A DNA stretch of 64,000 nucleotides from Nitrospirota bacterium (lineage in GTDB: Bacteria; Nitrospirota; Thermodesulfovibrionia; UBA6902), in the NCBI GenBank assembly GCA_016215115.1, contig JACRLN010000012.1, forward strand, positions 1 through 64,000, given 5' to 3'. This document shows positions 1-64,000 of the stretch, piece after piece. Numbering within the stretch: the stretch's first letter is position 1; each line of letters opens with the position of its first letter. The position numbers were made by a program, and so were the translations under genes. A model generated the notes under the pieces. The model made no database searches. It saw only the letters and a program-made list of their open reading frames with translations, and had not been told where the DNA came from.

Positions 1-165
1 CTATCCAAGGACATTACCCTTGATCCTTCCCCCCTCTTGTTCCATAAAGATACCCCACCTCCTTAAAAAGAAGAAACCGCCCTGATTCAAAAAATAACAT
101 CTGAGGCGTGTTGCTTCCACCTTTCACTGAAGGGTTACGTCAACAAAATAAATTATCTTGACAGT

Positions 166-186
166 AACTACCATATTATGGTAGTT
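166..186. promoter_or_regulatory. Palindrome in front of the methyltransferase gene
   Basis: ACTACCATA and TATGGTAGT form a near-perfect inverted repeat with 10-base arms around one central base, ending 10 bases before the methyltransferase ATG. A TTGACA at 158-163 could be a -35 box, but no good -10 lies at the usual spacing, and no Shine-Dalgarno precedes the ATG. An operator controlling the methyltransferase, or a hairpin masking its start, are the likely readings. Functional role is inference. Confidence 0.45.
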
Positions 187-196
187 TCTTCGTAAT

Positions 197-2866
197 ATGA
201 GTCAGCTTTTTAAAACAATCTATTTTTCAGATTACCCCGCATCTTCTTCTAAAAAGAAAAATTTAAAATTGGCTTTCAGTGAGAGAGATTCTGATATTCA
301 TGGTGTTATTTCATATCTTTCAAGTCATGAAATAAGAGAGTTAATTGGGCATGACAGCTACAAAGAATTAAAGTTTGCGGCTGAGAAAGAATACTTGCCG
401 ATAAATACATATTGTTTACGCATGTTAAGGGAAAGGTTCCCTCTTATGGTAAAAGAAGATCATCAACCATATTTACCAGGGGCTACGACAATAAATCCTA
501 TTCATGCAACTTTCAAAGGTGGGTGTTCCGAACCATTACATCTCTGGTATCCGTTTTTAGAGGGTTATTCTCCGGAATTTGTAGAAAATGTCTTAAATAA
601 CTTTGCCCCTTATGCAACTCATATTCTTGATCCATTTGCCGGCACAGGCACAACACCTTTGACAGTTGCCCGGCTTGGGAAAACAGCTTTTTATTGTGAA
701 ATTAACCCCCTGTTACAGCACTTAATCAATATCAAGATTAAATCATTAACTTTAAAAGATGATAAAAGAGAAAAACTAATCAAAGCGCTTCAAGATATCT
801 CTATAAAGTTTCCTCAAATTATGGAAGAAATGACATCTGATTTGGAATTAGCTACAAGTTATAGTAACGTCTTTGGCGATAGTAAGTTTTTTGATGATTT
901 TACTTTTGAAAAGATTTTAAAGAGTCGATCTTTTGTTGATTATATAGCTTGTTCTAATCCTTTACTTGCTGAGTTTTTAAGTGTTGCTATTATATCGAGT
1001 ATTGTTCCGGCATCACTATTAAAACGTGCCGGAGACTTGCGCTACAAGACACCGGAAGAATTAGAAAAAGAAAAAATTAATTTTGAAGAAAATGTCTTAA
1101 AGCAATTAAATAGAATGATTTTGGATTTAGATCGGCTGGATCGTATTAATACACGTCCGCTATTGGTATGCGATAATGCAAAGCATCTTTCATTAATTCC
1201 TCCGCTTGAAATAGACACGGTAATTACAAGTCCGCCTTATTTAAACGGCACAAATTACTTCAGGAATACGAAGATTGAGCTTTGGTTTTTGCGATGCCTT
1301 AATTCATCAAGGGACTTAACTTCTTTTCGTGAAAAATCAATAACGGCAGGAATAAATGACGTGTCACAAAGGAAAAATGGGAAGACCAATCATCCCGCCG
1401 TCGCCAGCGTAGTAATTAAATTAAAAGAAAACGCTTATGATCCCCGCATTCCTAAAATGGTGGAAGATTATTTCCACGATATGGACAAGGTTTTTGAGGC
1501 GTTTAAATATCATCTCAAGAAAAACTCTGTAGTTGCTATAGATATAGGTGATTCCATTTACGGCGGGATACATGTCCCTACAGATAAGATTTTAACGGAG
1601 CTTTTAATAGATAAGGGATTTATCTTGAAAGGCGAAGTTCTGCTTCGCAGGAGGCTATCCAGAAACGGGTCTCAGCTACATCAAATATTATTAATTTTCT
1701 CAAATGCTGCTGCACACAAGGTTATCAAAAAGGGAGACACCCCCTCATGGAGTAATCAATGGTTGAAGTTCAAAAAAGAAATTCCGCATCAAAAACATCC
1801 GTTTTCAAAGCGTAACTGGGGGCATCCGCTTCATTCATTGTGTTCTTACCAGGGGAAGATGAAGCCGTCTTTAGCTCACTTTTTGGTTAAAACATTTGTA
1901 CCTGAAAATGGAACTGTTTTAGATCCGTTTGCAGGAGTTGGAACCATCCCATTTGAATCTGCTTTAAATGGGCATAAAGCATATGGCTTTGAAATAAGTC
2001 CCGCTGCAAGGGTTATTGCATTGGCAAAAGCAGGGAAGCCGGATATAAAAACATGTCATCATCTCTTAGATAAGCTTGCCGATTATATAAAAACATCTGA
2101 AGCATCAGAAAAAGAAATTAATAAAGCAGCATTGATTGCTTTCAATAAAAGTATTCTTGATTATTACGAGAAAAATACCCTAAAAGAAATTCTTCTTGCA
2201 AGAAGATTTTTTATAGAGAATCCTCCTGACTCAATTTCTGATTGCTTGGTTGCAGCCAGCTTGCTTCATATCTTACACGGAAACAGACCTTATGCTTTAA
2301 GCAGAAGATCACATAGTATTACTCCTTTCTCTCCTTGCGGGACATTTGAATACAGACCTTTGATACCGAGATTACGTGACAAGGTTCAAAGGAGCCTTGA
2401 TGTTGAATATCCTAAGAGTTTTGTGGAAGGGGAAATTTACCATCAGGACGCTACATCGTGGTGGCCACAGCAAATAGAAAATCTTGATGCAATAATCACA
2501 TCGCCGCCATTTTTTAACAGCACCCGTTTTCATCTTGCAAATTGGTTAAGACTTTGGTTTTGCGGATGGGAAGCGCATGATTTCAAATCTAAACCTTTAA
2601 TGTTTGTAGATGAACGTCAAAAGGCTGACTTTTCAGTATATGAATCAATCTTCAGACAGGCAAGAGAACGGCTAAAAAAGGATGGGGTGGTGGTCCTTCA
2701 TCTCGGTGAAAGCAAAAAATGTAATATGGCCGAGCAGTTAAAGCAAGTGAGTCAGAGATGGTTTAAAACGGTTGATTTGTTTAATGAGAGCGTTGCACAT
2801 TGTGAATCTCACGGCATTCGTGATAAAGGAACCGTTACATCTCATCAGTACCTGCTCTTACAATGA
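197..2866 (+). CDS. Two-domain DNA (N4/N6) methyltransferase, probable modification enzyme
   Basis: An 889-residue protein with two sets of amino-methyltransferase motifs. SAM-binding motif I appears as DPFAGTGTT (about residue 144) and again as DPFAGVGTIP (about 575). Catalytic motif IV appears as TSPPYLNG (about 344) and TSPPFFNS (about 767). The SPPY/SPPF form indicates methylation of an exocyclic amino group, adenine N6 or cytosine N4. Known two-headed type II methyltransferases usually modify the two strands of an asymmetric site, so a type IIS-like specificity is plausible (inference). The HNH nuclease gene on the other strand ends at the very next base, the arrangement expected of a restriction-modification pair. 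The ATG follows a palindrome directly and lacks a Shine-Dalgarno. The first 100 residues have no recognised domain. Confidence 0.85.
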   Translation: MSQLFKTIYFSDYPASSSKKKNLKLAFSERDSDIHGVISYLSSHEIRELIGHDSYKELKFAAEKEYLPINTYCLRMLRERFPLMVKEDHQPYLPGATTINPIHATFKGGCSEPLHLWYPFLEGYSPEFVENVLNNFAPYATHILDPFAGTGTTPLTVARLGKTAFYCEINPLLQHLINIKIKSLTLKDDKREKLIKALQDISIKFPQIMEEMTSDLELATSYSNVFGDSKFFDDFTFEKILKSRSFVDYIACSNPLLAEFLSVAIISSIVPASLLKRAGDLRYKTPEELEKEKINFEENVLKQLNRMILDLDRLDRINTRPLLVCDNAKHLSLIPPLEIDTVITSPPYLNGTNYFRNTKIELWFLRCLNSSRDLTSFREKSITAGINDVSQRKNGKTNHPAVASVVIKLKENAYDPRIPKMVEDYFHDMDKVFEAFKYHLKKNSVVAIDIGDSIYGGIHVPTDKILTELLIDKGFILKGEVLLRRRLSRNGSQLHQILLIFSNAAAHKVIKKGDTPSWSNQWLKFKKEIPHQKHPFSKRNWGHPLHSLCSYQGKMKPSLAHFLVKTFVPENGTVLDPFAGVGTIPFESALNGHKAYGFEISPAARVIALAKAGKPDIKTCHHLLDKLADYIKTSEASEKEINKAALIAFNKSILDYYEKNTLKEILLARRFFIENPPDSISDCLVAASLLHILHGNRPYALSRRSHSITPFSPCGTFEYRPLIPRLRDKVQRSLDVEYPKSFVEGEIYHQDATSWWPQQIENLDAIITSPPFFNSTRFHLANWLRLWFCGWEAHDFKSKPLMFVDERQKADFSVYESIFRQARERLKKDGVVVLHLGESKKCNMAEQLKQVSQRWFKTVDLFNESVAHCESHGIRDKGTVTSHQYLLLQ

Positions 2867-3838
2867 TTAGAAACCTAATATCTTCTTGTTCTCACCGGCC
2901 AATCTATCAACTAAGGCGTACTTCTTTATTATCTTTTTCAGTTCGGTAATTCTTTTTTTAAGATTGGATTTTTCCCTTACCTTCAAATATCTCTCAACGC
3001 ATTTATTTACGTTGATATTATCATTCGGGATGGGGAGCTTGCTGGATATCAGACTTAAATCCGCACCTGTTATTTTCGCCAATTCAATTAATTCATTATT
3101 TGTGTAATACTGGCTGGGCCATTTCTCACCTTTGCTGTCATTTGCTTCCCTGCTCAATAATGCTGCATTTTCCTTTGTTAGCGGATAAAGCCATTTAGAG
3201 GGAAGAATGTGGTCAATCGCCCATGTACGTCTCTTCTTAATGTCCAAAGGCTTTTTTGTTTTAAAACACTTATGTTCGAAACGTTCGAATAAGTCTTGAA
3301 TATCTATTGTTTGATTTTCACCTTCTAAAAACAAATCGGCAATCCTTCTACGTACGGATGATTCATGTAACTGTTCTTTTGTTCTCTTAGGATTTAGAAC
3401 AGCATTTATTGCCCCCTTACAACTTCTACATTCCATTTGCCGTTGCAACGGTCCCCAACCTGAATGTTTACTAAATGCTGAAAAGGGTAAAATCCTGCCG
3501 CATGCATTGCATTGTTTCCAATACGATTCAGGATGCTCTGTAGATATTCTGAAAAAAGCTTCCCAAAATCTTTGTGCTTTTATTGAAGAAGCGGATGTAA
3601 ACGCAGCAGGCCAATTATTAAATGGCAAATCAGTGTTTTTATTATGAATGAAACCACACTTGCTGCATTCCCAATAAGCATCTTCATAAGCTTTTTGCGA
3701 ATCTGCCAATTGGCTCCCTATCTTGATATTGTTTAAATGATTACATGCTAGACCAATAAACCCAATCCATGCATCATGATAAGGAATGCCTTCAATTCTT
3801 GGTAGTCCCGTGATATTTTTGGTTTTTCTTCTTGCCAT
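2867..3838 (-). CDS. HNH endonuclease, probable restriction enzyme
   Basis: About 323 residues. The C-terminal half carries an HNH-type motif: WAIDHILPSKW, then an Asn-rich stretch with LSREANDSKGEKWP, matching the His-Asn-Asn/Lys order of restriction-type HNH nucleases. Upstream are two Cys-pair zinc ribbons (WECSKCG and QCNACG...CRSCK) that probably bind zinc structurally. Its stop codon abuts the stop of the convergent methyltransferase gene, so the two are physically linked. The frame is also open from a TTG at 3847; the ATG at 3838 is preferred because GGA lies at a suitable distance. It begins just after the apgM stop and may share the arg/apgM transcript. Known HNH type IIS enzymes such as MnlI and HphI make a short-cutting enzyme plausible, but specificity cannot be read from sequence. 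Confidence 0.75.
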   Translation of the reverse strand: MARRKTKNITGLPRIEGIPYHDAWIGFIGLACNHLNNIKIGSQLADSQKAYEDAYWECSKCGFIHNKNTDLPFNNWPAAFTSASSIKAQRFWEAFFRISTEHPESYWKQCNACGRILPFSAFSKHSGWGPLQRQMECRSCKGAINAVLNPKRTKEQLHESSVRRRIADLFLEGENQTIDIQDLFERFEHKCFKTKKPLDIKKRRTWAIDHILPSKWLYPLTKENAALLSREANDSKGEKWPSQYYTNNELIELAKITGADLSLISSKLPIPNDNINVNKCVERYLKVREKSNLKKRITELKKIIKKYALVDRLAGENKKILGF

Positions 3839-3861
3839 AAATTCCAATCTTATTTATTAAT

Positions 3862-5079
3862 TTACGCCCCGAACTTCTTGAGCCTTCCCGCGTGGGCCAA
3901 CGCCAGCGGCATGATATTCAATGCAGGGAAGATGCCGAGCTCGCCTTTGACACATTCTCTTTCAGAAAAGGCTTTGCAGATGCCTCCGAGGACGTAAGGA
4001 GATTTAAGAAGCACAGGCACCGGATGCCAGCTATGTCCTTTCATTATAGCGGGGGTTGAATGGTCGCCGGTTATAACGAGGACCTCGGGTTTGAGTTCAA
4101 GTATCTGCGGCAGGAGTTTGTCGAATTCCGCTATCCTTTCTACCTTCCCCTCAAAATTGCCATCCTCGCCGTATGAGTCAACCTTTTTCACATGCAGGAA
4201 GAAGAAGTCGTATTCATTATATTTTTTCTTTAAAAATGTAATCTCATCTTCAACGCTTCCTTCAAGGGCGGGGGTATCCATCCCGACAAGCCGCGCAAGT
4301 CCTCTGTACATGGGATATGTGGCGATAGCAAGTGCATTTAATCCGAACGCCTCATCGAAATTCGGGATATGCGGCATGTTGGAAAATCCCCTTGTAAGTA
4401 TGAAGTTGGCCTTCTCTTCATTCTTCAGTATTTCGTGTGCCGTATTTATCAATTTCTCTGCAATCTTTGATACCCTCCCAGCATTCTTTGAATGAGCTGC
4501 CGGTAGCAAAGGGGCATTCCCTTCTTTCTGCGGGTCTGTATCACTTATCATGGCTGCATCAGGTTTAAGATTATCCGGAAATCTCATCAGGACTGCGAAC
4601 CTATGTTCCATGCCGGGTGCAAAGATAAGTTCTACATCGTCAATCTTCTTTATTCCCTTCTGCAGTTTCTCTGTAAGTTTTTTACTTTGCTCGGTTGGTA
4701 TCCTTCCTGCTCTCCTGTCCTTAATAATTCCGTCTTTTATTGTTGCGTAATTGCACCTGACAGCAACATCTGTTTTTCTCACTTCCATTCCAAGTCCGAG
4801 CGCTTCGAGAATTCCCCTTCCAATCTGGCAATCAACCGGGTTATATCCGAATATTCCAAGATGACCGGGACCGCTCCCCGGTGTGATTCCGTGAGCAACC
4901 GGGATATGAAGTCCGCAGGCGGATTCTCTTGCCAGAGCATCAAGATTCGGCGTATTCGCTGTCTCAAGTTCTGTCTTGCCTGATGCATTTGGCAATCCGC
5001 CGACGCCGTCAAGGACAATCATTACTATCTTTGAAGAATTTTTCTGAATAAGCGGTTTAATTAGTTCCTGCATGTTCAT
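3862..5079 (-). CDS. apgM: 2,3-bisphosphoglycerate-independent phosphoglycerate mutase, archaeal type
   Basis: About 405 residues; interconverts 3- and 2-phosphoglycerate in glycolysis/gluconeogenesis. It belongs to the archaeal-type branch of the alkaline phosphatase superfamily: metal-binding VLDGVGG near residue 24, the TPGSGPGHLGIFGYNP loop around Ser69 (candidate phosphorylated Ser), and a C-terminal ITGDHSTP metal site. The frame is open to 5130, but those 17 extra codons run into an octamer repeat array, and the ATG at 5079 has GGAG seven bases upstream, so it is chosen. It is the last conserved gene of a leftward run argD-argF-apgM. Confidence 0.93.
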   Translation of the reverse strand: MNMQELIKPLIQKNSSKIVMIVLDGVGGLPNASGKTELETANTPNLDALARESACGLHIPVAHGITPGSGPGHLGIFGYNPVDCQIGRGILEALGLGMEVRKTDVAVRCNYATIKDGIIKDRRAGRIPTEQSKKLTEKLQKGIKKIDDVELIFAPGMEHRFAVLMRFPDNLKPDAAMISDTDPQKEGNAPLLPAAHSKNAGRVSKIAEKLINTAHEILKNEEKANFILTRGFSNMPHIPNFDEAFGLNALAIATYPMYRGLARLVGMDTPALEGSVEDEITFLKKKYNEYDFFFLHVKKVDSYGEDGNFEGKVERIAEFDKLLPQILELKPEVLVITGDHSTPAIMKGHSWHPVPVLLKSPYVLGGICKAFSERECVKGELGIFPALNIMPLALAHAGRLKKFGA

Positions 5080-5099
5080 GATGAGCTCCGTTTTAATAA

Positions 5100-5139
5100 A
5101 GTGCAAAAGTGCAACAGCGCAAAAGTTCAAAAGTAAATT
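5100..5139. repeat. Degenerate octamer array (AGTGCAAA-like, 5 units)
   Basis: Five consecutive 8-base units based on AGTGCAAA. It forms the left half of an inverted pair with the array at 5161-5200 and fills most of the argF-apgM intergenic space. No coding role if apgM starts at 5079. Confidence 0.8.
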
Positions 5140-5160
5140 GCGGCGAATTTTTATTTTCGA

Positions 5161-5199
5161 ACTTTTGCACTTTTGGACTTCTGCTCTTTTGCACTGTTT
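5161..5199. repeat. Degenerate octamer array (ACTTTTGC-like, 5 units)
   Basis: About five 8-base units based on ACTTTTGC, the reverse complement of the AGTGCAAA unit at 5100-5139. The two arrays could pair into a long imperfect hairpin in the argF-apgM transcript. It runs up to the argF stop codon. Confidence 0.8.
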
Positions 5200-6102
5200 T
5201 CATCTCACCAGCATCTCAAGCAATGCCTTCTGCGTATGCAGCCTATTTTCAGCCTGATCAATAACAACACTCTGAGGAGAATCAATAACCTCGTCGGTTA
5301 TTTCCTCGCCTCTGTGTGCAGGAAGGCAATGCATTACGATTGCGTCAGGTTTTGCAAGGGAAAGCAATCTGCTGTTAATCTGATATCCCTCAAATTTCTT
5401 TTTCTTCCTCTCAATTTCTTTTTCCTGCCCCATACTTATCCATACATCTGTATAAAGAACATCTGCATCTTTTGCAGCTTCATCGGGGTTTGCCAGGACT
5501 TTCACTTTAGCGCCTTTGGAACGGGCCTTTTCATAAATCGCTTTATCAGGCTCATATCCATGGGGACATGCAAGGACGAGGTCTATCTCTGTTAACACCG
5601 CCGCTTCTATTAATGAGTTTACAACATTATTCCCGTCACCGATATATGCCATGCGTACATCTTTAAGACGTCCCTTTTTTTCCTGAATGGTTAAGATATC
5701 TGCGAGCGCCTGACAGGGATGATGAAGGTCGGTAAGACCATTAATGATCGGGATTGTGGAATTAAGGGCAAGTGTTACAATGGTATCGTGCTCATAGGTC
5801 CTTATTACAATACCGTGCAAGTATCTTGAAAGAACTTTTGCAGTATCTTCGATGGTCTCTCCTCTGCCGAGTTGCAGGTCATTTGTGTTTATGTATATTG
5901 CCTGCGCACCGAGTTGATATATACCTGTCTGGAAAGAGATCCTTGTACGGGTTGATGTCTTATTGAACAAAAGTCCGATACTCTTACCAATGAGTGGACA
6001 GGCTGAACTATCCTTCCCCGATTTAAATTCGGCTGCCCTTTTAAGAAGGGCTTGCAATTCTTCCGGCGTCAAATCAAGTAATGTAAGAAAATCTTTTTTC
6101 AT
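5200..6102 (-). CDS. argF: Ornithine carbamoyltransferase
   Basis: About 300 residues; makes citrulline from ornithine and carbamoyl phosphate in arginine synthesis. Carbamoyl phosphate-binding STRTR (residues 50-54 from this start), HPCQALAD (about 128) and the ornithine/catalytic MHCLPAHRG near the C-terminus are all present. The frame is also open from a GTG at 6147 that overlaps the argD stop as GTGA, but the extra 15 residues are just the translation of a dispersed CACAGAGAACAC-type repeat. The ATG at 6102 has GGAGAG upstream and gives the family length, so it is preferred. Operon with argD upstream and apgM downstream. Confidence 0.95.
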   Translation of the reverse strand: MKKDFLTLLDLTPEELQALLKRAAEFKSGKDSSACPLIGKSIGLLFNKTSTRTRISFQTGIYQLGAQAIYINTNDLQLGRGETIEDTAKVLSRYLHGIVIRTYEHDTIVTLALNSTIPIINGLTDLHHPCQALADILTIQEKKGRLKDVRMAYIGDGNNVVNSLIEAAVLTEIDLVLACPHGYEPDKAIYEKARSKGAKVKVLANPDEAAKDADVLYTDVWISMGQEKEIERKKKKFEGYQINSRLLSLAKPDAIVMHCLPAHRGEEITDEVIDSPQSVVIDQAENRLHTQKALLEMLVR

Positions 6103-6108
6103 GAATTT

Positions 6109-6132
6109 TCTCTCCGTGTTCTCTGTGGTGAA
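6109..6132. repeat. Dispersed TCTCTGTGTTCTCTGTGGT repeat
   Basis: Copy of a short dispersed sequence also seen at 34051-34090 and 63860-63895, all in the same orientation. Here it fills the gap between argD and the preferred argF ATG. Confidence 0.7.
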
Positions 6133-6143
6133 TACATTTACTG

Positions 6144-7334
6144 TCACCTTCCGAAAATATCTTCAAGTGTATCAATCAGATAATCAATTTCTTTTTCTGC
6201 CACGATAAGCGCTGGGGTAAACCGCAGCACGTTCCCGCTCGTGCAGTTTATAAGAATACCCCTGCCTGAGCAGGATTCGACTATCGGGCCGCAGGTTTTT
6301 GTCAGTTCCATGCCGAGCAACAGCCCCAATCCTCTTACTTCGGCTATGTAAGAAGGGAAGTCTCTTTTCAGCTTTTCAAGGTTGTCTTTAAAATACTTTC
6401 CGATGCGACGGCAATGATCCAGCAAAAAGCCGTCCTCAAGCAGCGTTTCAATTGTAGCCACAGAAGCTGCACATGCAAGCGGGTTCCCTCCGAATGTAGA
6501 TGCATGCGTACCAGGCTGAAATGCTGCTGCTACTGCGTCTTTTGCAAGAATAGCGCCTATTGGGAATCCTCCTGCAAGCCCCTTTGCAAGAGCCATTATG
6601 TCAGGTTCTATATTGAAATGTTCGTAGGCAAAAAGTTTCCCTGTCCGTCCCATGCCGGTCTGAATTTCATCAAGGATAAGCAGTAATTTGTTTTCATTGC
6701 ATATTTCACGGACCTGTTTAAAATAATCTTCTGAAGGCATTTTTATGCCGCCTTCTCCCTGTATCGGCTCAAGCATAATTGCGCAAGTGTTTTCTGTTAA
6801 GGCTTTTCTGATGGCTTCAATATCATTGTAGGGTACATACTTAAATCCCGGCACCAGAGGTTCAAATCCTTTATGAAATCTTTCCTGTCCTGTAGCAGTG
6901 AGCGCCGCAAGCGTTCTTCCGTGGAATGAACCATATGCTGTTATAAATTCATATTTTTGTGGTGAAACATGGTCTTTTGCATATTTACGTGCAAGTTTGA
7001 TTGCTCCTTCAATAGCCTCTGCCCCTGAATTACAGAAGAAGGCCTTGTCTGCAAACGAGTTTTCCACTAACAGCCTTGCAAGTTTAATCTGAGGTTCAAT
7101 GTGGTACAGATTGGAAACATGAATGAGCCTCTGCGCCTGTTTTTGCAGTGCAATCACAACCTTGGGATGGCAATGACCCAGACAATTGACAGCAATGCCG
7201 CCGACAAAATCGAGGTACTCTTTTCCGGTAGAATCCCATACCTTCATCCCCCTCCCTTTTCGCAGGACTATGGGGGCGCGGTTGTATGTATTCATCAAAT
7301 ATTTTTTTGATTCATCAATAAGCTTTCTATCCAT
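6144..7334 (-). CDS. argD: Acetylornithine aminotransferase
   Basis: A 396-residue class III PLP aminotransferase that converts N-acetylglutamate semialdehyde to N-acetylornithine in arginine biosynthesis. The pyridoxal phosphate region CNSGAEA is at about 101-107, the cofactor-contacting LDEIQTG at about 221, and the Schiff-base lysine is Lys251 in LALAKGLAGG. Length is normal for ArgD. The fold is shared with succinylornithine and 4-aminobutyrate transaminases, but the position directly before argF supports argD. First gene of the leftward argD-argF-apgM group. Confidence 0.94.
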   Translation of the reverse strand: MDRKLIDESKKYLMNTYNRAPIVLRKGRGMKVWDSTGKEYLDFVGGIAVNCLGHCHPKVVIALQKQAQRLIHVSNLYHIEPQIKLARLLVENSFADKAFFCNSGAEAIEGAIKLARKYAKDHVSPQKYEFITAYGSFHGRTLAALTATGQERFHKGFEPLVPGFKYVPYNDIEAIRKALTENTCAIMLEPIQGEGGIKMPSEDYFKQVREICNENKLLLILDEIQTGMGRTGKLFAYEHFNIEPDIMALAKGLAGGFPIGAILAKDAVAAAFQPGTHASTFGGNPLACAASVATIETLLEDGFLLDHCRRIGKYFKDNLEKLKRDFPSYIAEVRGLGLLLGMELTKTCGPIVESCSGRGILINCTSGNVLRFTPALIVAEKEIDYLIDTLEDIFGR

Positions 7335-7499
7335 AGATTAAAGAATATAACATAAATCATAGGGGTTACAAAAGCAGGAACTTTTTGTAAAAAAATAGTT
7401 GTCGATAAGTTATTATGTTAAAATTTATCAAATAACAACTTAAACCATGTTCAAATGAAAAAAAGATATCAAAGGAGCCTCTTGAAAAATTCTTTATTC

Positions 7500-7606
7500 G
7501 TCATTCCCGAGGTCTTTATCGGGAATCCAGTATTCTTTAAAACCAAAGACCCCCGATTAAGACCTTCGAGGGCAGGCTTCTGGATACCCGCCTTCGCGGG
7601 TATGAC
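7500..7606. repeat. Palindromic GTCATTCCCG element, copy a
   Basis: Starts GTCATTCCCGAGG, has an internal GGGAATCCAG / CTGGATACCCG pair, and ends with CGGGTATGAC. Two nested hairpins are expected. The reading frame of the downstream cytochrome-like gene stays open right through it, so it could be translated as an N-terminal extension if an upstream start is used. Confidence 0.85.
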
Positions 7607-7613
7607 GGCAAAG

Positions 7614-8573
7614 ATGATTTCTTCGATACATTTGCAAGAAGCTCATGGAAAAGTTTATTCCCTCTTATTTGTTCTATGCACAATATTTATTTTTTCTTTA
7701 GGCGCTTCCTCATCCTGGGCCATCCCTGAGTATGCAGAAAAGACAAAACAGGGTTGTAAGATATGCCATATAAAAGAAAATGGGGGCGATCTTTCAAATA
7801 AGGGGATTGAATATTCGGCTGCAGGATATGTGTGGCCCCCTGCCGGCGGGTACAGGGTGCTGGGCCCCATCAAGAAATCTGTACGTTTTTTTATCGGAGC
7901 GCTTCATATAGTGGCCGCATTTTTATGGTTTGGGACCATACTTTATGTTCACCTCATTTTAAGACCCGGATATGCGGCGAGGGGCTTACCAAAAGGCGAA
8001 GTTATACTCGGGATAGTTTCCATGTCTATTGTCGGCATTACGGGACTGCTTTTGACAATATCGAAAATAAGAAGTATTCATGTGCTGTATAGCGGCTGGT
8101 GGGGAATGCTTCTTTTAACCAAAATTGTTTTTTATATTATAATGATCTCCACAGCCATATTTGTTGTGCTATACATAGGCCCGAGGCTTAAAAAGGGAAT
8201 AAATACAAAAAAGACCGATCTTCCTGCAAGCGGCATATTCGATCCTCTGACGCTTTCAGCCTTTGATGGAAAAGAAGGGAGACCTGCCTATATTGCATAT
8301 AATGGAAATGTTTTTGATGTTACCTCCTTAAAACTATGGAAAAACGGTGTTCATATGAAACATCTGTCTGGAAGTGACCTTACAGAATTTTTACCAAAGG
8401 CTCCTCATGGACCGGAAAAGCTTGAGGGAATTAAGGTAGTTGGAACGTATAACGCTGCACTTAAACCGCCAAAGACCTTTGAGCAGAAAGCTTTTTACTT
8501 CATTGCTTATATGAACCTTACTATTGTATTTTTGGTATTGTTTGTAATAGCGTACTGGCGGTGGGGGATTTAA
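7614..8573 (+). CDS. Membrane protein with c-heme site and cytochrome b5-like domain
   Basis: From the ATG at 7614 the protein is about 319 residues: a signal or anchor helix (SLLFVLCTIFIFSLG), a single c-type heme motif CKICH about 48 residues in, three membrane helices in a CopD/DUF2269-like stretch with histidines, then a cytochrome b5-like heme/steroid-binding domain (YIAYNGNVFDVTSLKLWKNG...APHG) and a final membrane helix. The order suggests electron transfer across or along the inner membrane, with the c-heme outside. The frame is open from 7455, but that extension is the translated palindromic element. No strong ribosome site marks either start. A CopZ-like metallochaperone gene follows. 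The precise function is not known. Confidence 0.7.
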   Translation: MISSIHLQEAHGKVYSLLFVLCTIFIFSLGASSSWAIPEYAEKTKQGCKICHIKENGGDLSNKGIEYSAAGYVWPPAGGYRVLGPIKKSVRFFIGALHIVAAFLWFGTILYVHLILRPGYAARGLPKGEVILGIVSMSIVGITGLLLTISKIRSIHVLYSGWWGMLLLTKIVFYIIMISTAIFVVLYIGPRLKKGINTKKTDLPASGIFDPLTLSAFDGKEGRPAYIAYNGNVFDVTSLKLWKNGVHMKHLSGSDLTEFLPKAPHGPEKLEGIKVVGTYNAALKPPKTFEQKAFYFIAYMNLTIVFLVLFVIAYWRWGI

Positions 8574-8607
8574 CGAGTTATGAGTTAAGAATTATGAGTT
8601 ATGAGTT
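8573..8607. repeat. Heptamer array ATGAGTT, 5 units
   Basis: Five degenerate 7-base units based on ATGAGTT between the b5-like protein gene and the metallochaperone gene. It begins inside the stop codon of the preceding gene. Confidence 0.8.
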
Positions 8608-8631
8608 TAAAAATAAAATTGGAGGCATAAC

Positions 8632-8841
8632 ATGGCTGAAATTATTTTAACTATAGAAGGGATGAGCTGTCAGCATTGTGTCATGAGTGTGAAAAAGGCT
8701 GTTGAAAGCATCAGTGGAGTTGCGTCTGCAGATGTATCAATAGGTAAGGCAAAAGTTGTATTTGATGAATCAAAAACAAACAGAGACGAGATCGCACTTG
8801 CAATTCATAATGCAGGATACAAAGTAAAGGCAGGAGGATGA
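8632..8841 (+). CDS. Heavy-metal-associated (HMA) metallochaperone, CopZ-like
   Basis: A 69-residue single HMA domain. The metal-binding loop GMSCQHC (residues 10-16) is the usual GMxCxxC that binds Cu(I) or other soft metals. Expected to be a cytosolic chaperone that delivers copper to a P-type ATPase or regulator, though none lies beside it here. GGAGG precedes the ATG at good spacing. Mercury carriers (MerP) share the motif but have a signal peptide, which is absent here. Confidence 0.85.
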   Translation: MAEIILTIEGMSCQHCVMSVKKAVESISGVASADVSIGKAKVVFDESKTNRDEIALAIHNAGYKVKAGG

Positions 8842-8949
8842 AGGTAGAAACAGACGTTGGGAAGATTAGAAGTTGAGAAGTTGTTCAGGGATAATATAAG
8901 AGGACCGTTATATTAAGAGTTTTATAATAGTCTGTACATTCTTGGAGGC

Positions 8950-9026
8950 GTCATTCCCGCATGTCTTTAGCGGGAATCCAGTAGTTATTAGTCTCTGGAT
9001 GCCCGATAAAAGTCCTCGGGCATGAC
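8950..9026. repeat. Palindromic GTCATTCCCGC element, copy b
   Basis: GTCATTCCCGC...GCGGGAATCCAG followed by CTGGATGCCCG...CGGGCATGAC, two nested inverted repeats, in the 269-base gap between the metallochaperone and the nucleotide-sugar dehydrogenase. Confidence 0.88.
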
Positions 9027-9110
9027 GGACAAAGGCCGACAGTCTGTAAATACTATTTTGAGACTGTTAATAATATAATAAATAGAAAATCATAAAAGGA
9101 GAATTAACTC

Positions 9111-10766
9111 ATGAGCATTGAATATTCATATAGCCCTGACGGCAAGCGCTTTCCACTGCCTGCAATGGTGGATTACAAGAAAGAATTCAACCGTCTGAAA
9201 AAGGAGATAGCGAAACAAAAACAGTTGCACCGCGAGATAGTGGTAGTCATGGGGGTTGGTTTTGTCGGGGTTGCTATGGCGGCTGTTATCGCAGATACTG
9301 TGGACCAAAAGGGAAAACCGTCCAAATTTGTTATCGGCATGCAGAGGCCAAGCGCAAGAAGTTACTGGAAGATCCCTGTACTCAATAAGGGAATATCTCC
9401 GGTAACATCAGAGGACCAGGAACTTGCTCCGATGATAAGAAGATGTGTCCTGGACAAGAAAACGCTTACCGCAACATATGTATATGAGGTACTTTCGCTT
9501 GCCGATGTGGTTGTTGTGGACATTCAGTGCGATTATCTCAAGGAATCTCTCGGGAATGTACATGACGGACATGCTGATATGTCCCCGCTCGAAGAGTCCC
9601 TCGCAATTATGGCCGAACATATCACTCCGGATACTCTGGTCCTTATTGAAACAACCGTGGCCCCCGGCACTACGGAACAGATAGCCTATCCCATAATGAA
9701 GAAGGTTTTTCAAAAGCGCGGTATCAAAAAAGACCCTCTCCTGGCCCACAGCTTTGAAAGGGTTATGCCAGGCAAAAATTATGTTGCGAGCATACGTGAT
9801 TTTTGGCGTGTATGCAGCGGAATAAATAAACAGGCACGGGATAGGGTAGTGAGATTTCTAAATGAAGTAATTAATACCAGAGATTATCCTCTGACTGTGC
9901 TTGACAAACCAATAGAATCAGAAACGGCGAAAATAATAGAAAACAGTTTCCGTGCCGCTATTCTCGCATTTCTTGATGAATGGAGTCTGTTTGCAGAACG
10001 CAATGGAGTAGACCTGGTAAAAGTCATTAATGCCATTAAGGCTCGTCCGACTCACAGCAACATTATTTTTCCGGGGCCGGGTATAGGCGGTTATTGTCTG
10101 CCGAAAGACGGCGGGCTCGGGGTCTGGGCGTACAAACATATCCACGGCTTTGAAGATGATATTTTTAAAATAACGCCTCTGGCTATCAACATTAACGATA
10201 CCCGAGCGCTGCATGTGGGGCAACTTACAAGAGATGCTTTGAGAAATATGAGCAGACCTATTGCCGCGGCGGATATACTTGTTCTTGGAGCTTCATACAG
10301 GGAAGATGTTGGCGATACCAGATACAGCGGCTCGGAGTTAATAGTAAGAAAATTGACTGAAATGGGAGCCGAGTTAAAAGTCCACGATCCGTATCTGACT
10401 CACTGGTGGGAATTCGAAAAACAGGATTCCTACCCAAAAAAAGGATACAGCCATGCAAGATTTTTCCATAATCAGGAGAAACTCTCAAACTTAAGAATGC
10501 AGAAAAATCTTAAAGAGGCATTGATGGGTGCAGACGCGATCATTTTTGCAGTACGTCATAAACAGTATCTCGACCTTGATCCCGATGAAGTTGTAAAAAT
10601 GGTTGGCAATACGGCGGCCATAATAGATTGTTTCGGGATACTTGATGACAAAAAGATCCGCAGATACTTTGAACTTGGCTGCGAGGTGAAGGGTTTAGGA
10701 CGCGGCCATGTCAGACGGATAAAGGATGAAGTAAAAATGCAGAAAAATCTGAGGACAGGCAAATAA
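9111..10766 (+). CDS. Nucleotide-sugar (UDP-sugar) 6-dehydrogenase
   Basis: A 551-residue member of the UDP-glucose/UDP-ManNAc dehydrogenase family, which oxidises C6 of a nucleotide sugar to a uronate using two NAD. Rossmann motif VMGVGFVGVAMAA at about 46-58, ETTVAPGTTE near 180, and the catalytic cysteine Cys329 in PGPGIGGYCLPKDGG. A C-terminal UDP-binding domain contains SYREDVGDTRYSGS. It is longer than the usual 420-440 residues, with a charged N-terminal extension of about 40 residues and a longer tail. No other polysaccharide gene is adjacent, so the substrate (UDP-Glc, UDP-GlcNAc or UDP-ManNAc) is undecided. AGGAG precedes the ATG. Confidence 0.85.
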   Translation: MSIEYSYSPDGKRFPLPAMVDYKKEFNRLKKEIAKQKQLHREIVVVMGVGFVGVAMAAVIADTVDQKGKPSKFVIGMQRPSARSYWKIPVLNKGISPVTSEDQELAPMIRRCVLDKKTLTATYVYEVLSLADVVVVDIQCDYLKESLGNVHDGHADMSPLEESLAIMAEHITPDTLVLIETTVAPGTTEQIAYPIMKKVFQKRGIKKDPLLAHSFERVMPGKNYVASIRDFWRVCSGINKQARDRVVRFLNEVINTRDYPLTVLDKPIESETAKIIENSFRAAILAFLDEWSLFAERNGVDLVKVINAIKARPTHSNIIFPGPGIGGYCLPKDGGLGVWAYKHIHGFEDDIFKITPLAININDTRALHVGQLTRDALRNMSRPIAAADILVLGASYREDVGDTRYSGSELIVRKLTEMGAELKVHDPYLTHWWEFEKQDSYPKKGYSHARFFHNQEKLSNLRMQKNLKEALMGADAIIFAVRHKQYLDLDPDEVVKMVGNTAAIIDCFGILDDKKIRRYFELGCEVKGLGRGHVRRIKDEVKMQKNLRTGK

Positions 10767-10808
10767 ATACTAATGAGTTCATTAGTAAAGCCACGTATAA
10801 CTTCATCC

Positions 10809-10920
10809 GTCATGCCCGAAGTTCTTAATCGGGCATCCATGGTTCGACAAGCTCACCATGACACTGTCACCCTGAGCCTGTCGAAGGGTGGATTCCCGCT
10901 CAACAGACTGCGGGAATGAC
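10809..10920. repeat. Palindromic element, copy c, with a nested second repeat
   Basis: Outer arms GTCATGCCCGA...TCGGGCATCC and GGATTCCCGC...GCGGGAATGAC. Between them sits a different palindrome, TTCGACAAGCTCACC...CCTGAGCCTGTCGAAGGG (10852-10898), so one repeat seems to have inserted into another. Confidence 0.85.
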
Positions 10921-10957
10921 AAACAATGTGGCTTTACTTATGACCCCCTAAATAATT

Positions 10958-11464
10958 CTATTTATACCTTTTAACTTCGAACCGGTAAAGCTCTATGGGC
11001 TCGCCATGATAAATCCCCGCCTTCATGGATGCTATGCTGATTTGCTCGTCAACTGAATCAACTCCTTCGAGGTCAGGCAGCAGGAGCCCCCGCCGGTCAC
11101 CGCTTTTGACGACTACCCCATACTTTTTGGGGTCGAGTTCTTTTCTGCCTGCAACTTTCTCGGGTTCTGTCAGCACATCTACCGAATATTCAAGTTCATT
11201 CAGCTCTTTGGGATGAACAGGGGGGAATCTTGGATCCTGGGTGGCAGCGCTTATGGCATTCTGTATAATCTCGCATGCAACATTTTCAGTTGTATTTGAA
11301 AATGTTCCTATACAGCCTCTTAACTGGCCTTTTTTCTTGAGAGAAACAAAAACGCCGGCTTTCTCGGTCATTTCAGGTGTAAGTTCGGCAGGTGGAGAGA
11401 TAGTTTTCTTTGTACGGACATATTGTTCGACGGTTTCTTTTGCAAGTGTTACAAGATGATGCAT
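10958..11464 (-). CDS. AMMECR1-domain protein (AmmeMemoRadiSam system protein A)
   Basis: A 168-residue AMMECR1-family protein with the family motif LRGCIG at residues 48-53 and the later DPRFPPV and [15 protein letters not shown] regions. In many prokaryotes this domain is associated with a Memo-like protein and a radical SAM enzyme; neither is adjacent here. Molecular function is unknown. Downstream of a polyprenyl synthase gene on the same strand, with a heptamer array between them. Confidence 0.88.
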
Positions 11465-11472
11465 ACCTTAAA

Positions 11473-11500
11473 TTTCAAATCTCAAATTTCAAATTTGAAA
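11473..11500. repeat. Heptamer array TTTCAAA, 4 units
   Basis: Four 7-base units of TTTCAAA type, the last with G for C, between the AMMECR1 gene and the polyprenyl synthase gene. Confidence 0.75.
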
Positions 11501-11503
11501 TTT

Positions 11504-12484
11504 TTATTTCCTCCTTTTCAAGGCATAATCAGAAATAGCAAGCAGAGATGCTTTTTCCATGGAATCTTTGAATATGTCAAGCTCTGACCTGGCTTCTTTT
11601 AAAAAGGCATAAGCCTTTTCATAAGATTTTTCAATGGATTTATGTTTTTCAAGCAGTTTCTGTATATAAATGAGGTCTGTCTCTGTCTTGCTTTCAGCCA
11701 TGATTATTTCCTTTATTTTTTCTGCTTCACTGTTTTCAGCATTTCTCAATAAATAAATAAGGGGCAGTGTAATCTTGCCTTCCTCAAGATCTTTACCGAG
11801 ACTTTTTCCGAAAGATTTTTCTTCCGCTATGTAGTCAAGAATATCGTCTATTATCTGGAAGGCATATCCGAATTTTAACCCAAAAGAGGCCAGGGCGTCC
11901 TCTTCTTGCTGTGTTGCGTTCCCCAGCACAGCTCCGCCTTTGCACGCCGCAGACATAAGGATTGCGGTCTTTCCCTGAATAATTTTTATATATTCTTCTT
12001 CTGTCATATCGGGATTACCCTGTTTGCTCAACTGTATTAACTCGCCTTCGCTCATTTTTGCTGTGGCGGTGCAGAGGGCGTCCATAATCTTCTGGCGCTT
12101 AAGCAGATTCGCAAGCCTTAATGCATTTGCGTAAAGAAAATCTCCCACGAGTATTACAACCTGATTACCGAATACGGAATGTGCTGCGGGCCTTCCCCTT
12201 CTTAAATTTGCACCATCTACTACATCATCATGAATCAGAGAGGCGGCATGGATAAATTCGACACTGCTCGCAAGGGTGCTGACATTATCTCCTCTTGTTC
12301 CGAAAAGTCGTGAGCACAGTATTGCAAGAAAAGGACGTATGCGTTTCCCGCCGCTTGAAAACAAATGCTTTCCAACGGCAGATATTGCCGGCGCAACTGT
12401 CTTCAGCGTCTCGTTTATCTTTTCTTCAGCTAAAGCGAGATCTTCTTTGTAATATTCCCAAATACTTTCGATAGTGGTTATCAT
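11504..12484 (-). CDS. All-trans polyprenyl diphosphate synthase
   Basis: A 326-residue trans-prenyltransferase that extends an allylic diphosphate with isopentenyl units. GGKRIRP at 45-51, first Asp-rich motif DDVVD (86-90) in FIHAASLIHDDVVDGA, and second motif IDDILD (212-217). The lack of an extra-bulky residue pattern and the length suit an octaprenyl/heptaprenyl-type enzyme making a quinone side chain (IspB/HepT group) rather than a farnesyl synthase; chain length cannot be fixed by eye. Leftward, followed by the AMMECR1 gene. Confidence 0.88.
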   Translation of the reverse strand: MITTIESIWEYYKEDLALAEEKINETLKTVAPAISAVGKHLFSSGGKRIRPFLAILCSRLFGTRGDNVSTLASSVEFIHAASLIHDDVVDGANLRRGRPAAHSVFGNQVVILVGDFLYANALRLANLLKRQKIMDALCTATAKMSEGELIQLSKQGNPDMTEEEYIKIIQGKTAILMSAACKGGAVLGNATQQEEDALASFGLKFGYAFQIIDDILDYIAEEKSFGKSLGKDLEEGKITLPLIYLLRNAENSEAEKIKEIIMAESKTETDLIYIQKLLEKHKSIEKSYEKAYAFLKEARSELDIFKDSMEKASLLAISDYALKRRK

Positions 12485-12501
12485 ATGAAATTATGGTTTA
12501 T

Positions 12502-12608
12502 AAAATCTCCCCTTACCCCTCTTTCCTAAAGAGGGGGATACACCCCTTAGCCCCCTCATAATAGAGGGGAATTCCCCCCTTTAGCAAAGGGGGATTTAGG
12601 GGGATTTT
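12502..12608. repeat. GC-rich palindromic MITE-like unit (CCCCTCTTT...AAAGAGGGG)
   Basis: The ends are inverted copies: AAAATCTCCCC on the left, GGGGGATTTT on the right. Internal hairpins CCCCTCTTTCC/AAAGAGGGGG and CCCCCCTTTAGC/AAAGGGGG are visible. Related sequences occur at 52424-52510 and 61329-61558. It fills most of the gap between mtnA and the polyprenyl synthase gene. Confidence 0.8.
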
Positions 12609-12633
12609 GTAAATTATCAGGTTTTCATTCCCT

Positions 12634-13701
12634 TTATAAATTAGCCTTCAGCATGTACTTCTCCAAATCCACGCCCTTCTCATTTAGTTTATGCAAATCC
12701 TCCGGCCTGAATACTCCCTTTTCAGTAATTATACCAGTTATGTATTTTGCAGGTGTAACGTCAAAGGCAAGATTTCGGACCTTTACCCCCTCGGGGGCAA
12801 TATGACATTCAAATATATGCGTCACTTCTTCAGAACCGCGCTCTTCGATAGGAATGAGTTCTCCGTTTGAAATTGAAAAGTCAATACTGCTTAAAGGCGC
12901 AGCAACATAAAATGGAACACCATTCTCTTTGCACAGGACCGCAAGAGAATATGTACCTATCTTATTTGCAACATCACCGTTTGCAACAGTTCTGTCAGTG
13001 CCGACGATAGCAAGATTTATTTCCCCTTTTCGAAGAAGTGCTCCTGCTGTATTATCAGTAATAAGAGTCACGGGGATATTATCTTCCATGAGCTCCCATG
13101 CTGTCAAACGGCAGCCCTGCAGTACAGGCCTTGTTTCATCGGCAATAACCTGTATTTTTTTCCCCTGCTCAACAGCCACCCGTATTGGAGCAGTAGCGGT
13201 ACCGTATCCGCCTGTTGCAAGAGAGCCGGCATTGCAATGCGTGATGACGGTGTCGCCGTCTTTTATAAATTGTGCTCCCCATCTGCCTATGGCCTTGTTT
13301 ATTTCTATATCTTCCTGAAGAATTTTATTGGCCTCATCTATGAGCAATGCTTTTAATCTATCTACAGACGCATTCTTTCTCTCCATGAGAAATTTCTTTA
13401 TCCTCTCCACTGCCCATTGAATATTCACTGCCGTGGGCCTTGTTGACAAAAGTGTATTGAAGACTGTTTCCAGATCCTTCATGAATACATTGAAATCGTT
13501 TGTCTTAATGTCTTTCGCTCCGATGGCTATTCCCATGGCAGCCGCTATCCCGATTGCCGGCGCTCCGCGTATCCGGAGTTTTTTAATCCCTTCGGCAACC
13601 ATCTTATAATCGGTGCAATCAATATATGTTACCTCTCTTGGAAGCCTGCTCTGATCAATCATTCGTACTTTTCCGTCAACCCATTCGATTGTTTTTACCA
13701 T
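12634..13701 (-). CDS. mtnA: S-methyl-5-thioribose-1-phosphate isomerase
   Basis: A 355-residue isomerase of the methionine salvage pathway that converts methylthioribose 1-phosphate to methylthioribulose 1-phosphate. Substrate-binding RIRGAPAIG at 43-51, the catalytic cysteine Cys156 in THCNAGSLATGG, and the catalytic aspartate Asp236 in VGTDRTVANGDVANKIGT. It resembles eIF2B-like proteins, but the cysteine and length fit MtnA. No other salvage gene is adjacent, though metK and ahcY lie about 7 kb away. Some bacteria use this enzyme in methylthioadenosine shunts. Confidence 0.93.
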   Translation of the reverse strand: MVKTIEWVDGKVRMIDQSRLPREVTYIDCTDYKMVAEGIKKLRIRGAPAIGIAAAMGIAIGAKDIKTNDFNVFMKDLETVFNTLLSTRPTAVNIQWAVERIKKFLMERKNASVDRLKALLIDEANKILQEDIEINKAIGRWGAQFIKDGDTVITHCNAGSLATGGYGTATAPIRVAVEQGKKIQVIADETRPVLQGCRLTAWELMEDNIPVTLITDNTAGALLRKGEINLAIVGTDRTVANGDVANKIGTYSLAVLCKENGVPFYVAAPLSSIDFSISNGELIPIEERGSEEVTHIFECHIAPEGVKVRNLAFDVTPAKYITGIITEKGVFRPEDLHKLNEKGVDLEKYMLKANL

Positions 13702-13728
13702 TTACTCTCCTTCTGTATAGAACGAATT

Positions 13729-13756
13729 GTAAGGGCGAACGGCCGTTCGTCCTTAC
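13729..13756. repeat. 28-base palindrome GTAAGGGCGAACGG/CCGTTCGTCCTTAC
   Basis: Fourteen-base arms with one G-T wobble and no loop, between mtnA and the Nramp-like permease. Its layout resembles the 28-base palindrome at 16299-16326, suggesting one family. Confidence 0.8.
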
Positions 13757-13760
13757 GTCA

Positions 13761-15008
13761 TCAACTAATAAATTTATTAACATCCGGCGCTATCATCATT
13801 ACCAGTAAAGTTGCTGTGAGAACTATTAAAACAACCACTGTGGCCCATGAGACATAATTCTGCCCTTTTGAGTTAACAAAATCTCCCATTATCTTCTTAT
13901 TATTAATAAGCAGTAAGGCAAAAACAAGAACAAAAGGAAGCAATATGCCATTCAGTAACGAAGAGAGAATCATTATAAGTATTAAAGGGGCGCCGGGGAT
14001 TAAAACTAAAAGCGCTGATATGGCTATAAGGGCGGTGTAGATCCACATGAACTGGGGAGCCTCTTTGAAACTCTTGTTTACGCCTGCTTCCCATCCCATA
14101 GCCTCACAGATATAATAGGCTGTTGCAAGCGGAACAACGATAGCCCCGAGTATGGATGCATTTGCGAGACTTACAGCAAACAGAAGCGATGCATATGTCC
14201 CTGCAAAAGGCGCAAGGGCCATGGCTGCCTCTTTGGCTTCATTTATTTTGATACCATGCGGGAACAAGGTTGTAGCACACGTAACTATGATAAAAAATGC
14301 AATAACATCTGTCATAATACATCCGATATACACATCGAGTTTTGAGACCTTATAGTTCTCTTTTTTAATCCCTTTTTCAGCAATTGACGACTGCAGGTAA
14401 AACTGCATCCACGGTGTTATGGTCGTTCCTATTATTGCTATGGTTAAAATAATAAAATCAGACTCGAATTTCACTGTCGGAATAAAGGTGCTTTTTATTA
14501 CTTCACCCCACCTGGGAGCCGCCATAAAAGCCGAAATCACATAACCTATATAAATCATGCATGCTATAAGCAGAGCGGCCTCTACAATTCTGTAGCTGCC
14601 CTTGGTAACTAACAACCATATTAAAAAAGCCCCAAAAGGGACCATTACATATTTACTGAAACCGAATATCTCCATACTTGCCGCCCAGCCTGCAAACTCT
14701 GCAATAGTAGTGCCGAAGTTTGCCACCAGCAGAATTACCATCATAAAAAAAGTTATTTTGACCCCATAATTTTCCCTGATAAGATCAGAAAGCCCCTTGC
14801 CTGTCACAACGCCCATCCTCGCCACCATTTCCTGTATAACTATAAGGGCTATCGTTGTCGGGATTAAGGTCCATAAAAGCGTATAGCCGTAGCGCGCTCC
14901 TGCAACCGAGTAAGTAGTAATCCCTCCGGCGTCATTGTCAATTGAGGCTGTGATGATGCCGGGCCCTATTATGGACAGAATAATAAGGAAATTCCTCCAG
15001 CGGTTCAT
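13761..15008 (-). CDS. Nramp-family permease with altered metal site, possible Mg2+ transporter
   Basis: A 415-residue, roughly 11-helix protein of the Nramp/SLC11 family. The overall TM1 pattern is kept (GPGIITASIDNDAGGITTYSVAGARYGY split across residues 15-42), but the canonical DPGN is replaced by DAGG (26-29), and TM6, usually with MPH, reads ITPWMQF (197-203), so the soft-metal-binding methionine at the MPH position is replaced by Thr. Known Nramp-related Mg2+ transporters also depart from the canonical sites. Its start overlaps the stop of an MgtE-N/CBS regulator gene by ATGA, which fits Mg2+ or another hard cation (inference). Not a typical MntH. Confidence 0.82.
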   Translation of the reverse strand: MNRWRNFLIILSIIGPGIITASIDNDAGGITTYSVAGARYGYTLLWTLIPTTIALIVIQEMVARMGVVTGKGLSDLIRENYGVKITFFMMVILLVANFGTTIAEFAGWAASMEIFGFSKYVMVPFGAFLIWLLVTKGSYRIVEAALLIACMIYIGYVISAFMAAPRWGEVIKSTFIPTVKFESDFIILTIAIIGTTITPWMQFYLQSSIAEKGIKKENYKVSKLDVYIGCIMTDVIAFFIIVTCATTLFPHGIKINEAKEAAMALAPFAGTYASLLFAVSLANASILGAIVVPLATAYYICEAMGWEAGVNKSFKEAPQFMWIYTALIAISALLVLIPGAPLILIMILSSLLNGILLPFVLVFALLLINNKKIMGDFVNSKGQNYVSWATVVVLIVLTATLLVMMIAPDVNKFIS

Positions 15009-16264
15009 ACGCTCCTCCTCTTTTTCCTCGAGGAAGGCGGCAGTAGGATATCAATAATATCGTCAATTGTTACAATGCCGAGGAGATTTCCATCTGCGTC
15101 TACGACCGGGATGGCAAGGAGATTATATTTTGATATAAGTTCGGCAACGGCCTGCTGATTCGTGTCAGGCGAAACGGTCTTTAATTTAGTCTCCATAATC
15201 TCGGACAGGAGGACCGCTGGAGAAGAAAGGATCAAATCTCTCAATGAAGCAATGCCGATGAGTTTTTCATCTTTGGCAATATATATGTAATAAACTGCCT
15301 CCACGTTCGGTGAATCTATCCTGAGTTTTTCAATAGCTTCCTGTACGGTTAATTCAGGGTGATAGGATATAAACTGATTTGTCATGAGGCCACCTGCCGT
15401 ATCTTCTTCGTGTGCGAGCAGTTCCTGAATGTCTTCAGCCTCGTCCTTTTCTATGGATTCAAGCAGCTCTTTCGCCTTATCTGATTTAAGATCCGAGAGC
15501 AAATCAGCCGCCTCGTCAGGCGGCATTCTTTCTACCACATCAGTGGCATGGTCTTTATCAAGGCTTTCTATAATGGCCCTCTTTATATTTGCTTCAAGCT
15601 CGTGCAGCGCCTCGGCTGCGACATTGGGATCAAGTCCCTTAAACAGCGCCAGTCCCTGTTCATACGGCACTTTACTGATAATATCTGCAATGTCTGAAGG
15701 ATGGAGGGCTGAAATCATCTGTCGGGGAACTATAAGTGATATGGTTGTAAGTCTCGGTTCAAGAGGCTGAATATAGCTCCATCGGATGAGATTATGAGGC
15801 AATGTTTTTCCGAAAACCCTGTAAAACTTCTCGCTTTTACGCTCAATGCCGAGACGTCTGAGTATTCCCCTTATTCCCACATCAACAGCAACAAGGCAGG
15901 CATGACTATTCAGGCCCTCCAGCTTTACATCATTTACCCTTACAACTTTGGCGCCGTTTGCATCAACGATTTGCTTGTCAAAAATATCCCGGGCAATCAG
16001 GAGATCATCTTCAGAAGGTTCGTATGGATCAACTTTTGATGCATAGAGATTGGAAGAGATGATGCGCTTGTTGAATATGCCCACGTTCTTCCATTCGAGA
16101 AAGTAGCGCTTCTTTTTTTTCTCCATGATAAGTGTGGATAACATAGGCAGGGGATCCCCTTTTATTACAATAAAGTCTTTCACAGTGCCGAGTTCTTCTC
16201 CCATTGGGTCGAGAACAGGCATTTTTATTAATTCACTGACAAAAACTTCACCAAAAAGGGGCAT
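15005..16264 (-). CDS. PRC-barrel, MgtE-N and CBS-pair protein, probable regulator of the adjacent permease
   Basis: A 419-residue soluble protein. Two PRC-barrel-like segments (about 1-75 and 90-150) come first, then an MgtE N-terminal superhelix (about 185-285, with repeated MPPDEAADLLSDL-type helices), then two CBS motifs (about 290-345 and 350-410) ending in VVDADGNLLGIVTIDDIIDIL. These last two parts form the Mg2+-sensing cytosolic domain of MgtE channels, but the MgtE membrane domain is absent. The next gene, overlapping by four bases, is an Nramp-like permease. The simplest reading is a sensor subunit gating that permease. Its own leader contains a long hairpin at 16390-16426. Confidence 0.85.
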   Translation of the reverse strand: MPLFGEVFVSELIKMPVLDPMGEELGTVKDFIVIKGDPLPMLSTLIMEKKKKRYFLEWKNVGIFNKRIISSNLYASKVDPYEPSEDDLLIARDIFDKQIVDANGAKVVRVNDVKLEGLNSHACLVAVDVGIRGILRRLGIERKSEKFYRVFGKTLPHNLIRWSYIQPLEPRLTTISLIVPRQMISALHPSDIADIISKVPYEQGLALFKGLDPNVAAEALHELEANIKRAIIESLDKDHATDVVERMPPDEAADLLSDLKSDKAKELLESIEKDEAEDIQELLAHEEDTAGGLMTNQFISYHPELTVQEAIEKLRIDSPNVEAVYYIYIAKDEKLIGIASLRDLILSSPAVLLSEIMETKLKTVSPDTNQQAVAELISKYNLLAIPVVDADGNLLGIVTIDDIIDILLPPSSRKKRRSV

Positions 16265-16298
16265 GGGGTCTCCATGGTATCACATGATAATTCAACCC

Positions 16299-16326
16299 GT
16301 AGGGGTAATTCATGAATTGCCCCTAC
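16299..16326. repeat. 28-base palindrome GTAGGGG...CCCCTAC
   Basis: GTAGGGGTAATTCA / TGAATTGCCCCTAC, perfect apart from one T-G pair, with no loop. It lies in the leader of the PRC/MgtE-N gene, about 35 bases before its ATG. Same size and style as the palindrome at 13729-13756. Confidence 0.8.
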
Positions 16327-16389
16327 TTATCTTGAGCTTATGAAGTATACCTAAGGGAGAGAATTTTCGGCAACCAGCACAATCGTAAA

Positions 16390-16426
16390 CCGTGTCCGGT
16401 TAACGTGACCGCAGGTACGGACACGG
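16390..16426. other. Stem-loop in the leader of the Mg-type operon
   Basis: CCGTGTCCG and CGGACACGG form a perfect 9-bp stem around a 19-base loop. It lies 25 bases downstream of apbE and about 125 bases before the PRC/MgtE-N start. No U-tract follows, so it is not an ordinary terminator. It could be a repeat, an RNA control element or an operator. I could not match it to a known Mg2+ or Mn2+ riboswitch by eye. Confidence 0.5.
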
Positions 16427-16450
16427 ATACCGGATTTTAAGTTATGCCGC

Positions 16451-17620
16451 CTAATTTGCTAACTCATAACCTTTATTCAGGATCTCTATTTTGCCTTTTA
16501 AATTTTTTGTGATGAAAACCCTTTTTTGAGAATCCACCAGAATTCCATCAAGACCTTTTGAATTGAGAAGCTTCATCCCTTTTTCAGCTCCGAGAATTAA
16601 AATGGCGGTATCGGTGCCGTCTGCTATATATCCTTCAGGAGCTACAACAGACACGCTGATAAGACCGGATTCTGACGGATAGCCTGTTACAGGGTCAATT
16701 ATATGATGATAGCGTTTCCCGTCCTTTATTAAAAATCTCTGATAGTCCCCGGCAGTTGATATGGCGCTGTCTTTTAAATACAGAGTTAAAAAGATATCTT
16801 CCCACGGTTTTTCTGAATTCGGATTTTCCGGGCGTGGGTCCTGAATTCCCACCTTCCACGCCTTTCCACTCGTACTCAAACCATAACCCCTGATATCCCC
16901 TGCTATAGCGACAAGCGCTGCTTTTATTCCTTTTACCTTTATTGCTTCTACTGCCTTATCCGCTGCATAGCCTTTAGCTATTCCTCCGAGGTCCAGCTCC
17001 ATGCCTTTTTCTTTAAGAAATATTTCTGACGTTTTTTTGTTTGTTTGTATTTTCCTGTAGTCAACGAGCTTCAGGGCGTTTTTAATCGCATCGCCGGGTG
17101 GTATTGACGGATTTGCCGGACGTCCTGAAAACTTCCAGAGTTTTAGAACAGGGGCAATAGTCGGATCAAAGGCCCCATCTGTAATATCGGAGATACCGAT
17201 AGTCTTTTCCAGCAGATCCAGAGTCTCTTTACTGACCCGAACAGGTTTTATCCCTGCGGATTTACTGACAGCGCTGATCTCGCTGTCCGGTGTGAAATTG
17301 TTAAGATATTTATCGAGCTTTTTTATTTCATTAAATCCGGCTTCAAATGCGTCTTTTGCCTTTTCTTCCGATGGACTTACTACTGTAACCGTACAGAAGG
17401 TATCCATTAATACCCTGCTTTCCTTGAACATTTTGTCCCGCCGGGTACAGCCGGATAAAGAAAGTAAGCAGTAAGCAGTAAGCAGTAAGCAGAAGGCTGT
17501 AAGGAATAAGGAGTAAGGGGTAAGGGGTATGCAGTATGCAGATTTCTTTATTTTTTCTTCTGCACTTTTGCACTTCCGCACTTCTGACTTCTGACTTTTG
17601 ACTTCTGACTTTTTCTTCAC
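16451..17620 (-). CDS. apbE: FAD:protein FMN transferase (ApbE), lipoprotein with repeat-encoded signal peptide
   Basis: A 389-residue protein that attaches FMN covalently to Thr/Ser of flavoproteins such as Rnf/Nqr subunits, outside the inner membrane. ApbE features include [31 protein letters not shown] and the ISVVAP-like region with GTDTAIL near the C-terminus. Start is the GTG at 17620, overlapping the uvrA stop as GTGA; no other Met/GTG is usable before the lipobox. The lipobox LSGC has Cys58. Everything before it is encoded by tandem repeats: the basic n-region by TGACTTC-type units and the hydrophobic core by AGTAAGC-type heptamers, giving the repeated heptapeptide [14 protein letters not shown]. 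Confidence 0.92.
17463..17539. repeat. Heptamer array AGTAAGC, 11 units, coding for a signal peptide
   Basis: Eleven 7-base units in one unbroken phase. Four are exact AGTAAGC and the rest are degenerate (for example TGTAAGG, GGTAAGG, AGTATGC). Read on the minus strand, three units make 21 bases or seven residues, which is why the ApbE signal peptide shows a heptapeptide repeat. Confidence 0.9.
17561..17612. repeat. Octamer/heptamer array TGCACTTC-TGACTTC
   Basis: Three 8-base units (TGCACTTT, TGCACTTC, CGCACTTC) pass into four 7-base units (TGACTTC, TGACTTT twice over). On the minus strand they encode the Lys-rich n-region of the ApbE signal peptide. Confidence 0.85.
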
Positions 17621-20130
17621 GCTGCCTCCTCTGCAACCAATTTCTTTTTTAAAAACGCTCCCGTATACGATTTTGGATTTGATGCAACTTCTTCAGGCGT
17701 TCCCTCGGCTATTATTCTTCCGCCTTCCTCTCCTCCTTCGGGTCCCAGATCAATAATATAGTCAGCGCTTTTTATAATGTCGAGGTTATGTTCGATAACA
17801 ACAACGCTGTTGCCTGCATCTACGAGCTTATTAAGAACTTCGAGAAGCTTCTGAATATCTATAAAGTGCAGCCCTGTAGTAGGCTCATCCAGAATATAGA
17901 GTGTTTTGCCTGTTGCTCTTTTGCTCAGTTCCCTCGAAAGCTTCACCCTTTGCGCCTCGCCGCCGGAAAGGGTTGTCGCCGCCTGTCCGAGTTGTATGTA
18001 TCCGAGACCGACCTTCTCCAGTGTCATCAATTTATTTCTCAGCGGCGGGATTGCTTCAAAAAATTCAAGCGCTTGTGTGACTGTCATGTTTAGTATATCA
18101 GAGATATTTTTACCCTTGTATCTTATCTCAAGGGTCTCTTTGTTGTATCGGTCCCCTTTGCACGTGTCGCAGGGGACATACAAATCAGGGAGGAAATGCA
18201 TTGACACCTTGATAAGCCCGTCACCCTTGCAGGCCTCACATCTTCCGCCCGTGACATTAAAACTGAATCTGCTCGGTCGGTATCCCCTTACCCTTGAATC
18301 AGGGACCTGTGAAAATAAATTCCTTACGAATGTGAAAACCCCGGTATATGTTGCCGGGTTGGATCTCGGTGTTCTGCCGAGCGGCGACTGGTCAATATCG
18401 ATTACCTTGTCAATTTTCTCAATCCCCTCGATGCTCTCATGTCTTCCCGGGATTTCTACAGAGGAGTAAAGTTTCCTGGCAAGCGCTTTATAAAGTATTT
18501 CAAATATCAGCGTGCTCTTTCCAGAGCCTGACACACCGGTGATACAGGTAAAAACACCCAGCGGCAGTCTAACGTTTATTTTTTTCAGGTTAAATTCCTG
18601 CGCTCCTTTTATTTTGACGAAGTCTTTCGGTTCCCTTCTATGTTCAGGAACATTAATGGTTGAATTTCCGCTTAAATAAGAACCGGTGATAGAGTTTTTG
18701 TTATCCATTATATCCTGCAAACGGCCCTCTGCCACTATGGAGCCGCCGTGCACGCCCGCTCCAGGCCCCATGTCAATTATATGATCTGCTGTCTTCATTG
18801 TGTCCTCATCATGTTCAACTACAAGGACTGTATTTCCCATCTCTCTCAATCTGCAGAGGCTTTCAAGCAGTTTGCTGTGGTCTCGCGGATGCAGACCGAT
18901 ACTTGGTTCATCAAATATGTAAAGCACCCCTGTAAGAGAGGAACCAATCTGCGTTGCAAGTTTAATACGTTGCGCTTCTCCACTGGAAAGGGTCATTGCA
19001 GGTCTGTTCAATGTCAGATAGCCAAGTCCCACTTTATCAAGGAAATACAGTCTTTCTTTTGTTTCCTTTAATATCTTTGATGTGATGATCTGCTCAGTCT
19101 TTGAAAGCTTAAGATTCTCAACAAAAGAGATAACGTCTTTGATGGGTTTGGAAGATAACTCCCCAATGCTGAGATTATTGATCCTGACGGACAGCGCCTC
19201 TTTTCTGAGCCTGAACCCGTTACAGGAAGGACATATCTTAAGCGTGCTGATGTCTTCCTCGTCTTCTTCACTTATATTTTTAAATCCAAGCCCCCTGCAT
19301 TTCGGGCAAGCTCCGTACGGGCTGTTGAAGGAGAAGAATCTCGGGCTTATCTCAGGATAGTTAATGCCGCATCTGGAGCAGGCGAGTTTTGTGCTGAAAA
19401 AGAGGTCTTTACTCTCATCAATTATGTTGATAGTTACTACATCAGTCAAACCTGTGGCAACCTCGATAGCCTTTGAGAGGTGTTTATCAACCCGGGGTTT
19501 GATAATCAAGCGATCAATTACAATATCAATATTATGCCTTTTATATCTGTTCAATTTTATCTCTTTCGTAATATCAACCATTTCGCCATCTACCCTGGCC
19601 CGTATAAAGCCCCTCCTCCTTGCATCCTGCAATTCCTTCTTGTACTCGCCTTTTCTGCCTATAACAATTGGTGAGAGAACCTGAATGCGTGTGCCCTCGG
19701 GCAAAGCGGTTATTAATTCAATAATCTGCTGCGTACCTTGAGCTGTGATAGCGCTTCCGCATTGATAACAACTCAATTTCCCGATCCTTGTGTATGCCAC
19801 CCTTAGATAATCGTATATTTCAGTAATTGTGCCGAGGGTTGAGCGCAGGCTTTTTGCAGTATTTTTCTGTTCTATTGCAATAGCAGGGGAAAGACCTTCT
19901 ATGGAATCTACATCCGGTTTCTGGAGCTGGTCCAGAAACTGTCTTGCATATGCTGAGAGACTTTCAACATACCTCCTCTGCCCCTCTGCATAAATCGTAT
20001 CGAATGCGAGGGATGATTTGCCCGAGCCTGAGGGCCCTGTGATAACTGTAAGACTGTCACGCGGGATTGATACATCTATATTTTTGAGATTATGTACCCT
20101 TGCGCCTTTAATTATGATACTGTCAAGCAT
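17617..20130 (-). CDS. uvrA: Excinuclease ABC subunit A, short form without the insertion domain
   Basis: An 837-residue damage-recognition ATPase of nucleotide excision repair. Two ABC modules are present: Walker [10 protein letters not shown] (32-40) and GVSGSGKST in the second half, each with its signature and the DEPTTGLH-type Walker B. The UvrB-binding region (about 131-245) is present. The first zinc module is intact (C251, C254, C275, C278). Normally about 110 residues of insertion domain separate this from the next CxxC; here only about 21 residues do (CPKC to CPSC at 300-303), which accounts for the length deficit against about 940. AGGAG precedes the ATG. The stop overlaps the apbE GTG. 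Confidence 0.95.
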
Positions 20131-20251
20131 AAATCTCCTGTAGATTGCAAGAATTTTTACTATAACCTATTGGAATGATATGATGTCAAATAGCTAATGT
20201 AGTGCGTCTTAAATCCCTTTACATTGAAGCTCTTGAAAAAAGTCAATTATT

Positions 20252-20336
20252 GTCATTCCCGAGGTAGTAATCGGGAATCCAGTGTCTTTAAGAAACAAAG
20301 AACTCTGGATTCCCGCCTAAGGACTGCGGGAATGAC
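20252..20336. repeat. Palindromic GTCATTCCCG element, copy d
   Basis: GTCATTCCCGAGG...CGGGAATCCAG and CTGGATTCCCGC...GCGGGAATGAC. It occupies the centre of the 262-base gap between the divergent uvrA and metK genes. Confidence 0.88.
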
Positions 20337-20392
20337 AAGAAGATAGAAAAAATTATTAAATAAAAAGATATTGACATTATGGAGGCATAAAA

Positions 20393-21541
20393 ATGAAAAA
20401 AAGGAATTATCTGTTTACTTCCGAGTCGGTAACTGAAGGGCATCCTGATAAGATTGCCGATCAAATCTCTGACTCAATTCTTGACACGATTATAGCAGAA
20501 GATCCCAAGGCAAGGGTTGCCTGTGAAACAATGCTTACCACCGGTCTCGCATTTGTTGCAGGAGAAATAACAACTGACTGTTATGCTGATATCCCTACAA
20601 TAATAAGAGAAACTATAAGGGATATAGGATATACAAGGGCCAAATACGGATTTGATTATGAAACGTGTGCAGTAATTACTTCCATACACGAACAGTCTCC
20701 GGATATAGCTATGGGTGTTGATACGGGAGGCGCTGGCGATCAGGGGCTTATGTTCGGATTTGCATGCAACGAGACCCCTGAACTTATGCCGATGCCCATA
20801 ATGCTTGCACACAAGCTTGCAATGAAATTAACTGATGTAAGGAAAAAAGATATCCTCAATTATCTCAGGCCTGACGGAAAGACACAGGTTACCATTGAAT
20901 ATAAAGACGGTGTACCTTTTAGAGTTGATACCGTTGTTGTCTCTTCACAGCACAGTCCTGATATCACCCTGAAAGAGATGAAAGAAGATATCATTGAGAA
21001 GGTCATAAAGCCGGTTATCCCCAAGAGACTGCTTGACGAAGAGAATATCACATATCATATTAATCCCACAGGAAGGTTCGTAGTCGGCGGCCCGATGGGA
21101 GACACGGGACTTACTGGAAGAAAAATAATCGTTGACAGTTACGGCGGGGTTGGGAGTCACGGCGGCGGCTGTTTTTCAGGAAAGGACCCATCGAAGGTGG
21201 ACCGGTCAGCCGCATACATGGCGAGATATGTAGCAAAAAATATTGTTGCCTCAGGGCTTGCAGACAGGGCTGAGCTCCAGATCGCATATGCGATAGGAGT
21301 GCCGGACCCTGTATCCATCCTTGTTAACACAGCCAATACCGGAAAAATTCCAGACACCGAGATTGAAAAATTAGTGAGAAAGTATTTCAATTTAAGACCT
21401 GCAGCGATCATAAAGAAACTTAATTTAAGAAGGCCGATTTTCAAAAAAACCGCTGCATACGGTCATTTCGGAAGAAATCTTCCTGAATTCACCTGGGAAA
21501 AAACAGATATGGCAGAAACTCTTAAAAAGGCTGCAAAGTAA
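20393..21541 (+). CDS. metK: S-adenosylmethionine synthetase
   Basis: A 382-residue enzyme that makes SAM from methionine and ATP. Signatures: [17 protein letters not shown] at the N-terminus, [10 protein letters not shown] near 117-126, and [19 protein letters not shown] around 255-275 with the P-loop-like lysine region. Length is normal. GGAGG lies just upstream of the ATG. Twelve bases separate it from ahcY, so the SAM-making and SAH-removing enzymes are co-transcribed. No SAM riboswitch motif was recognised in the leader. Confidence 0.97.
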
Positions 21542-21553
21542 GGAGACAGTTAT

Positions 21554-22984
21554 ATGACAATTGCATCACTGAAAAATAGCGCAACTGATCATAAGGTTGC
21601 TGATATTAGTTTGGCGGAGTGGGGAAGAAAAGAGATAGAGATCGCAGAAAAAGAAATGCCGGGTCTCATGGCGATAAGGGAGAAATACAAAACCGCAAAA
21701 CCTCTAAAGGGCGTCAGGATTTCCGGATCACTGCATATGACCATTCAGACTGCTGTCCTTATTGAAACCCTCGCTGATCTTGGCGCAAATGTAAGATGGG
21801 CAAGCTGTAATATTTTTTCAACACAGGACCATGCGGCTGCGGCAATTGCAAAGGCAGGCATACCTGTTTTTGCATGGAAAGGCGAGACGCTGGAAGATTA
21901 CTGGTGGTGTACATTGAAAGCTTTGACCTTCCCTGATGGAAAAGGTCCTCAAATGGTCGTTGACGACGGAGGCGATGCTACTCTGCTCATTCATCGCGGA
22001 TACGAGGCAGAAAATAATCCTGCAATTCTCGATCAGCCGACAGACAATAAAGAGCTTCAAATTATAAACAATACGTTGAAGGACCAGTTGAAGGAAGATA
22101 ATCAGTGGTGGCATAAGACAGTAAAAGAGTGGAAGGGCGTCAGCGAAGAGACAACTACAGGCGTGCACAGATTATACGAAATGATGAAGAACGGGACCTT
22201 GTTAGTCCCTGCGATCAATGTGAATGATTCTGTAACTAAATCAAAATTTGATAATCTATACGGCTGCCGGGAATCTTTGCCGGATGGGATCAAGAGGGCT
22301 ACGGATGTCATGCTTGCAGGAAAGGTTGCAGTTGTCTGCGGTTACGGAGACGTGGGAAAAGGCTCTGCAAAGTCCTTAAGGGCGTTCGGCGCAAGGGTAG
22401 TTGTCACGGAAATAGACCCGATCTGCGCTCTGCAGGCCGCAATGGAAGGTTATGAAGTTAACACAGTAGAAAATACCCTCGGCGAAGCGGACCTTTATGT
22501 AACAGCAACGGGGAACATGGACATCATAAAAATTGACCATATGGCAAAAATGAAGGACCAGGCGATTGTTTGCAATATCGGACATTTTGACAATGAAATA
22601 CAGATCGAAAAGTTGAACGCATATCCGGGTATTAAGAAGATCAATATCAAGCCGCAGGTTGATAAGTATTTATTCCCTGATGGACACACCATTTTCATTC
22701 TTGCTGAGGGAAGACTTGTAAATCTCGGCTGCGCAACCGGTCATCCTTCATTTGTGATGTCCAACAGCTTCACAAACCAGACTCTGGCACAGATGGATCT
22801 CTGGAAGAACAGAGACCTTTATGAAAAGAAGGTGTATACACTCCCCAAACATCTTGATGAAGAGGTCGCAAGGCTTCATCTGGAAAAGATAGGGGTTAAA
22901 CTGACAAAGCTTTCCAGGGAACAGGCGGATTATATCGGAGTTTCTGTAGAAGGGCCTTACAAAGCGGAGCATTACAGGTATTAA
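21554..22984 (+). CDS. ahcY: Adenosylhomocysteinase
   Basis: A 476-residue NAD-dependent hydrolase that splits S-adenosylhomocysteine to adenosine and homocysteine, removing the inhibitor of methyltransferases. Substrate region [15 protein letters not shown] near 56, [29 protein letters not shown], and the NAD-binding [16 protein letters not shown] around 260, ending in the family tail [15 protein letters not shown]. Second gene of the metK operon, followed by a repeat and a terminator. Confidence 0.97.
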
Positions 22985-22993
22985 GAAATAATT

Positions 22994-23020
22994 GTCATTC
23001 CCGTGGAAACGGGAATCCAG
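22994..23020. repeat. Palindromic element, half copy e
   Basis: Only the left half of the element is present: GTCATTCCCGTGG...CGGGAATCCAG, a single hairpin directly after ahcY. Confidence 0.75.
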
Positions 23021-23035
23021 AAATAATAGAAAAAA

Positions 23036-23061
23036 GGACGGAATAAAATCCGTCCTTTTTT
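23036..23061 (+). terminator. Rho-independent terminator of metK-ahcY
   Basis: GGACGGA / TCCGTCC stem with a short A-rich loop, followed by TTTTTT and preceded by AAAAA, so it can work in both directions and also serves the leftward ATPase operon ending at 23085. Confidence 0.9.
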
Positions 23062-23084
23062 GTTGGAAAGTTTTCTATTTTTTT

Positions 23085-26012
23085 TTAGATGCCGCACTCT
23101 GAATCAGTCGGCTCATCTTTCTTTTTTACTTGTTCAACCAACTCGGCTATTGCTTTGTCACTAAGGTATCTTTGGGCGTCTATTGACTCCGGATCACTAA
23201 GGCATGTCCATAATTTGAAAAACAAATCACTGAACGGGATTCCTGTATTTTTAAGCTGCTCAAGGATTTGATGTATATTTTCATTTTTAACATTCATATG
23301 AACCTGAAGTTTGAACAGGCTCAATATTAATTTGGATACCTCTTCTTCTTTTTCCTTGTCAGTTTTAAGTAATTTAATGTATTCAACATAAAGCTCAATA
23401 AGTCGCAGAGCCTCATGAAGTTTATCTTCGGTAAGCTTTAACCACATACTCAGTTGGATTGCAAAAACCAAGAACCAAAAATCGAACCTCTCTCTATCTT
23501 CTTTTTCTATGTACTCACTTGCAATACTTTTAAAATGCTCACTGACAATATCGTACTTATCCAGCAATATCAGGAAGATGCCAAGTTGAGGTTTTGAGAA
23601 TTTTGTACTTTCCAATGCATAAAACTGTTTGACATAGTCTTCGGGTTTTAATGTTTCAAGGATGGGGAGCATGTATTGATTGTAAGTAGTATAGAACTCC
23701 GGATCAATATGTAATTTAACAGAGCTTATTCCAATGTGTTTTGTATAAGCGAGTAAAGAATTTTCTCTATCGCTTAATTTATATAGGGTTTTGCCATATA
23801 GCAGAAATACTTTTTGGCAGTTGTAATGCAATTCAAGTAACCTTTCAAACTGTTTCAATGCCTCGGCATAACGTCCCACTTTAAATAAACTTTTTCCATA
23901 AGCAAAAACCACTGCACAGTTTTTTAACGCATTATTATGTTTTTCTATAAATTCTACAGCTTGTTGATAACGTTTACTTTCTACAAAACAATATAGCCAG
24001 CATTTAATGGCATTTTCTGAATTAGGATTGATTTTCAAAGCCATTTTATATTTTTCTATAGCATCATCATATAGTTTTTGCTCTCTTAAACATTCCCCCC
24101 ACAATCCATATGCATGTTCTAACTTAGGATTAATCTCCAATGCCTTCTTGTATTTACCTATGGCCTTGTCATATTGTTGTTGTTCCGCTAAACAGTCACC
24201 CCATGAAACGTACGCACCTTCTGACTTAGGATTAATCTTCAAAGCCATCTTGTATTTCTCGACAGCTTCATCATAGCGTTTTTGTTTTCTCAAAGATTTG
24301 CCCCATGCAAAATATGCATCAATATATTCTGAATTTATATCGAGAGCTTTTGTATATTTTTCATCTGCTTCTTTATACTGTCCTAAATTCCTTAAGCATT
24401 CTCCCCATGCACCATAGGCAGTAGCAATATTAGGATCTATTTCTACAACTTTCTTGAATTTTTCAATAGCATTTTTAAATTGCTTCATCTTCCTTAAACA
24501 ATCTCCCCAATACCAATAAGCTTTCGTTGATTTAGGATTAAGCTCCAATATCTTTCTGTACTCATCTATCGCTTTATCGTACTCTCTGTTCTTCCTATAT
24601 TCTCTTGCCTTTTTGAATAGTTTCTTCTCTATCTCATCTCCTGTCTTTTCTTTTTTATCAGGCAATGCTGAATCAACGCACAATTCAATAACCTTACAAT
24701 ATTCAGGATGTCTATCCATAAAATCAGCAGTTTTAAAAATCAGCTTTTTGTAAGAATCGGCAGTTATTTCTTCCATATTGCATTTGTCCAACTTACTCTT
24801 TTCATCCATAATTGCTTTAGGAGAATAGAGCATCATCAACAATTCCATTAACCACCTTGTCTCTTCCCTGTGACTGCTGTCTCTCATTTGATACCAGATA
24901 CGATAAAGATATTCATTCAGGCAGTAGTAATTTGATTTCCCCTTTGAAAAAGCGATACGCACATATCCATTTTCTTTCATTTGCTTTAAATAATTCCTTA
25001 TAGTCGCCTGCGGCATTTCGAGATGGTCCGCTATCTCCTTTGGACTCTGCGCAGGCTCGTGCATTGCGAGTGTGTTCATGACCTCTTCCATGTAATCGGG
25101 GGTATCGTTAAGTATTGCCTCAAAATAAGGGGTCAAGTCTTCGAGAATTTCATCCATAAAGTCGAGCATTTCATCCGGCACCTCAGTTTTTAGGATATCA
25201 GAGAGGAAGACAGCCATTCGTGGATTCCCACCGGTGAATGAATATAAGGCCCTCATTCGGGCTTCGGTTTTTGCTACTTTCCCGACTATATCCTGTCTGT
25301 TATCATCAGTGAGAATGTTGGTAATCAGGATTTTCATTTCATCAAAATTCAGATCGGTCAATCGCCTTATATGAAAGAAATTATAAAAAGGATGCTTATT
25401 GTCATGAAGGGCATTGAATACTGTTGTGGCCGAACCTACGAGGAGGACATTATCATGAGTTTGCAGGAATGCACGTAATTTCTTTTGTTCAATTATGCTT
25501 ATCTTTTCACCTAATAATTTTTGCAGGTTTTCAAAAAGCAGAAGGATATATTTCCCTGATGACCGGTGAATCCAATTAAGGACGGTAAAAAGATGTTCTA
25601 TCCTCTCTGAAGCTCTAATCCCTCTTATCTTTTTTATTTCCTGCTGAAGTTCTTCTGTAACAGGACTTTGTTCCTTCTCCAATTCCAGCAGGATTTCATT
25701 AACCGTCCTTTCGAGAAATTTGGCCAAATCATTAGCCATTCTTAATTCTTCAGGGAATAAAACTGTTATCCATTTTTTTGTCAAATCGGGGTTGTTCTTT
25801 ATCTTGTAATAGAGAAGAGTCAGAAGATGCGACTTCCCGATACCTCGCGGCCCCACAATCATCCAGTGCTGTTTGGGATGCTCCCCCTTTGTTAGTGCCA
25901 ACTCTTTTAAAAGGCCGTTTAAGATATCCCATCTTTCGCTGCCGACTAATTCCCTTTCGAGTTGATCAGGAGTCTTTTTTCTCGTATTATATGCGTAACT
26001 TCTCGCCATCAT
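23085..26012 (-). CDS. P-loop ATPase with winged helix and TPR array (STAND-like)
   Basis: A 975-residue protein of unknown function. An N-terminal AAA/STAND-like ATPase has Walker A GPRGIGKS at 54-61, a hydrophobic strand ending FENLQ (about 160-164) at the Walker B position, a sensor-like LLVGSAT (190-196) and GGNPR (261-265). A winged-helix segment follows (about 306-355, SPKEIADHLEMPQATIRNYLKQM). About eight tetratricopeptide repeats span 462-750, then a helical tail. ATPase, winged helix and repeat sensor is the architecture of signalling STAND proteins. Its start shares a base with the stop of the upstream ATPase gene (TAATG), so translation is coupled. Defence, signalling or chaperone roles are all possible. 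Confidence 0.8.
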   Translation of the reverse strand: MMARSYAYNTRKKTPDQLERELVGSERWDILNGLLKELALTKGEHPKQHWMIVGPRGIGKSHLLTLLYYKIKNNPDLTKKWITVLFPEELRMANDLAKFLERTVNEILLELEKEQSPVTEELQQEIKKIRGIRASERIEHLFTVLNWIHRSSGKYILLLFENLQKLLGEKISIIEQKKLRAFLQTHDNVLLVGSATTVFNALHDNKHPFYNFFHIRRLTDLNFDEMKILITNILTDDNRQDIVGKVAKTEARMRALYSFTGGNPRMAVFLSDILKTEVPDEMLDFMDEILEDLTPYFEAILNDTPDYMEEVMNTLAMHEPAQSPKEIADHLEMPQATIRNYLKQMKENGYVRIAFSKGKSNYYCLNEYLYRIWYQMRDSSHREETRWLMELLMMLYSPKAIMDEKSKLDKCNMEEITADSYKKLIFKTADFMDRHPEYCKVIELCVDSALPDKKEKTGDEIEKKLFKKAREYRKNREYDKAIDEYRKILELNPKSTKAYWYWGDCLRKMKQFKNAIEKFKKVVEIDPNIATAYGAWGECLRNLGQYKEADEKYTKALDINSEYIDAYFAWGKSLRKQKRYDEAVEKYKMALKINPKSEGAYVSWGDCLAEQQQYDKAIGKYKKALEINPKLEHAYGLWGECLREQKLYDDAIEKYKMALKINPNSENAIKCWLYCFVESKRYQQAVEFIEKHNNALKNCAVVFAYGKSLFKVGRYAEALKQFERLLELHYNCQKVFLLYGKTLYKLSDRENSLLAYTKHIGISSVKLHIDPEFYTTYNQYMLPILETLKPEDYVKQFYALESTKFSKPQLGIFLILLDKYDIVSEHFKSIASEYIEKEDRERFDFWFLVFAIQLSMWLKLTEDKLHEALRLIELYVEYIKLLKTDKEKEEEVSKLILSLFKLQVHMNVKNENIHQILEQLKNTGIPFSDLFFKLWTCLSDPESIDAQRYLSDKAIAELVEQVKKKDEPTDSECGI

Positions 26013-27238
26013 TATTGCCCCCCAGTTTTACAGGCCCACCAGTCTTTAAGAAGAGGCGATACAAATTTCAGCTTTCCTCTGTCAGAAGTATCTCTCATAA
26101 TATAGCCTTCATATATGAGTCTGTTTACAACAGATTGAAAGACTTCATTGCTGCAAGTATCGAATAAATAGGAATCATAAAGTTGTTTTTCGTGTAAAGG
26201 ATTGGAGCATAAATGCTTCAAAATGATTGTGGAGCATTCCTTTTCAACGGCTGTAACAAGATACTCCTGTAATCTTGCGTGGAAATGGTTGAGGTCATGA
26301 TCGCCTCCGCGTAACATTGCGTCATAAACCGATTGAACCCGGGTAAAAGTGAATTTCCTTTCCCTTGCATCTCTTAATGCCTTAAATAATATCTGCCCAT
26401 AATAAGGGGAGCCGTCTGTTATCTTATCCGCCATGAACTCTATGCCCCCTTTATCTATCTCTATCTGATATTTCTTCATCAGTTCTTTTATAAGAAGTAA
26501 GGCTTCCTCACTCTTCATAGGTGGAACTCGCAGAGTTTCCAGATCGTTTATTCGTTTTCCTATCCCCAGATCTTCCAGTGTCTTCCGCAAATTAATGGAG
26601 CCGCAGAAGACAAACTGATATTTGCATCCGCTTTCAGTTTTTTGCCTTAATGAACGCAACCATGCAGTGAGTGTGTCAGTTGCTTCCTTAAAACCTAAAA
26701 TTTCTTTTCCTCTATTTTTAAAATTTATAAGCATATCCGGAAATTCATCGAATACAATCACCGTTCTTTTTTCAAAAGAATTCAAACCGAAAATCAAGGG
26801 CTCAATTTTTTCTCTCCATTTAGAAAAATCGAAATCCCTTGTTTGCTCTCTTAATTCAATTTCAAATTGAGGAATTTTAATTTTCGGAAGCCTTTTGGCA
26901 ATGGTGTTCCAGAAATCCCCAAGGATAGTGCTTAACATATCTAACTTCTTGCGAATGCTGTAAAGGTTTAATAGTTCTTTAAAGAATGCATAGCAAAAGT
27001 GGTTTATAGTCTCCTCTCCTTCAAGCTCAAAGAAAAGGATATTGAATTCTCTTTCAGCATCTGGCTTTTTATTTTCCTCAGACACAAATTCTTTGACTAC
27101 GCTTGTTTTTCCATATCTTCGAGGAGCTTCAATAATAATTGAGGTTTTTCTTGTCAATCCTCTCAACTCATCAACCAGGAATAATCTTGTTTTTAAGTAA
27201 TTGGCATCTACAACTGGCGTCCCCGTAATATTTTCCAT
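26012..27238 (-). CDS. Archaeal-type P-loop ATPase, partner of the TPR ATPase
   Basis: A 408-residue ATPase resembling the ATPase_2/AAA_14 groups: Walker A APRRYGKTS (38-46), Walker B VIVFDEF (160-166), a sensor region VFCGSIN (210-216) and GSPYYGQ (276-282), followed by a winged-helix-like C-terminus (LYDSYLF...VVNRLIYEGYIMRD). No nuclease or membrane segment is visible. AGGAGG lies eight bases before the ATG, with a promoter and palindromes upstream. The downstream TPR-ATPase gene starts at the last base of this stop codon. The function of the pair is unknown. Confidence 0.8.
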   Translation of the reverse strand: MENITGTPVVDANYLKTRLFLVDELRGLTRKTSIIIEAPRRYGKTSVVKEFVSEENKKPDAEREFNILFFELEGEETINHFCYAFFKELLNLYSIRKKLDMLSTILGDFWNTIAKRLPKIKIPQFEIELREQTRDFDFSKWREKIEPLIFGLNSFEKRTVIVFDEFPDMLINFKNRGKEILGFKEATDTLTAWLRSLRQKTESGCKYQFVFCGSINLRKTLEDLGIGKRINDLETLRVPPMKSEEALLLIKELMKKYQIEIDKGGIEFMADKITDGSPYYGQILFKALRDARERKFTFTRVQSVYDAMLRGGDHDLNHFHARLQEYLVTAVEKECSTIILKHLCSNPLHEKQLYDSYLFDTCSNEVFQSVVNRLIYEGYIMRDTSDRGKLKFVSPLLKDWWACKTGGQ

Positions 27239-27269
27239 TTTAATAACCTCCTAAAATTATTACAATTTA

Positions 27270-27298
27270 AGAGTATCATAATATAAAACACTTGTCAA
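27270..27298 (-). promoter_or_regulatory. Sigma-70-type promoter of the two-ATPase operon
   Basis: On the minus strand TTGACA (27293-27298), a 17-base spacer and TACTCT (27270-27275) with an extended TG one base before the -10. The ATPase ATG is about 30 bases further on, with AGGAGG between. Confidence 0.6.
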
Positions 27299-27304
27299 TA
27301 TATG

Positions 27305-27340
27305 CGTTTTATATTTTATAACGTTTTAAATTTTAAAACG
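27305..27340. promoter_or_regulatory. Two overlapping CGTTTTA palindromes upstream of the ATPase promoter
   Basis: CGTTTTAAATTTTAAAACG (27322-27340) is a perfect palindrome around one base. An imperfect copy, CGTTTTATATTTTATAACG, occupies 27305-27323 and shares the central CG. Three CG steps are thus spaced exactly 17 bases apart just upstream of the -35 box. Probably tandem operators, perhaps for the XRE protein encoded next door. Confidence 0.55.
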
Positions 27341-27451
27341 CTAAATCTAATTACTTAAGATAGCTGTGGATGTCAGGAATCTACCTTCTTGGTAAATGAA
27401 TTAGAGAAGATCTGTTCGTAATTCAGTCGTGGGGCGTTAAAAATTTCCAAT

Positions 27452-27814
27452 CTATGCGTCTCTCAAAGCCTTAATGATGTCATCCAAATCTTTTTCGGTT
27501 ACAGCCTTATCCTTGATTGTCCTGAACAACAATGGTAATGCAGGCACGATCTTCTTGTCGTCCATAATATCCTCGGGTATTCTGCCGCTAAATACACTGG
27601 CAAGATCAAAGAATTTGAGCCAGTCATCAGTCCCCCTTTTTATCTTCAGCGCCTTTGCGTACTCTTCCAGTCTTTTTCTGTCCTGCGGAGGCGGCAATAA
27701 GTCTCTTTCCAATTTGCTCATATTTCCGACATCGAATCCGTTTTGCCTGCAAAACTCTCTCAAAGTCAGTCCGAGTGCCCTTCTTTTCATGTTGAAGAGT
27801 TCCCCGAATGTCAT
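27452..27814 (-). CDS. XRE-type helix-turn-helix regulator
   Basis: A 120-residue protein with an N-terminal helix-turn-helix (LGLTLREFCRQNGFDVGNMSKLERDLLPPP, split over residues 14-43) and a C-terminal segment SGRIPEDIMDDKKIVPALPLLFRTIKD common in XRE proteins near toxin-antitoxin or mobile cassettes. No toxin partner is adjacent. GGGGG precedes the ATG. It lies directly upstream of, and in the same direction as, the two-ATPase genes, so it is the natural candidate to regulate them and itself through the palindromes on either side. Confidence 0.82.
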   Translation of the reverse strand: MTFGELFNMKRRALGLTLREFCRQNGFDVGNMSKLERDLLPPPQDRKRLEEYAKALKIKRGTDDWLKFFDLASVFSGRIPEDIMDDKKIVPALPLLFRTIKDKAVTEKDLDDIIKALRDA

Positions 27815-27834
27815 AATGTTACCCCCTTTCTGGT

Positions 27835-27853
27835 GTTGTAATTATAATACAAC
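27835..27853. promoter_or_regulatory. Palindrome over the -10 region of the XRE gene
   Basis: GTTGTAATTATAATACAAC has 6-bp arms GTTGTA/TACAAC. On the minus strand it contains TATAAT (27841-27846), a consensus -10 box, 20 bases before the ATG. A protein bound here would block transcription, so autoregulation by the XRE protein is likely. Confidence 0.55.
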
Positions 27854-27876
27854 AATGGAAGATAAACATCAATATC

Positions 27877-29004
27877 CTATTCAATCACCCCGCCGCCTAT
27901 GACCACATCGTTATCGTAAAATACCGCACTCTGCCCTGGAGCCGGCGCCCACTGCGGCTCGTCAAATTGAACAAGAACTTTGTTATCTCCGGCGGGGCTG
28001 ATCGTTGCCGGCATCTCTTTCATTGTTGAGCGGATTTTTGCGTGTGCTCTAATCGGGCTTGTGAGCGAATCGATGGCTATCCAGTTCAATTCTCTCACAT
28101 TGAAACTTTTTCTCACAGTGTCTTCCTTTGAGCCGGCAACGATGGCGTTTTTCTTCCGATCTATATGAGTAACGTAATGAGGCTTTAGCGAAGGAATTCC
28201 AAGCCTCTTTCTCTGTCCGATGGTATAAAATGCGATCCCTTTATGTTCTCCGATAACTCTTCCTTCCATGTCCACGATAGGGCCTGGCTGCAGTGATTCA
28301 GGGGAAAACGCTTTTATAAAATCCACATACTTCTCATTGCCGACAAAACATATCTCCTGGCTTTCCGGCCTTAAGGCGGTGGCAAGTCCGAGTTCTTTTG
28401 CAATATTCCGTGTTGTTTCTTTCGTAAGCTCACCGAGGGGGAATATAGTTATTGAGAGCTCTTCTTGCGTCATTACGTAGAGAACATAGGATTGATCTTT
28501 CTTTAAGTCGACACCTTTGAGTAACAAGTGACGAGTAACGAATTTAGTTCTGAGTTTTGAGTTTTGAGTTTTGAGTTTTTCTGACTGCTGACTGCTGACT
28601 GCTGACCGCTGATTTTTCTCTATTCTCGCATAATGCCCTGTTGCAACTAATTCAGACCCCAATTCTTTTGCTTTTTTCAAAAGGAAATCAAATTTTATAT
28701 ATTTATTGCACAGGATGCATGGATTCGGAGTTTTTCCTTTTATGTATGAAGTACAGAAGTTTTCAATCACATGTCTGTAGAAGGCATCTCTGACATCAAC
28801 GGTGTAATGCTCTATCCCAAGATTGTGAGCTACTGACTTTGCAAGTTCAATGGTTTCAACGGAACAGCAGACATTGGAACTTTTTAAATCCCTTTTGTCC
28901 CACAGTTCAAAGCTAAGCCCTGTTACTTCGTAGCCCTGTTTCTTTAGTAAATACGCGGCAACAGACGAATCAACGCCCCCGCTCATGGCGATAATTACTT
29001 TCAT
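27877..29004 (-). CDS. mnmA: tRNA-specific 2-thiouridylase, with a repeat-encoded insertion
   Basis: A 375-residue enzyme that thiolates U34 of Glu, Gln and Lys tRNAs. PP-loop MSGGVDSSVAAYLL at 7-20, catalytic NPCILCNKYIKF near 94-105 with Cys96, ATGHYARI at 121-128, and the second catalytic cysteine region RPESQEICFVG. Between GHYARI and LLLKGVD the protein has about 34 residues where relatives have about 10; residues 131-157 are Ser/Gln/Lys-rich and are encoded by a 14-unit heptamer array. The insertion lies in a variable surface loop and keeps the frame, so the enzyme is probably functional. Confidence 0.95.
   Translation of the reverse strand: MKVIIAMSGGVDSSVAAYLLKKQGYEVTGLSFELWDKRDLKSSNVCCSVETIELAKSVAHNLGIEHYTVDVRDAFYRHVIENFCTSYIKGKTPNPCILCNKYIKFDFLLKKAKELGSELVATGHYARIEKNQRSAVSSQQSEKLKTQNSKLRTKFVTRHLLLKGVDLKKDQSYVLYVMTQEELSITIFPLGELTKETTRNIAKELGLATALRPESQEICFVGNEKYVDFIKAFSPESLQPGPIVDMEGRVIGEHKGIAFYTIGQRKRLGIPSLKPHYVTHIDRKKNAIVAGSKEDTVRKSFNVRELNWIAIDSLTSPIRAHAKIRSTMKEMPATISPAGDNKVLVQFDEPQWAPAPGQSAVFYDNDVVIGGGVIE
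28519..28616. repeat. Heptamer array inside mnmA, 14 units
   Basis: Fourteen 7-base units in one phase: GAGTAAC-type, then GTTTTGA-type, then TGACTGC-type. The unit sequence drifts along the array while the period stays seven. It is read through in frame as part of MnmA. Confidence 0.88.
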
Positions 29005-29090
29005 GGTGGTTTTATTTTATCACAGGAAGGGACTCCATTGATTCAGTATTCTGCTGCTGTGTCATTGACCCGAAAATAGTAGTTAAGGTT

Positions 29091-29192
29091 GTCATTCCGG
29101 CAGTTCTTAAGCCGGAATCCAGGGTTCCCCGTGAAAACGGGGATCCAATTCCGAAAATTTTGGATTCCCGCTCAAAAGACTGCGGGAATGAC
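29091..29192. repeat. Palindromic GTCATTCCGG element, copy f
   Basis: GTCATTCCGGC...GCCGGAATCCAG, an inner CCCCGTGAAAACGGGG hairpin, and TGGATTCCCGC...GCGGGAATGAC. It lies between the divergent mnmA and YkgJ-type genes. Confidence 0.88.
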
Positions 29193-29278
29193 GGACAAGG
29201 CGCTTTATAAACAGACTCTATTATTGCAATTTCAATCACCTTGAGTTTAAAGTAACAAAATATCAATTATCATTCGAA

Positions 29279-29965
29279 ATGACAAAATCAAAAACAAACA
29301 AAACAGCTTTATCCAAAGCCAAACGACTCTCTTTTCCTGCAGATGAAAAAGAACATCCATGGCTTAAATTACTCCTTGAAGCCTACTATATTGTAGATAA
29401 AGGAATTGTACAGGCGATTGATGCAGAACAGAAGAAGGGAAGAAAGCTTGCGTGCGCCAAAGGCTGCTCGAGTTGCTGCAAAACTCATAAAGACATCCCT
29501 GTTTACCCGCTGGAGCTGATAGGCATCTCGTGGTATGTGACGGAGAAGATAAAAGGCGCTGGACGTGAGTTGCTCAGGAAGCAACTTGAAAGCTATAAAA
29601 AAGACGACCCGTGCCCTTTTCTAATGGAAGGAGCATGTTCAGTGCATCCGGTAAGACCTATGGCATGCAGGCAGTTCAATGTCTTCGGCAAACCTTGTGA
29701 AAAGGGTGAAGACCCTTATTACACAAGACGTGAGGATGTACTTCCACCTGTTAAGAAATATGTGGATCAGGCATTTTTCATCATGCTGCCTTTTTATGGA
29801 GTTGAAAAAGAATCCGAGCGCATTAAAATTGTGGAGACCGGAGCTTTTCACAAAATGGTTAAAGAACTCTATGCATGTAACTGGAAGAGCCTTGCTGAAA
29901 AGATGAATAACTTCGATATGATAGCAGCAGGCAGGGAAGCGCTGCCGGTAATAACCAAACCTTGA
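29279..29965 (+). CDS. YkgJ-family cysteine-cluster protein
   Basis: A 228-residue protein of the YkgJ zinc/iron-chelating family. The cysteine cluster CAKGCSSCCK (about 60-69), DPCPFLMEGACSVHPVRPMACRQF (split over about 108-133) and a later CEKG follow the family pattern, which probably coordinates a zinc or iron-sulfur centre. The function is not established. No clear ribosome site precedes the ATG. It lies 32 bases upstream of selA and may be co-transcribed with selA-selB. Confidence 0.82.
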   Translation: MTKSKTNKTALSKAKRLSFPADEKEHPWLKLLLEAYYIVDKGIVQAIDAEQKKGRKLACAKGCSSCCKTHKDIPVYPLELIGISWYVTEKIKGAGRELLRKQLESYKKDDPCPFLMEGACSVHPVRPMACRQFNVFGKPCEKGEDPYYTRREDVLPPVKKYVDQAFFIMLPFYGVEKESERIKIVETGAFHKMVKELYACNWKSLAEKMNNFDMIAAGREALPVITKP

Positions 29966-29997
29966 CCATGTCTTCACTTGTATGTTAGAAAAGACAC

Positions 29998-31389
29998 ATG
30001 ACAATTCAAGAGCAGCTCTCCCAATTGCCGTCAGTTGATGAGTGTTTAAAAAGTTCATACGGCGAAAAGTGGCTTGATTCCTTTCCAAGGAAGACTGTAC
30101 TCCGGGCAATCAGAGAGGTCATTGATGCAAAGCGGAAAGAGATATTGAGCGGCGCAGTTCCTGATGTATCGCTTTATTCACTTTCACATGACATCGAAGC
30201 CGCCATCAGAAAACATTCCGCATACAAACTCAGACCGCTTATAAATGCCACAGGCGTTGTAATTCATACCAATCTCGGCAGGTCCATTCTCTCTGACAAG
30301 GCAATAGACCACGTGATAACAACTGCCCGGAACTATTCAAATCTTGAATATGAAATCAACACGGGGAAAAGAGGCAAAAGGTATTCGAATATAAAAGACA
30401 TTATCAGAGAACTGACCGGCGCAGAAGATGCGGTTATTGTCAACAACAATGCTGCTGCGGTTCTTATCTGTCTCGATACTTTTGCAAAGGGCAAAGAGGT
30501 AATTGTATCAAGAGGCGAGCTTGTTGAGATAGGCGGCTCTTTCAGGATTCCCGAAGTTATGAAGGCAAGCGGTGCAATTTTGAGAGAGGTGGGCACAACA
30601 AACAAGGCACATCTTGCTGACTATGAAAATGCCCTCTGCGGTAACACGGCACTTTTACTCAAGGTTCACCAGAGCAATTACAGAGTGATCGGCTTTACAG
30701 AAGAGGTCCCGATCGAAAAACTGATGAAGATCGGGAAGGAATACAAAATACCCGTTATTGCTGACCTCGGCAGCGGATGCATGATTGATCTTCAAAAATA
30801 TGGCGTGCACGGAGAACCAACGGTGCAGGAAGTTGTTAAGACAGGCGCAGATATTGTGACCTTCAGCGGGGATAAGCTCCTCGGCGGGCCCCAGGCCGGG
30901 ATAATCATCGGCAAAGAAAAGTTCATTCAGAAGATTGAGAAGAACCCCCTGCTCAGGGCCATGAGGATAGACAAGATGACACTTGCATCGCTTGAAGCAA
31001 CCTTTATGCAATATCTGGATGAGGAAAAGGCAATTAAAGAAATCCCGACACTCAGGATGTTGACAGAATCTGCAGATGTAATAAAAAGGCGGGCCAAAAA
31101 GATTTTGTCATCTCTGAAAAAGGATATCTCTAATCAGGCAAAATTGGAAGTTACTCCAGACGAATCACAGGCCGGAGGAGGCTCCCTGCCGGAGATAAAC
31201 TTCCCTACATTTGTCGTATCAATCAAACCATCGAATATTTCTGTTAATGAATTGGAAAAACGATTGAGATTCGGCAATACTCCTATAATTGCAAGAATCA
31301 AAGGTGATGCTTTGCTTATTGATGCAAGGACGGTTCAGGATAGAGAGATTAAAATGTTAGTTAACTCTGTAATAGCTGCATTATCCTGA
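29998..31389 (+). CDS. selA: L-seryl-tRNA(Sec) selenium transferase
   Basis: A 463-residue PLP enzyme that converts Ser-tRNA(Sec) to Sec-tRNA(Sec) with selenophosphate. Characteristic N-terminal INATGVVIHTNLGRS (about 82-96), SGDKLLGGPQAG with PLP lysine Lys293, and a normal family length. Followed after 79 bases by selB, so the two selenocysteine decoding genes are together. The organism should therefore make selenoproteins. Confidence 0.95.
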   Translation: MTIQEQLSQLPSVDECLKSSYGEKWLDSFPRKTVLRAIREVIDAKRKEILSGAVPDVSLYSLSHDIEAAIRKHSAYKLRPLINATGVVIHTNLGRSILSDKAIDHVITTARNYSNLEYEINTGKRGKRYSNIKDIIRELTGAEDAVIVNNNAAAVLICLDTFAKGKEVIVSRGELVEIGGSFRIPEVMKASGAILREVGTTNKAHLADYENALCGNTALLLKVHQSNYRVIGFTEEVPIEKLMKIGKEYKIPVIADLGSGCMIDLQKYGVHGEPTVQEVVKTGADIVTFSGDKLLGGPQAGIIIGKEKFIQKIEKNPLLRAMRIDKMTLASLEATFMQYLDEEKAIKEIPTLRMLTESADVIKRRAKKILSSLKKDISNQAKLEVTPDESQAGGGSLPEINFPTFVVSIKPSNISVNELEKRLRFGNTPIIARIKGDALLIDARTVQDREIKMLVNSVIAALS

Positions 31390-31433
31390 GATGGGGTTAT
31401 TTCATTTTTGGTTTTTGATATGTATTTTTGATT

Positions 31434-31461
31434 TTTTATCTTTTATCTTTTATTTTTAATT
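31434..31461. repeat. Heptamer array TTTTATC, 4 units
   Basis: Four 7-base units (TTTTATC twice, then TTTTATT and TTTAATT) in the selA-selB gap. Further degenerate T-rich units precede it. Confidence 0.65.
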
Positions 31462-31468
31462 TAATCTT

Positions 31469-33403
31469 ATGAACCGTTACGTAATACTCGGCACAGCAGG
31501 TCACATTGATCACGGCAAGAGTTCTCTTGTGAAAGCGCTTACAGGCACGGACCCTGACAGGCTCAAGGAGGAAAAAGAGCGGGGCATAACCATTGACCTC
31601 GGGTTTGCGGATTTAGCTTATCCTGACGGTCTCAAGGTCGGAATTGTGGACGTCCCCGGGCATGAACGGCTGATAAAGAACATGCTTGCCGGGGCAGGGG
31701 GGATAGACATTGTGCTCATGGTTATTGCCGCTGATGAAGGGATCATGCCGCAGAGCAGGGAGCATCTTGATATCTGCAATCTGTTAAAAGTGAAAAGGGG
31801 ACTGATTGTAATCAACAAGTCAGACCTTGTTGAGAAAGACTGGCTCACTCTTATTGAAGATGACATCAGGAAATTCGTAAAAGACACTTTTCTTGAAGGT
31901 GCAGAGATGATAGCTGTCTCTTCAAAAACGGGGCACAACATTGAACTTCTTAAAGAAAAAATTCATGAGCTGGCCCTGATCGTTGAGCCGAAATCGGTCC
32001 ACGGCATTTTCAGACTCCCTGTAGACAGGATATTCACGCTAAAAGGTTTTGGTACGGTTGTTACAGGCACTGCTGTTGCAGGCAGTATATCTTTGGATGC
32101 TCCGGTAGAAGTGCTTCCAAAGGGAATAAAATCTAGGATAAGAGGACTGCAGAGCCATGGGGAAACACTCAAGACGGTATATGCGGGACAGAGGGTCGCG
32201 ATTAACCTGCAGGGCCTTTCAAAAGACGAGATTCAAAGAGGAGACGTTATAACAATTCCGGATAAAATAAAAACCACACTTGTTATTGACGCTGAACTTG
32301 AAATATTAAAAGACTCGTCTGTTGATGTATTGAAAAGCAGGAGCCTCGTCCATTTTCACACCGGCACGTCAGAACTTGTTGCGAGGATTATTATTTACCC
32401 CGTTAGAAATAAAACTTCTTCAGAACTTTCTAACGTTTTGAATAAAGAAGAACTGAAACCTGGTGACAGGGCCTACTGCCAGTTCAGGTTTAAAACACCG
32501 GTTGCTGTTATGGCAGGAGACAGATATATCATCAGAAAATTCTCTCCGCTTTTGACAATCGGAGGAGGAGAAATCCTTGATCCTTCTCCGTTACGCAGAA
32601 AAAAAAGCGAGAAATTGGAGGATCTGGAGATCTTTAAGGAGGGGAGACTTAAAGAGAAATTGTCTTTAAAGATACTTCACAGTGGATTAAACGGGTTGAT
32701 GCAATCTGATATTGAAGGCTGGATAAGAGCGGAACTTCCGGAAATTAAAAAAGAAATAAATTCTTTGGTTTCAGAAGGCGGGATTATTCTGTGCGAAGGC
32801 AGGTTGTTACATAAAGAGATTTTTAACTATTTCTCCGGCAAAGTAGTCGCAACCCTCTCTAACTTCCACAAAAACAATCCTCTTAAACCGGGGATGCTGA
32901 AAGAGTCACTCAGGGCTGTTTTCATGGGGCTTGATGAAAAACTCTTTGAAGCTTTGATTGCCATTATCAGTCAGGTGGTTGTTGAAAAGGAAATTATCAG
33001 GCTGAAAACATTTAAGATCTCATTAAGCGATGATAAGAAGATTTTAAAGGATAAGATATTAAAGGCTCTCGAGCAGGCTGCCTTTCAACCGCCTACAAAA
33101 GATGAACTGGCCCAGTCAATATCCCTCAGGAAAGAAGAGGTAAATGAATTATTCAAGATCATGGCTTCGGAGAAGAGCCTCGTGCGGATGAATGACTCTA
33201 TTTATATTCCGATGACAAATTATCAGAAGATGGTAGAGGGGCTTAAAAACTTTTTCAGCAAAAAGAACGAGATGACCGTTGGTGAATTCCGCGACATTCT
33301 GGGAACAACGAGAAAATATGCCCTTCCTTTCCTTGAATATCTTGACAGCAATAAAATCACATTGCGCGTGGGAGAGGTCAGAAAATTCCTTTTAAAAAAA
33401 TAA
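31469..33403 (+). CDS. selB: Selenocysteine-specific translation elongation factor
   Basis: A 644-residue GTPase that brings Sec-tRNA(Sec) to UGA codons marked by a SECIS element. G1 GHIDHGKSS (11-19), G3 DVPGHE, G4 NKSD, EF-Tu-like domains 2 and 3, and a C-terminal array of winged helices that bind the SECIS hairpin (from about 400 on). Residues about 310-326 ([17 protein letters not shown]) interrupt domain 3 between ARIII and EELKPGD and are encoded by a palindromic repeat. The reading frame is intact, so function is probably retained. Confidence 0.95.
32401..32435. repeat. Palindromic insert within selB
   Basis: CGTTAGAAA and TTTCTAACG, 9-bp arms around a 17-base loop, encoding about 17 extra residues in frame. 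The peptide start YPVRNK is typical of translated palindromic repeats of this kind. Confidence 0.75.
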
Positions 33404-33550
33404 CATCCACCCACCCCTAAGGAAAAAGCTATATTCAAGTAAGCCTTTTCCTGACCACTATTTCAGAAAAAAACCTATTAAGAAATATTTCAAAATGCCG
33501 TATGGATAATTAATGGATATTATAGAATTATTAACATTTAAATATTGACA

Positions 33551-33592
33551 GATAAAAACAAAATCGTTCTCATTAAGTTTTTTGTTTTTATC
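33551..33592. other. A/T-rich stem-loop downstream of selB
   Basis: GATAAAAACAAAA and TTTTGTTTTTATC form a 13-bp stem with a 16-base loop, about 150 bases after selB and 77 before the small lipoprotein gene. It is not followed by a T-tract. A weaker GGAAAA/TTTTCC hairpin at 33421-33451 directly follows selB. I see no gene in 33404-33668. Confidence 0.5.
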
Positions 33593-33668
33593 CAAGAGGG
33601 GAGATGGCTGAAGAATTTGGTTTGCAGACTTTTAAAACATTCCCTCATTTAACAAAGAAAGGGGTGAT

Positions 33669-33899
33669 ATGATGAAAATATTAATATCTCTTTTGCTAAT
33701 GCTTTTTATCAGCGCTTGTGCTCAAACACGATATACACATTCAACTAAAGGTACGCAAGATTTTGAGCGTGACAAATATGAATGTGAAAAAATAGCAAGG
33801 CATCAGGCAAAAGAGTCGGGGTCTCCAGACAATCCATTTATAATTACGGATAAAACAAATCAGTGCTTACAATTAAATGGATGGACAACAGTTAAATAA
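33669..33899 (+). CDS. Small predicted lipoprotein
   Basis: A 76-residue protein with a lipoprotein signal: ILISLLLMLFISAC, with the lipobox cysteine at residue 17. The mature part is about 60 residues, charged, with two more cysteines and no recognised family. AGGGG precedes two adjacent ATGs (33669 and 33672). It stands alone between selB and the HD-GYP gene. Confidence 0.65.
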   Translation: MMKILISLLLMLFISACAQTRYTHSTKGTQDFERDKYECEKIARHQAKESGSPDNPFIITDKTNQCLQLNGWTTVK

Positions 33900-34050
33900 T
33901 AGTGGTAGCGGCTTTATTATCAAGCTGTAGATAATCAGGCACAATCCGCAATCTCACCTTCACTCCAGGACTATTGAAAAGTCATTTCACCTTTCGGGTG
34001 AGAGCAAAACAGATGCAAATATTGTGAGTAAGTTTTTGAATATGAATTCT

Positions 34051-34090
34051 TTTATCTCTGTGTTCCCGGTGTACTCTGTGGTTAATTGCC
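34051..34090. repeat. Dispersed TCTCTGTGTTCCCGGTG repeat
   Basis: Contains TCTCTGTGTTCC...CTCTGTGGTTAATTGCC, the same family and orientation as 6109-6132 and 63860-63895. Confidence 0.7.
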
Positions 34091-34109
34091 ATTTATAGGT
34101 TCATATATT

Positions 34110-35234
34110 TTATTTGGTGAGAACAGCGTGCATGAGACTGATAAAATTATCCGCAAGGAAGGGATTGAAATCTTTCCCGGCGCCCTTCTTCATCAGTATA
34201 AAGATCTCCTTAACATCCATGCCGCCCCTGTAAGGCCTTGTGCTCCTGAGGGCGTCGAAGAAATCAGCGACGGCGACGATCTGACTGAAGATGTGCTGTT
34301 TTCCACCGTTGAGACGAGCTTCGGGATAGCCGGAGCCGTCATATTTCATATGGTGCTCGAATGCTATGATGGGCGCAAGACGGCTCAGACCGGGAATTTT
34401 TGCAAGATACCATGCTCCTTGAAGAGGATGCATTTTTATTTCGGCAAATTCTTTCTCATCGAGCTTGCCATTTTTTCCCAGAATGTCTTTTGAAATAAAT
34501 ATCTTCCCTGCGTCATGAAGCAGCGCGGCAATGCCTATTTCACACAGAAGCTCCTGACTTATCCCAAGCGATTCCGCCTGAAACACGGAGAGTACGGCTA
34601 CATTTGTTGCGTGCGTATATGTGTAATCACTGTTCGCCCTTATCAGACTTAAATATTTCAGAATATTCGACTCTTTTTTAAAAGCAGCAACGAACTGGAG
34701 GACCACCTCTTCAAGGTCTTTTATATCAAGCTGTTTGAAAATCAATGAATGAAAAATACCTTTGATCTTTTCAATGTCTATAAAAGAACCGTATTGTGCG
34801 ACATCGCTTCCAGTCTCATTGGACAACTGAATATCGACGGTCCCTGTTTTTATGTGGGAGTAGGATTTCATCGTTTTCCCGGTCTCCGCAATGTCGGCAA
34901 TAAGCTGTCCGATCTCATTCTGCGTCACCCCCGGCAAGATATCAATACGTGAAATCCCTTTTCTTTTAAAGCGGGCTATAAGATTACTGATATGAATCCC
35001 CTCCCGAAGAGGGTTGTTATTGACGATAAGTTCATTGTCTATGACCATAATTGCAAGCCGGTCCTTCAGGATTCCCTGTAATAAAGAAAAGCACTTTTTT
35101 GTGAATTCATCAAAGGCCTCGTGTCCTCTTGAATACAGCGCGCAGTTCGATACGGCTATGACCAGGGAAGTGATGAAGGCCCTTACGCCCTCACCTTTAA
35201 GCGCTGTATCTGTTTTCACGATAGTGTGATTCAT
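34110..35234 (-). CDS. HD-GYP domain protein, probable c-di-GMP phosphodiesterase
   Basis: A 374-residue protein. The C-terminal HD-GYP domain has YTYTHATNVAVLS, LLHDAGKIFI (the HD pair, about residue 241), HPLQGAWYL, HHMKYDGSGYPEA (GYP) and ADFFDALRSTRPYR, so metal-dependent cleavage of c-di-GMP is likely. The N-terminal 170 residues contain LIVNNNPLREG...ARFKRKGISRIDILPGVTQNEI, which matches the N-terminus of the upstream HEAT-repeat protein; this module may pair the two. No membrane segment is seen. Six bases follow the upstream stop codon, so the two form an operon. Confidence 0.88.
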   Translation of the reverse strand: MNHTIVKTDTALKGEGVRAFITSLVIAVSNCALYSRGHEAFDEFTKKCFSLLQGILKDRLAIMVIDNELIVNNNPLREGIHISNLIARFKRKGISRIDILPGVTQNEIGQLIADIAETGKTMKSYSHIKTGTVDIQLSNETGSDVAQYGSFIDIEKIKGIFHSLIFKQLDIKDLEEVVLQFVAAFKKESNILKYLSLIRANSDYTYTHATNVAVLSVFQAESLGISQELLCEIGIAALLHDAGKIFISKDILGKNGKLDEKEFAEIKMHPLQGAWYLAKIPGLSRLAPIIAFEHHMKYDGSGYPEARLNGGKQHIFSQIVAVADFFDALRSTRPYRGGMDVKEIFILMKKGAGKDFNPFLADNFISLMHAVLTK

Positions 35235-35240
35235 GTTGTT

Positions 35241-37349
35241 TTAATGACCGGTTCCCAATACTTTTTCGCCCGGTCCCCCGGTCTCTTTTAACGAGAGATT
35301 TTTTATTGCATTCACCGTTTCAGCCTTCAGCTTTTCAAGCGCGCTCCTAAAAAACAGGCTCTTTGTTTTAAGGATATTGCTCAGCGCATCATACGCGCGC
35401 GTATCACCAATCTGACCGAGCGCCTGTACAAGAGGAATTTTCTCTTCCAGATCCGTGCCGGTAACCGCTTTTTTGCGGAGTATACCGATCAAATCCGGGA
35501 CCACCCCTGCAACCCGGTATGTTCCGGCAAGGAAGACAGCTTTCTTTATCAGATCATTGTCTCCTGAATGAAGATATTTTCTCAAAGCCTGCACCCCGTG
35601 CTCATCCAGTGCCTTGAGCAGGCATTTTACAGCTTCAAAACTGACCTTTACATTTTCATGTTCGCAGCAGGACCGCGCCTTTTTCAGGTATTCATCGTTT
35701 CCGCATTCCAGAAGGATAAAAAGCATATTCCTTATTACAAACCACCTGCCGTCCTTCAGCCGTTTTGCGGCCTCGCCTGCGGCGCTGTCGCCGAAGCCGG
35801 CAATAAGACTGATCAGGAATCTTCTCATGGTCTGCGACTCCTCATCTACTAGGGCATCCATGAGCGGAAGCAGTATCCTTTCGCCATAGCATTCACAAAG
35901 CAGGAATACATCTTGCCTCGCGGTTCTTCCCATGATCTTGATTGCATCGATGAGAACTGCAATGAAATCCGGGGAATAGAAATATTCCAGCACGCCTGAA
36001 ACGATAGCGTTATTCACGCTGTCTGCGGTGAGGGCTTCAAAGGTCCGCAGGATTTTCAGTGTCTGTCCGAACTGTCCGGTCTCAACAAACTGAACACCCT
36101 GTTCTTTCAGGTTTTGCAAAATGAAATCCCTGTCCTCACTTGCAAGACCTTCACTTATTACTTTGTTCATAAGAAGTTCCAGGATAATATCCGAAAAGAT
36201 CCGGTCGCTATATTCACTGCTCATCTGCGGCAGAAACTGCTTTAACCATTCCCTGTTAACATTGTGCTCATTAAACTGCAGGATTCTCTGAATCTCCTGC
36301 TGATAGGTATCAGAAACAAACGACTTGAAATTGGCATCCGAGAGGAGACTGGTGATCTCGGAAGATAGCAGGATATCATCTTCGATAAGCCCGTTCCCGT
36401 AGCTCATACTTTCAAGACCTGTTTTGTTCATCTGTGAAAACTTGTCAAGGATGTTCTTTATTGCTTCCGGGATGATGAGCATCTGCTCATTTATCAGTCC
36501 GAGCATTTCAACAACTTCATCGGTCGACATCTCGCCAAGACACTCTTTAAGGACATCTTCGTCCGAAGACAACGAGCCGACTGCAGAGGAAAGGAATTGC
36601 CGTTTCAGTTCCGGGCGGAGACTGTTTATGAATTTCATGATTTTCTTGAGATCTCCTCCGGAAAATCTTCTTTCTGAAGTCTTTCTCACATATGTGGTTA
36701 TGACGTTGTCATAATTGACTTCCCGGAGATTTCCAAGGGAGACCGTGTTGATATAAGCCGCAAGTTCATGCGGAGATACTTTCTGCAGCGCCTCGCCTGA
36801 ATCCTCTGTCATTAATCTGCCCTCAAGGAGCCCGTACACATACAGTTCCCAAAGCGGCGGGGTCTTTTCATTCGTGAGGGCTTCACCCTCCGCAAAGGTA
36901 AAAACGTCATAGTCAACGAATTGCGCCCGGATATGTCTGAAACTGTATCCGGTAAACACCTCATGCACGTCATCAGGTGAAGCCCCCAGCATATTTTCAA
37001 GGAGAAAGCGGTGGAACGAATACAGCTCATCCCTCGTCATTCCCTTGCTGAGAGTCACTGACGCTATATTTTTCTGACTGAGGCAAAGGGCAAAATCCCT
37101 GTAAACAGGATTATGCTGATCGAGCTGGCAGCCGTCAATAATGAGGGTGTCTTTTGCAACCGCAAGAGTGATTTCGCTCTTCAGTTCAAAGAGTTTCAGG
37201 AATAAATCAAAGGCCCGGTTCAGTGATTTTTCTACAATAGGGTGATTGCCAGGATAAATGGATACATTATGGCGCGATATGTTGAGCTCAATAATGGCAT
37301 TACCGAGCAACTTTGTATCAAGAGCGAGCGCCCCTTTAACTTCAGTCAT
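35241..37349 (-). CDS. HEAT-repeat protein sharing an N-terminal module with the HD-GYP partner
   Basis: A 702-residue protein of unknown function. The first 130 residues include TLIIDGCQLDQHNPVYRDFALCLSQKNIASVTLSKGMTRDEL (split over about 69-112), equivalent to the HD-GYP protein's N-terminus in its pattern of beta strand, turn and helix. The C-terminal 200 residues are helical HEAT-like repeats (for example FGDSAAGEAAKRLKDGRWFVIRN and LVQALGQIGDTRAYDALSNIL). It looks like a scaffold or partner for the phosphodiesterase. No enzyme motif is apparent. Confidence 0.75.
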   Translation of the reverse strand: MTEVKGALALDTKLLGNAIIELNISRHNVSIYPGNHPIVEKSLNRAFDLFLKLFELKSEITLAVAKDTLIIDGCQLDQHNPVYRDFALCLSQKNIASVTLSKGMTRDELYSFHRFLLENMLGASPDDVHEVFTGYSFRHIRAQFVDYDVFTFAEGEALTNEKTPPLWELYVYGLLEGRLMTEDSGEALQKVSPHELAAYINTVSLGNLREVNYDNVITTYVRKTSERRFSGGDLKKIMKFINSLRPELKRQFLSSAVGSLSSDEDVLKECLGEMSTDEVVEMLGLINEQMLIIPEAIKNILDKFSQMNKTGLESMSYGNGLIEDDILLSSEITSLLSDANFKSFVSDTYQQEIQRILQFNEHNVNREWLKQFLPQMSSEYSDRIFSDIILELLMNKVISEGLASEDRDFILQNLKEQGVQFVETGQFGQTLKILRTFEALTADSVNNAIVSGVLEYFYSPDFIAVLIDAIKIMGRTARQDVFLLCECYGERILLPLMDALVDEESQTMRRFLISLIAGFGDSAAGEAAKRLKDGRWFVIRNMLFILLECGNDEYLKKARSCCEHENVKVSFEAVKCLLKALDEHGVQALRKYLHSGDNDLIKKAVFLAGTYRVAGVVPDLIGILRKKAVTGTDLEEKIPLVQALGQIGDTRAYDALSNILKTKSLFFRSALEKLKAETVNAIKNLSLKETGGPGEKVLGTGH

Positions 37350-37757
37350 ATATTATCCTCTGTATAAATTATCAAATCTCAAAAAAAGCATTTTTGCATC
37401 CTTGACTATCAAGTCATTTTTCCCTTTCAGATATATATGTGTTCGGAATTTTTCGATGAAAACTTAAGAAAGCTAAATGTTTTCAAATAGATACCTGCTG
37501 TAAAAAACTGAAAGGAGTCTGTTGAAATTATACAGAGCGACATATTTTATTATGAATAGAGTCTCTTATATCTGAGTTGTCATTCCCGAAGTTTTTTATC
37601 CCCGATAAAGACCTTCGGGGACGAATCCAGTATTCTTTCAAATCAACTGCTTCTGGATTCCCGCTTAAGGACTGCGGGAATGACGATTTATGCGCAATTG
37701 TTTATGATGCTATGTATGGAATTCTTAAAGGGCGGGTTTGAAATCTACATAGTTTAG
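37350..37757. other. Gene-free stretch between the HEAT-repeat gene and proB
   Basis: About 400 bases without a convincing gene. It holds the palindromic element copy g (37579-37684). The left part is A/T-rich and should contain the promoter of the leftward HEAT/HD-GYP operon, which I could not place confidently. Confidence 0.6.
37579..37684. repeat. Palindromic GTCATTCCCG element, copy g
   Basis: GTCATTCCCGAAG...CTTCGGGGACGAATCCAG, then CTGGATTCCCGC...GCGGGAATGAC. Full two-hairpin form. Confidence 0.88.
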
Positions 37758-38852
37758 TTACACTACCACTAAATTATTTCTGTGTATCACCTCATCAGAA
37801 TATTTATACCCTAACACCTTTTCAATTTCCGAGGTCTTTCTGCCTTTTATTTTTTCGAGGTCGTTTGAAGAGTAATTAGTCAGACCCTTCGCAACTTTTT
37901 TGCCTTCTTTTGTTACACACCTTACATAATCTCCAACCTCAAAATAGCCTTCTATTTTTAGAATGCCCGATGGCAGAAGACTTTTGCCCTGTGTCGCCAA
38001 AGCATTTACTGCACCGTCATCGAGATAAAGGGCGCCCTTTGATTTCACACCATAGGCGATCCATCCTTTCTTCGAAGAAAGTCGCTGTGTTTTCGGCTTA
38101 AAATAGGTCCCAATTTTTTCACCATGAATAAAACGTGCAAGAAGTCCGCTTTTTTTCCCGCTCATTATTACAACAGGGATGCCGTGACTGTTTGCCTGTT
38201 TTGCTGCCAGTACTTTTGAATACATGCCACCGGTACTGACACCGCTGCCTTCACTTCCTGCGATCTTTTCGATATCAGACGTAATTTCATCAATGCATCC
38301 GATGAGTTCGGCATCTTTATAAGCAGGATTTTTTGTATAAAGCCCTTCAACATCCGAGAGGATAATGAGCATATCTGCCTCAACAAGGCTTGCCACAAGC
38401 GCAGCCAGCATGTCGTTGTCTCCGAATTTTATTTCATCAACCGCTACCGGGTCGTTTTCATTAATTACAGGGATTACATCGTAACTCAAGAGGGTGAACA
38501 GGGTATTTTTTGCATTGATATATCTCTGGCGGTTTGTTATATCGTCTTTTGTAAGCAGTACCTGGGCAACCTTTTTATGAAAACCTGCAAAGTTCTGTTC
38601 ATAAGCCCACATCAGGCTTGATTGCCCGATTGCCGCGGCAGCCTGCTTGAGCTTTATGTCTTTGGGTTTTTCTTTCAACCCAAGCTTTTTAAGTCCTGCG
38701 GCAACAGCTCCGGAGGATACAATTACAACATTGTAACCAAGGTCAACGACCCCGGCAATGTCTTTTGTCAACGCATGCAGCCGTTCCGTATTCAGCCCCC
38801 GCTCCGCTGATGCGAGGATGTTGCTTCCTATTTTTATGACGAGACGTTTCAT
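37758..38852 (-). CDS. proB: Glutamate 5-kinase
   Basis: A 364-residue kinase for the first step of proline synthesis. N-terminal KIGSNIL, VSSGAVAAGLKKLG (about 45-58), the amino acid kinase motifs INENDPVA and FGDNDMLAALVA, and SGVSTGGMYSK. A C-terminal PUA domain (about 275-355) is present, as in E. coli-type ProB. Length is normal. proA is not adjacent; obgE lies upstream beyond a small gene pair, an arrangement common for obgE-proB. Confidence 0.95.
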   Translation of the reverse strand: MKRLVIKIGSNILASAERGLNTERLHALTKDIAGVVDLGYNVVIVSSGAVAAGLKKLGLKEKPKDIKLKQAAAAIGQSSLMWAYEQNFAGFHKKVAQVLLTKDDITNRQRYINAKNTLFTLLSYDVIPVINENDPVAVDEIKFGDNDMLAALVASLVEADMLIILSDVEGLYTKNPAYKDAELIGCIDEITSDIEKIAGSEGSGVSTGGMYSKVLAAKQANSHGIPVVIMSGKKSGLLARFIHGEKIGTYFKPKTQRLSSKKGWIAYGVKSKGALYLDDGAVNALATQGKSLLPSGILKIEGYFEVGDYVRCVTKEGKKVAKGLTNYSSNDLEKIKGRKTSEIEKVLGYKYSDEVIHRNNLVVV

Positions 38853-38951
38853 GGGAAAGATTATACATTACAGGAACATAGAGTTTCAAAAAACATCTTT
38901 GTCGGTGTGTTACGTTTTCCTTGATGCGTTTCTGTATAATTTTCGTAACAA

Positions 38952-39173
38952 TTAAGCTGCCGGGCTTTCTACCATTACTTTGCCGAATGCCTGTATTATC
39001 AACTGGCCGATGTCTGCTTTTTCTGAAGCCGACAGTATTTCGATCCCAACCACATTGCCGTCTTTGTCATAGTCCATGATAATGTCTTCCGTTATTTCAT
39101 CGGTATTGGCAATATCCGTTTCTTTCAGTCTTATATAAAGGGCATTTGCTTCATGTGAGTAATGTATCCTCAT
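38952..39173 (-). CDS. DUF2283 family small protein
   Basis: A 73-residue protein with the DUF2283 pattern: YSHEANALYIRL near the start and IIMDYDKDGNVVGIEIL (31-47). It follows a DUF4258 gene with one base between them and has a GGAGG site inside the end of that gene, so translation is coupled. DUF4258/DUF2283 pairs resemble toxin-antitoxin modules, with DUF2283 as the presumed antitoxin (inference). Confidence 0.82.
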   Translation of the reverse strand: MRIHYSHEANALYIRLKETDIANTDEITEDIIMDYDKDGNVVGIEILSASEKADIGQLIIQAFGKVMVESPAA

Positions 39174-39174
39174 T

Positions 39175-39408
39175 TTAATTTCCTCCCATGTATTTATTTA
39201 CTTTATCAGTTAAGTAGACAGTTATCAAATTGTCTCCCTCTGTTACAACTCTGACCAGCTTATCGCCTGTTATTTTCTGATATATCTTGCGGCCTTTCTT
39301 TCCGTCTACTATTTTATCAGGGTTATTGACAGCCGTCTCCACTAATTCCCTTGAAATTTTTCGTTCATTAAGCTGAATTTCAATGTGGTCTGTCCATTTC
39401 CATTTCAT
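39175..39408 (-). CDS. DUF4258 family small protein, possible toxin-like partner
   Basis: A 77-residue protein with the DUF4258 pattern: WTDHIEIQLNERKISRELVETAVNNPDKI, split over residues 5-33, then a beta-rich C-terminus with LVRVVTEGDNLITVYLT. The fold is thought to resemble RelE/BrnT-like RNase toxins; no catalytic residues can be assigned by eye. Followed immediately by a DUF2283 gene. The GGAAGGGG before the ATG is a good ribosome site. Confidence 0.8.
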   Translation of the reverse strand: MKWKWTDHIEIQLNERKISRELVETAVNNPDKIVDGKKGRKIYQKITGDKLVRVVTEGDNLITVYLTDKVNKYMGGN

Positions 39409-39706
39409 AGGTCCCCTTCCTATTGTTTCACAACCTTTTTATATTCCTCGTTGAATGTTCCGCATGGAGATTGATTCGTGGTTATTGTCTGTCATTGATA
39501 TTTATATTCCCGCCTCATAATGTTACGAAACATTTTAAACTAAATGACTGCAATTTTTCAGATTAAATTTTGTATTTATGGTGTTTTAAAGTATGCATAG
39601 AAGCATACACTTCTTGAGATGAAGATATGAGATTAAGTATGGTGTAAAGGTTTCATCAGATGCTGAAACAGGCTCAGCATGACATTCTGGGAATAATTGT
39701 TGAAAG
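39409..39706. other. Gene-free stretch between the DUF pair and obgE
   Basis: About 300 bases, A/T-rich. Two small hairpins are visible: GTATGC/GCATAC near 39592-39609, and ATGCTGA/TCAGCAT near 39660-39682, the latter followed by ATGACATTCTGGG and resembling a degraded palindromic element. No gene seen. Confidence 0.5.
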
Positions 39707-40714
39707 CTATTTCTTATGTTCTTCTACTTTTTTCGCAAGATAAATCAAAAGCTCTTTAATTCCTTTGCCTGTAACTGCGCATATGGGGAAAAAATCATAG
39801 TCTTTATCTTTACAATATTGAGCGAGTCTGTCAAGTCTTTTCCCGTCGCCTTTTATATCGAGTTTTGTCGCTGCCACTGCCTGTGGTTTTTTGATGAGTT
39901 CAGGGCTGTACAATTCAAGTTCTTTATTGATTTTTTCAAAATTATCTACCGGATCACCCTCAGCCATCTCAGATATATCTACAAGATGAAGGAGAATAGA
40001 TGTCCTTTCAACATGGCGTAAAAATTGGAATCCAAGCCCTGCGCCTTTATGCGCTCCTTCTATTAAACCCGGGATATCGGCAATTACAAAGCTTTTGAAA
40101 TCTTCATGTTTGACGACACCGAGTACAGGCACAAGAGTTGTAAAGGGATAATCCGCAATCTTGGGTCTTGCCGCAGAGAGTGCAGATATTAATGTTGATT
40201 TGCCTGCATTGGGAAGCCCTATCAATCCAACATCTGCAAGAAGCTTTAATTCCAGTATCAGGTTTTTTTCTTCACCTGGTTCGCCGGGCTGCGCATATCG
40301 TGGCGCCTGTCGCGTGGCACTTTTAAAATGGGTATTCCCGAGACCGCCCCTGCCCCCTTTTACAGCAACGAACTCCTGTTCTTCGATTATTAGATCGCTC
40401 AGAACATCGCCAGATTCAAGATCCTTGATAAGAGTGCCAAGAGGTACTGGTATGATAAGGTCTTCCCCGTTCTTACCGTGCATGTCTTTACCCATTCCAT
40501 GCTGTCCCTTTTCTGCCTTATATTGCTGCTGGTATTTTATATCCAGAAGGGTGTTGATATCTCTTGTAGCCTTAAAGATAATATGTCCGCCTCTTCCGCC
40601 GTCACCACCATTGGGCCCTCCTTTGGGAACATATTTCTCCCTGCGAAAGCTTACACAGCCTCTGCCACCGTCTCCGGCCTTGACATAAACCTTTACTTGA
40701 TCGATGAATTGCAT
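39707..40714 (-). CDS. obgE: Obg-family GTPase
   Basis: A 335-residue GTPase of ribosome (50S) assembly and stress control. The glycine-rich Obg fold (VKVYVKAGDGGRGCVSFRREKYVPKGGPNGGDGGRGG in segments over about 7-43) precedes the G domain: G1 GLPNAGKST (about 166), G3 DIPGLIEGAHKGAGLG, G4 ATKLD. It lacks the extra C-terminal extension of some Obg proteins. It lies leftward downstream of rplU-rpmA, the classic bacterial order, but a terminator and a repeat block at 40760-40958 separate it from rpmA. Confidence 0.96.
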   Translation of the reverse strand: MQFIDQVKVYVKAGDGGRGCVSFRREKYVPKGGPNGGDGGRGGHIIFKATRDINTLLDIKYQQQYKAEKGQHGMGKDMHGKNGEDLIIPVPLGTLIKDLESGDVLSDLIIEEQEFVAVKGGRGGLGNTHFKSATRQAPRYAQPGEPGEEKNLILELKLLADVGLIGLPNAGKSTLISALSAARPKIADYPFTTLVPVLGVVKHEDFKSFVIADIPGLIEGAHKGAGLGFQFLRHVERTSILLHLVDISEMAEGDPVDNFEKINKELELYSPELIKKPQAVAATKLDIKGDGKRLDRLAQYCKDKDYDFFPICAVTGKGIKELLIYLAKKVEEHKK

Positions 40715-40759
40715 GGTTTAACGATACATGATTTTTGATTATGATACAAGATAAACTCG

Positions 40760-40907
40760 GTCATTGCGGCTTGTCCGCAATCCATTTTCTTTCTGTCATT
40801 CTGGCTTGTCCAGAATCCTTTTTCAAGAAAGATTCTGAACAAGTCGGAATGACAAAAGCCCGACAAGTCTATGACCCGTGGGTCCCGACCCATAGGGCGG
40901 AAATGAC
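40760..40907. repeat. Composite palindromic block (GTCATT...AATGAC variants)
   Basis: GTCATTGCGGCTTGTCCGCAATCC, GTCATTCTGGCTTGTCCAGAATCC (each a small hairpin), then GATTCTGAACAAG...GGAATGAC and GACCCGTGGGTCCCGACCCA...AATGAC. A diverged relative of the GTCATTCCCGC family, between rpmA and obgE. Confidence 0.7.
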
Positions 40908-40920
40908 AAATAATCGCTTC

Positions 40921-40958
40921 CGATAAAAAATAAAAAAGGCGGACAAAAATCCGCCTTT
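40921..40958 (-). terminator. Rho-independent terminator of rplU-rpmA
   Basis: On the minus strand AAAGGCGGA, a short T-rich loop and TCCGCCTTT form a 9-bp stem (40935-40958), followed by a long T-run (40921-40934). It stands 27 bases after the rpmA stop and should separate rpmA from obgE transcription. Confidence 0.9.
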
Positions 40959-40984
40959 CAAAAAAATTAAAACAATTTTGTTAT

Positions 40985-41251
40985 TTATGCGCTTTCTGCT
41001 ACCGGATAAACGCTTATCTGTTGCCTGTCTTTTCCTTTGCGCTCAAATTTTAAAATGCCGCTGATTTTAGCAAACAGTGTATCATCGCTTCCCTTGCCGA
41101 CATTGAATCCAGGATGAAATTTAGTCCCTCTCTGCCTCACAAGGATATTGCCTGCTTTTACAACCTGACCGCCATACATTTTTACGCCGAGCCGCTGCGA
41201 ATGACTATCACGGCCGTTTCTTGAACTTCCTACACCTTTTTTATGAGCCAT
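40985..41251 (-). CDS. rpmA: 50S ribosomal protein L27
   Basis: An 88-residue protein with the conserved start [40 protein letters not shown] and [12 protein letters not shown]27 sits near the peptidyl transferase centre. Directly downstream of rplU with 22 bases between. The N-terminus has no Firmicutes-type cleavable extension. Confidence 0.97.
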
Positions 41252-41273
41252 TTATATATCCTCCAAACAATAT

Positions 41274-41582
41274 TTATTGAGCCTGTATCCCTTTGATCTT
41301 AACTGCAGTATAAAGCTGTCTGTGTCCCCTTATTTTCCTGTAGTTTTTTCTCGGTCTCATTTTAAACACAAGGACCTTTTCACTCTTGCCGTTACCCACA
41401 ATATCGGCAGTAACTTTTGCTGAAGCAAGAAAAGGGTTGCCTACTGATATCTTTTCACCATCTGAAACCATCAAGACCTTATCAAAGGTAACAGATCCAC
41501 TGTCGCTGATTTTTTCTATCTTGAGGACATCTCCCTCAGAAACCCTGTATTGTTTTCCACCTGTTTCTAATATAGCGAACAT
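41274..41582 (-). CDS. rplU: 50S ribosomal protein L21
   Basis: A 102-residue protein with the family start MFAILETGGKQYRVSEGDVL and the C-terminal KMRPRKNYRKIRGHRQ. First gene of the rplU-rpmA operon; GGAGG is six bases before the ATG. Confidence 0.97.
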   Translation of the reverse strand: MFAILETGGKQYRVSEGDVLKIEKISDSGSVTFDKVLMVSDGEKISVGNPFLASAKVTADIVGNGKSEKVLVFKMRPRKNYRKIRGHRQLYTAVKIKGIQAQ

Positions 41583-41614
41583 AAGAAGCCTCCAATTCCT
41601 GAAATAGACATATT

Positions 41615-41643
41615 TTTTAACATAAAATCAGGGGTAAAGTCAA
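41615..41643 (-). promoter_or_regulatory. Possible promoter of rplU-rpmA
   Basis: On the minus strand TTGACT (41638-41643), 17-base spacer and TTAAAA (41615-41620). The -10 is a weak match. Confidence 0.3.
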
Positions 41644-41767
41644 TTTTTTTGAAAGCTGTTGAAATCGTGTTGATTTTTAAATTCATTTGTCTTACTCTTA
41701 TATGTACAAAAACCTGAAACTGTTATAACGGTTCAAACAGCCTAATATGTTTAGACTTTTTTAATAA

Positions 41768-43071
<1,304 letters not shown>

Positions 43072-43114
43072 ATGAAAAAGTCCTCACTTCTTAAGTTCCA
43101 AGTTTAAGTAAGTC

Positions 43115-43191
43115 GTCATGCCCGAAGTCTTTAATCGGGCATCCGGTTCTTTATCTGTCTGGATTCCCGCTCAACAGACTGCGGGAATGAC
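43115..43191. repeat. Palindromic GTCATGCCCG element, copy h
   Basis: GTCATGCCCGAAG...TCGGGCATCC and CTGGATTCCCGC...GCGGGAATGAC, between serS and tRNA-Ser. Confidence 0.88.
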
Positions 43192-43233
43192 ATCTATGTA
43201 TTCTTACTGACCTTATTAGGTGCTTGTTTTTAT

Positions 43234-43319
43234 GGAGGGGTGGCCGAGTGGTCGATGGCGGCGGTCTTGAAAACCGCAGGACGAAAGTCCCGTGGGTTCG
43301 AATCCTACCCCCTCCGCCA
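43234..43319 (+). tRNA. tRNA-Ser (anticodon UGA)
   Basis: Acceptor arms GGAGGGG and CCCCTCC, discriminator G and encoded CCA (43317-43319). The anticodon arm GCGGT-CTTGAAA-ACCGC carries TGA at 43268-43270. A long variable arm (GGACGAAAGTCC) marks it as class II, and the T arm has GGGTTCGAATCC. It reads UCA-type serine codons. Not tRNA-Sec, because the acceptor stem and D arm are of normal serine type. Confidence 0.97.
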
Positions 43320-43361
43320 TTTAATTACACACAGAGTGGGGATTAGATTTAAAAAAATAAT

Positions 43362-43417
43362 TATTTCATAACAAAAAATAATATTCACAACTATTTCATA
43401 AAGTTTTGTTATATAAT
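43362..43417 (+). promoter_or_regulatory. Promoter region of the triheme cytochrome gene with spaced direct repeats
   Basis: TATTTCATAA occurs at 43362-43371 and again at 43392-43401, exactly 30 bases apart (about three helical turns). TATAAT is at 43412-43417, but no good -35 is at 17 bases. This looks like an activator-dependent promoter. Confidence 0.45.
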
Positions 43418-43454
43418 AGCTGACTTTTGAAATAACAATCTTAAAACATACTGA

Positions 43455-43469
43455 AGAAAGGAGGTGATC
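43455..43469 (+). promoter_or_regulatory. Fully complementary Shine-Dalgarno of the triheme cytochrome
   Basis: AGAAAGGAGGTGATC matches the complete bacterial 16S rRNA 3' tail over 15 bases. It fixes the start at the GTG (43472), seven bases after GGAGG. Confidence 0.85.
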
Positions 43470-43471
43470 AA

Positions 43472-43789
43472 GTGAAAACAATTACAGCAATATTGGTTAT
43501 CTTAATCGCAGTTGTTTTTGTTGCTAATGTAATGGCTGTTCCACCTGGAAAGACTGTTGAATTTGCAGGCGGAGACTCCGGGAAAGTAGTATTTGACGGT
43601 AAAGTACATGCTGATAAAGGCCTTAAGTGCGCTGAATGTCATCCAAAGTTATTTCAGATGAAGAAGGGCGCAGATAAGATTACAATGGCAGACATTAATG
43701 CAGGTAAATTCTGCGGCGAATGCCATAACGGCACAAAGGCATTCAAGTCAAGCGATGCAGCAAACTGTGCAAAATGCCATAAGAAGTAA
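43472..43789 (+). CDS. Secreted triheme c-type cytochrome (c7-like)
   Basis: A 105-residue periplasmic protein. A signal peptide (about 1-22, ending ANVMA) precedes three CxxCH heme sites: CAECH (53-57), CGECH (81-85) and CAKCH (99-103). FDGKVHADKG upstream of the first provides a typical distal histidine. Three hemes in about 80 mature residues fits the c7 family of small electron carriers used in dissimilatory metal or sulfur reduction. Start is GTG, set by the strong ribosome site. It stands as a single gene between its own promoter and a terminator. Confidence 0.88.
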   Translation: MKTITAILVILIAVVFVANVMAVPPGKTVEFAGGDSGKVVFDGKVHADKGLKCAECHPKLFQMKKGADKITMADINAGKFCGECHNGTKAFKSSDAANCAKCHKK

Positions 43790-43800
43790 GTTGTTTAATA

Positions 43801-43834
43801 AAAAGAGGCGGCTTCAAGCGAAGTCGCCTCTTTT
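43801..43834 (+). terminator. Bidirectional terminator between the cytochrome gene and mnmG
   Basis: AAAAGAGGCGGCTTC, loop AAGC, and GAAGTCGCCTCTTTT form a stem with one G-T pair, then a T-run. It ends one base before the mnmG stop, so it serves both convergent genes. Confidence 0.92.
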
Positions 43835-45751
43835 TTACTTTAACTTTTCTTTCCGTCTCTGTTTTCCTACCGCTATCATAAGAAGTGAAATGGCTGCAGG
43901 TGTAACACCGGGGATTCTGCCGGCCTGACCGAAATTAAGCGGTTTGACCTCTTCGAGTTTTTCTACAATCTCTTTTGAAAGCCCGTTAATGCTGTTGTAA
44001 ATAAATCCCTCGGGAATGGTCTTTTCTTCAACCTTTTTAAACTTCTCCGCCTGCTCCGCCTGCCTATCAATGTAACCTTTATATTTTGCCTGGATTTCAA
44101 CCTGATTTATTACATCCTGTGAAAGCTTGCACCTCCACCCTCCACCTCCCCCGTCAAGGGGGCGGGAAAAGTGAGCAGGAGAGACCTCTGCGATATCGGC
44201 ATATTTTACCTCAGGCCTTTTCAGCAATTGATACAAACTGGCAGCTTCTTTTACAGGCGTGCCGCCGAGATTTTTTAATACAGGATTTATAACTTCAGGC
44301 TTAACACGAGTTGATTTGATCCTTTTTAATTCCTTCACTATCGCTTCTTTTCTCTTGAATAATGTATTATTTTGTCCTTCATTAATAAGTCCGAGATCAT
44401 ATCCTTTTTCCATAAGCCGTAAATCTGCATTGTCCTGCCGGAGCAGCAGCCTGTATTCTGCCCTTGAAGTAAACATCCTGTATGGTTCTTTAGTCCCCTT
44501 TGTTACAAGGTCATCAATGAGCACCCCAATATACGCCTCATGCCTGCCAAGTATAAAAGGTTCTTTGTTTTGAAGTTTCAGCGCTGCATTTATCCCTGCG
44601 GCAAGTCCCTGTGCAGCAGCCTCTTCATATCCGGAGGTGCCGTTAATCTGTCCCGCAAGATAAAGCCCGTCTATAAGTTTTGTCTCAAGCGTAGGTTTTA
44701 ATTGAGTGGGATAGATAAAATCATATTCAATAGCATAACCGAATTTTTTTATCTCCGCATTATCGAGACCTTTTATGCTTTTCACCATTTGTGTCTGCGC
44801 TTCACGCGGCAGGCTCGTTGAAATGCCGTTGGCATAATATTCATCCGTATCAATTCCCTCGGGTTCGAGGAATATCTGGTGTCTCGGTTTTTCCCTGAAT
44901 CTGACAACCTTGTCTTCTATCGAGGGGCAGTAACGGGGACCGGTCCCCTTTATTATCCCGCTGTACAGAGGGGAGTATTTAAGATTGTCGAAAATTATTT
45001 TGTGAGAGCGCTCATTTGTGTAAGTCATATAACATGGCAACTGCGGGTTTGTAATCTCTTTTGTGAATAAGGACATTGGTGGCGGAGGCACGTCCCCTTC
45101 CTGAATTTCCATGACAGAGAAATCAATTCCCTTCACGCCAAGGCGCGGAGGGGTACCGGTTTTCAGCCTCCCGATTTTAAAGCCGGCGTCATAAAGGCTT
45201 TTTGAAAGATTGATTGAAGGAGGTTCGCTGATCCTGCCTGCGGGGAAGTGTTCAAATCCGATGTGGATCAAACCGTTTAAGAATGTCCCTGTTGCAATGA
45301 TTACAGCCTTTGCTTTATAAATGTGCTCACCTGTTCTAATACCTCCAACACGATTTCCATCAATCAGAATTTCCTCAACGCTTTCCTGTCTGATGTCAAG
45401 TCTTGTCTGTGCCTTAAGCGCTTCCCTCATATATTTTCTGTAAAGCGTGCGGTCTGCCTGAACCCTTGTAGCCCATACAGCAGGCCCTTTGCTTTTGTTA
45501 AGGGTTTTAAATTGTATACCGGCTTTATCCGTAATCTTTGCCATCTCGCCGCCGAGAGCATCTATCTCTTTTACAAGATGGCTTTTTGCGAGCCCACCGA
45601 TTGCAGGATTGCAGGACATCAGTCCGATAGTGTCAAGATTTATGGTGAAAATTGCCGTATTGAATCCCATGCGTGCCGCTGCAAGAGAAGCTTCACATCC
45701 CGCGTGTCCGGCGCCGATGACAAGAATGTCATAGTCTTTGTTTGCTTTCAT
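43835..45751 (-). CDS. mnmG: tRNA uridine-5-carboxymethylaminomethyl modification enzyme, with a small repeat-encoded insert
   Basis: A 638-residue FAD enzyme that with MnmE modifies U34 of several tRNAs. FAD-binding [18 protein letters not shown] at about 12-29, then [11 protein letters not shown]-like [11 protein letters not shown], and the C-terminal tRNA/MnmE-binding helices ending [15 protein letters not shown]. Residues about 529-541 ([13 protein letters not shown]) interrupt the normally conserved stretch before [15 protein letters not shown] and are encoded by a palindromic GC-rich repeat. The frame is kept. Since mnmA is also here, two U34-modifying enzymes carry repeat inserts. Confidence 0.95.
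44131..44167. repeat. Palindromic GC-rich insert within mnmG
   Basis: On the minus strand CCCCCTTGACGGGGG, with 5-bp perfect arms, followed by GGAGGTGGAGGGTGGAGGTG. This resembles a common intergenic CCCTTGACGGGGGAGG repeat, here translated. Confidence 0.7.
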
Positions 45752-45818
45752 AATAGTTACTATAAGGTAAATAAAGGAGGTTATTCAAATGAGGGCTACA
45801 GCAGAATTTGATAATTTT

Positions 45819-46889
45819 TCAATCAGAATAGCTTTGAAATATCTCATCAAATACCGGAGCGACTTCAATAAATGCCTTCAATACGTCAGGGTCAAAGTGT
45901 TCGGGCATGGTCCTGCCGTCTCCTTCTGTTATAATCCTGCAGGTGTCTTCATGAGTCAACGACAGCTTATACGGTCTTTGACTCCTCAAGGCGTCATACT
46001 GGTCACAGAGCATGACAATTCTGCCTTCAAGAGGTATGCCATTGCCTTTTAGGCTATTTGGATAACCGGTGCCGTCCCATCTTTCATGATGATTTAAGGC
46101 AATACTCTCAGCCATTTGTATATTGTCATAAGCTGAGCCGGTGAGTACCTTTTTACCGATAATACAGTGATTTTTCATGGTTTCAAATTCTTTTTTAGTA
46201 AGCGCCCCGGGTTTTAACAGGATGTTGTCAGGTATCCCTATCTTCCCAATGTCGTGCATCTGGCTTGCAAATGTAATATTGTCAATAAAGTTCATCGTCA
46301 GGTCCAGCGCCTCTGCAATCTTATTTGAATAAAGGCCAATCCTTGAGATGTGGGCTCCTGTGTCGGTATCCCTGAATTCAGCCATTGATATTAAACGCTG
46401 TATCATTTCCTTACTCACGTTTCTAAGGGAAATTAAGGCGTTGGCTAATTCTTTGGTCCTGTCTTCCACTGTCCACTCAAGTATGCTTTTATACTCCTTG
46501 TCCATTTGAATAAGCTTGTTATACTTGACGGCCTTTTCTATTGAGTAAACGAGATATTCGGGATTATAAGGTTTGATGATAAAGTCAAACGCCCCATGTC
46601 TTATTCCCGCGACTGCTATATCCATTTGAGTATATGCGGTCATGAGAATTACAGGCATTTCTTTATTAATGTTATGTATCTTTTCAAGCAGCTCGATGCC
46701 TGACATTTTCGGCATTTTAATGTCCGTCAGCACAACATCAATTTTGTTCTCAATGTATTTATCCATTGCTTCTTTTCCGTTTTTGCAGGAAATGACAGAA
46801 TATCCCAGTTCCCTCAACAGTCCGGAAAGAGAATTGAGTACCAGGGGTTCATCGTCAACAACAAGGATGTTCGTTACGTTTTTGTTCAA
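45819..46889 (-). CDS. Response regulator with HD-GYP output (RpfG-like)
   Basis: A 356-residue protein. The receiver domain (about 8-125) has VDDEP, phosphoacceptor Asp at [10 protein letters not shown] and the conserved FIIKPY lysine. A linker helix leads to an HD-GYP domain with [31 protein letters not shown] and [13 protein letters not shown]. It is expected to hydrolyse c-di-GMP when phosphorylated. Its start overlaps the stop of the upstream hybrid kinase by ATGA, so the kinase is its likely partner. Confidence 0.92.
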
Positions 46890-49798
46890 TTTGCCAGCGC
46901 CTCTCTTACCTTTTTCAGCAATCTCGCAGGCGAGACCGGTTTTGCCATAAAATGTATCCCCTCTTTGATTATTTCATCTTTGTTTATAAAATCAGCAGGG
47001 TAACCGCTTGTCAGAATCATTTTTATATCAGGTGTAATCTTCTTGATTCTATCATAAGCCTCTTTCCCGCTCATCTTGGGCATTATAATGTCAAACATAA
47101 GAAGCTCTATATCGTCTTTATTCGCAATAAACTTATTTACTGCGTCTTCGCCGTCAACAGCCTCTATGACTTTGTAGCCGAACTCCTCAAGCACTTGTTT
47201 TGTGAGTTTTCTCACTACAAACTCATCTTCTGCCAAAAGGACTGTATATGCTGTGCCTGCAGCGTCAGGTATTTCTTCAAGTTGTGTCTTTACAACTTCC
47301 GCTTTAATTATCGGAAGATAGATTTTAAATGTCGTGCCTTTGCCGGGTTTGCTTTCGCAAAAGATATAACCATTATGTTGCTTGATTATTCCATATACAA
47401 TTGAAAGCCCGAGCCCTGTGCCTTTACCAAACTCTTTGGTTGTAAAGAAAGGCTCAAAGATCCTTTCCCTGATTTTCTCGTCCATACCGATACCCGTATC
47501 CGTAACAGAGATTTCTGCAAATTTTCTGTCCTGATATGTATCTTTATCTGTTAACTTCAGAAGACTTCTTTCCTCTTTCAGAAATCCCGCTGTCGAAGGT
47601 TCGACTTTCTTTGTCTCTATAGTCAGACGCCCACCATTCGGCATGGCGTCCCTTGCGTTTGTGCACAGGTTTATCAGCACCTGATCTATCTGGATACTGT
47701 CTGCCATTACAGTTAAATCTCCTGCAACTTCGGTTTTTAACTCAATATTCTCGCCGATTACCCTTAATAATAATTTTTCCATATTTTTAATAATATCATT
47801 TATATCTACAGGTTCAGGGCTGGACACCTGCTGTCTGCTGAAGGTCAGGAGGCTTTGCGTTAAAAGAGCGCCCTTTTCAGACGATACAAGTATTTGGTCG
47901 ATATTGATTTTAAGAGGGTCGTCTTTCAATTTTAGTTTTAATATATTCGCATACCCTATAACCGCTGTAAGAATGTTGTTAAAGTCATGAGCAATCCCGC
48001 CTGCCAATTGTCCTATAGCCTCCATCTTCTGCGACTGGCGGAGTTGATCTTCAAGTTTTTTCCGCTCTGTGATGTCTCTGACAATGTGGATTAATCCCGC
48101 AATGTTATTACTGCTGTCAAATCTCGGTATAGCCGTAATCTCAATGAACATCTCTAAATGAGGCTCGTACAATTCAGTTGTTGAAGGCAGCCCTGTGTTA
48201 AGGCAATCGCAGCTTGGGCATCCTTCCGGAGGACGATCGGTTCCATGATAAAAGCGATAACATTTTTGGGGTGTTATATCTAAGATAGGGAGATTGAGTA
48301 TTTTCTCAGCAGCTTTATTAGCGTGTATTATGTTGAAATCCTTGTCGTGGACGGTGACCATATCTGTGATGGAATTAAAGGTTTCTTCCCAGTCATGAGT
48401 AATCTGAAACAGCTTTTCTTCAATTTTTTTGCGTTCTGTAATGTCGCGCGCGATTCCGGTGGTCCCGATTATTTCTCCCTGATTATTATAGATGGGCGTT
48501 TTGATAGTTTCAATCCATGTCATCATGCCCTCTTTGTCTGCCAAAGGTTCTTCAACGCTCTTCTGTTTGCCGGATGCCATAACTTCACTGTCATCCGCTC
48601 TATATCTTTCTGCTAATTCCAAAGGCCAAATATCCAAATCGGTTTTTCCGACAAGGTCTGATGGTTTTACCCCGCAGGCCCTGCCGAACGGCTCATTCAC
48701 GGCGATAAACCTGTTTTCTTTGTCCTTCAGCCATGCTATGTCCGGTATATTGTTGAGAATTGCCTCCTGTTGATGCATGATCCTGTTAATTTCCTCTTCA
48801 GCCTTTTTGCGCTCGGTAATATCCTCTGCAATTCCAACGCCGCTTTTGATGTTGCCTTGCTGATCAAAAAGGGGAGCCGCATGCAGTGAGACCCATGTTT
48901 TCTCAACGCCTGAAGCGAGAGAGCATACGCCCTCATAGGTACCCTCTCTGCCTTCCAGTACCATCTGTAAAATTAACACCAATTCCTTGTCATTTATTAT
49001 TCTAAGATCAAAACCTTCTATATTCTCCCGGGACAGATGCGCTATCTCAGTAAAACGGTCATTGCATTCGGTGATGCGCAGTTCTTTATCATAATGAAAT
49101 ACACCTAAAGGAGAACGGTGAAAAAGCATGCGATACATCTCTTCACTCTCCCGCAAAGCTTGCTCCGCCATTCTGCTCTCCGTGATATCCCGTGAAATAC
49201 CCATAGCGGCGATTAATTTACCAGCATCATCGTTGATTGGAACTAATAAAACTCCAACCCATAATTCTTTATTTGGGAAAACAATCCTGTCTTCGGTATA
49301 GAGCGCATCGCCGGTTTCAAAGACTTTTTGCAGGAATTGCTGTTGCCGGCTGGCAACCTCGGCAGGGAATAATTCCCCCCTTCTTTTTCCGATGAGTTCC
49401 TCCGGTTTGCATTCAAATTGTTTTGCGGCAATTATGTTTACATATTGAATGACATCATTACGATCAACAATAAATATCATATCCTGTGCCGCTTCAGCCA
49501 ATGTTCTATAGCGTTTCTCACTTTCCCTCAGCGAGTCTCCTGTTTGCTTGTATCTGATAATTATATATTGGGCAACGACGCCAAACAAAATAAGGATACC
49601 AATAGCAAGCAAACGCGTCCAAATTTCATATCGGGTCGAGGTAAATATTTGCGAGACAAGATGCTCTTGATGGAATATAATGACATCCATAGCGGAGTCA
49701 ATAATCCAATATAGCGCTCCGATGCTGATGCTTAAGAGGACTATTTGACGCCTTTGTGAAGCTTTGTCTACTTTTTTGTTGTCGGGGAACATTTGCAA
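46886..49798 (-). CDS. Multi-PAS hybrid histidine kinase
   Basis: A 970-residue membrane kinase. Two N-terminal helices (about 17-36 and 65-85) flank a short extracytoplasmic loop. Four PAS domains follow (about 92-215, 215-335, 340-460 and 465-590), then HisKA with [17 protein letters not shown], HATPase_c with [18 protein letters not shown] and [12 protein letters not shown], and a C-terminal receiver (about 850-968) with [13 protein letters not shown]. The kinase presumably signals to the overlapping HD-GYP regulator. The third and fourth PAS domains may bind a ligand or heme; the inducer is unknown. Confidence 0.92.
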
Positions 49799-49914
49799 CT
49801 TCTTTTAGATATTCTTTATTAACTTGAAGACTATTGTCAATGATTCAACTCATAATATACATATCGAATTTAAAAGGCAAAAACTTAAGATAATATTACC
49901 ATCCCGAGGCCCCC

Positions 49915-49943
49915 TTGACAATCTTTGTAACATATGTTACATT
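49915..49943 (+). promoter_or_regulatory. chrB promoter with an internal palindromic operator
   Basis: TTGACA (49915-49920), 17-base spacer and TACATT (49938-49943). The palindrome TGTAACATATGTTACA (49926-49941) lies across the spacer and -10, so a bound protein would repress. The half-site layout, 5 bases, 4-base gap, 5 bases, resembles CRP/FNR-family sites. Confidence 0.65.
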
Positions 49944-49951
49944 TTGAACAA

Positions 49952-50941
49952 ATGATACACAATGTAAATACATCTCATTCCGGATGGCTTATATTCTTTT
50001 ACAGCGTTCCCTCAAAACCGGTAAATGCAAGAATGAAGATATGGAGAAGGCTTGCAAAGGCTGGGGCTATACTGATTAAAGGCGCTGTGTACGTCCTTCC
50101 GTACAATGAAGAAAATCTTGAATTATGCCAGTGGCTTGTATCCGAAGTAACCTCAATGAAGGGCGAGGGGGCCTTTGTGATGGTGGATAAGATTGAGACA
50201 ATGAACTATAAGGAGATTGTTGAGCTTTTTAATTATCAAAGAGGGAGGGACTACAGTTTAATTGAAAAAAATATGGAAGAGCTTGAAAGGAAAATTTGCA
50301 GCGTCAGAAAAGGGACAGAAACACAAGACTATAAGAAGCTGTTAGATCAGCTCAATAAAAGTTTAAGGGAATATGAAGAGATAAGGAGGATTGATTTCTT
50401 TGCGTCAAAGACAGGGACAGAATTAAGAAAGAAAATTGGAACATTGCAGAAAGAAATGGAGGGCTTATCCAAATCCGGTGAAAGACAAACTCTCGAAGTA
50501 ATTTCACGGAATATCGAAGATTATCATGGCAAAATATGGGTTACAAGAAAAAGACCATTTGTGGACAGAATGGCTTCTGCATGGCTGATTAAAATGTTTA
50601 TAGATAAAAAAGCGGTCTTTAGGTTTGTTGATGAATATGATATAGGAAAGTTAGATAGAGAATCCGTTACCTTTGATGTAAGTGGAGGAACATTTACGCA
50701 TATTGGCGATATGTGTACCTTTGAAGTCTTGATTAAGTCCTTCGGGTTAAAAGACAAACCGCTTAAAAAGATCGCCGAAATGGTCCACGAGCTTGATATA
50801 AAGGATGAAAAGTACAAAAATCCTGAGCTAAAAGGGATAGAAGACATACTGATGGGAATAAGAAAGACAGCAAAGGATGATGCAGAAATTCTTGAAAAAG
50901 GGATAACCGTGTTTGAGATGCTTTATGCATCACGGACATAA
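49952..50941 (+). CDS. chrB: ChrB-like chromate resistance protein
   Basis: About 329 residues. The N-terminal domain (WLIFFYSVPSKPVNARMKIWRRLAKAGAILIKGAVYVLP in segments) and the C-terminal domain (WVTRKRPFVDRMASAWLIKMFIDKKAVFRFV, then DMCTFEVLIKSFG) are both ChrB-type, joined by a charged coiled-coil. ChrB is described as a chromate sensor/regulator or a helper for the ChrA exporter; chrA is not in this window. An ATG at 49934 overlaps the -10 box, so the ATG at 49952 is chosen, leaving an almost leaderless transcript. A universal stress gene follows 15 bases later. Confidence 0.85.
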   Translation: MIHNVNTSHSGWLIFFYSVPSKPVNARMKIWRRLAKAGAILIKGAVYVLPYNEENLELCQWLVSEVTSMKGEGAFVMVDKIETMNYKEIVELFNYQRGRDYSLIEKNMEELERKICSVRKGTETQDYKKLLDQLNKSLREYEEIRRIDFFASKTGTELRKKIGTLQKEMEGLSKSGERQTLEVISRNIEDYHGKIWVTRKRPFVDRMASAWLIKMFIDKKAVFRFVDEYDIGKLDRESVTFDVSGGTFTHIGDMCTFEVLIKSFGLKDKPLKKIAEMVHELDIKDEKYKNPELKGIEDILMGIRKTAKDDAEILEKGITVFEMLYASRT

Positions 50942-50956
50942 CGAAAGGAGAGCAAC

Positions 50957-51802
50957 ATGAATACTTGTGCAGGAACTTGTCCTTTATCAGGACTGAGGAA
51001 AATACTGTTGGCTACAGACGGTTCACAATTCTGCGAGGGGGCCATACGGGAGGCAATCAGATTTGCAACAAATTGCTCGAGCAAAGTTTATGCCATGTCG
51101 GTAGTGGAAATATTGACAGATTATGAAGGTTTTTCCCCTCAGAAAATGGAGGATATGATGGATCTGGAGTTTATGAAACATCTCGAAACTGTTAAAGCCA
51201 GGGCATTAAACGAGAAGATCGATTGTGAAATCGACATTGCTCACGGAGAACCGTACAGCGAGATCATCAATACTGCAACAGAAAAAAATGTTGATATGAT
51301 CGTGATCGGCAGGCATGGGAAAACAGGTCTGACAAAACTTTTTATGGGTCAAGTGGCTGCGAAGGTCATTGGTCATGCCCCGTGCAGGGTTCTTGTAGTT
51401 CCAAGGGCTTCAAAAATTGAATTCAAAAAACTCCTTGTTGCCACAGACGGGTCTAAACATAGCGAGCAAGCCGTTGCTGAAGCAATCGGGATCGCAAAAT
51501 GCTGTGGCAGCGAGCTGCTTATTCTTTCTGCGATGAGGGATGAAAGCGAGCAAAAAGAAGCGCAGACCAATGTAAGCAAGGCAGCAGAGCTTGCACAAAA
51601 AGAGGGAGTAAATGCGGAAACCTTAACCCCCGTGGGCAGGTCTTATGATGTTATTGTTGAGACCGCAGGCGGCAGAGGTGTGGATTTAATAGTTATGGGA
51701 ACCTATGGGAAAACCGGAGTTAGAAAAATCCTTATGGGAAGCTCAACAGAAAAGGTAATCGGGCATGCCGGATGTGCTGTTTTAGTGGTAAAGGCACAAT
51801 AA
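50957..51802 (+). CDS. Tandem universal stress protein
   Basis: A 281-residue protein with two UspA domains (about 10-150 and 152-280). Each begins with a hydrophobic strand and ATDGS (LLATDGSQFCEGA, LLVATDGSKHSEQA) and ends with the ATP-binding pattern GxxGxxG(S/T): IGRHGKTGLTKLFMGQ and MGTYGKTGVRKILMGSST. ATP-binding members act in stress survival. In an operon with chrB and a DUF2148 gene, so it may belong to a redox or metal-stress response. AGGAG precedes the ATG. Confidence 0.92.
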   Translation: MNTCAGTCPLSGLRKILLATDGSQFCEGAIREAIRFATNCSSKVYAMSVVEILTDYEGFSPQKMEDMMDLEFMKHLETVKARALNEKIDCEIDIAHGEPYSEIINTATEKNVDMIVIGRHGKTGLTKLFMGQVAAKVIGHAPCRVLVVPRASKIEFKKLLVATDGSKHSEQAVAEAIGIAKCCGSELLILSAMRDESEQKEAQTNVSKAAELAQKEGVNAETLTPVGRSYDVIVETAGGRGVDLIVMGTYGKTGVRKILMGSSTEKVIGHAGCAVLVVKAQ

Positions 51803-51822
51803 TAAATTTAAAGGAGGCTATG

Positions 51823-52377
51823 ATGAAAGATGTTGCTGAAATGGCAATAAAATTGATGGCTGCATCGGCGCGGACTGCTCCCAAGGCAGGGGGAAAGGAT
51901 TTCCTCGAGATTGCAGTAATAACAAAAGAAGAAGATCTTAAAAAAATAGCTGATGCAATGAAAGAATATGCCCCTAAAAGCACCAATGAGACATACTGGT
52001 TAAGAGACGCATCTAACATTGAAAATTCACAGGCGCTATTACTTGTTGGTCTAAGTAAGCCTGTAACCGCAGGATATGACTGCGGAGGATGCGGTTATCC
52101 CACCTGCAAGGAATTTGAAAAGGCCAAACAGATGAAGGACAAGATGATGGGATACACAGGGCCACACTGTATCATGAGAATGATAGATATAGGCGTCGCC
52201 CTTTCATCTGCTGCAAAGACAGCGGGTATGCTTAATGTTGACAACAGGGTGCAGCAGCGTGTCGGCGCTGCGGCAAGGGCAATTGGATTCATAAAAGGCG
52301 AGGTTGTCCTCGGGATACCGGTAAGCATAACAGGTAAGAGCATTTATTATGACAGGCAGACGCCTGTGAAGCATTAA
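51823..52377 (+). CDS. DUF2148 ferredoxin-like domain protein
   Basis: About 184 residues. The DUF2148 signature CGGCGYPTCKEF (with an additional Cys downstream in GPHCIMRM) suggests an iron-sulfur or metal centre. The remainder is alpha/beta with GIPVSITGKSIYYDRQ near the end. Proteins of this group occur in anaerobes and their role is unknown. GGAGG lies five bases before the ATG at 51823; an ATG at 51820 is too close to the ribosome site. Third gene of the chrB operon. Confidence 0.8.
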   Translation: MKDVAEMAIKLMAASARTAPKAGGKDFLEIAVITKEEDLKKIADAMKEYAPKSTNETYWLRDASNIENSQALLLVGLSKPVTAGYDCGGCGYPTCKEFEKAKQMKDKMMGYTGPHCIMRMIDIGVALSSAAKTAGMLNVDNRVQQRVGAAARAIGFIKGEVVLGIPVSITGKSIYYDRQTPVKH

Positions 52378-52393
52378 CAAGTAAATTAGAGGT

Positions 52394-52540
52394 GTAGCCA
52401 TTCAGTTGCACGGGGATTATTTAATTCCCCTCTTTGAAAAAGAGGGGTTAGGGGAGATTCTATAGAATGATTTATAAATCCCCCCTCGCCCCCCTTTGCT
52501 AAAGGGGGGCGTTAATAACCGACAGCCACTGAATGGTTAC
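52394..52540. mobile_element. MITE-like element with 16-base terminal inverted repeats
   Basis: Ends GTAGCCATTCAGTTGC and GCCACTGAATGGTTAC match as inverted repeats at 14 of 16 positions. The 147-base interior holds the CCCCTCTTTG...AAAGAGGGG and CCCCCCTTTGC/AAAGGGGGG palindromes. No coding sequence, so non-autonomous. It ends 18 bases before the MFS gene start. Confidence 0.65.
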
Positions 52541-52558
52541 GAGAAGGTTAAACATTTC

Positions 52559-53776
52559 ATGACAAAAATACTTTCACCATTTGCAGCTCTCTGTACTGTT
52601 GGATTTTTTGCAAGGCTTTCATACGCCCTTGCAAGAAGCCCCGTGTTGCCTTTGTTTGCCCTTTACCTCGGAGCCGGTCCCGAAGCAATAGGATTCGCGG
52701 TTGGAATATCGACAGTGACCGGAATATTCTTCAAGCTTCCGGCGGGCGCCTTGTCCGATGTTATCGGCAGGAAGAGGACTATGCTGATCGGGCTTCTCTT
52801 CTTCGCCGTTATGCCCTTTACATACCTTTTCATCCACGATTACAATCTGCTCGTCCTAATCAGATTTGTTCATGGACTCGCAACAGCGATCTACGGCCCC
52901 GTCTCTATGGCGGTCGTTGCAGACGTGGCAGGGGCTAAAAAGGGCGAAATGCTTTCATGGTTTTCCTCGGTCACGATCATCGGGAATCTCCTCGGCGCAC
53001 CTATTGGAGGATTCATACTACATAGTGCATCAGGAGCATCCGGGCCTTCAATTGCTGATTTTCACAGGGCCTATCTGGTAAGCGGTTTTGCGGGAATGAT
53101 GGCTCTTATCCTTGCACTGAGATTACTAAAGGGAAAAGAGACTTTTGAAAAAGGAAGGGGCTTGAAGGAGTCTTTTAAGAGATTTACATCCGGCATCAAA
53201 GAGGTGATAAGCGATAAGAGGGTTGTGATCACATCAAATATGGAGGGCTTACAGAATATGACTGTCGGCGCACTGGAGGCCTTTCTCCCGATTTACGCCG
53301 TGACTGTGGCAGGGCTGAATGAATTTCAGGCAGGACTTCTCTGGGGTATACAGGTGCTTGTAACAATCTTGTCTAAACCTATTATGGGAAAGACCTCTGA
53401 CAAATACGGGAGAAAGTCATTAATCGTGGCAGGAATGATTTTATGCGCAGTATCTTTCGGGGTCATTCCTCTTTTAGAGAATTTCTATCTCCTCATGGTT
53501 GCCGCCATCTTCTTCGGTTTTGGCGAAGCATTTGTTACCTCGTCCTCGGCAGCCCTTGTTGCCGATTTCTGTAAGGAAAAGCACTTTGGGACAGCGATGG
53601 GAACGTTCGGGACTATCTTTGATATCGGCCATGCAGCCGGTCCCATACTCGCCGGGTTGCTTATTGCAAGATTTGATTATCTTTATTCATTCTGGATAAT
53701 GTCTCTGCTGCTTCTGATCTCTGTGCCGGTTTTTATTGCCGGTGTAAACATAAAACAGAAAACCGGAGATGGATAA
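52559..53776 (+). CDS. MFS transporter
   Basis: About 405 residues with about 12 membrane helices. The cytoplasmic loop 2-3 motif DVIGRKRTMLIG and the second-half repeat SDKYGRKSLIVAG are typical of the major facilitator superfamily. The substrate is unknown; a drug or metabolite exporter is the usual guess. The frame is open upstream to 52496, but that part lies within the MITE-like element, so the ATG at 52559 is preferred. No close operon partner; downstream is the flavoprotein gene. Confidence 0.9.
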   Translation: MTKILSPFAALCTVGFFARLSYALARSPVLPLFALYLGAGPEAIGFAVGISTVTGIFFKLPAGALSDVIGRKRTMLIGLLFFAVMPFTYLFIHDYNLLVLIRFVHGLATAIYGPVSMAVVADVAGAKKGEMLSWFSSVTIIGNLLGAPIGGFILHSASGASGPSIADFHRAYLVSGFAGMMALILALRLLKGKETFEKGRGLKESFKRFTSGIKEVISDKRVVITSNMEGLQNMTVGALEAFLPIYAVTVAGLNEFQAGLLWGIQVLVTILSKPIMGKTSDKYGRKSLIVAGMILCAVSFGVIPLLENFYLLMVAAIFFGFGEAFVTSSSAALVADFCKEKHFGTAMGTFGTIFDIGHAAGPILAGLLIARFDYLYSFWIMSLLLLISVPVFIAGVNIKQKTGDG

Positions 53777-53933
53777 AAAGGCTATGCAACCGGTTTCTTT
53801 TAACGAGTTCAGATAACTTTTCTTTTGAAAAAAAACCGGCGCCGTTTTGTTTCTTGTTGTTTCTCCGCAACTATCTTATACTTAATTCAAGAAAACATTC
53901 TCGAAGGTATGAACTTTAAAAATACATGAGCAA

Positions 53934-55796
53934 ATGACCCGAGGAATAACCAGAAGAGATTTCCTCAACGCCGCTTTGATTGGCGCTGGTGCGGCTCTTT
54001 TGCAACTGCCTGCACCTATCCGTTTATTTGCACAAACAAATTCCTGGGATGGCGATGGTGGTGTTGGTGATTATGCCGGTTCACACGGCAATACCGAAGA
54101 TGTAGTTCGTTATGCTCACGCGATGCGGGACGGCCGTTATGATGTGATCCCTTCCGATGCTGTCGACACAGGAGAAATCTTTGATCTTGTGATAATCGGG
54201 GGAGGCATGAGCGGACTCGGTGCAGCTTTTCAATTCAAGAAAACAATGCACAGGGGACAAAAGTGTCTCATTATCGAAAACCATCCTGTCTTCGGCGGCG
54301 AATCAAAGCGGAATGAGTTTATTGTAAACGGTCAAAGACTGATCGGCCCACAGGGCGCAAATTCTTTTGTTGTTCTTGACGACTCTGAAACTCAAGGCTA
54401 TGAAATCTACTCCGAACTTGGAATCCCGCAGCGATTCAAATACCAGAAATTAACTCCCGATGACAAGAAACTTTTCTTTGACCGGACAAACTACGGATTT
54501 ATGCTGTGGTACGATGACGTTCCAAACAATGGTTATTTTTTTGAAGGCGCTTCCGGTTCAAAATGGGCGCTTGATATGTGGAACAGAAATTTTGAAGGCA
54601 CTCTTTTTTCAGATGATGTAAAGAAGGATTTTCCCAAGTGGAGAAACAGCAGGGGAAGGAATTATAGAGGAGAAGATTTTGAGCGTTGGCTCGATACCAT
54701 GACATATAAAGACTATCTGGAAAAGGTGATGGTTTTAAGTCCCGAAATCACAAGATTTGTTGATCCTGTTCTTGCAAGCAGTATAGGCCTGGGTTCTGAC
54801 GCAATTTCGGCATTCGGCGCTTATCAGGTCGCTATGCCGGGCTTTCAGGGGTTTCCGGCTGGATTTACCAAAAGAGCAAGGTCTGAAAAAAGCGACTGGC
54901 ATTCATTCCCCGGTGGCAATGACGGATTCGCACGCTTCTTTACAAAAGCTCTCATACCCGACGCAATCTCCGGAAGCAAATCCTTTGAAGATGTCCTGAA
55001 TCAACGGATCAATTTTGAGGCATTAGATCGTCCCTCCAACAGTATCAGTATGCGGCTTGGCGCATTGGCAGTGAATATTGAACATAATGCGGAACCTGAT
55101 AAATCGGAATTCGTGAGGGTGACATACGTGAGGGACGGAAAGATTTATTGTTTAAAGGCCCGCAGTGTAGTGATGGCTAACGGCAGTTGGGTCACCCGCA
55201 GGATAGTGAAAAAACTTCCTGAAGAATATAAAGAGGCTTACAAACAATTTCACCGCTCCCCTATGCTGGTTGTCAATGTCGCCGTAACGAACTGGAGATT
55301 CCTTTACAAGCTCGGTCTGACAGCGTGCAGATGGTTCGATGGTTTCGGATTCAGTTGCAACATAAGACAGCCAATGATTGTCGGCGACTATCAGCCTCCG
55401 CTTGATCCCGACAAACCGGCCCTTATAACCTTCTATGTACCGTTCTATTATCCTGGACTTCCTGTTCATGAGCAGGGAGTCAAAGGCCGCACCGAGCTGC
55501 TTTCAACGAGCTATGCTGATTACGAAAAAAAGATAAAAGAACAAATGACAAAACTTTTCGGCAAGGCGGGATTTGATCCTGAAAAGGATATAGCAGGCAT
55601 CATCCTGAACCGGTGGGGTCATGCCTATGTGAATCCGCAGCCCGGATTCTACTTCGGCAAGGATGGACAGCCTGCACCTCGATCCGTCATCAGAAGTCGT
55701 TTCGGACGCATTGCCTTCGGCCATTCAGAGCTGAACGGCACCAGCATTGGCTCGGCGCAGTGGAAGAAGGGATCAGGGCGGCAAGACAGGCTATAG
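53934..55796 (+). CDS. Secreted spermidine-dehydrogenase-like flavoprotein, frameshifted at the 3' end
   Basis: A 620-residue FAD oxidoreductase. The Tat signal RRDFLNAALIGAGAALL is at the N-terminus, then FDLVIIGGGMSGLGAA (about 83-98), an FAD-binding GxGxxG motif. The region GDGGVGDYAGSHGN...AHAMRDGRYD resembles spermidine dehydrogenase (SpdH). Near 55737-55739 the frame shifts: the alternative frame continues with HWLGAVEEGIRAARQAI to a stop at 55807, which matches the usual family C-terminus (LGAVEEGxRAxxQ), while the read frame ends in SAQWKKGSGRQDRL. A deletion of one C in a GGCC run explains this, or a sequencing error. Confidence 0.82.
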   Translation: MTRGITRRDFLNAALIGAGAALLQLPAPIRLFAQTNSWDGDGGVGDYAGSHGNTEDVVRYAHAMRDGRYDVIPSDAVDTGEIFDLVIIGGGMSGLGAAFQFKKTMHRGQKCLIIENHPVFGGESKRNEFIVNGQRLIGPQGANSFVVLDDSETQGYEIYSELGIPQRFKYQKLTPDDKKLFFDRTNYGFMLWYDDVPNNGYFFEGASGSKWALDMWNRNFEGTLFSDDVKKDFPKWRNSRGRNYRGEDFERWLDTMTYKDYLEKVMVLSPEITRFVDPVLASSIGLGSDAISAFGAYQVAMPGFQGFPAGFTKRARSEKSDWHSFPGGNDGFARFFTKALIPDAISGSKSFEDVLNQRINFEALDRPSNSISMRLGALAVNIEHNAEPDKSEFVRVTYVRDGKIYCLKARSVVMANGSWVTRRIVKKLPEEYKEAYKQFHRSPMLVVNVAVTNWRFLYKLGLTACRWFDGFGFSCNIRQPMIVGDYQPPLDPDKPALITFYVPFYYPGLPVHEQGVKGRTELLSTSYADYEKKIKEQMTKLFGKAGFDPEKDIAGIILNRWGHAYVNPQPGFYFGKDGQPAPRSVIRSRFGRIAFGHSELNGTSIGSAQWKKGSGRQDRL

Positions 55797-55904
55797 AAAT
55801 TCTATGACGAAAACGGCAATCGCATATAACGAAGCTATCAAAAAGAGTATTGTCAGCAATATGCGCCAAAGCGATATTTTATTATTAAGGATTTTTTTCA
55901 TCAT
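55791..55904 (-). CDS. Possible 37-residue single-helix membrane protein
   Basis: A short frame on the minus strand, starting at ATG 55904 and overlapping the tail of the flavoprotein gene. It would encode a Lys/Asn start followed by a strongly hydrophobic stretch WRILLTILFLIASLYAIAV. The ribosome site is weak. It may be chance. Confidence 0.25.
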   Translation of the reverse strand: MMKKILNNKISLWRILLTILFLIASLYAIAVFVIEFL

Positions 55905-55940
55905 CTTTAACTCGCTATAATAAATAGTATAAACTACGAT

Positions 55941-56321
55941 ATGGTTTTAAACAATTTCTCTAAACGGACAATCGCCGTTTTCTTTCTGATAGTTTCTTTT
56001 TTAGTCCCTTATTATCACGCCCATGACCATCATTCAGAGTATCATGTTACCGGCAGTGAGCATTATGATGGTTTTGAAAAATACGATATATCCGGCCATA
56101 AACATACCGGCTTTCACCTGCACCTTAAAAAAGACTTTAACGCGTTAGGGGCAGCAGGAAAATTTCAGAACAAACCAAGGAATATAACGGCTCACTTCGC
56201 TGCGAGTCCCGCTTTAATTAATAAAAAAGCATTTCCCGGTATAACCTATTCTCTTAATGAGCACAAACCTGAAAGTAATTTCACCAGGTTCTTTTCAGGT
56301 GTATCTCCTCCGGCCTGCTAA
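55941..56321 (+). CDS. Secreted histidine-rich protein
   Basis: A 126-residue protein with an N-terminal hydrophobic segment (IAVFFLIVSFLVPYY) followed by a His-rich region: HAHDHHSEYHV and HKHTGFHLHLK. It ends in PPAC. No domain is recognised. The histidines and the His-rich CDF exporter encoded 1.6 kb downstream suggest periplasmic metal (Zn/Ni/Co) binding, but this is inference. Confidence 0.6.
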   Translation: MVLNNFSKRTIAVFFLIVSFLVPYYHAHDHHSEYHVTGSEHYDGFEKYDISGHKHTGFHLHLKKDFNALGAAGKFQNKPRNITAHFAASPALINKKAFPGITYSLNEHKPESNFTRFFSGVSPPAC

Positions 56322-56371
56322 TCTCTTTTCAAAAATTCTTACTGAAATTTATTGATCATGGAGTCTGCTGC

Positions 56372-57292
56372 ATGTTACAAAAAATCTATTTGATTATTTT
56401 TTGTTTTATACTTTTTCCGTTTAAGGGGTTTGCCCTTGAGCCTACGGAGAAACTGCTGATGGAGAAAAATTCTCTCTATCAGTATATTGCGGTCACTGAA
56501 GACACATCTAAACATGAAAGATATCTTCGGAATAATAAAAAAGGACTGATACAGGGCGGAATATCTCTAAACGCCCCGGAGAAGCTGCTCTTTGAATATA
56601 CTCAAATGTCTTTCATCTCTCTCGCTTTTCTGGAGAGAGAGCCTGAAGACGTACTCTTTGCCGGACTCGGAATCGGGGTAATGCCGCGATATCTGAACCG
56701 CTATTATCCTCAAATAAACATGGACGTAGTTGAGATTGATCCTGATATCATGCTGGTTGCAAAGGATTATTTCTATTTTAAAGAAAATGAAAAACTGAAG
56801 GTTCATTCCGGGGATGCAAGGCAGTTTATAAAACGCTCCAAAAAGAAATATGACATAATCTTTCTTGATGCTTACCAGGCTGACTATATTCCCTTTCATC
56901 TCACAACACTTGAATTCCTGAGGGAGGTAAAAAGCAAATTAAAAGAAAACGGCGTTGTCGTTTCAAACATCCTGTCGCCCAACAGGAATAAATTTTTTGA
57001 TTCAATGATCATGACCTACAAGAAGGTATTTCCTTATCTCTACATATTCAAAGGAAAGAAAGCGGGCAACTTCATCTTCGTTGTCACGAAACGCATTGAC
57101 CTGAAAGACAAAGACGGCATAGAAGCAGCGGCAAAAAGGCTTCAGTCTCTCAGGAAATTCGATATTGAACTGACCGAAACAGCGACAAGATTTGAATATT
57201 CGATGGCATACGAATGGTTTGGCGCAGATATTCTCACCGATGATTTCGCCCCGGTAAATCTCTATAAATATCAGGACTCAGAGGCGAAGTGA
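56372..57292 (+). CDS. Spermidine synthase-like protein with a signal peptide
   Basis: A 306-residue member of the SpeE fold. An N-terminal signal-like helix (residues 4-20, IYLIIFCFILFPFKGFA) precedes the Rossmann core: VLFAGLGIGVMPRYL (about 93-107) at the decarboxy-SAM site, VDVVEIDPDIM, HSGDARQF and DIIFLDAYQADYIPFHLTT with the catalytic-type Asp. A signal peptide is unusual for a family that uses cytosolic nucleoside substrates. The next gene encodes the membrane domain usually fused to such proteins, so this is a split membrane-synthase pair. Substrate unknown. Confidence 0.8.
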   Translation: MLQKIYLIIFCFILFPFKGFALEPTEKLLMEKNSLYQYIAVTEDTSKHERYLRNNKKGLIQGGISLNAPEKLLFEYTQMSFISLAFLEREPEDVLFAGLGIGVMPRYLNRYYPQINMDVVEIDPDIMLVAKDYFYFKENEKLKVHSGDARQFIKRSKKKYDIIFLDAYQADYIPFHLTTLEFLREVKSKLKENGVVVSNILSPNRNKFFDSMIMTYKKVFPYLYIFKGKKAGNFIFVVTKRIDLKDKDGIEAAAKRLQSLRKFDIELTETATRFEYSMAYEWFGADILTDDFAPVNLYKYQDSEAK

Positions 57293-57305
57293 GGGGGCAA
57301 GAGCG

Positions 57306-57917
57306 ATGATAAATTTTATTGTCTTTATCTGCGGGGCAGTGGTCATGTCTTTTGAGATATTAGGCAGCAGGATACTTGCCCCGAATTTCGGCAATTCCGT
57401 TTTCGTGTGGGGAAGCCTGATAAGTGTCTTTCTGACAGGGTTGTCTGCTGGATATTATCTGGGCGGCAGGATTGCCGATATAAGACCGTCATCGAGAAAG
57501 CTCGGTCTTATAATCATTGCACCGGGCGTCCTTCTTCTGACCTTTCCTTTATACAGCGGCCCGGTGTCGGACTGGATATTCATGAAGGACCTGGGAGTAA
57601 GGTCAAGCCCCCTGCTGGCATCTGCAAGTCTCTTTCTGGTACCCTCTGTCTTTCTCGGTATCGTAAGCCCCTATACGGCAAAGCTGATGATCTGCAGCCT
57701 CCATACATCGGGGGAAACAATCGGGACGCTTTATGCGCTTTCCACATTCGGGAGCATTATCGGCACACTGGTCACCTCGTTTTATCTTATAACCATAGCG
57801 GGGGTTAACTCTCTCATAATGGGACAGGGGATTCTTCTCATCATATTAGCGATGCCGCTTCATTTTATGAAATTGCGCTGCGATATTGACTACACTGAAT
57901 CCGGGGGTAGAAAGTAA
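57306..57917 (+). CDS. Membrane partner of the spermidine synthase-like protein
   Basis: A 203-residue protein with about six membrane helices. The N-terminus VVMSFEILGSRILAPNFGNSVFVWGSLISVFLTGLSAGYYLGGRIAD (in segments) is typical of the membrane half of 'fused MFS/spermidine synthase' proteins. Thirteen bases separate it from the synthase gene, and its stop TAA shares bases with the start of the CDF gene (TAATG), so all three are co-translated. It probably anchors or feeds the synthase. Confidence 0.78.
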   Translation: MINFIVFICGAVVMSFEILGSRILAPNFGNSVFVWGSLISVFLTGLSAGYYLGGRIADIRPSSRKLGLIIIAPGVLLLTFPLYSGPVSDWIFMKDLGVRSSPLLASASLFLVPSVFLGIVSPYTAKLMICSLHTSGETIGTLYALSTFGSIIGTLVTSFYLITIAGVNSLIMGQGILLIILAMPLHFMKLRCDIDYTESGGRK

Positions 57918-58939
57918 TGAATAAAAGACACGAACACAAAAATAATCACCATAATGAACATGATCATTCACATGACGCACACGGTCATGTGCATGGCGTT
58001 GTTGACCCATCAGTTTTTACTACTCAGCGGGGGATATGGGCTGTCAAATGGTCGTTCGCGGGACTCTCCGCCACCGCCCTGTTCCAGGTTATTATTGTCC
58101 TGATCTCAGGCAGCGTCGCTCTTCTTGCGGACACAATTCATAATATCGGCGACGCGGCTACCGCCATACCGCTGTGGTTTGCTTTTACGCTTGCAAGGAG
58201 AAAACCCTCAAAGCGGTTTACCTACGGCTACGGACGCGTTGAAGACCTTGCCGGCGTTGCAGTTGTGCTGACCATTCTATTCAGCGCTGTTGTCGCTGGT
58301 TATCAATCAATCGACCGCCTGCTTCATCCGCAGAAAGTGGAATATTTATGGGCGGTAGCCGTTGCATCATTAGTGGGTTTTCTCGGCAATGAAGCTGTTG
58401 CGGTCTTCCGCATAACGGTCGGCAAAGAAATAGGAAGTGCCGCCCTGATCGCAGACGGTCATCACGCACGGGTAGACGGCTTAACAAGTCTGGCAGTGCT
58501 CTTTGGCGCAGTTGGAGTCTGGCTTGGATATCCCCTTGCTGATCCTGTTGTGGGTTTTCTAATCAGCGCGGCTATCCTCCGCATTGTTTGGGAATCAGGA
58601 AAGGCTGTCTTCACCCGAATGCTTGATGGTGTGGACCCGGAAATTATCGACGAGATCAGACATGCCGTAAACCATGCCCCGGGAGTTCAAGACGTTACGG
58701 AAGTGCGTGTGAGATGGATAGGCCACAGGCTTCACGCTGAAGTAAATGTAGCAGTACCTCCTGATCTTACTGTTGAAAAGGGTCATGCAGTCGCAATGGA
58801 AGCGCGTCATCAGCTTCTGCACCATCTGCGGTATCTGTCGAATGTTACAATTCATATTGATGCGTTACATGAATCTGGCGAACACCATCATCAAATCAAT
58901 AAACACAGTCATGATGCCTTCCCGCCTCATTCGCATTAG
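57917..58939 (+). CDS. Cation diffusion facilitator (CDF) metal exporter, His-rich
   Basis: A 340-residue CDF protein with about six membrane helices. The transport site motifs are SVALLADTIHNIGDA in helix 2 and ADGHHARVDGLTS in helix 5 (HxxxD pairs), and a cytoplasmic ferredoxin-like domain follows (about 230-315). His-rich N- (HDHSHDAHGHVHG) and C-termini should bind Zn2+, Co2+ or Ni2+. Coupled to the membrane partner upstream. Metal unknown. Confidence 0.93.
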   Translation: MNKRHEHKNNHHNEHDHSHDAHGHVHGVVDPSVFTTQRGIWAVKWSFAGLSATALFQVIIVLISGSVALLADTIHNIGDAATAIPLWFAFTLARRKPSKRFTYGYGRVEDLAGVAVVLTILFSAVVAGYQSIDRLLHPQKVEYLWAVAVASLVGFLGNEAVAVFRITVGKEIGSAALIADGHHARVDGLTSLAVLFGAVGVWLGYPLADPVVGFLISAAILRIVWESGKAVFTRMLDGVDPEIIDEIRHAVNHAPGVQDVTEVRVRWIGHRLHAEVNVAVPPDLTVEKGHAVAMEARHQLLHHLRYLSNVTIHIDALHESGEHHHQINKHSHDAFPPHSH

Positions 58940-59034
58940 GAATGCATTGAAAGTGTGTTCGTCATAACTTTTACCATTTATTTTCCGGGCTATTATTGGA
59001 AGGGTATAAAGCAAGAAACTTGTTGAAGCCGAGT

Positions 59035-61218
59035 TTATTTTTTGCGCAGAACTATTGAGACAAATATAAAACCGCTAAAGCATATCCCTAACGATATATA
59101 CGGGAAAACTACAAACATAACAACTGGTGTCAGCACAATTCTTGTAATAAATCTCAAATACTTGCAGTCTCTGATAACATCCGCTATTGAAGGAGAGTAT
59201 TTATAATAGAAATCAACGAAGGCCTTTCCGGGGGAATTGGTTAAAAGATGCTTGTCTCTGAACTCCCTCAGTGCCTTAACATAAGGGTGCATTATGCTTC
59301 CATATGCAGCAGTAGCGATAAAACATCCGCCACCGCCACCGCCTCCTCCTGAAGCTGTTCCTACATTCCCCGAATTAGCCCCCTTCCCGCTGCCGGGGCC
59401 GTTATTTCTTTCAGTAAAAGTATAATTTTCTTCTATAAGAGCCTTGTACGCATTCAATCTCCCACCAGAGGCGACTTTGCCGTTAAGTGAAGCCTTGGTA
59501 TCGACGCTGTTTAATATCGCTCCTTTTATTTGAAGATTGGTTAATTGCGGTTTGAGAGCCTTTATCAGACCTGCCACACCCGTTACATGAGGCGCTGCCA
59601 TAGAGGTTCCGCTATAATATGCATAACTATAGCTGCTTGCATTAAGAGGTGTTCTTGTCAGTTTTACATCGTCCAGATAAGTCCCTGCACGGTTGACAGA
59701 GGAATCGCTTGTCAAACCAAACCCAAAATAAAAATGGTCATACATTTCGGCTATATCTGTGAAACTATCTGTTGAATCTGCAACAAAAATACCATTCGTT
59801 GACACTGTCCTGTAGTCAACCCAGTCCCATCGAATGCCGTCAAGGGAATAATTGATATCCATGTAATCATAATTCTGTTCAATATCGCCTTTCCACTGGA
59901 ATGACAGCGTATATATATTATCTTTTACTGAAGTGATAGGGGTCATGTAACCTACCCATGATGCAGTGTTATCAGCATAGTTGCCCCCGGGACTCTCTTC
60001 GAGACTGTTAGTTCCGTCGATGCCCGTTCCGCTTGTAATAGCCCATGAAGTTCTGGTTCCGCCTTTGGACCAACCCAGAAGGGGAAGCTCGCCAAGTGCG
60101 CTGTCAAAATTTTCTTCATAAACAGTAACCGGGGACCCATAGCTGAATACGGGAATGGTACTGTATATATTTAAGCCGGGAGCCGCCAGATCAACTGATT
60201 TTGCGCCATAATTCGAGAACGATGTAAGGTTATCACTCGCGTCTGTGGCTGCTACGGCTATGATATTGGGACTTGTGTAACTTGCAGGATAAAAAGCTGC
60301 TGAATCATTGCTGCTTCTGCTGTTCCCCGCTGCACAGACTACAACGGCGCCGGATGCATCTATGGCATCTTTAAGCGCCTGGCTGTAACCGCTTCCTCCC
60401 CAACTATTGTTAATGACATGAGCCCCTTTGTCATTTGCATATAAAATAGCTGACACGGCATCAGCAGTTGAGCCGCTGCCGTTTATACCTAAAAACCTCA
60501 GTGGCATTATCTTTGCCTGCCACATTATGCCTGTAATCCCGGTGTTGTTGTTTCCTCCTGCCGCAATAGTCCCTGATACATGCGTCCCGTGGCCGTTATA
60601 ATCCATGGGGTCATTGTCATTACCTATAAAATCCCACCCTTTGCAGTCATCTATATAACCATTTTCATCATTGTCGACGCCATCCGTGCAACTGGTCTCT
60701 CCTGTATTGGTCCAGATATTGCCGGCCAAATCAGGATGATCATATGCAACTCCAGTGTCAACGACAGCTATTACAACTTCGGTTGAACCGGTTGTTAAAT
60801 CCCATGCTTCCAGTGCATCTATATCAGCGCCAGGTTTTCCGCCTGTCTGTCCCGTGTTGTGAAGCCCCCATAGGTTGTTAAAGTAAGTATCGTTCGGTGT
60901 TGCATCAATATGAACAATATAGTTAGGTTCTGCATATTCCACATTCGGATCTCTTTTATAGTACTCAACAGCTTCCTCCACGTTTATATTATCAGGAAGT
61001 TTCAGATGTTGAACCCTGATTTTCTTAAAGTCCTTTTTCTTGACGGAGCCGATATTTTTGTGAAGGGTATTCATTGTACCGGCAGTTACACCATCTTTAT
61101 ATTTTACAAGAATTTCTCCTGGTATATATTCTGTAAATCCATTATTGCAGAGAAAAACAAGAAGCAAGAAAATAAAAGCGATTTTCCCGGAAGTAAAAGA
61201 AAAAAGTAAATGTTTCAT
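59035..61218 (-). CDS. Subtilisin-like protease, CFI-box C-terminus (paralog 1)
   Basis: A 727-residue secreted serine protease of the S8 family. Signal peptide (about 12-29), an I9-type propeptide (YIPGEILVKYKDG to YAEPNYIVH, about 31-103), catalytic Asp154 (VVDTGVAYDHP), His210 (NGHGTHVSG) and Ser539 (SGTSMAAPH). A jelly-roll-like domain (about 362-522) is inserted between the His and Ser motifs. An EF-hand-like DGVDNDENGYIDD at 179-191 may bind calcium. A Gly run leads to CFIATAAYG (C632) and a CFI-box-CTERM region (to about 690) followed by a membrane helix. About 350 bases separate it from a paralog. Confidence 0.93.
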   Translation of the reverse strand: MKHLLFSFTSGKIAFIFLLLVFLCNNGFTEYIPGEILVKYKDGVTAGTMNTLHKNIGSVKKKDFKKIRVQHLKLPDNINVEEAVEYYKRDPNVEYAEPNYIVHIDATPNDTYFNNLWGLHNTGQTGGKPGADIDALEAWDLTTGSTEVVIAVVDTGVAYDHPDLAGNIWTNTGETSCTDGVDNDENGYIDDCKGWDFIGNDNDPMDYNGHGTHVSGTIAAGGNNNTGITGIMWQAKIMPLRFLGINGSGSTADAVSAILYANDKGAHVINNSWGGSGYSQALKDAIDASGAVVVCAAGNSRSSNDSAAFYPASYTSPNIIAVAATDASDNLTSFSNYGAKSVDLAAPGLNIYSTIPVFSYGSPVTVYEENFDSALGELPLLGWSKGGTRTSWAITSGTGIDGTNSLEESPGGNYADNTASWVGYMTPITSVKDNIYTLSFQWKGDIEQNYDYMDINYSLDGIRWDWVDYRTVSTNGIFVADSTDSFTDIAEMYDHFYFGFGLTSDSSVNRAGTYLDDVKLTRTPLNASSYSYAYYSGTSMAAPHVTGVAGLIKALKPQLTNLQIKGAILNSVDTKASLNGKVASGGRLNAYKALIEENYTFTERNNGPGSGKGANSGNVGTASGGGGGGGGCFIATAAYGSIMHPYVKALREFRDKHLLTNSPGKAFVDFYYKYSPSIADVIRDCKYLRFITRIVLTPVVMFVVFPYISLGICFSGFIFVSIVLRKK

Positions 61219-61567
61219 CTATTCCTTTTTTTAAAAAACCGTCAATTACTATTTCGGTATAATTGTGCTTTTTCTTTAGGGCTGCAAGAGTTGATGGCTC
61301 TTTCTCATAATGAAGTGGGTAAACTTTAGCCTTTCCCCTCTAAGAAAGAGGGGTGCAGGGGTGTGTTTAAATGAAAATTAAGTTTAATTCAGCTCTAAAA
61401 GAATTAGCCATGGTGCTGAGAAATAACACTACAAAAGCGGAAATAAAACTCTGGAGTTATTTATAAGGGAAACAACTTATAGGGTATGATTTTCACAGAC
61501 GAAAAAATTGAAAATAAACACACCCCTTCATCCCCTCTTAATATAGGGGAGGTAAGGCAGAAGGATA
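61219..61567. other. Intergenic stretch between the two protease paralogs
   Basis: About 350 bases with no gene, mostly taken by the MITE-like element at 61329-61558. Should also hold the promoter of the first paralog, which I could not place. Confidence 0.5.
61329..61558. mobile_element. MITE-like element with imperfect ~40-base terminal inverted repeats
   Basis: Left end GCCTTTCCCCTCT...GGGGTGTGTTTA and right end TAAACACACCCC...GAGGTAAGGC are inverted copies of about 40 bases. The 145-base interior has no coding sequence. It sits between the paralogous protease genes and shares CCCCTC palindromes with 12502-12608 and 52424-52510. Confidence 0.65.
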
Positions 61568-63766
61568 TTAAACAGATTGTTTTAGCAACTTGAAATGATA
61601 ACGAACCATAATTATTAATGTAATAAATATGACTGTAGACAAATAAGGAAAAACCACAAACAGTATTAAAGGCATTAGAACAATTCTTGTAATAAATTTC
61701 AAATACTCTCTGTTTTTTATAACATCCGCTATCGGCGGCGAGTATTTATAATAGAAGTTAACAAATGCTTTGCCAAATGAATTGGTCAAAAGATGCCGGT
61801 CCCTGAATTCCCGCAATACTTTTACATAAGGGTGCATCATATTCCCATATGCTGCAGTTGCAATAAAGCACCCGCCTCCGCCCCCTCCTCCGCCCCCTCC
61901 TCCACCTCCACTATTGTTGGCGTTGGTAACACTATTTTTACACGAAATATTACGTGGTGTTGCCTGTAATGCTTTGTATGCATTTAACCTGCCGCCTGTT
62001 AAGACTTTACCGTTAAGTGATGGTTTTAAATTTACTGTACTCAAGATCATATCCTTAACCTGACAGGCGTTAAGAGAGGGATAAAGAGTGAAAATCAATC
62101 CTGCAACACCTGAGACATGAGGCGCAGCCATTGATGTGCCGGCATAACTTGTATAAGTGAAACCGCTTGCTGAAATCGGCTTTCTTGAAAGCGTTACATC
62201 ATCAATATAAACTCCGTCATAATTTACTGAATTGTCAGACGTTAATCCGAATCCAAAATAAAAACTTTTAAACATTTCTGATAGATCTGTAACGTCAGTA
62301 GAATACGAAACGAAATTTCCATTTATTCCTGTCCTTCTATCTATCCAATACCATATTGTTCCGTTAGTGGAAAAATTAATATTAAGATAATCTACATTGT
62401 TTTCAAGCGCACCTTTCCACTGAAAAGTGAGTGTATAAATATTATCCTTCACTGATGATATGAGCGTCATAAAGCCTGCCCATGAACTTGTATTATTCAG
62501 ATAATTTCCTCCGGGGCTGTCTTCAAGGCTGTTGGTCCCGCTGAGGCCTGTGCCATTTGTTATAGCCCATGTAGAATTATTGCCCCCCCTGTCCCATCCT
62601 AACACCGGAAGAGATTCTGGAAAAGGTCCTGATGCACCATCAAAATTTTCACTATAGACGGTTACCGGAGAGCCATAGCTAAACTGAGGAATTGTGCTAT
62701 AAATATTAACTCCAGGCGCTGCAAGATCCACTGTTTTGACTCCAAAGTTTGAGAAAGATGCGAGGTTGTCACTATGATCAGAGGCTGTAACTGTTATTAT
62801 GTTGGAGCTTTTGAAACTTGCCGGATAATTTGGTATTACGTCTATGTTTGCGCTGCCGCTCCCGCCGTCGTTTCCTGCCGCACAGACTACCACTGCGCTG
62901 GATGCGTCTATGGCATCTTTAAGCGCCTGGCTGTAACCGGAGCCTCCCCAACTGCAGTTTATTACATTTGCTCCTTTGGCGTTTGCATATAGTATTGCAG
63001 CAATGGCATCTGCGGTTGTTCCTGACCCGTTTACCCCCAGGAATCTTAACGGCATTATCTTTGCTTTCCACATTACACCTGTAATTCCGGTGCTATTGTT
63101 TCCAACTGCAGCAATTGTACCTGCAACATGCGTACCGTGTCCATTATAATCGGATGGGTCATTGTCATCACCTGTAAAATTCCATCCTTTGCAGTCATCT
63201 ATATAACCGTTCCCGTCATTATCTACGCCGTCCGTACAACTGGTTTCTCCTGCATTTATCCAGATATTGGCGCTCAGATCGGGATGATTATATGCAACTC
63301 CACTATCAACAACAGCAATGACAACATCATTGGACCCGGTTGTTATATCCCATGCCTCAGGCGCATCAATATCAGCATCAACGGTTCCGCCGGTCTGTCC
63401 AGTATTATTAAGTCCCCAGAGTTGAGTGAAAGGCGGATCATCTGGCGTTGTTGCCAAGGCATGAACAATAAAATTGGGTTCGGCATATTCCACATTCGGG
63501 TCGTTTTTGTAATATTCAACGGCTTCTTCCACGCTCATATCATCAGGGAGTTTTATGTGCTGGACTTTGATTTGCCTGAATTCTCTCTTCTTGACAGATT
63601 GTGCATATGCATGAAGATTATTGATTGCGACTTCACTTGAGGTGTCATTGAATTTAACCAGAATTTCCCCGGGAACGTATTCCTGCATATTATTTTTACC
63701 GAATGCGGAATGACTTAATGCTGTTCCAATTATTACAGTGATAAGAAACGATAAATTTTTCTTCAT
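61568..63766 (-). CDS. Subtilisin-like protease, CFI-box C-terminus (paralog 2)
   Basis: A 732-residue S8 protease closely related to paralog 1, sharing the whole domain plan: signal peptide (about 1-22), I9-type propeptide to about residue 102, Asp154 ([11 protein letters not shown]), His210 (NGHGTHVAG), a jelly-roll-like insertion (about 364-528) and Ser545 (AGTSMAAPH). A run of about 13 glycines leads into CFIATAAYG and the membrane anchor. The two genes are a tandem duplication in the same direction. Confidence 0.93.
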
Positions 63767-63859
63767 TATGTTTATTGTAATGCTTAGTTTCGTTAACCCC
63801 CAAAATGCAATTAAATAATACCACAGAAATACAGTATAAATTCGTGCTTCGGATTTTTC

Positions 63860-63895
63860 TTTATTGTCTCTGTGTTCTCTGTGGTTAATTGCATT
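63860..63895. repeat. Dispersed TCTCTGTGTTCTCTGTGG repeat
   Basis: TGTCTCTGTGTTCTCTGTGG followed by TTAATTGCATT. Third copy of the family also at 6109-6132 and 34051-34090, same orientation. It lies upstream of protease paralog 2. No gene is seen from 63767 to the end. Confidence 0.7.
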
Positions 63896-64000
63896 ATTCG
63901 GGTTAAGAATCAGGGATAAAGACAGAGGGATGAAAAAGGAATTAAAAGGCTGGAAGAAAGGGTTCCCTGTTTAGATACCTAAGGTGTTTTTTGAGAAATT

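Follow-up and report, generated by a model that had tools for sequence, protein, structure and literature searches.

Gene Content of the Locus

The window, that is, the whole 64,000-nucleotide stretch of the Nitrospirota contig that was analysed, carries between ahcY and mnmA three minus-strand genes, here called XRE, A, and B (table 1). The open reading frame check returned all three where the first-pass annotation, made from the sequence alone, had placed them. The coupling that it had described between the two ATPase genes was seen as an overlap, in TAATG, of the stop codon of A and the start codon of B. Its boundaries also held, with mnmA on one side and on the other a hairpin that has a 13-bp stem and T-runs; across the region overall, terminator-like sites were no commoner than in shuffled sequences. 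Its palindromes exist too, as two distinct elements, one upstream of A and one upstream of XRE. What did not survive was the grouping of three genes into one cassette. The cassette is composite, and the conserved unit consists of two genes, A and B, not three.

Table 1. Positions of genes and features at the A–B locus, numbered from the first letter of the window
Feature	Position	Strand	Remarks
Bidirectional terminator hairpin	23030-23061	both	between ahcY and B
Gene B	23085-26012	minus	975 aa; overlaps A by TAATG
B conserved all-helical C-terminal domain	23118-23780	minus	kept in relatives without TPRs
B TPR array	23778-24635	minus	about 8 units of 34 aa
B ATPase and winged helix region	24813-26012	minus	alignment of 32 pairs
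B winged helix, proposed operator-binding domain	24882-25097	minus	Pfam HTH_IclR, HTH_5
B degenerate Walker B, ILLLFEN	25527-25550	minus	AF2 strand 155-160, then E161-N162
B Walker A, GPRGIGKS	25830-25853	minus	
Gene A	26012-27238	minus	408 aa ATPase; proposed active motor subunit
A C-terminal winged helix	about 26033-26251	minus	within gene A
A Walker B, VIVFDE	26744-26767	minus	within gene A
A Walker A, APRRYGKTS	27101-27127	minus	within gene A
A sigma70-type promoter	27270-27298	minus	TTGACA (27293-27298), 17-bp spacer, TACTCT
A-B operator array (double palindrome)	27304-27341	minus	CG steps exactly 17 bp apart in ACGTT-type palindromes
Stub of the lost immA/irrE start	27410-27451	minus	DNA alignment to L044
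XRE gene	27452-27814	minus	120 aa ORF; apparently orphan XRE-type HTH gene, outside the module
XRE operator TGTTGTATTATAATTACAACA	27834-27854	minus	palindrome upstream of XRE; unique in genome
mnmA	27877-29004		opposite flank of the cassette from the terminator

The product of the XRE gene matched HTH_31 in Pfam, under the cut-off. Its nearest relative, encoded in a genome of the same genus (G268), is 87% identical and is followed by an intact gene for an ImmA/IrrE peptidase (Pfam Peptidase_M78). The order XRE then ImmA/IrrE was found in six of the seven relatives examined, where Pfam called M78 in two and the HEIGH-type motif served to read it in the rest. At the DNA level, the resemblance to the G268 locus passes the XRE stop codon by about 40 bases and ends at about 27410; the window thus holds no complete pair, immA being reduced to a stub. 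By chance, the window would hold 0 copies of the XRE operator TGTTGTATTATAATTACAACA, which does not resemble the operator of A; a similar element lies upstream of the XRE gene of G268. The operator array goes with A and B and not with XRE, and at the other loci whose neighborhoods were read no XRE neighbor of A–B was seen. On these grounds, the different operator and the ImmA partner above all, XRE was rejected both as the controller proposed by the first-pass annotation and as part of the unit. It appears to be an unrelated leftover or bystander beside A–B.

Obligate Pairing and Probable Horizontal Spread

We found that profiles of A and B were strongly positive in the same 15 of the 396 genomes of the phylum, while the remaining 381 had neither; the probability of this co-occurrence by chance was 2e-27. 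The few weaker matches to the A profile (E values of 1e-11 to 1e-15) were read as other ATPase_2 proteins. Homologue sampling covered three phyla, plasmids, and phages and yielded 32 adjacent pairs, in Nitrospirota, Desulfobacterota, Acidobacteriota (Aminicenantes), Bacteroidota, and Moraxella; pairs also occur in the geobacterium Pelotalea and on plasmids of Segatella and Moraxella. Gene A lies immediately before B on the same strand, and the two mostly overlap or stand a few bases apart (gaps of -82 to +120 bp, except in one degraded copy). Distances among A proteins follow those among B proteins closely (Mantel r = 0.94, 0 of 2000 permutations). The exceptions are one Methylomonas plasmid with A and no B and one genome with a decayed A (L127). 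The sequences thus point firmly to obligate pairing and co-evolution. The first-pass annotation had suggested looking for the two ATPases together elsewhere, and in all 15 co-occurring genomes they were; since A and B are always together, its concern that they might always be found apart falls away, and no recurring metabolic neighbor ties the pair to a pathway. For the pair, its picture of two coupled ATPases of STAND type, which have a repeat module and are tightly controlled through palindromes, was supported. Copy number varies: the host genome (2.8 Mb) has one pair, G406 has three, and G853 has two. The three pairs of one Aminicenantes genome come from different subfamilies. The labels L014 and G252 denote one locus.

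Within the genus, a survey that took in part of its members found the pair only in the genome of the window and in G296, where it belongs to another subfamily and occupies another site. In G174, of the same genus, the gap between ahcY and mnmA is 48 bases in otherwise conserved surroundings, compared with 4.9 kb in the window. The comparison leaves a patchy distribution and a nearly empty site, and the A–B module reads as a recent accessory insertion between ahcY and mnmA. Moreover, the A protein of the window is about 64% identical to that of a Desulfobacteraceae MAG and 44% to that of Magnetobacterium, which indicates horizontal transfer.

Two Unequal ATPases

The A protein combines a P-loop ATPase core with a winged helix, as STAND NTPases do. 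In Pfam, it matched AAA_14 and AAA_22 barely over the cut-off and ATPase_2 under the curated cut-off; a profile match to SSO1545 (PDB 2fna) had an E value of 1.4e-9. In Foldseek, the best match of its model was PABY2304 (2qen), and Orc1/Cdc6, SSO1545, and the plant NLR NRC3 were matched as well. Because of the structural matches to SSO1545, PABY2304, and Orc1/Cdc6, the pair is read as a STAND-like switch. The model of B matched PH0952 (PDB 6mfv). Apart from TPRs and its winged helix, the Pfam match of B was a weak ATPase_2 under the curated cut-off, and the NACHT model weakly matched some B proteins.

In the alignment of 32 pairs, the Walker B motif of A was the canonical hhhhDE in all 31 readable proteins, while that of B was hhhh[E/D]N in 31 of 32. 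In the AlphaFold (AF2) models, which are single chains built on shallow alignments, these ends (DE in A, EN or DN in B) fall on equivalent strand ends. Since B has no catalytic glutamate, it is read as binding ATP without hydrolyzing it; the simple reading is that A is probably the ATP-hydrolyzing motor and B a hydrolysis-impaired partner that mainly binds ATP. The winged helix of B, not that of A, exceeded the cut-off of Pfam DNA-binding models (HTH_IclR, 29.6 bits; HTH_5, 27.8 bits; cut-off of both, 22), and a recognition-helix stretch, R-N-Y-x-K, hardly varies within the clade with the common ACGTT operator. B would thus bind DNA through its winged helix.

The TPRs of the window's B supply the repeat sensor expected of a STAND protein, and neighboring units are up to 62% identical. 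The array is wholly missing from B of the close relatives L016 and L017, which retain the C-terminal helical domain (about 220 aa), and some B proteins are much richer in TPRs (1529 aa). The C-terminal domain had no match in Pfam and no sequence match in PDB. It was considered as a hidden effector and rejected, being helical throughout in a moderate-confidence model and without such matches; the extra length of the long variants consists of TPRs only. The remark of the first-pass annotation that no effector was found still holds, with no recognized effector in A or B and none recurring nearby.

Promoter and Operator Array

The two palindromes upstream of A abut, and their last CG lies 8 bp upstream of the -35 box TTGACA. 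At least three CG steps at exactly 17 bp occur in seven of the eight loci of the window's clade, which come from several phyla, and up to seven occur in L016. The 17-bp register was first spotted by eye on the same sequences on which it was later tested; none of 2000 random placements equaled it, no other period from 10 to 25 did so, and only 4 of 100 other promoters of the same loci reached three steps. In other subfamilies the array spacing is 15 or 16 bp and the sequences differ (CAACAAATTTGTTGG; TGTTATATAACA and TTGTACAAC types); there the arrays usually cover the -10/+1 region or the leader, whereas those of the window's clade lie mainly upstream of -35. The latter position is also compatible with activation. 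A scan of 14-18-bp spacings was applied identically to A promoters and controls. Scores of at least 18 were reached by 25 of the 33 A promoters and by 3% of the 150 control promoters (medians, 20 and 15; p = 4e-13). In the general scan, the promoters of L014, L019, L062, and L139 failed to outscore controls or shuffles. The operator at 27304-27341 is the sole full match in the host genome, where no second operator with up to one mismatch in the 19-bp unit was found, and no Rfam match indicated an RNA element.

No proteins other than A and B are shared by these loci; the two are therefore the likely operator binders, and very likely control their own strong promoter. Most A promoters carry a near-consensus TTGACA, and a promoter of that kind beneath an operator array is more in keeping with autorepression than with activation, which suggests repression as the mode of control.

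Genomic Neighborhoods and Defense

Exchangeable defense genes come after the pair on three Moraxella plasmids: one has a PD-Lambda-4_A/Avs4-like gene there, and the other two have a PRTase-CARF-methylase set; one of the three plasmids also has Qat and a kinase upstream. Chromosomal copies have mostly housekeeping neighbors. Among the 102 proteins that flank them, the plausible defense genes came down to a type I restriction locus at L138 and an isolated Cas6 at L131, and no defense-island association was seen in this set, which has no matched control. The defense role put forward by the first-pass annotation is thus favored by the plasmid pairs and disfavored by chromosomal flanks nearly devoid of such genes. 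Carriage by phages was rejected: phage records and viral contigs gave no match to the window's A and one weak, partial match to a distant A. The variable or absent TPR array and the several pairs per genome plausibly fit defense.

Comparison with Known Systems

The archaeal STAND-type ATPases SSO1545 and PABY2304 (PDB 2fna and 2qen) share the ATPase and winged helix with A; these structures are of single proteins, whereas A and B form an obligate pair of paralogues that are unequal, one of them bearing TPRs, and come with an operator array. In mycobacteria, IniR combines an SSO1545-like ATPase, a MalT-like sensor, and a DNA-binding domain and activates iniBAC (PMC5760070). IniR, MalT, and PH0952 (PMC6468293, PDB 6mfv) share with A–B the STAND ATPase core and the helical-repeat sensor, and IniR and MalT also bind DNA; these two are the nearest characterized regulators. 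However, each of them is one polypeptide whose DNA-binding domain is C-terminal (SdiA-like in IniR) and which activates other operons, whereas A–B would consist of two subunits and has an internal winged helix, and no operator but its own was found. The archaeal Orc1/Cdc6 heterodimer on DNA (PDB 2qby) resembles the proposed A–B complex in being made of two paralogous ATPase-winged-helix DNA binders and is a fold match of A, but no origin context was seen for A–B and its sites overlap a promoter.

In BREX, an active STAND/Orc-Cdc6 ATPase with a winged helix, BrxC, stands beside an inactive STAND protein, BrxB (PMC12839542), which provides an earlier example of an active ATPase accompanied by an inactive STAND partner. 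BrxB lacks both Walker motifs, however, and BREX requires PglX, PglZ, and others, all absent here. Membership in BREX was rejected, since the neighborhood has no PglX, PglZ, or BrxC and padloc found no BREX protein in A or B. MADS was rejected too: B gave a weak, partial mad8 match (9.5e-5) and the window has no mad1-mad8 cluster. Avs/NACHT-type bacterial NLRs share the STAND core and repeats, but Avs has a fused effector, whereas A and B have no effector domain; with no effector either fused or recurrent alongside, the pair was not assigned to these defense proteins.

Outside subscription-only papers and preprints, a literature search found no name or description of the pair, and as far as we found A–B adds an unnamed pair to the STAND/Orc1-type switches. 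Annotation pipelines overlook it because NCBIfam has no model that matches A, and B matches there only as a TPR protein, far under every cut-off.

A Putative Self-Regulated Switch

We consider it reasonably probable, from the sequence comparisons, that A–B is a self-contained, horizontally spread, self-regulated heteromeric ATPase switch of two subunits, in which A and B would form one complex. At rest, this complex would occupy the array of operators spaced 15-17 bp apart that spans its sigma70 promoter and would leave that promoter almost silent. B, probably binding ATP without hydrolysis, would contribute the DNA-binding winged helix, the variable TPR array, and the constant helical tail. 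When the TPR/tail region senses a cue, the nucleotide state would change, as in STAND proteins, and the complex would leave the array or re-form on it, giving a burst of A and B production. The A–B oligomer itself, or a partner whose gene lies elsewhere, would then carry out the response, most probably one of anti-invader or stress defense; for a switch of this kind defense would be the likeliest purpose, although a tentative one. A further proposal is rather doubtful: that the pair represents an unnamed class of immune or stress receptors, in which the active motor would join its hydrolysis-impaired, DNA-binding TPR partner on an array of 15-17 bp that the module itself encodes and whose sequence co-diverges with the pair, so that the same complex senses and amplifies itself. 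If true, the switch model extends the STAND/NLR-type switches by an architecture of two subunits, whose division of labor between a working ATPase and a DNA-reading partner is readable from sequence, and the operator array offers a compact genetic handle by which the trigger could be measured with a simple reporter.

Other explanations have to be weighed against this switch. A–B could be a positively autoregulated STAND activator like MalT or IniR, which answers to a metabolite or envelope stress, has further targets in the genome, and takes no part in defense. The end of the array 8 bp upstream of -35 in the window's clade is the position of a class II activator, and IniR, as activator of iniBAC (PMC5760070), sets a precedent; yet near-consensus promoters should need no activator, the array covers -10/+1 or the leader in other clades, the host genome offers no second operator at up to one mismatch, and a metabolic neighbor never recurs, so we regard this explanation as unlikely. 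The three-gene toxic module of the first-pass annotation, with XRE controlling both ATPases, accounts for three contiguous genes on one strand and for palindromes at both promoters. It is the least probable explanation and already largely refuted by the distinct XRE operator, the ImmA/IrrE partner of XRE in six of seven relatives (truncated in the window), and A–B pairs elsewhere without an XRE neighbor. Very improbable as well is the view that an integrated element left the pair behind as an Orc1/Cdc6-like module for replication or maintenance, with the array as an origin or segregation site. The Foldseek matches to archaeal Orc1/Cdc6 on origin DNA, the iteron-like look of the arrays, and the several plasmid-borne pairs speak for it, but the array is in register with a sigma70 promoter, the unit has two genes only with no recombinase or replication genes, B has TPRs and a degenerate Walker B, and the pairs are mostly chromosomal.

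Traces of Decay and Gene Neighbourhoods of the Pairs

The orphan XRE gene of the window is accompanied by a 40-bp immA/irrE stub, and the two constitute a decayed XRE-ImmA/IrrE pair, of which the regulator and the operator are the surviving parts. A solo operator array, GCGTTATATTTTTCATAACGTTTTGAATTCCATAACGC, was found with no adjoining A-B genes in an Aminicenantes genome that carries the ATPase pair elsewhere; it is possibly the scar of a lost A-B copy, or a second target.

Accessory genes seem to gather in the neighbourhood of mnmA. Near mnmA in G174, a genome of the same genus, two genes come after a YkgJ-like gene, one helicase/PLD-like and one PIN-like. In the mnmA neighbourhood of genome G238, type I restriction genes are found a few kb away, as is XRE-ImmA.

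Three Moraxella osloensis plasmids share the same A-B pair with differing defence genes downstream. One of them has a PD-Lambda-4_A/Avs4-like gene there, whose overlap with B is 17 bp, and the other two have a dUTPase-PRTase-AAA-CARF-methylase set. A lone Cas6-like gene (PADLOC E 3.7e-82) adjoins B of a Desulfobacterota pair, and none of the other ORFs listed in its surroundings was recognised as a cas gene.

Other Features of the Window

Two long ORFs lie side by side, one of 727 aa and one of 732 aa. Their N-termini closely resemble each other, both look like secreted subtilisin-type proteases, and they are likely a tandem duplication. In some ORF predictions the short GC-rich dispersed palindrome TCATTCCCGTGGAAACGGGAATCC apparently forms part of the translated sequence as well.

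Locations of the features described (L, compared loci)
Feature	Sequence	Position
XRE gene and stub	window	27410-27814
Solo operator array	L123 (G407:C172:137441-137476)	about 6440-6490
mnmA neighbourhood	L051	9003-15001
mnmA neighbourhood	L049	1-7300
M. osloensis plasmid	L161	3826-10868
M. osloensis plasmid	L074	
M. osloensis plasmid	L162	
Cas6-like gene	L131	4328-5290
Protease-like ORFs	window	59035-63766
Dispersed palindrome	window	22994-23022; within ORF 7455-8573
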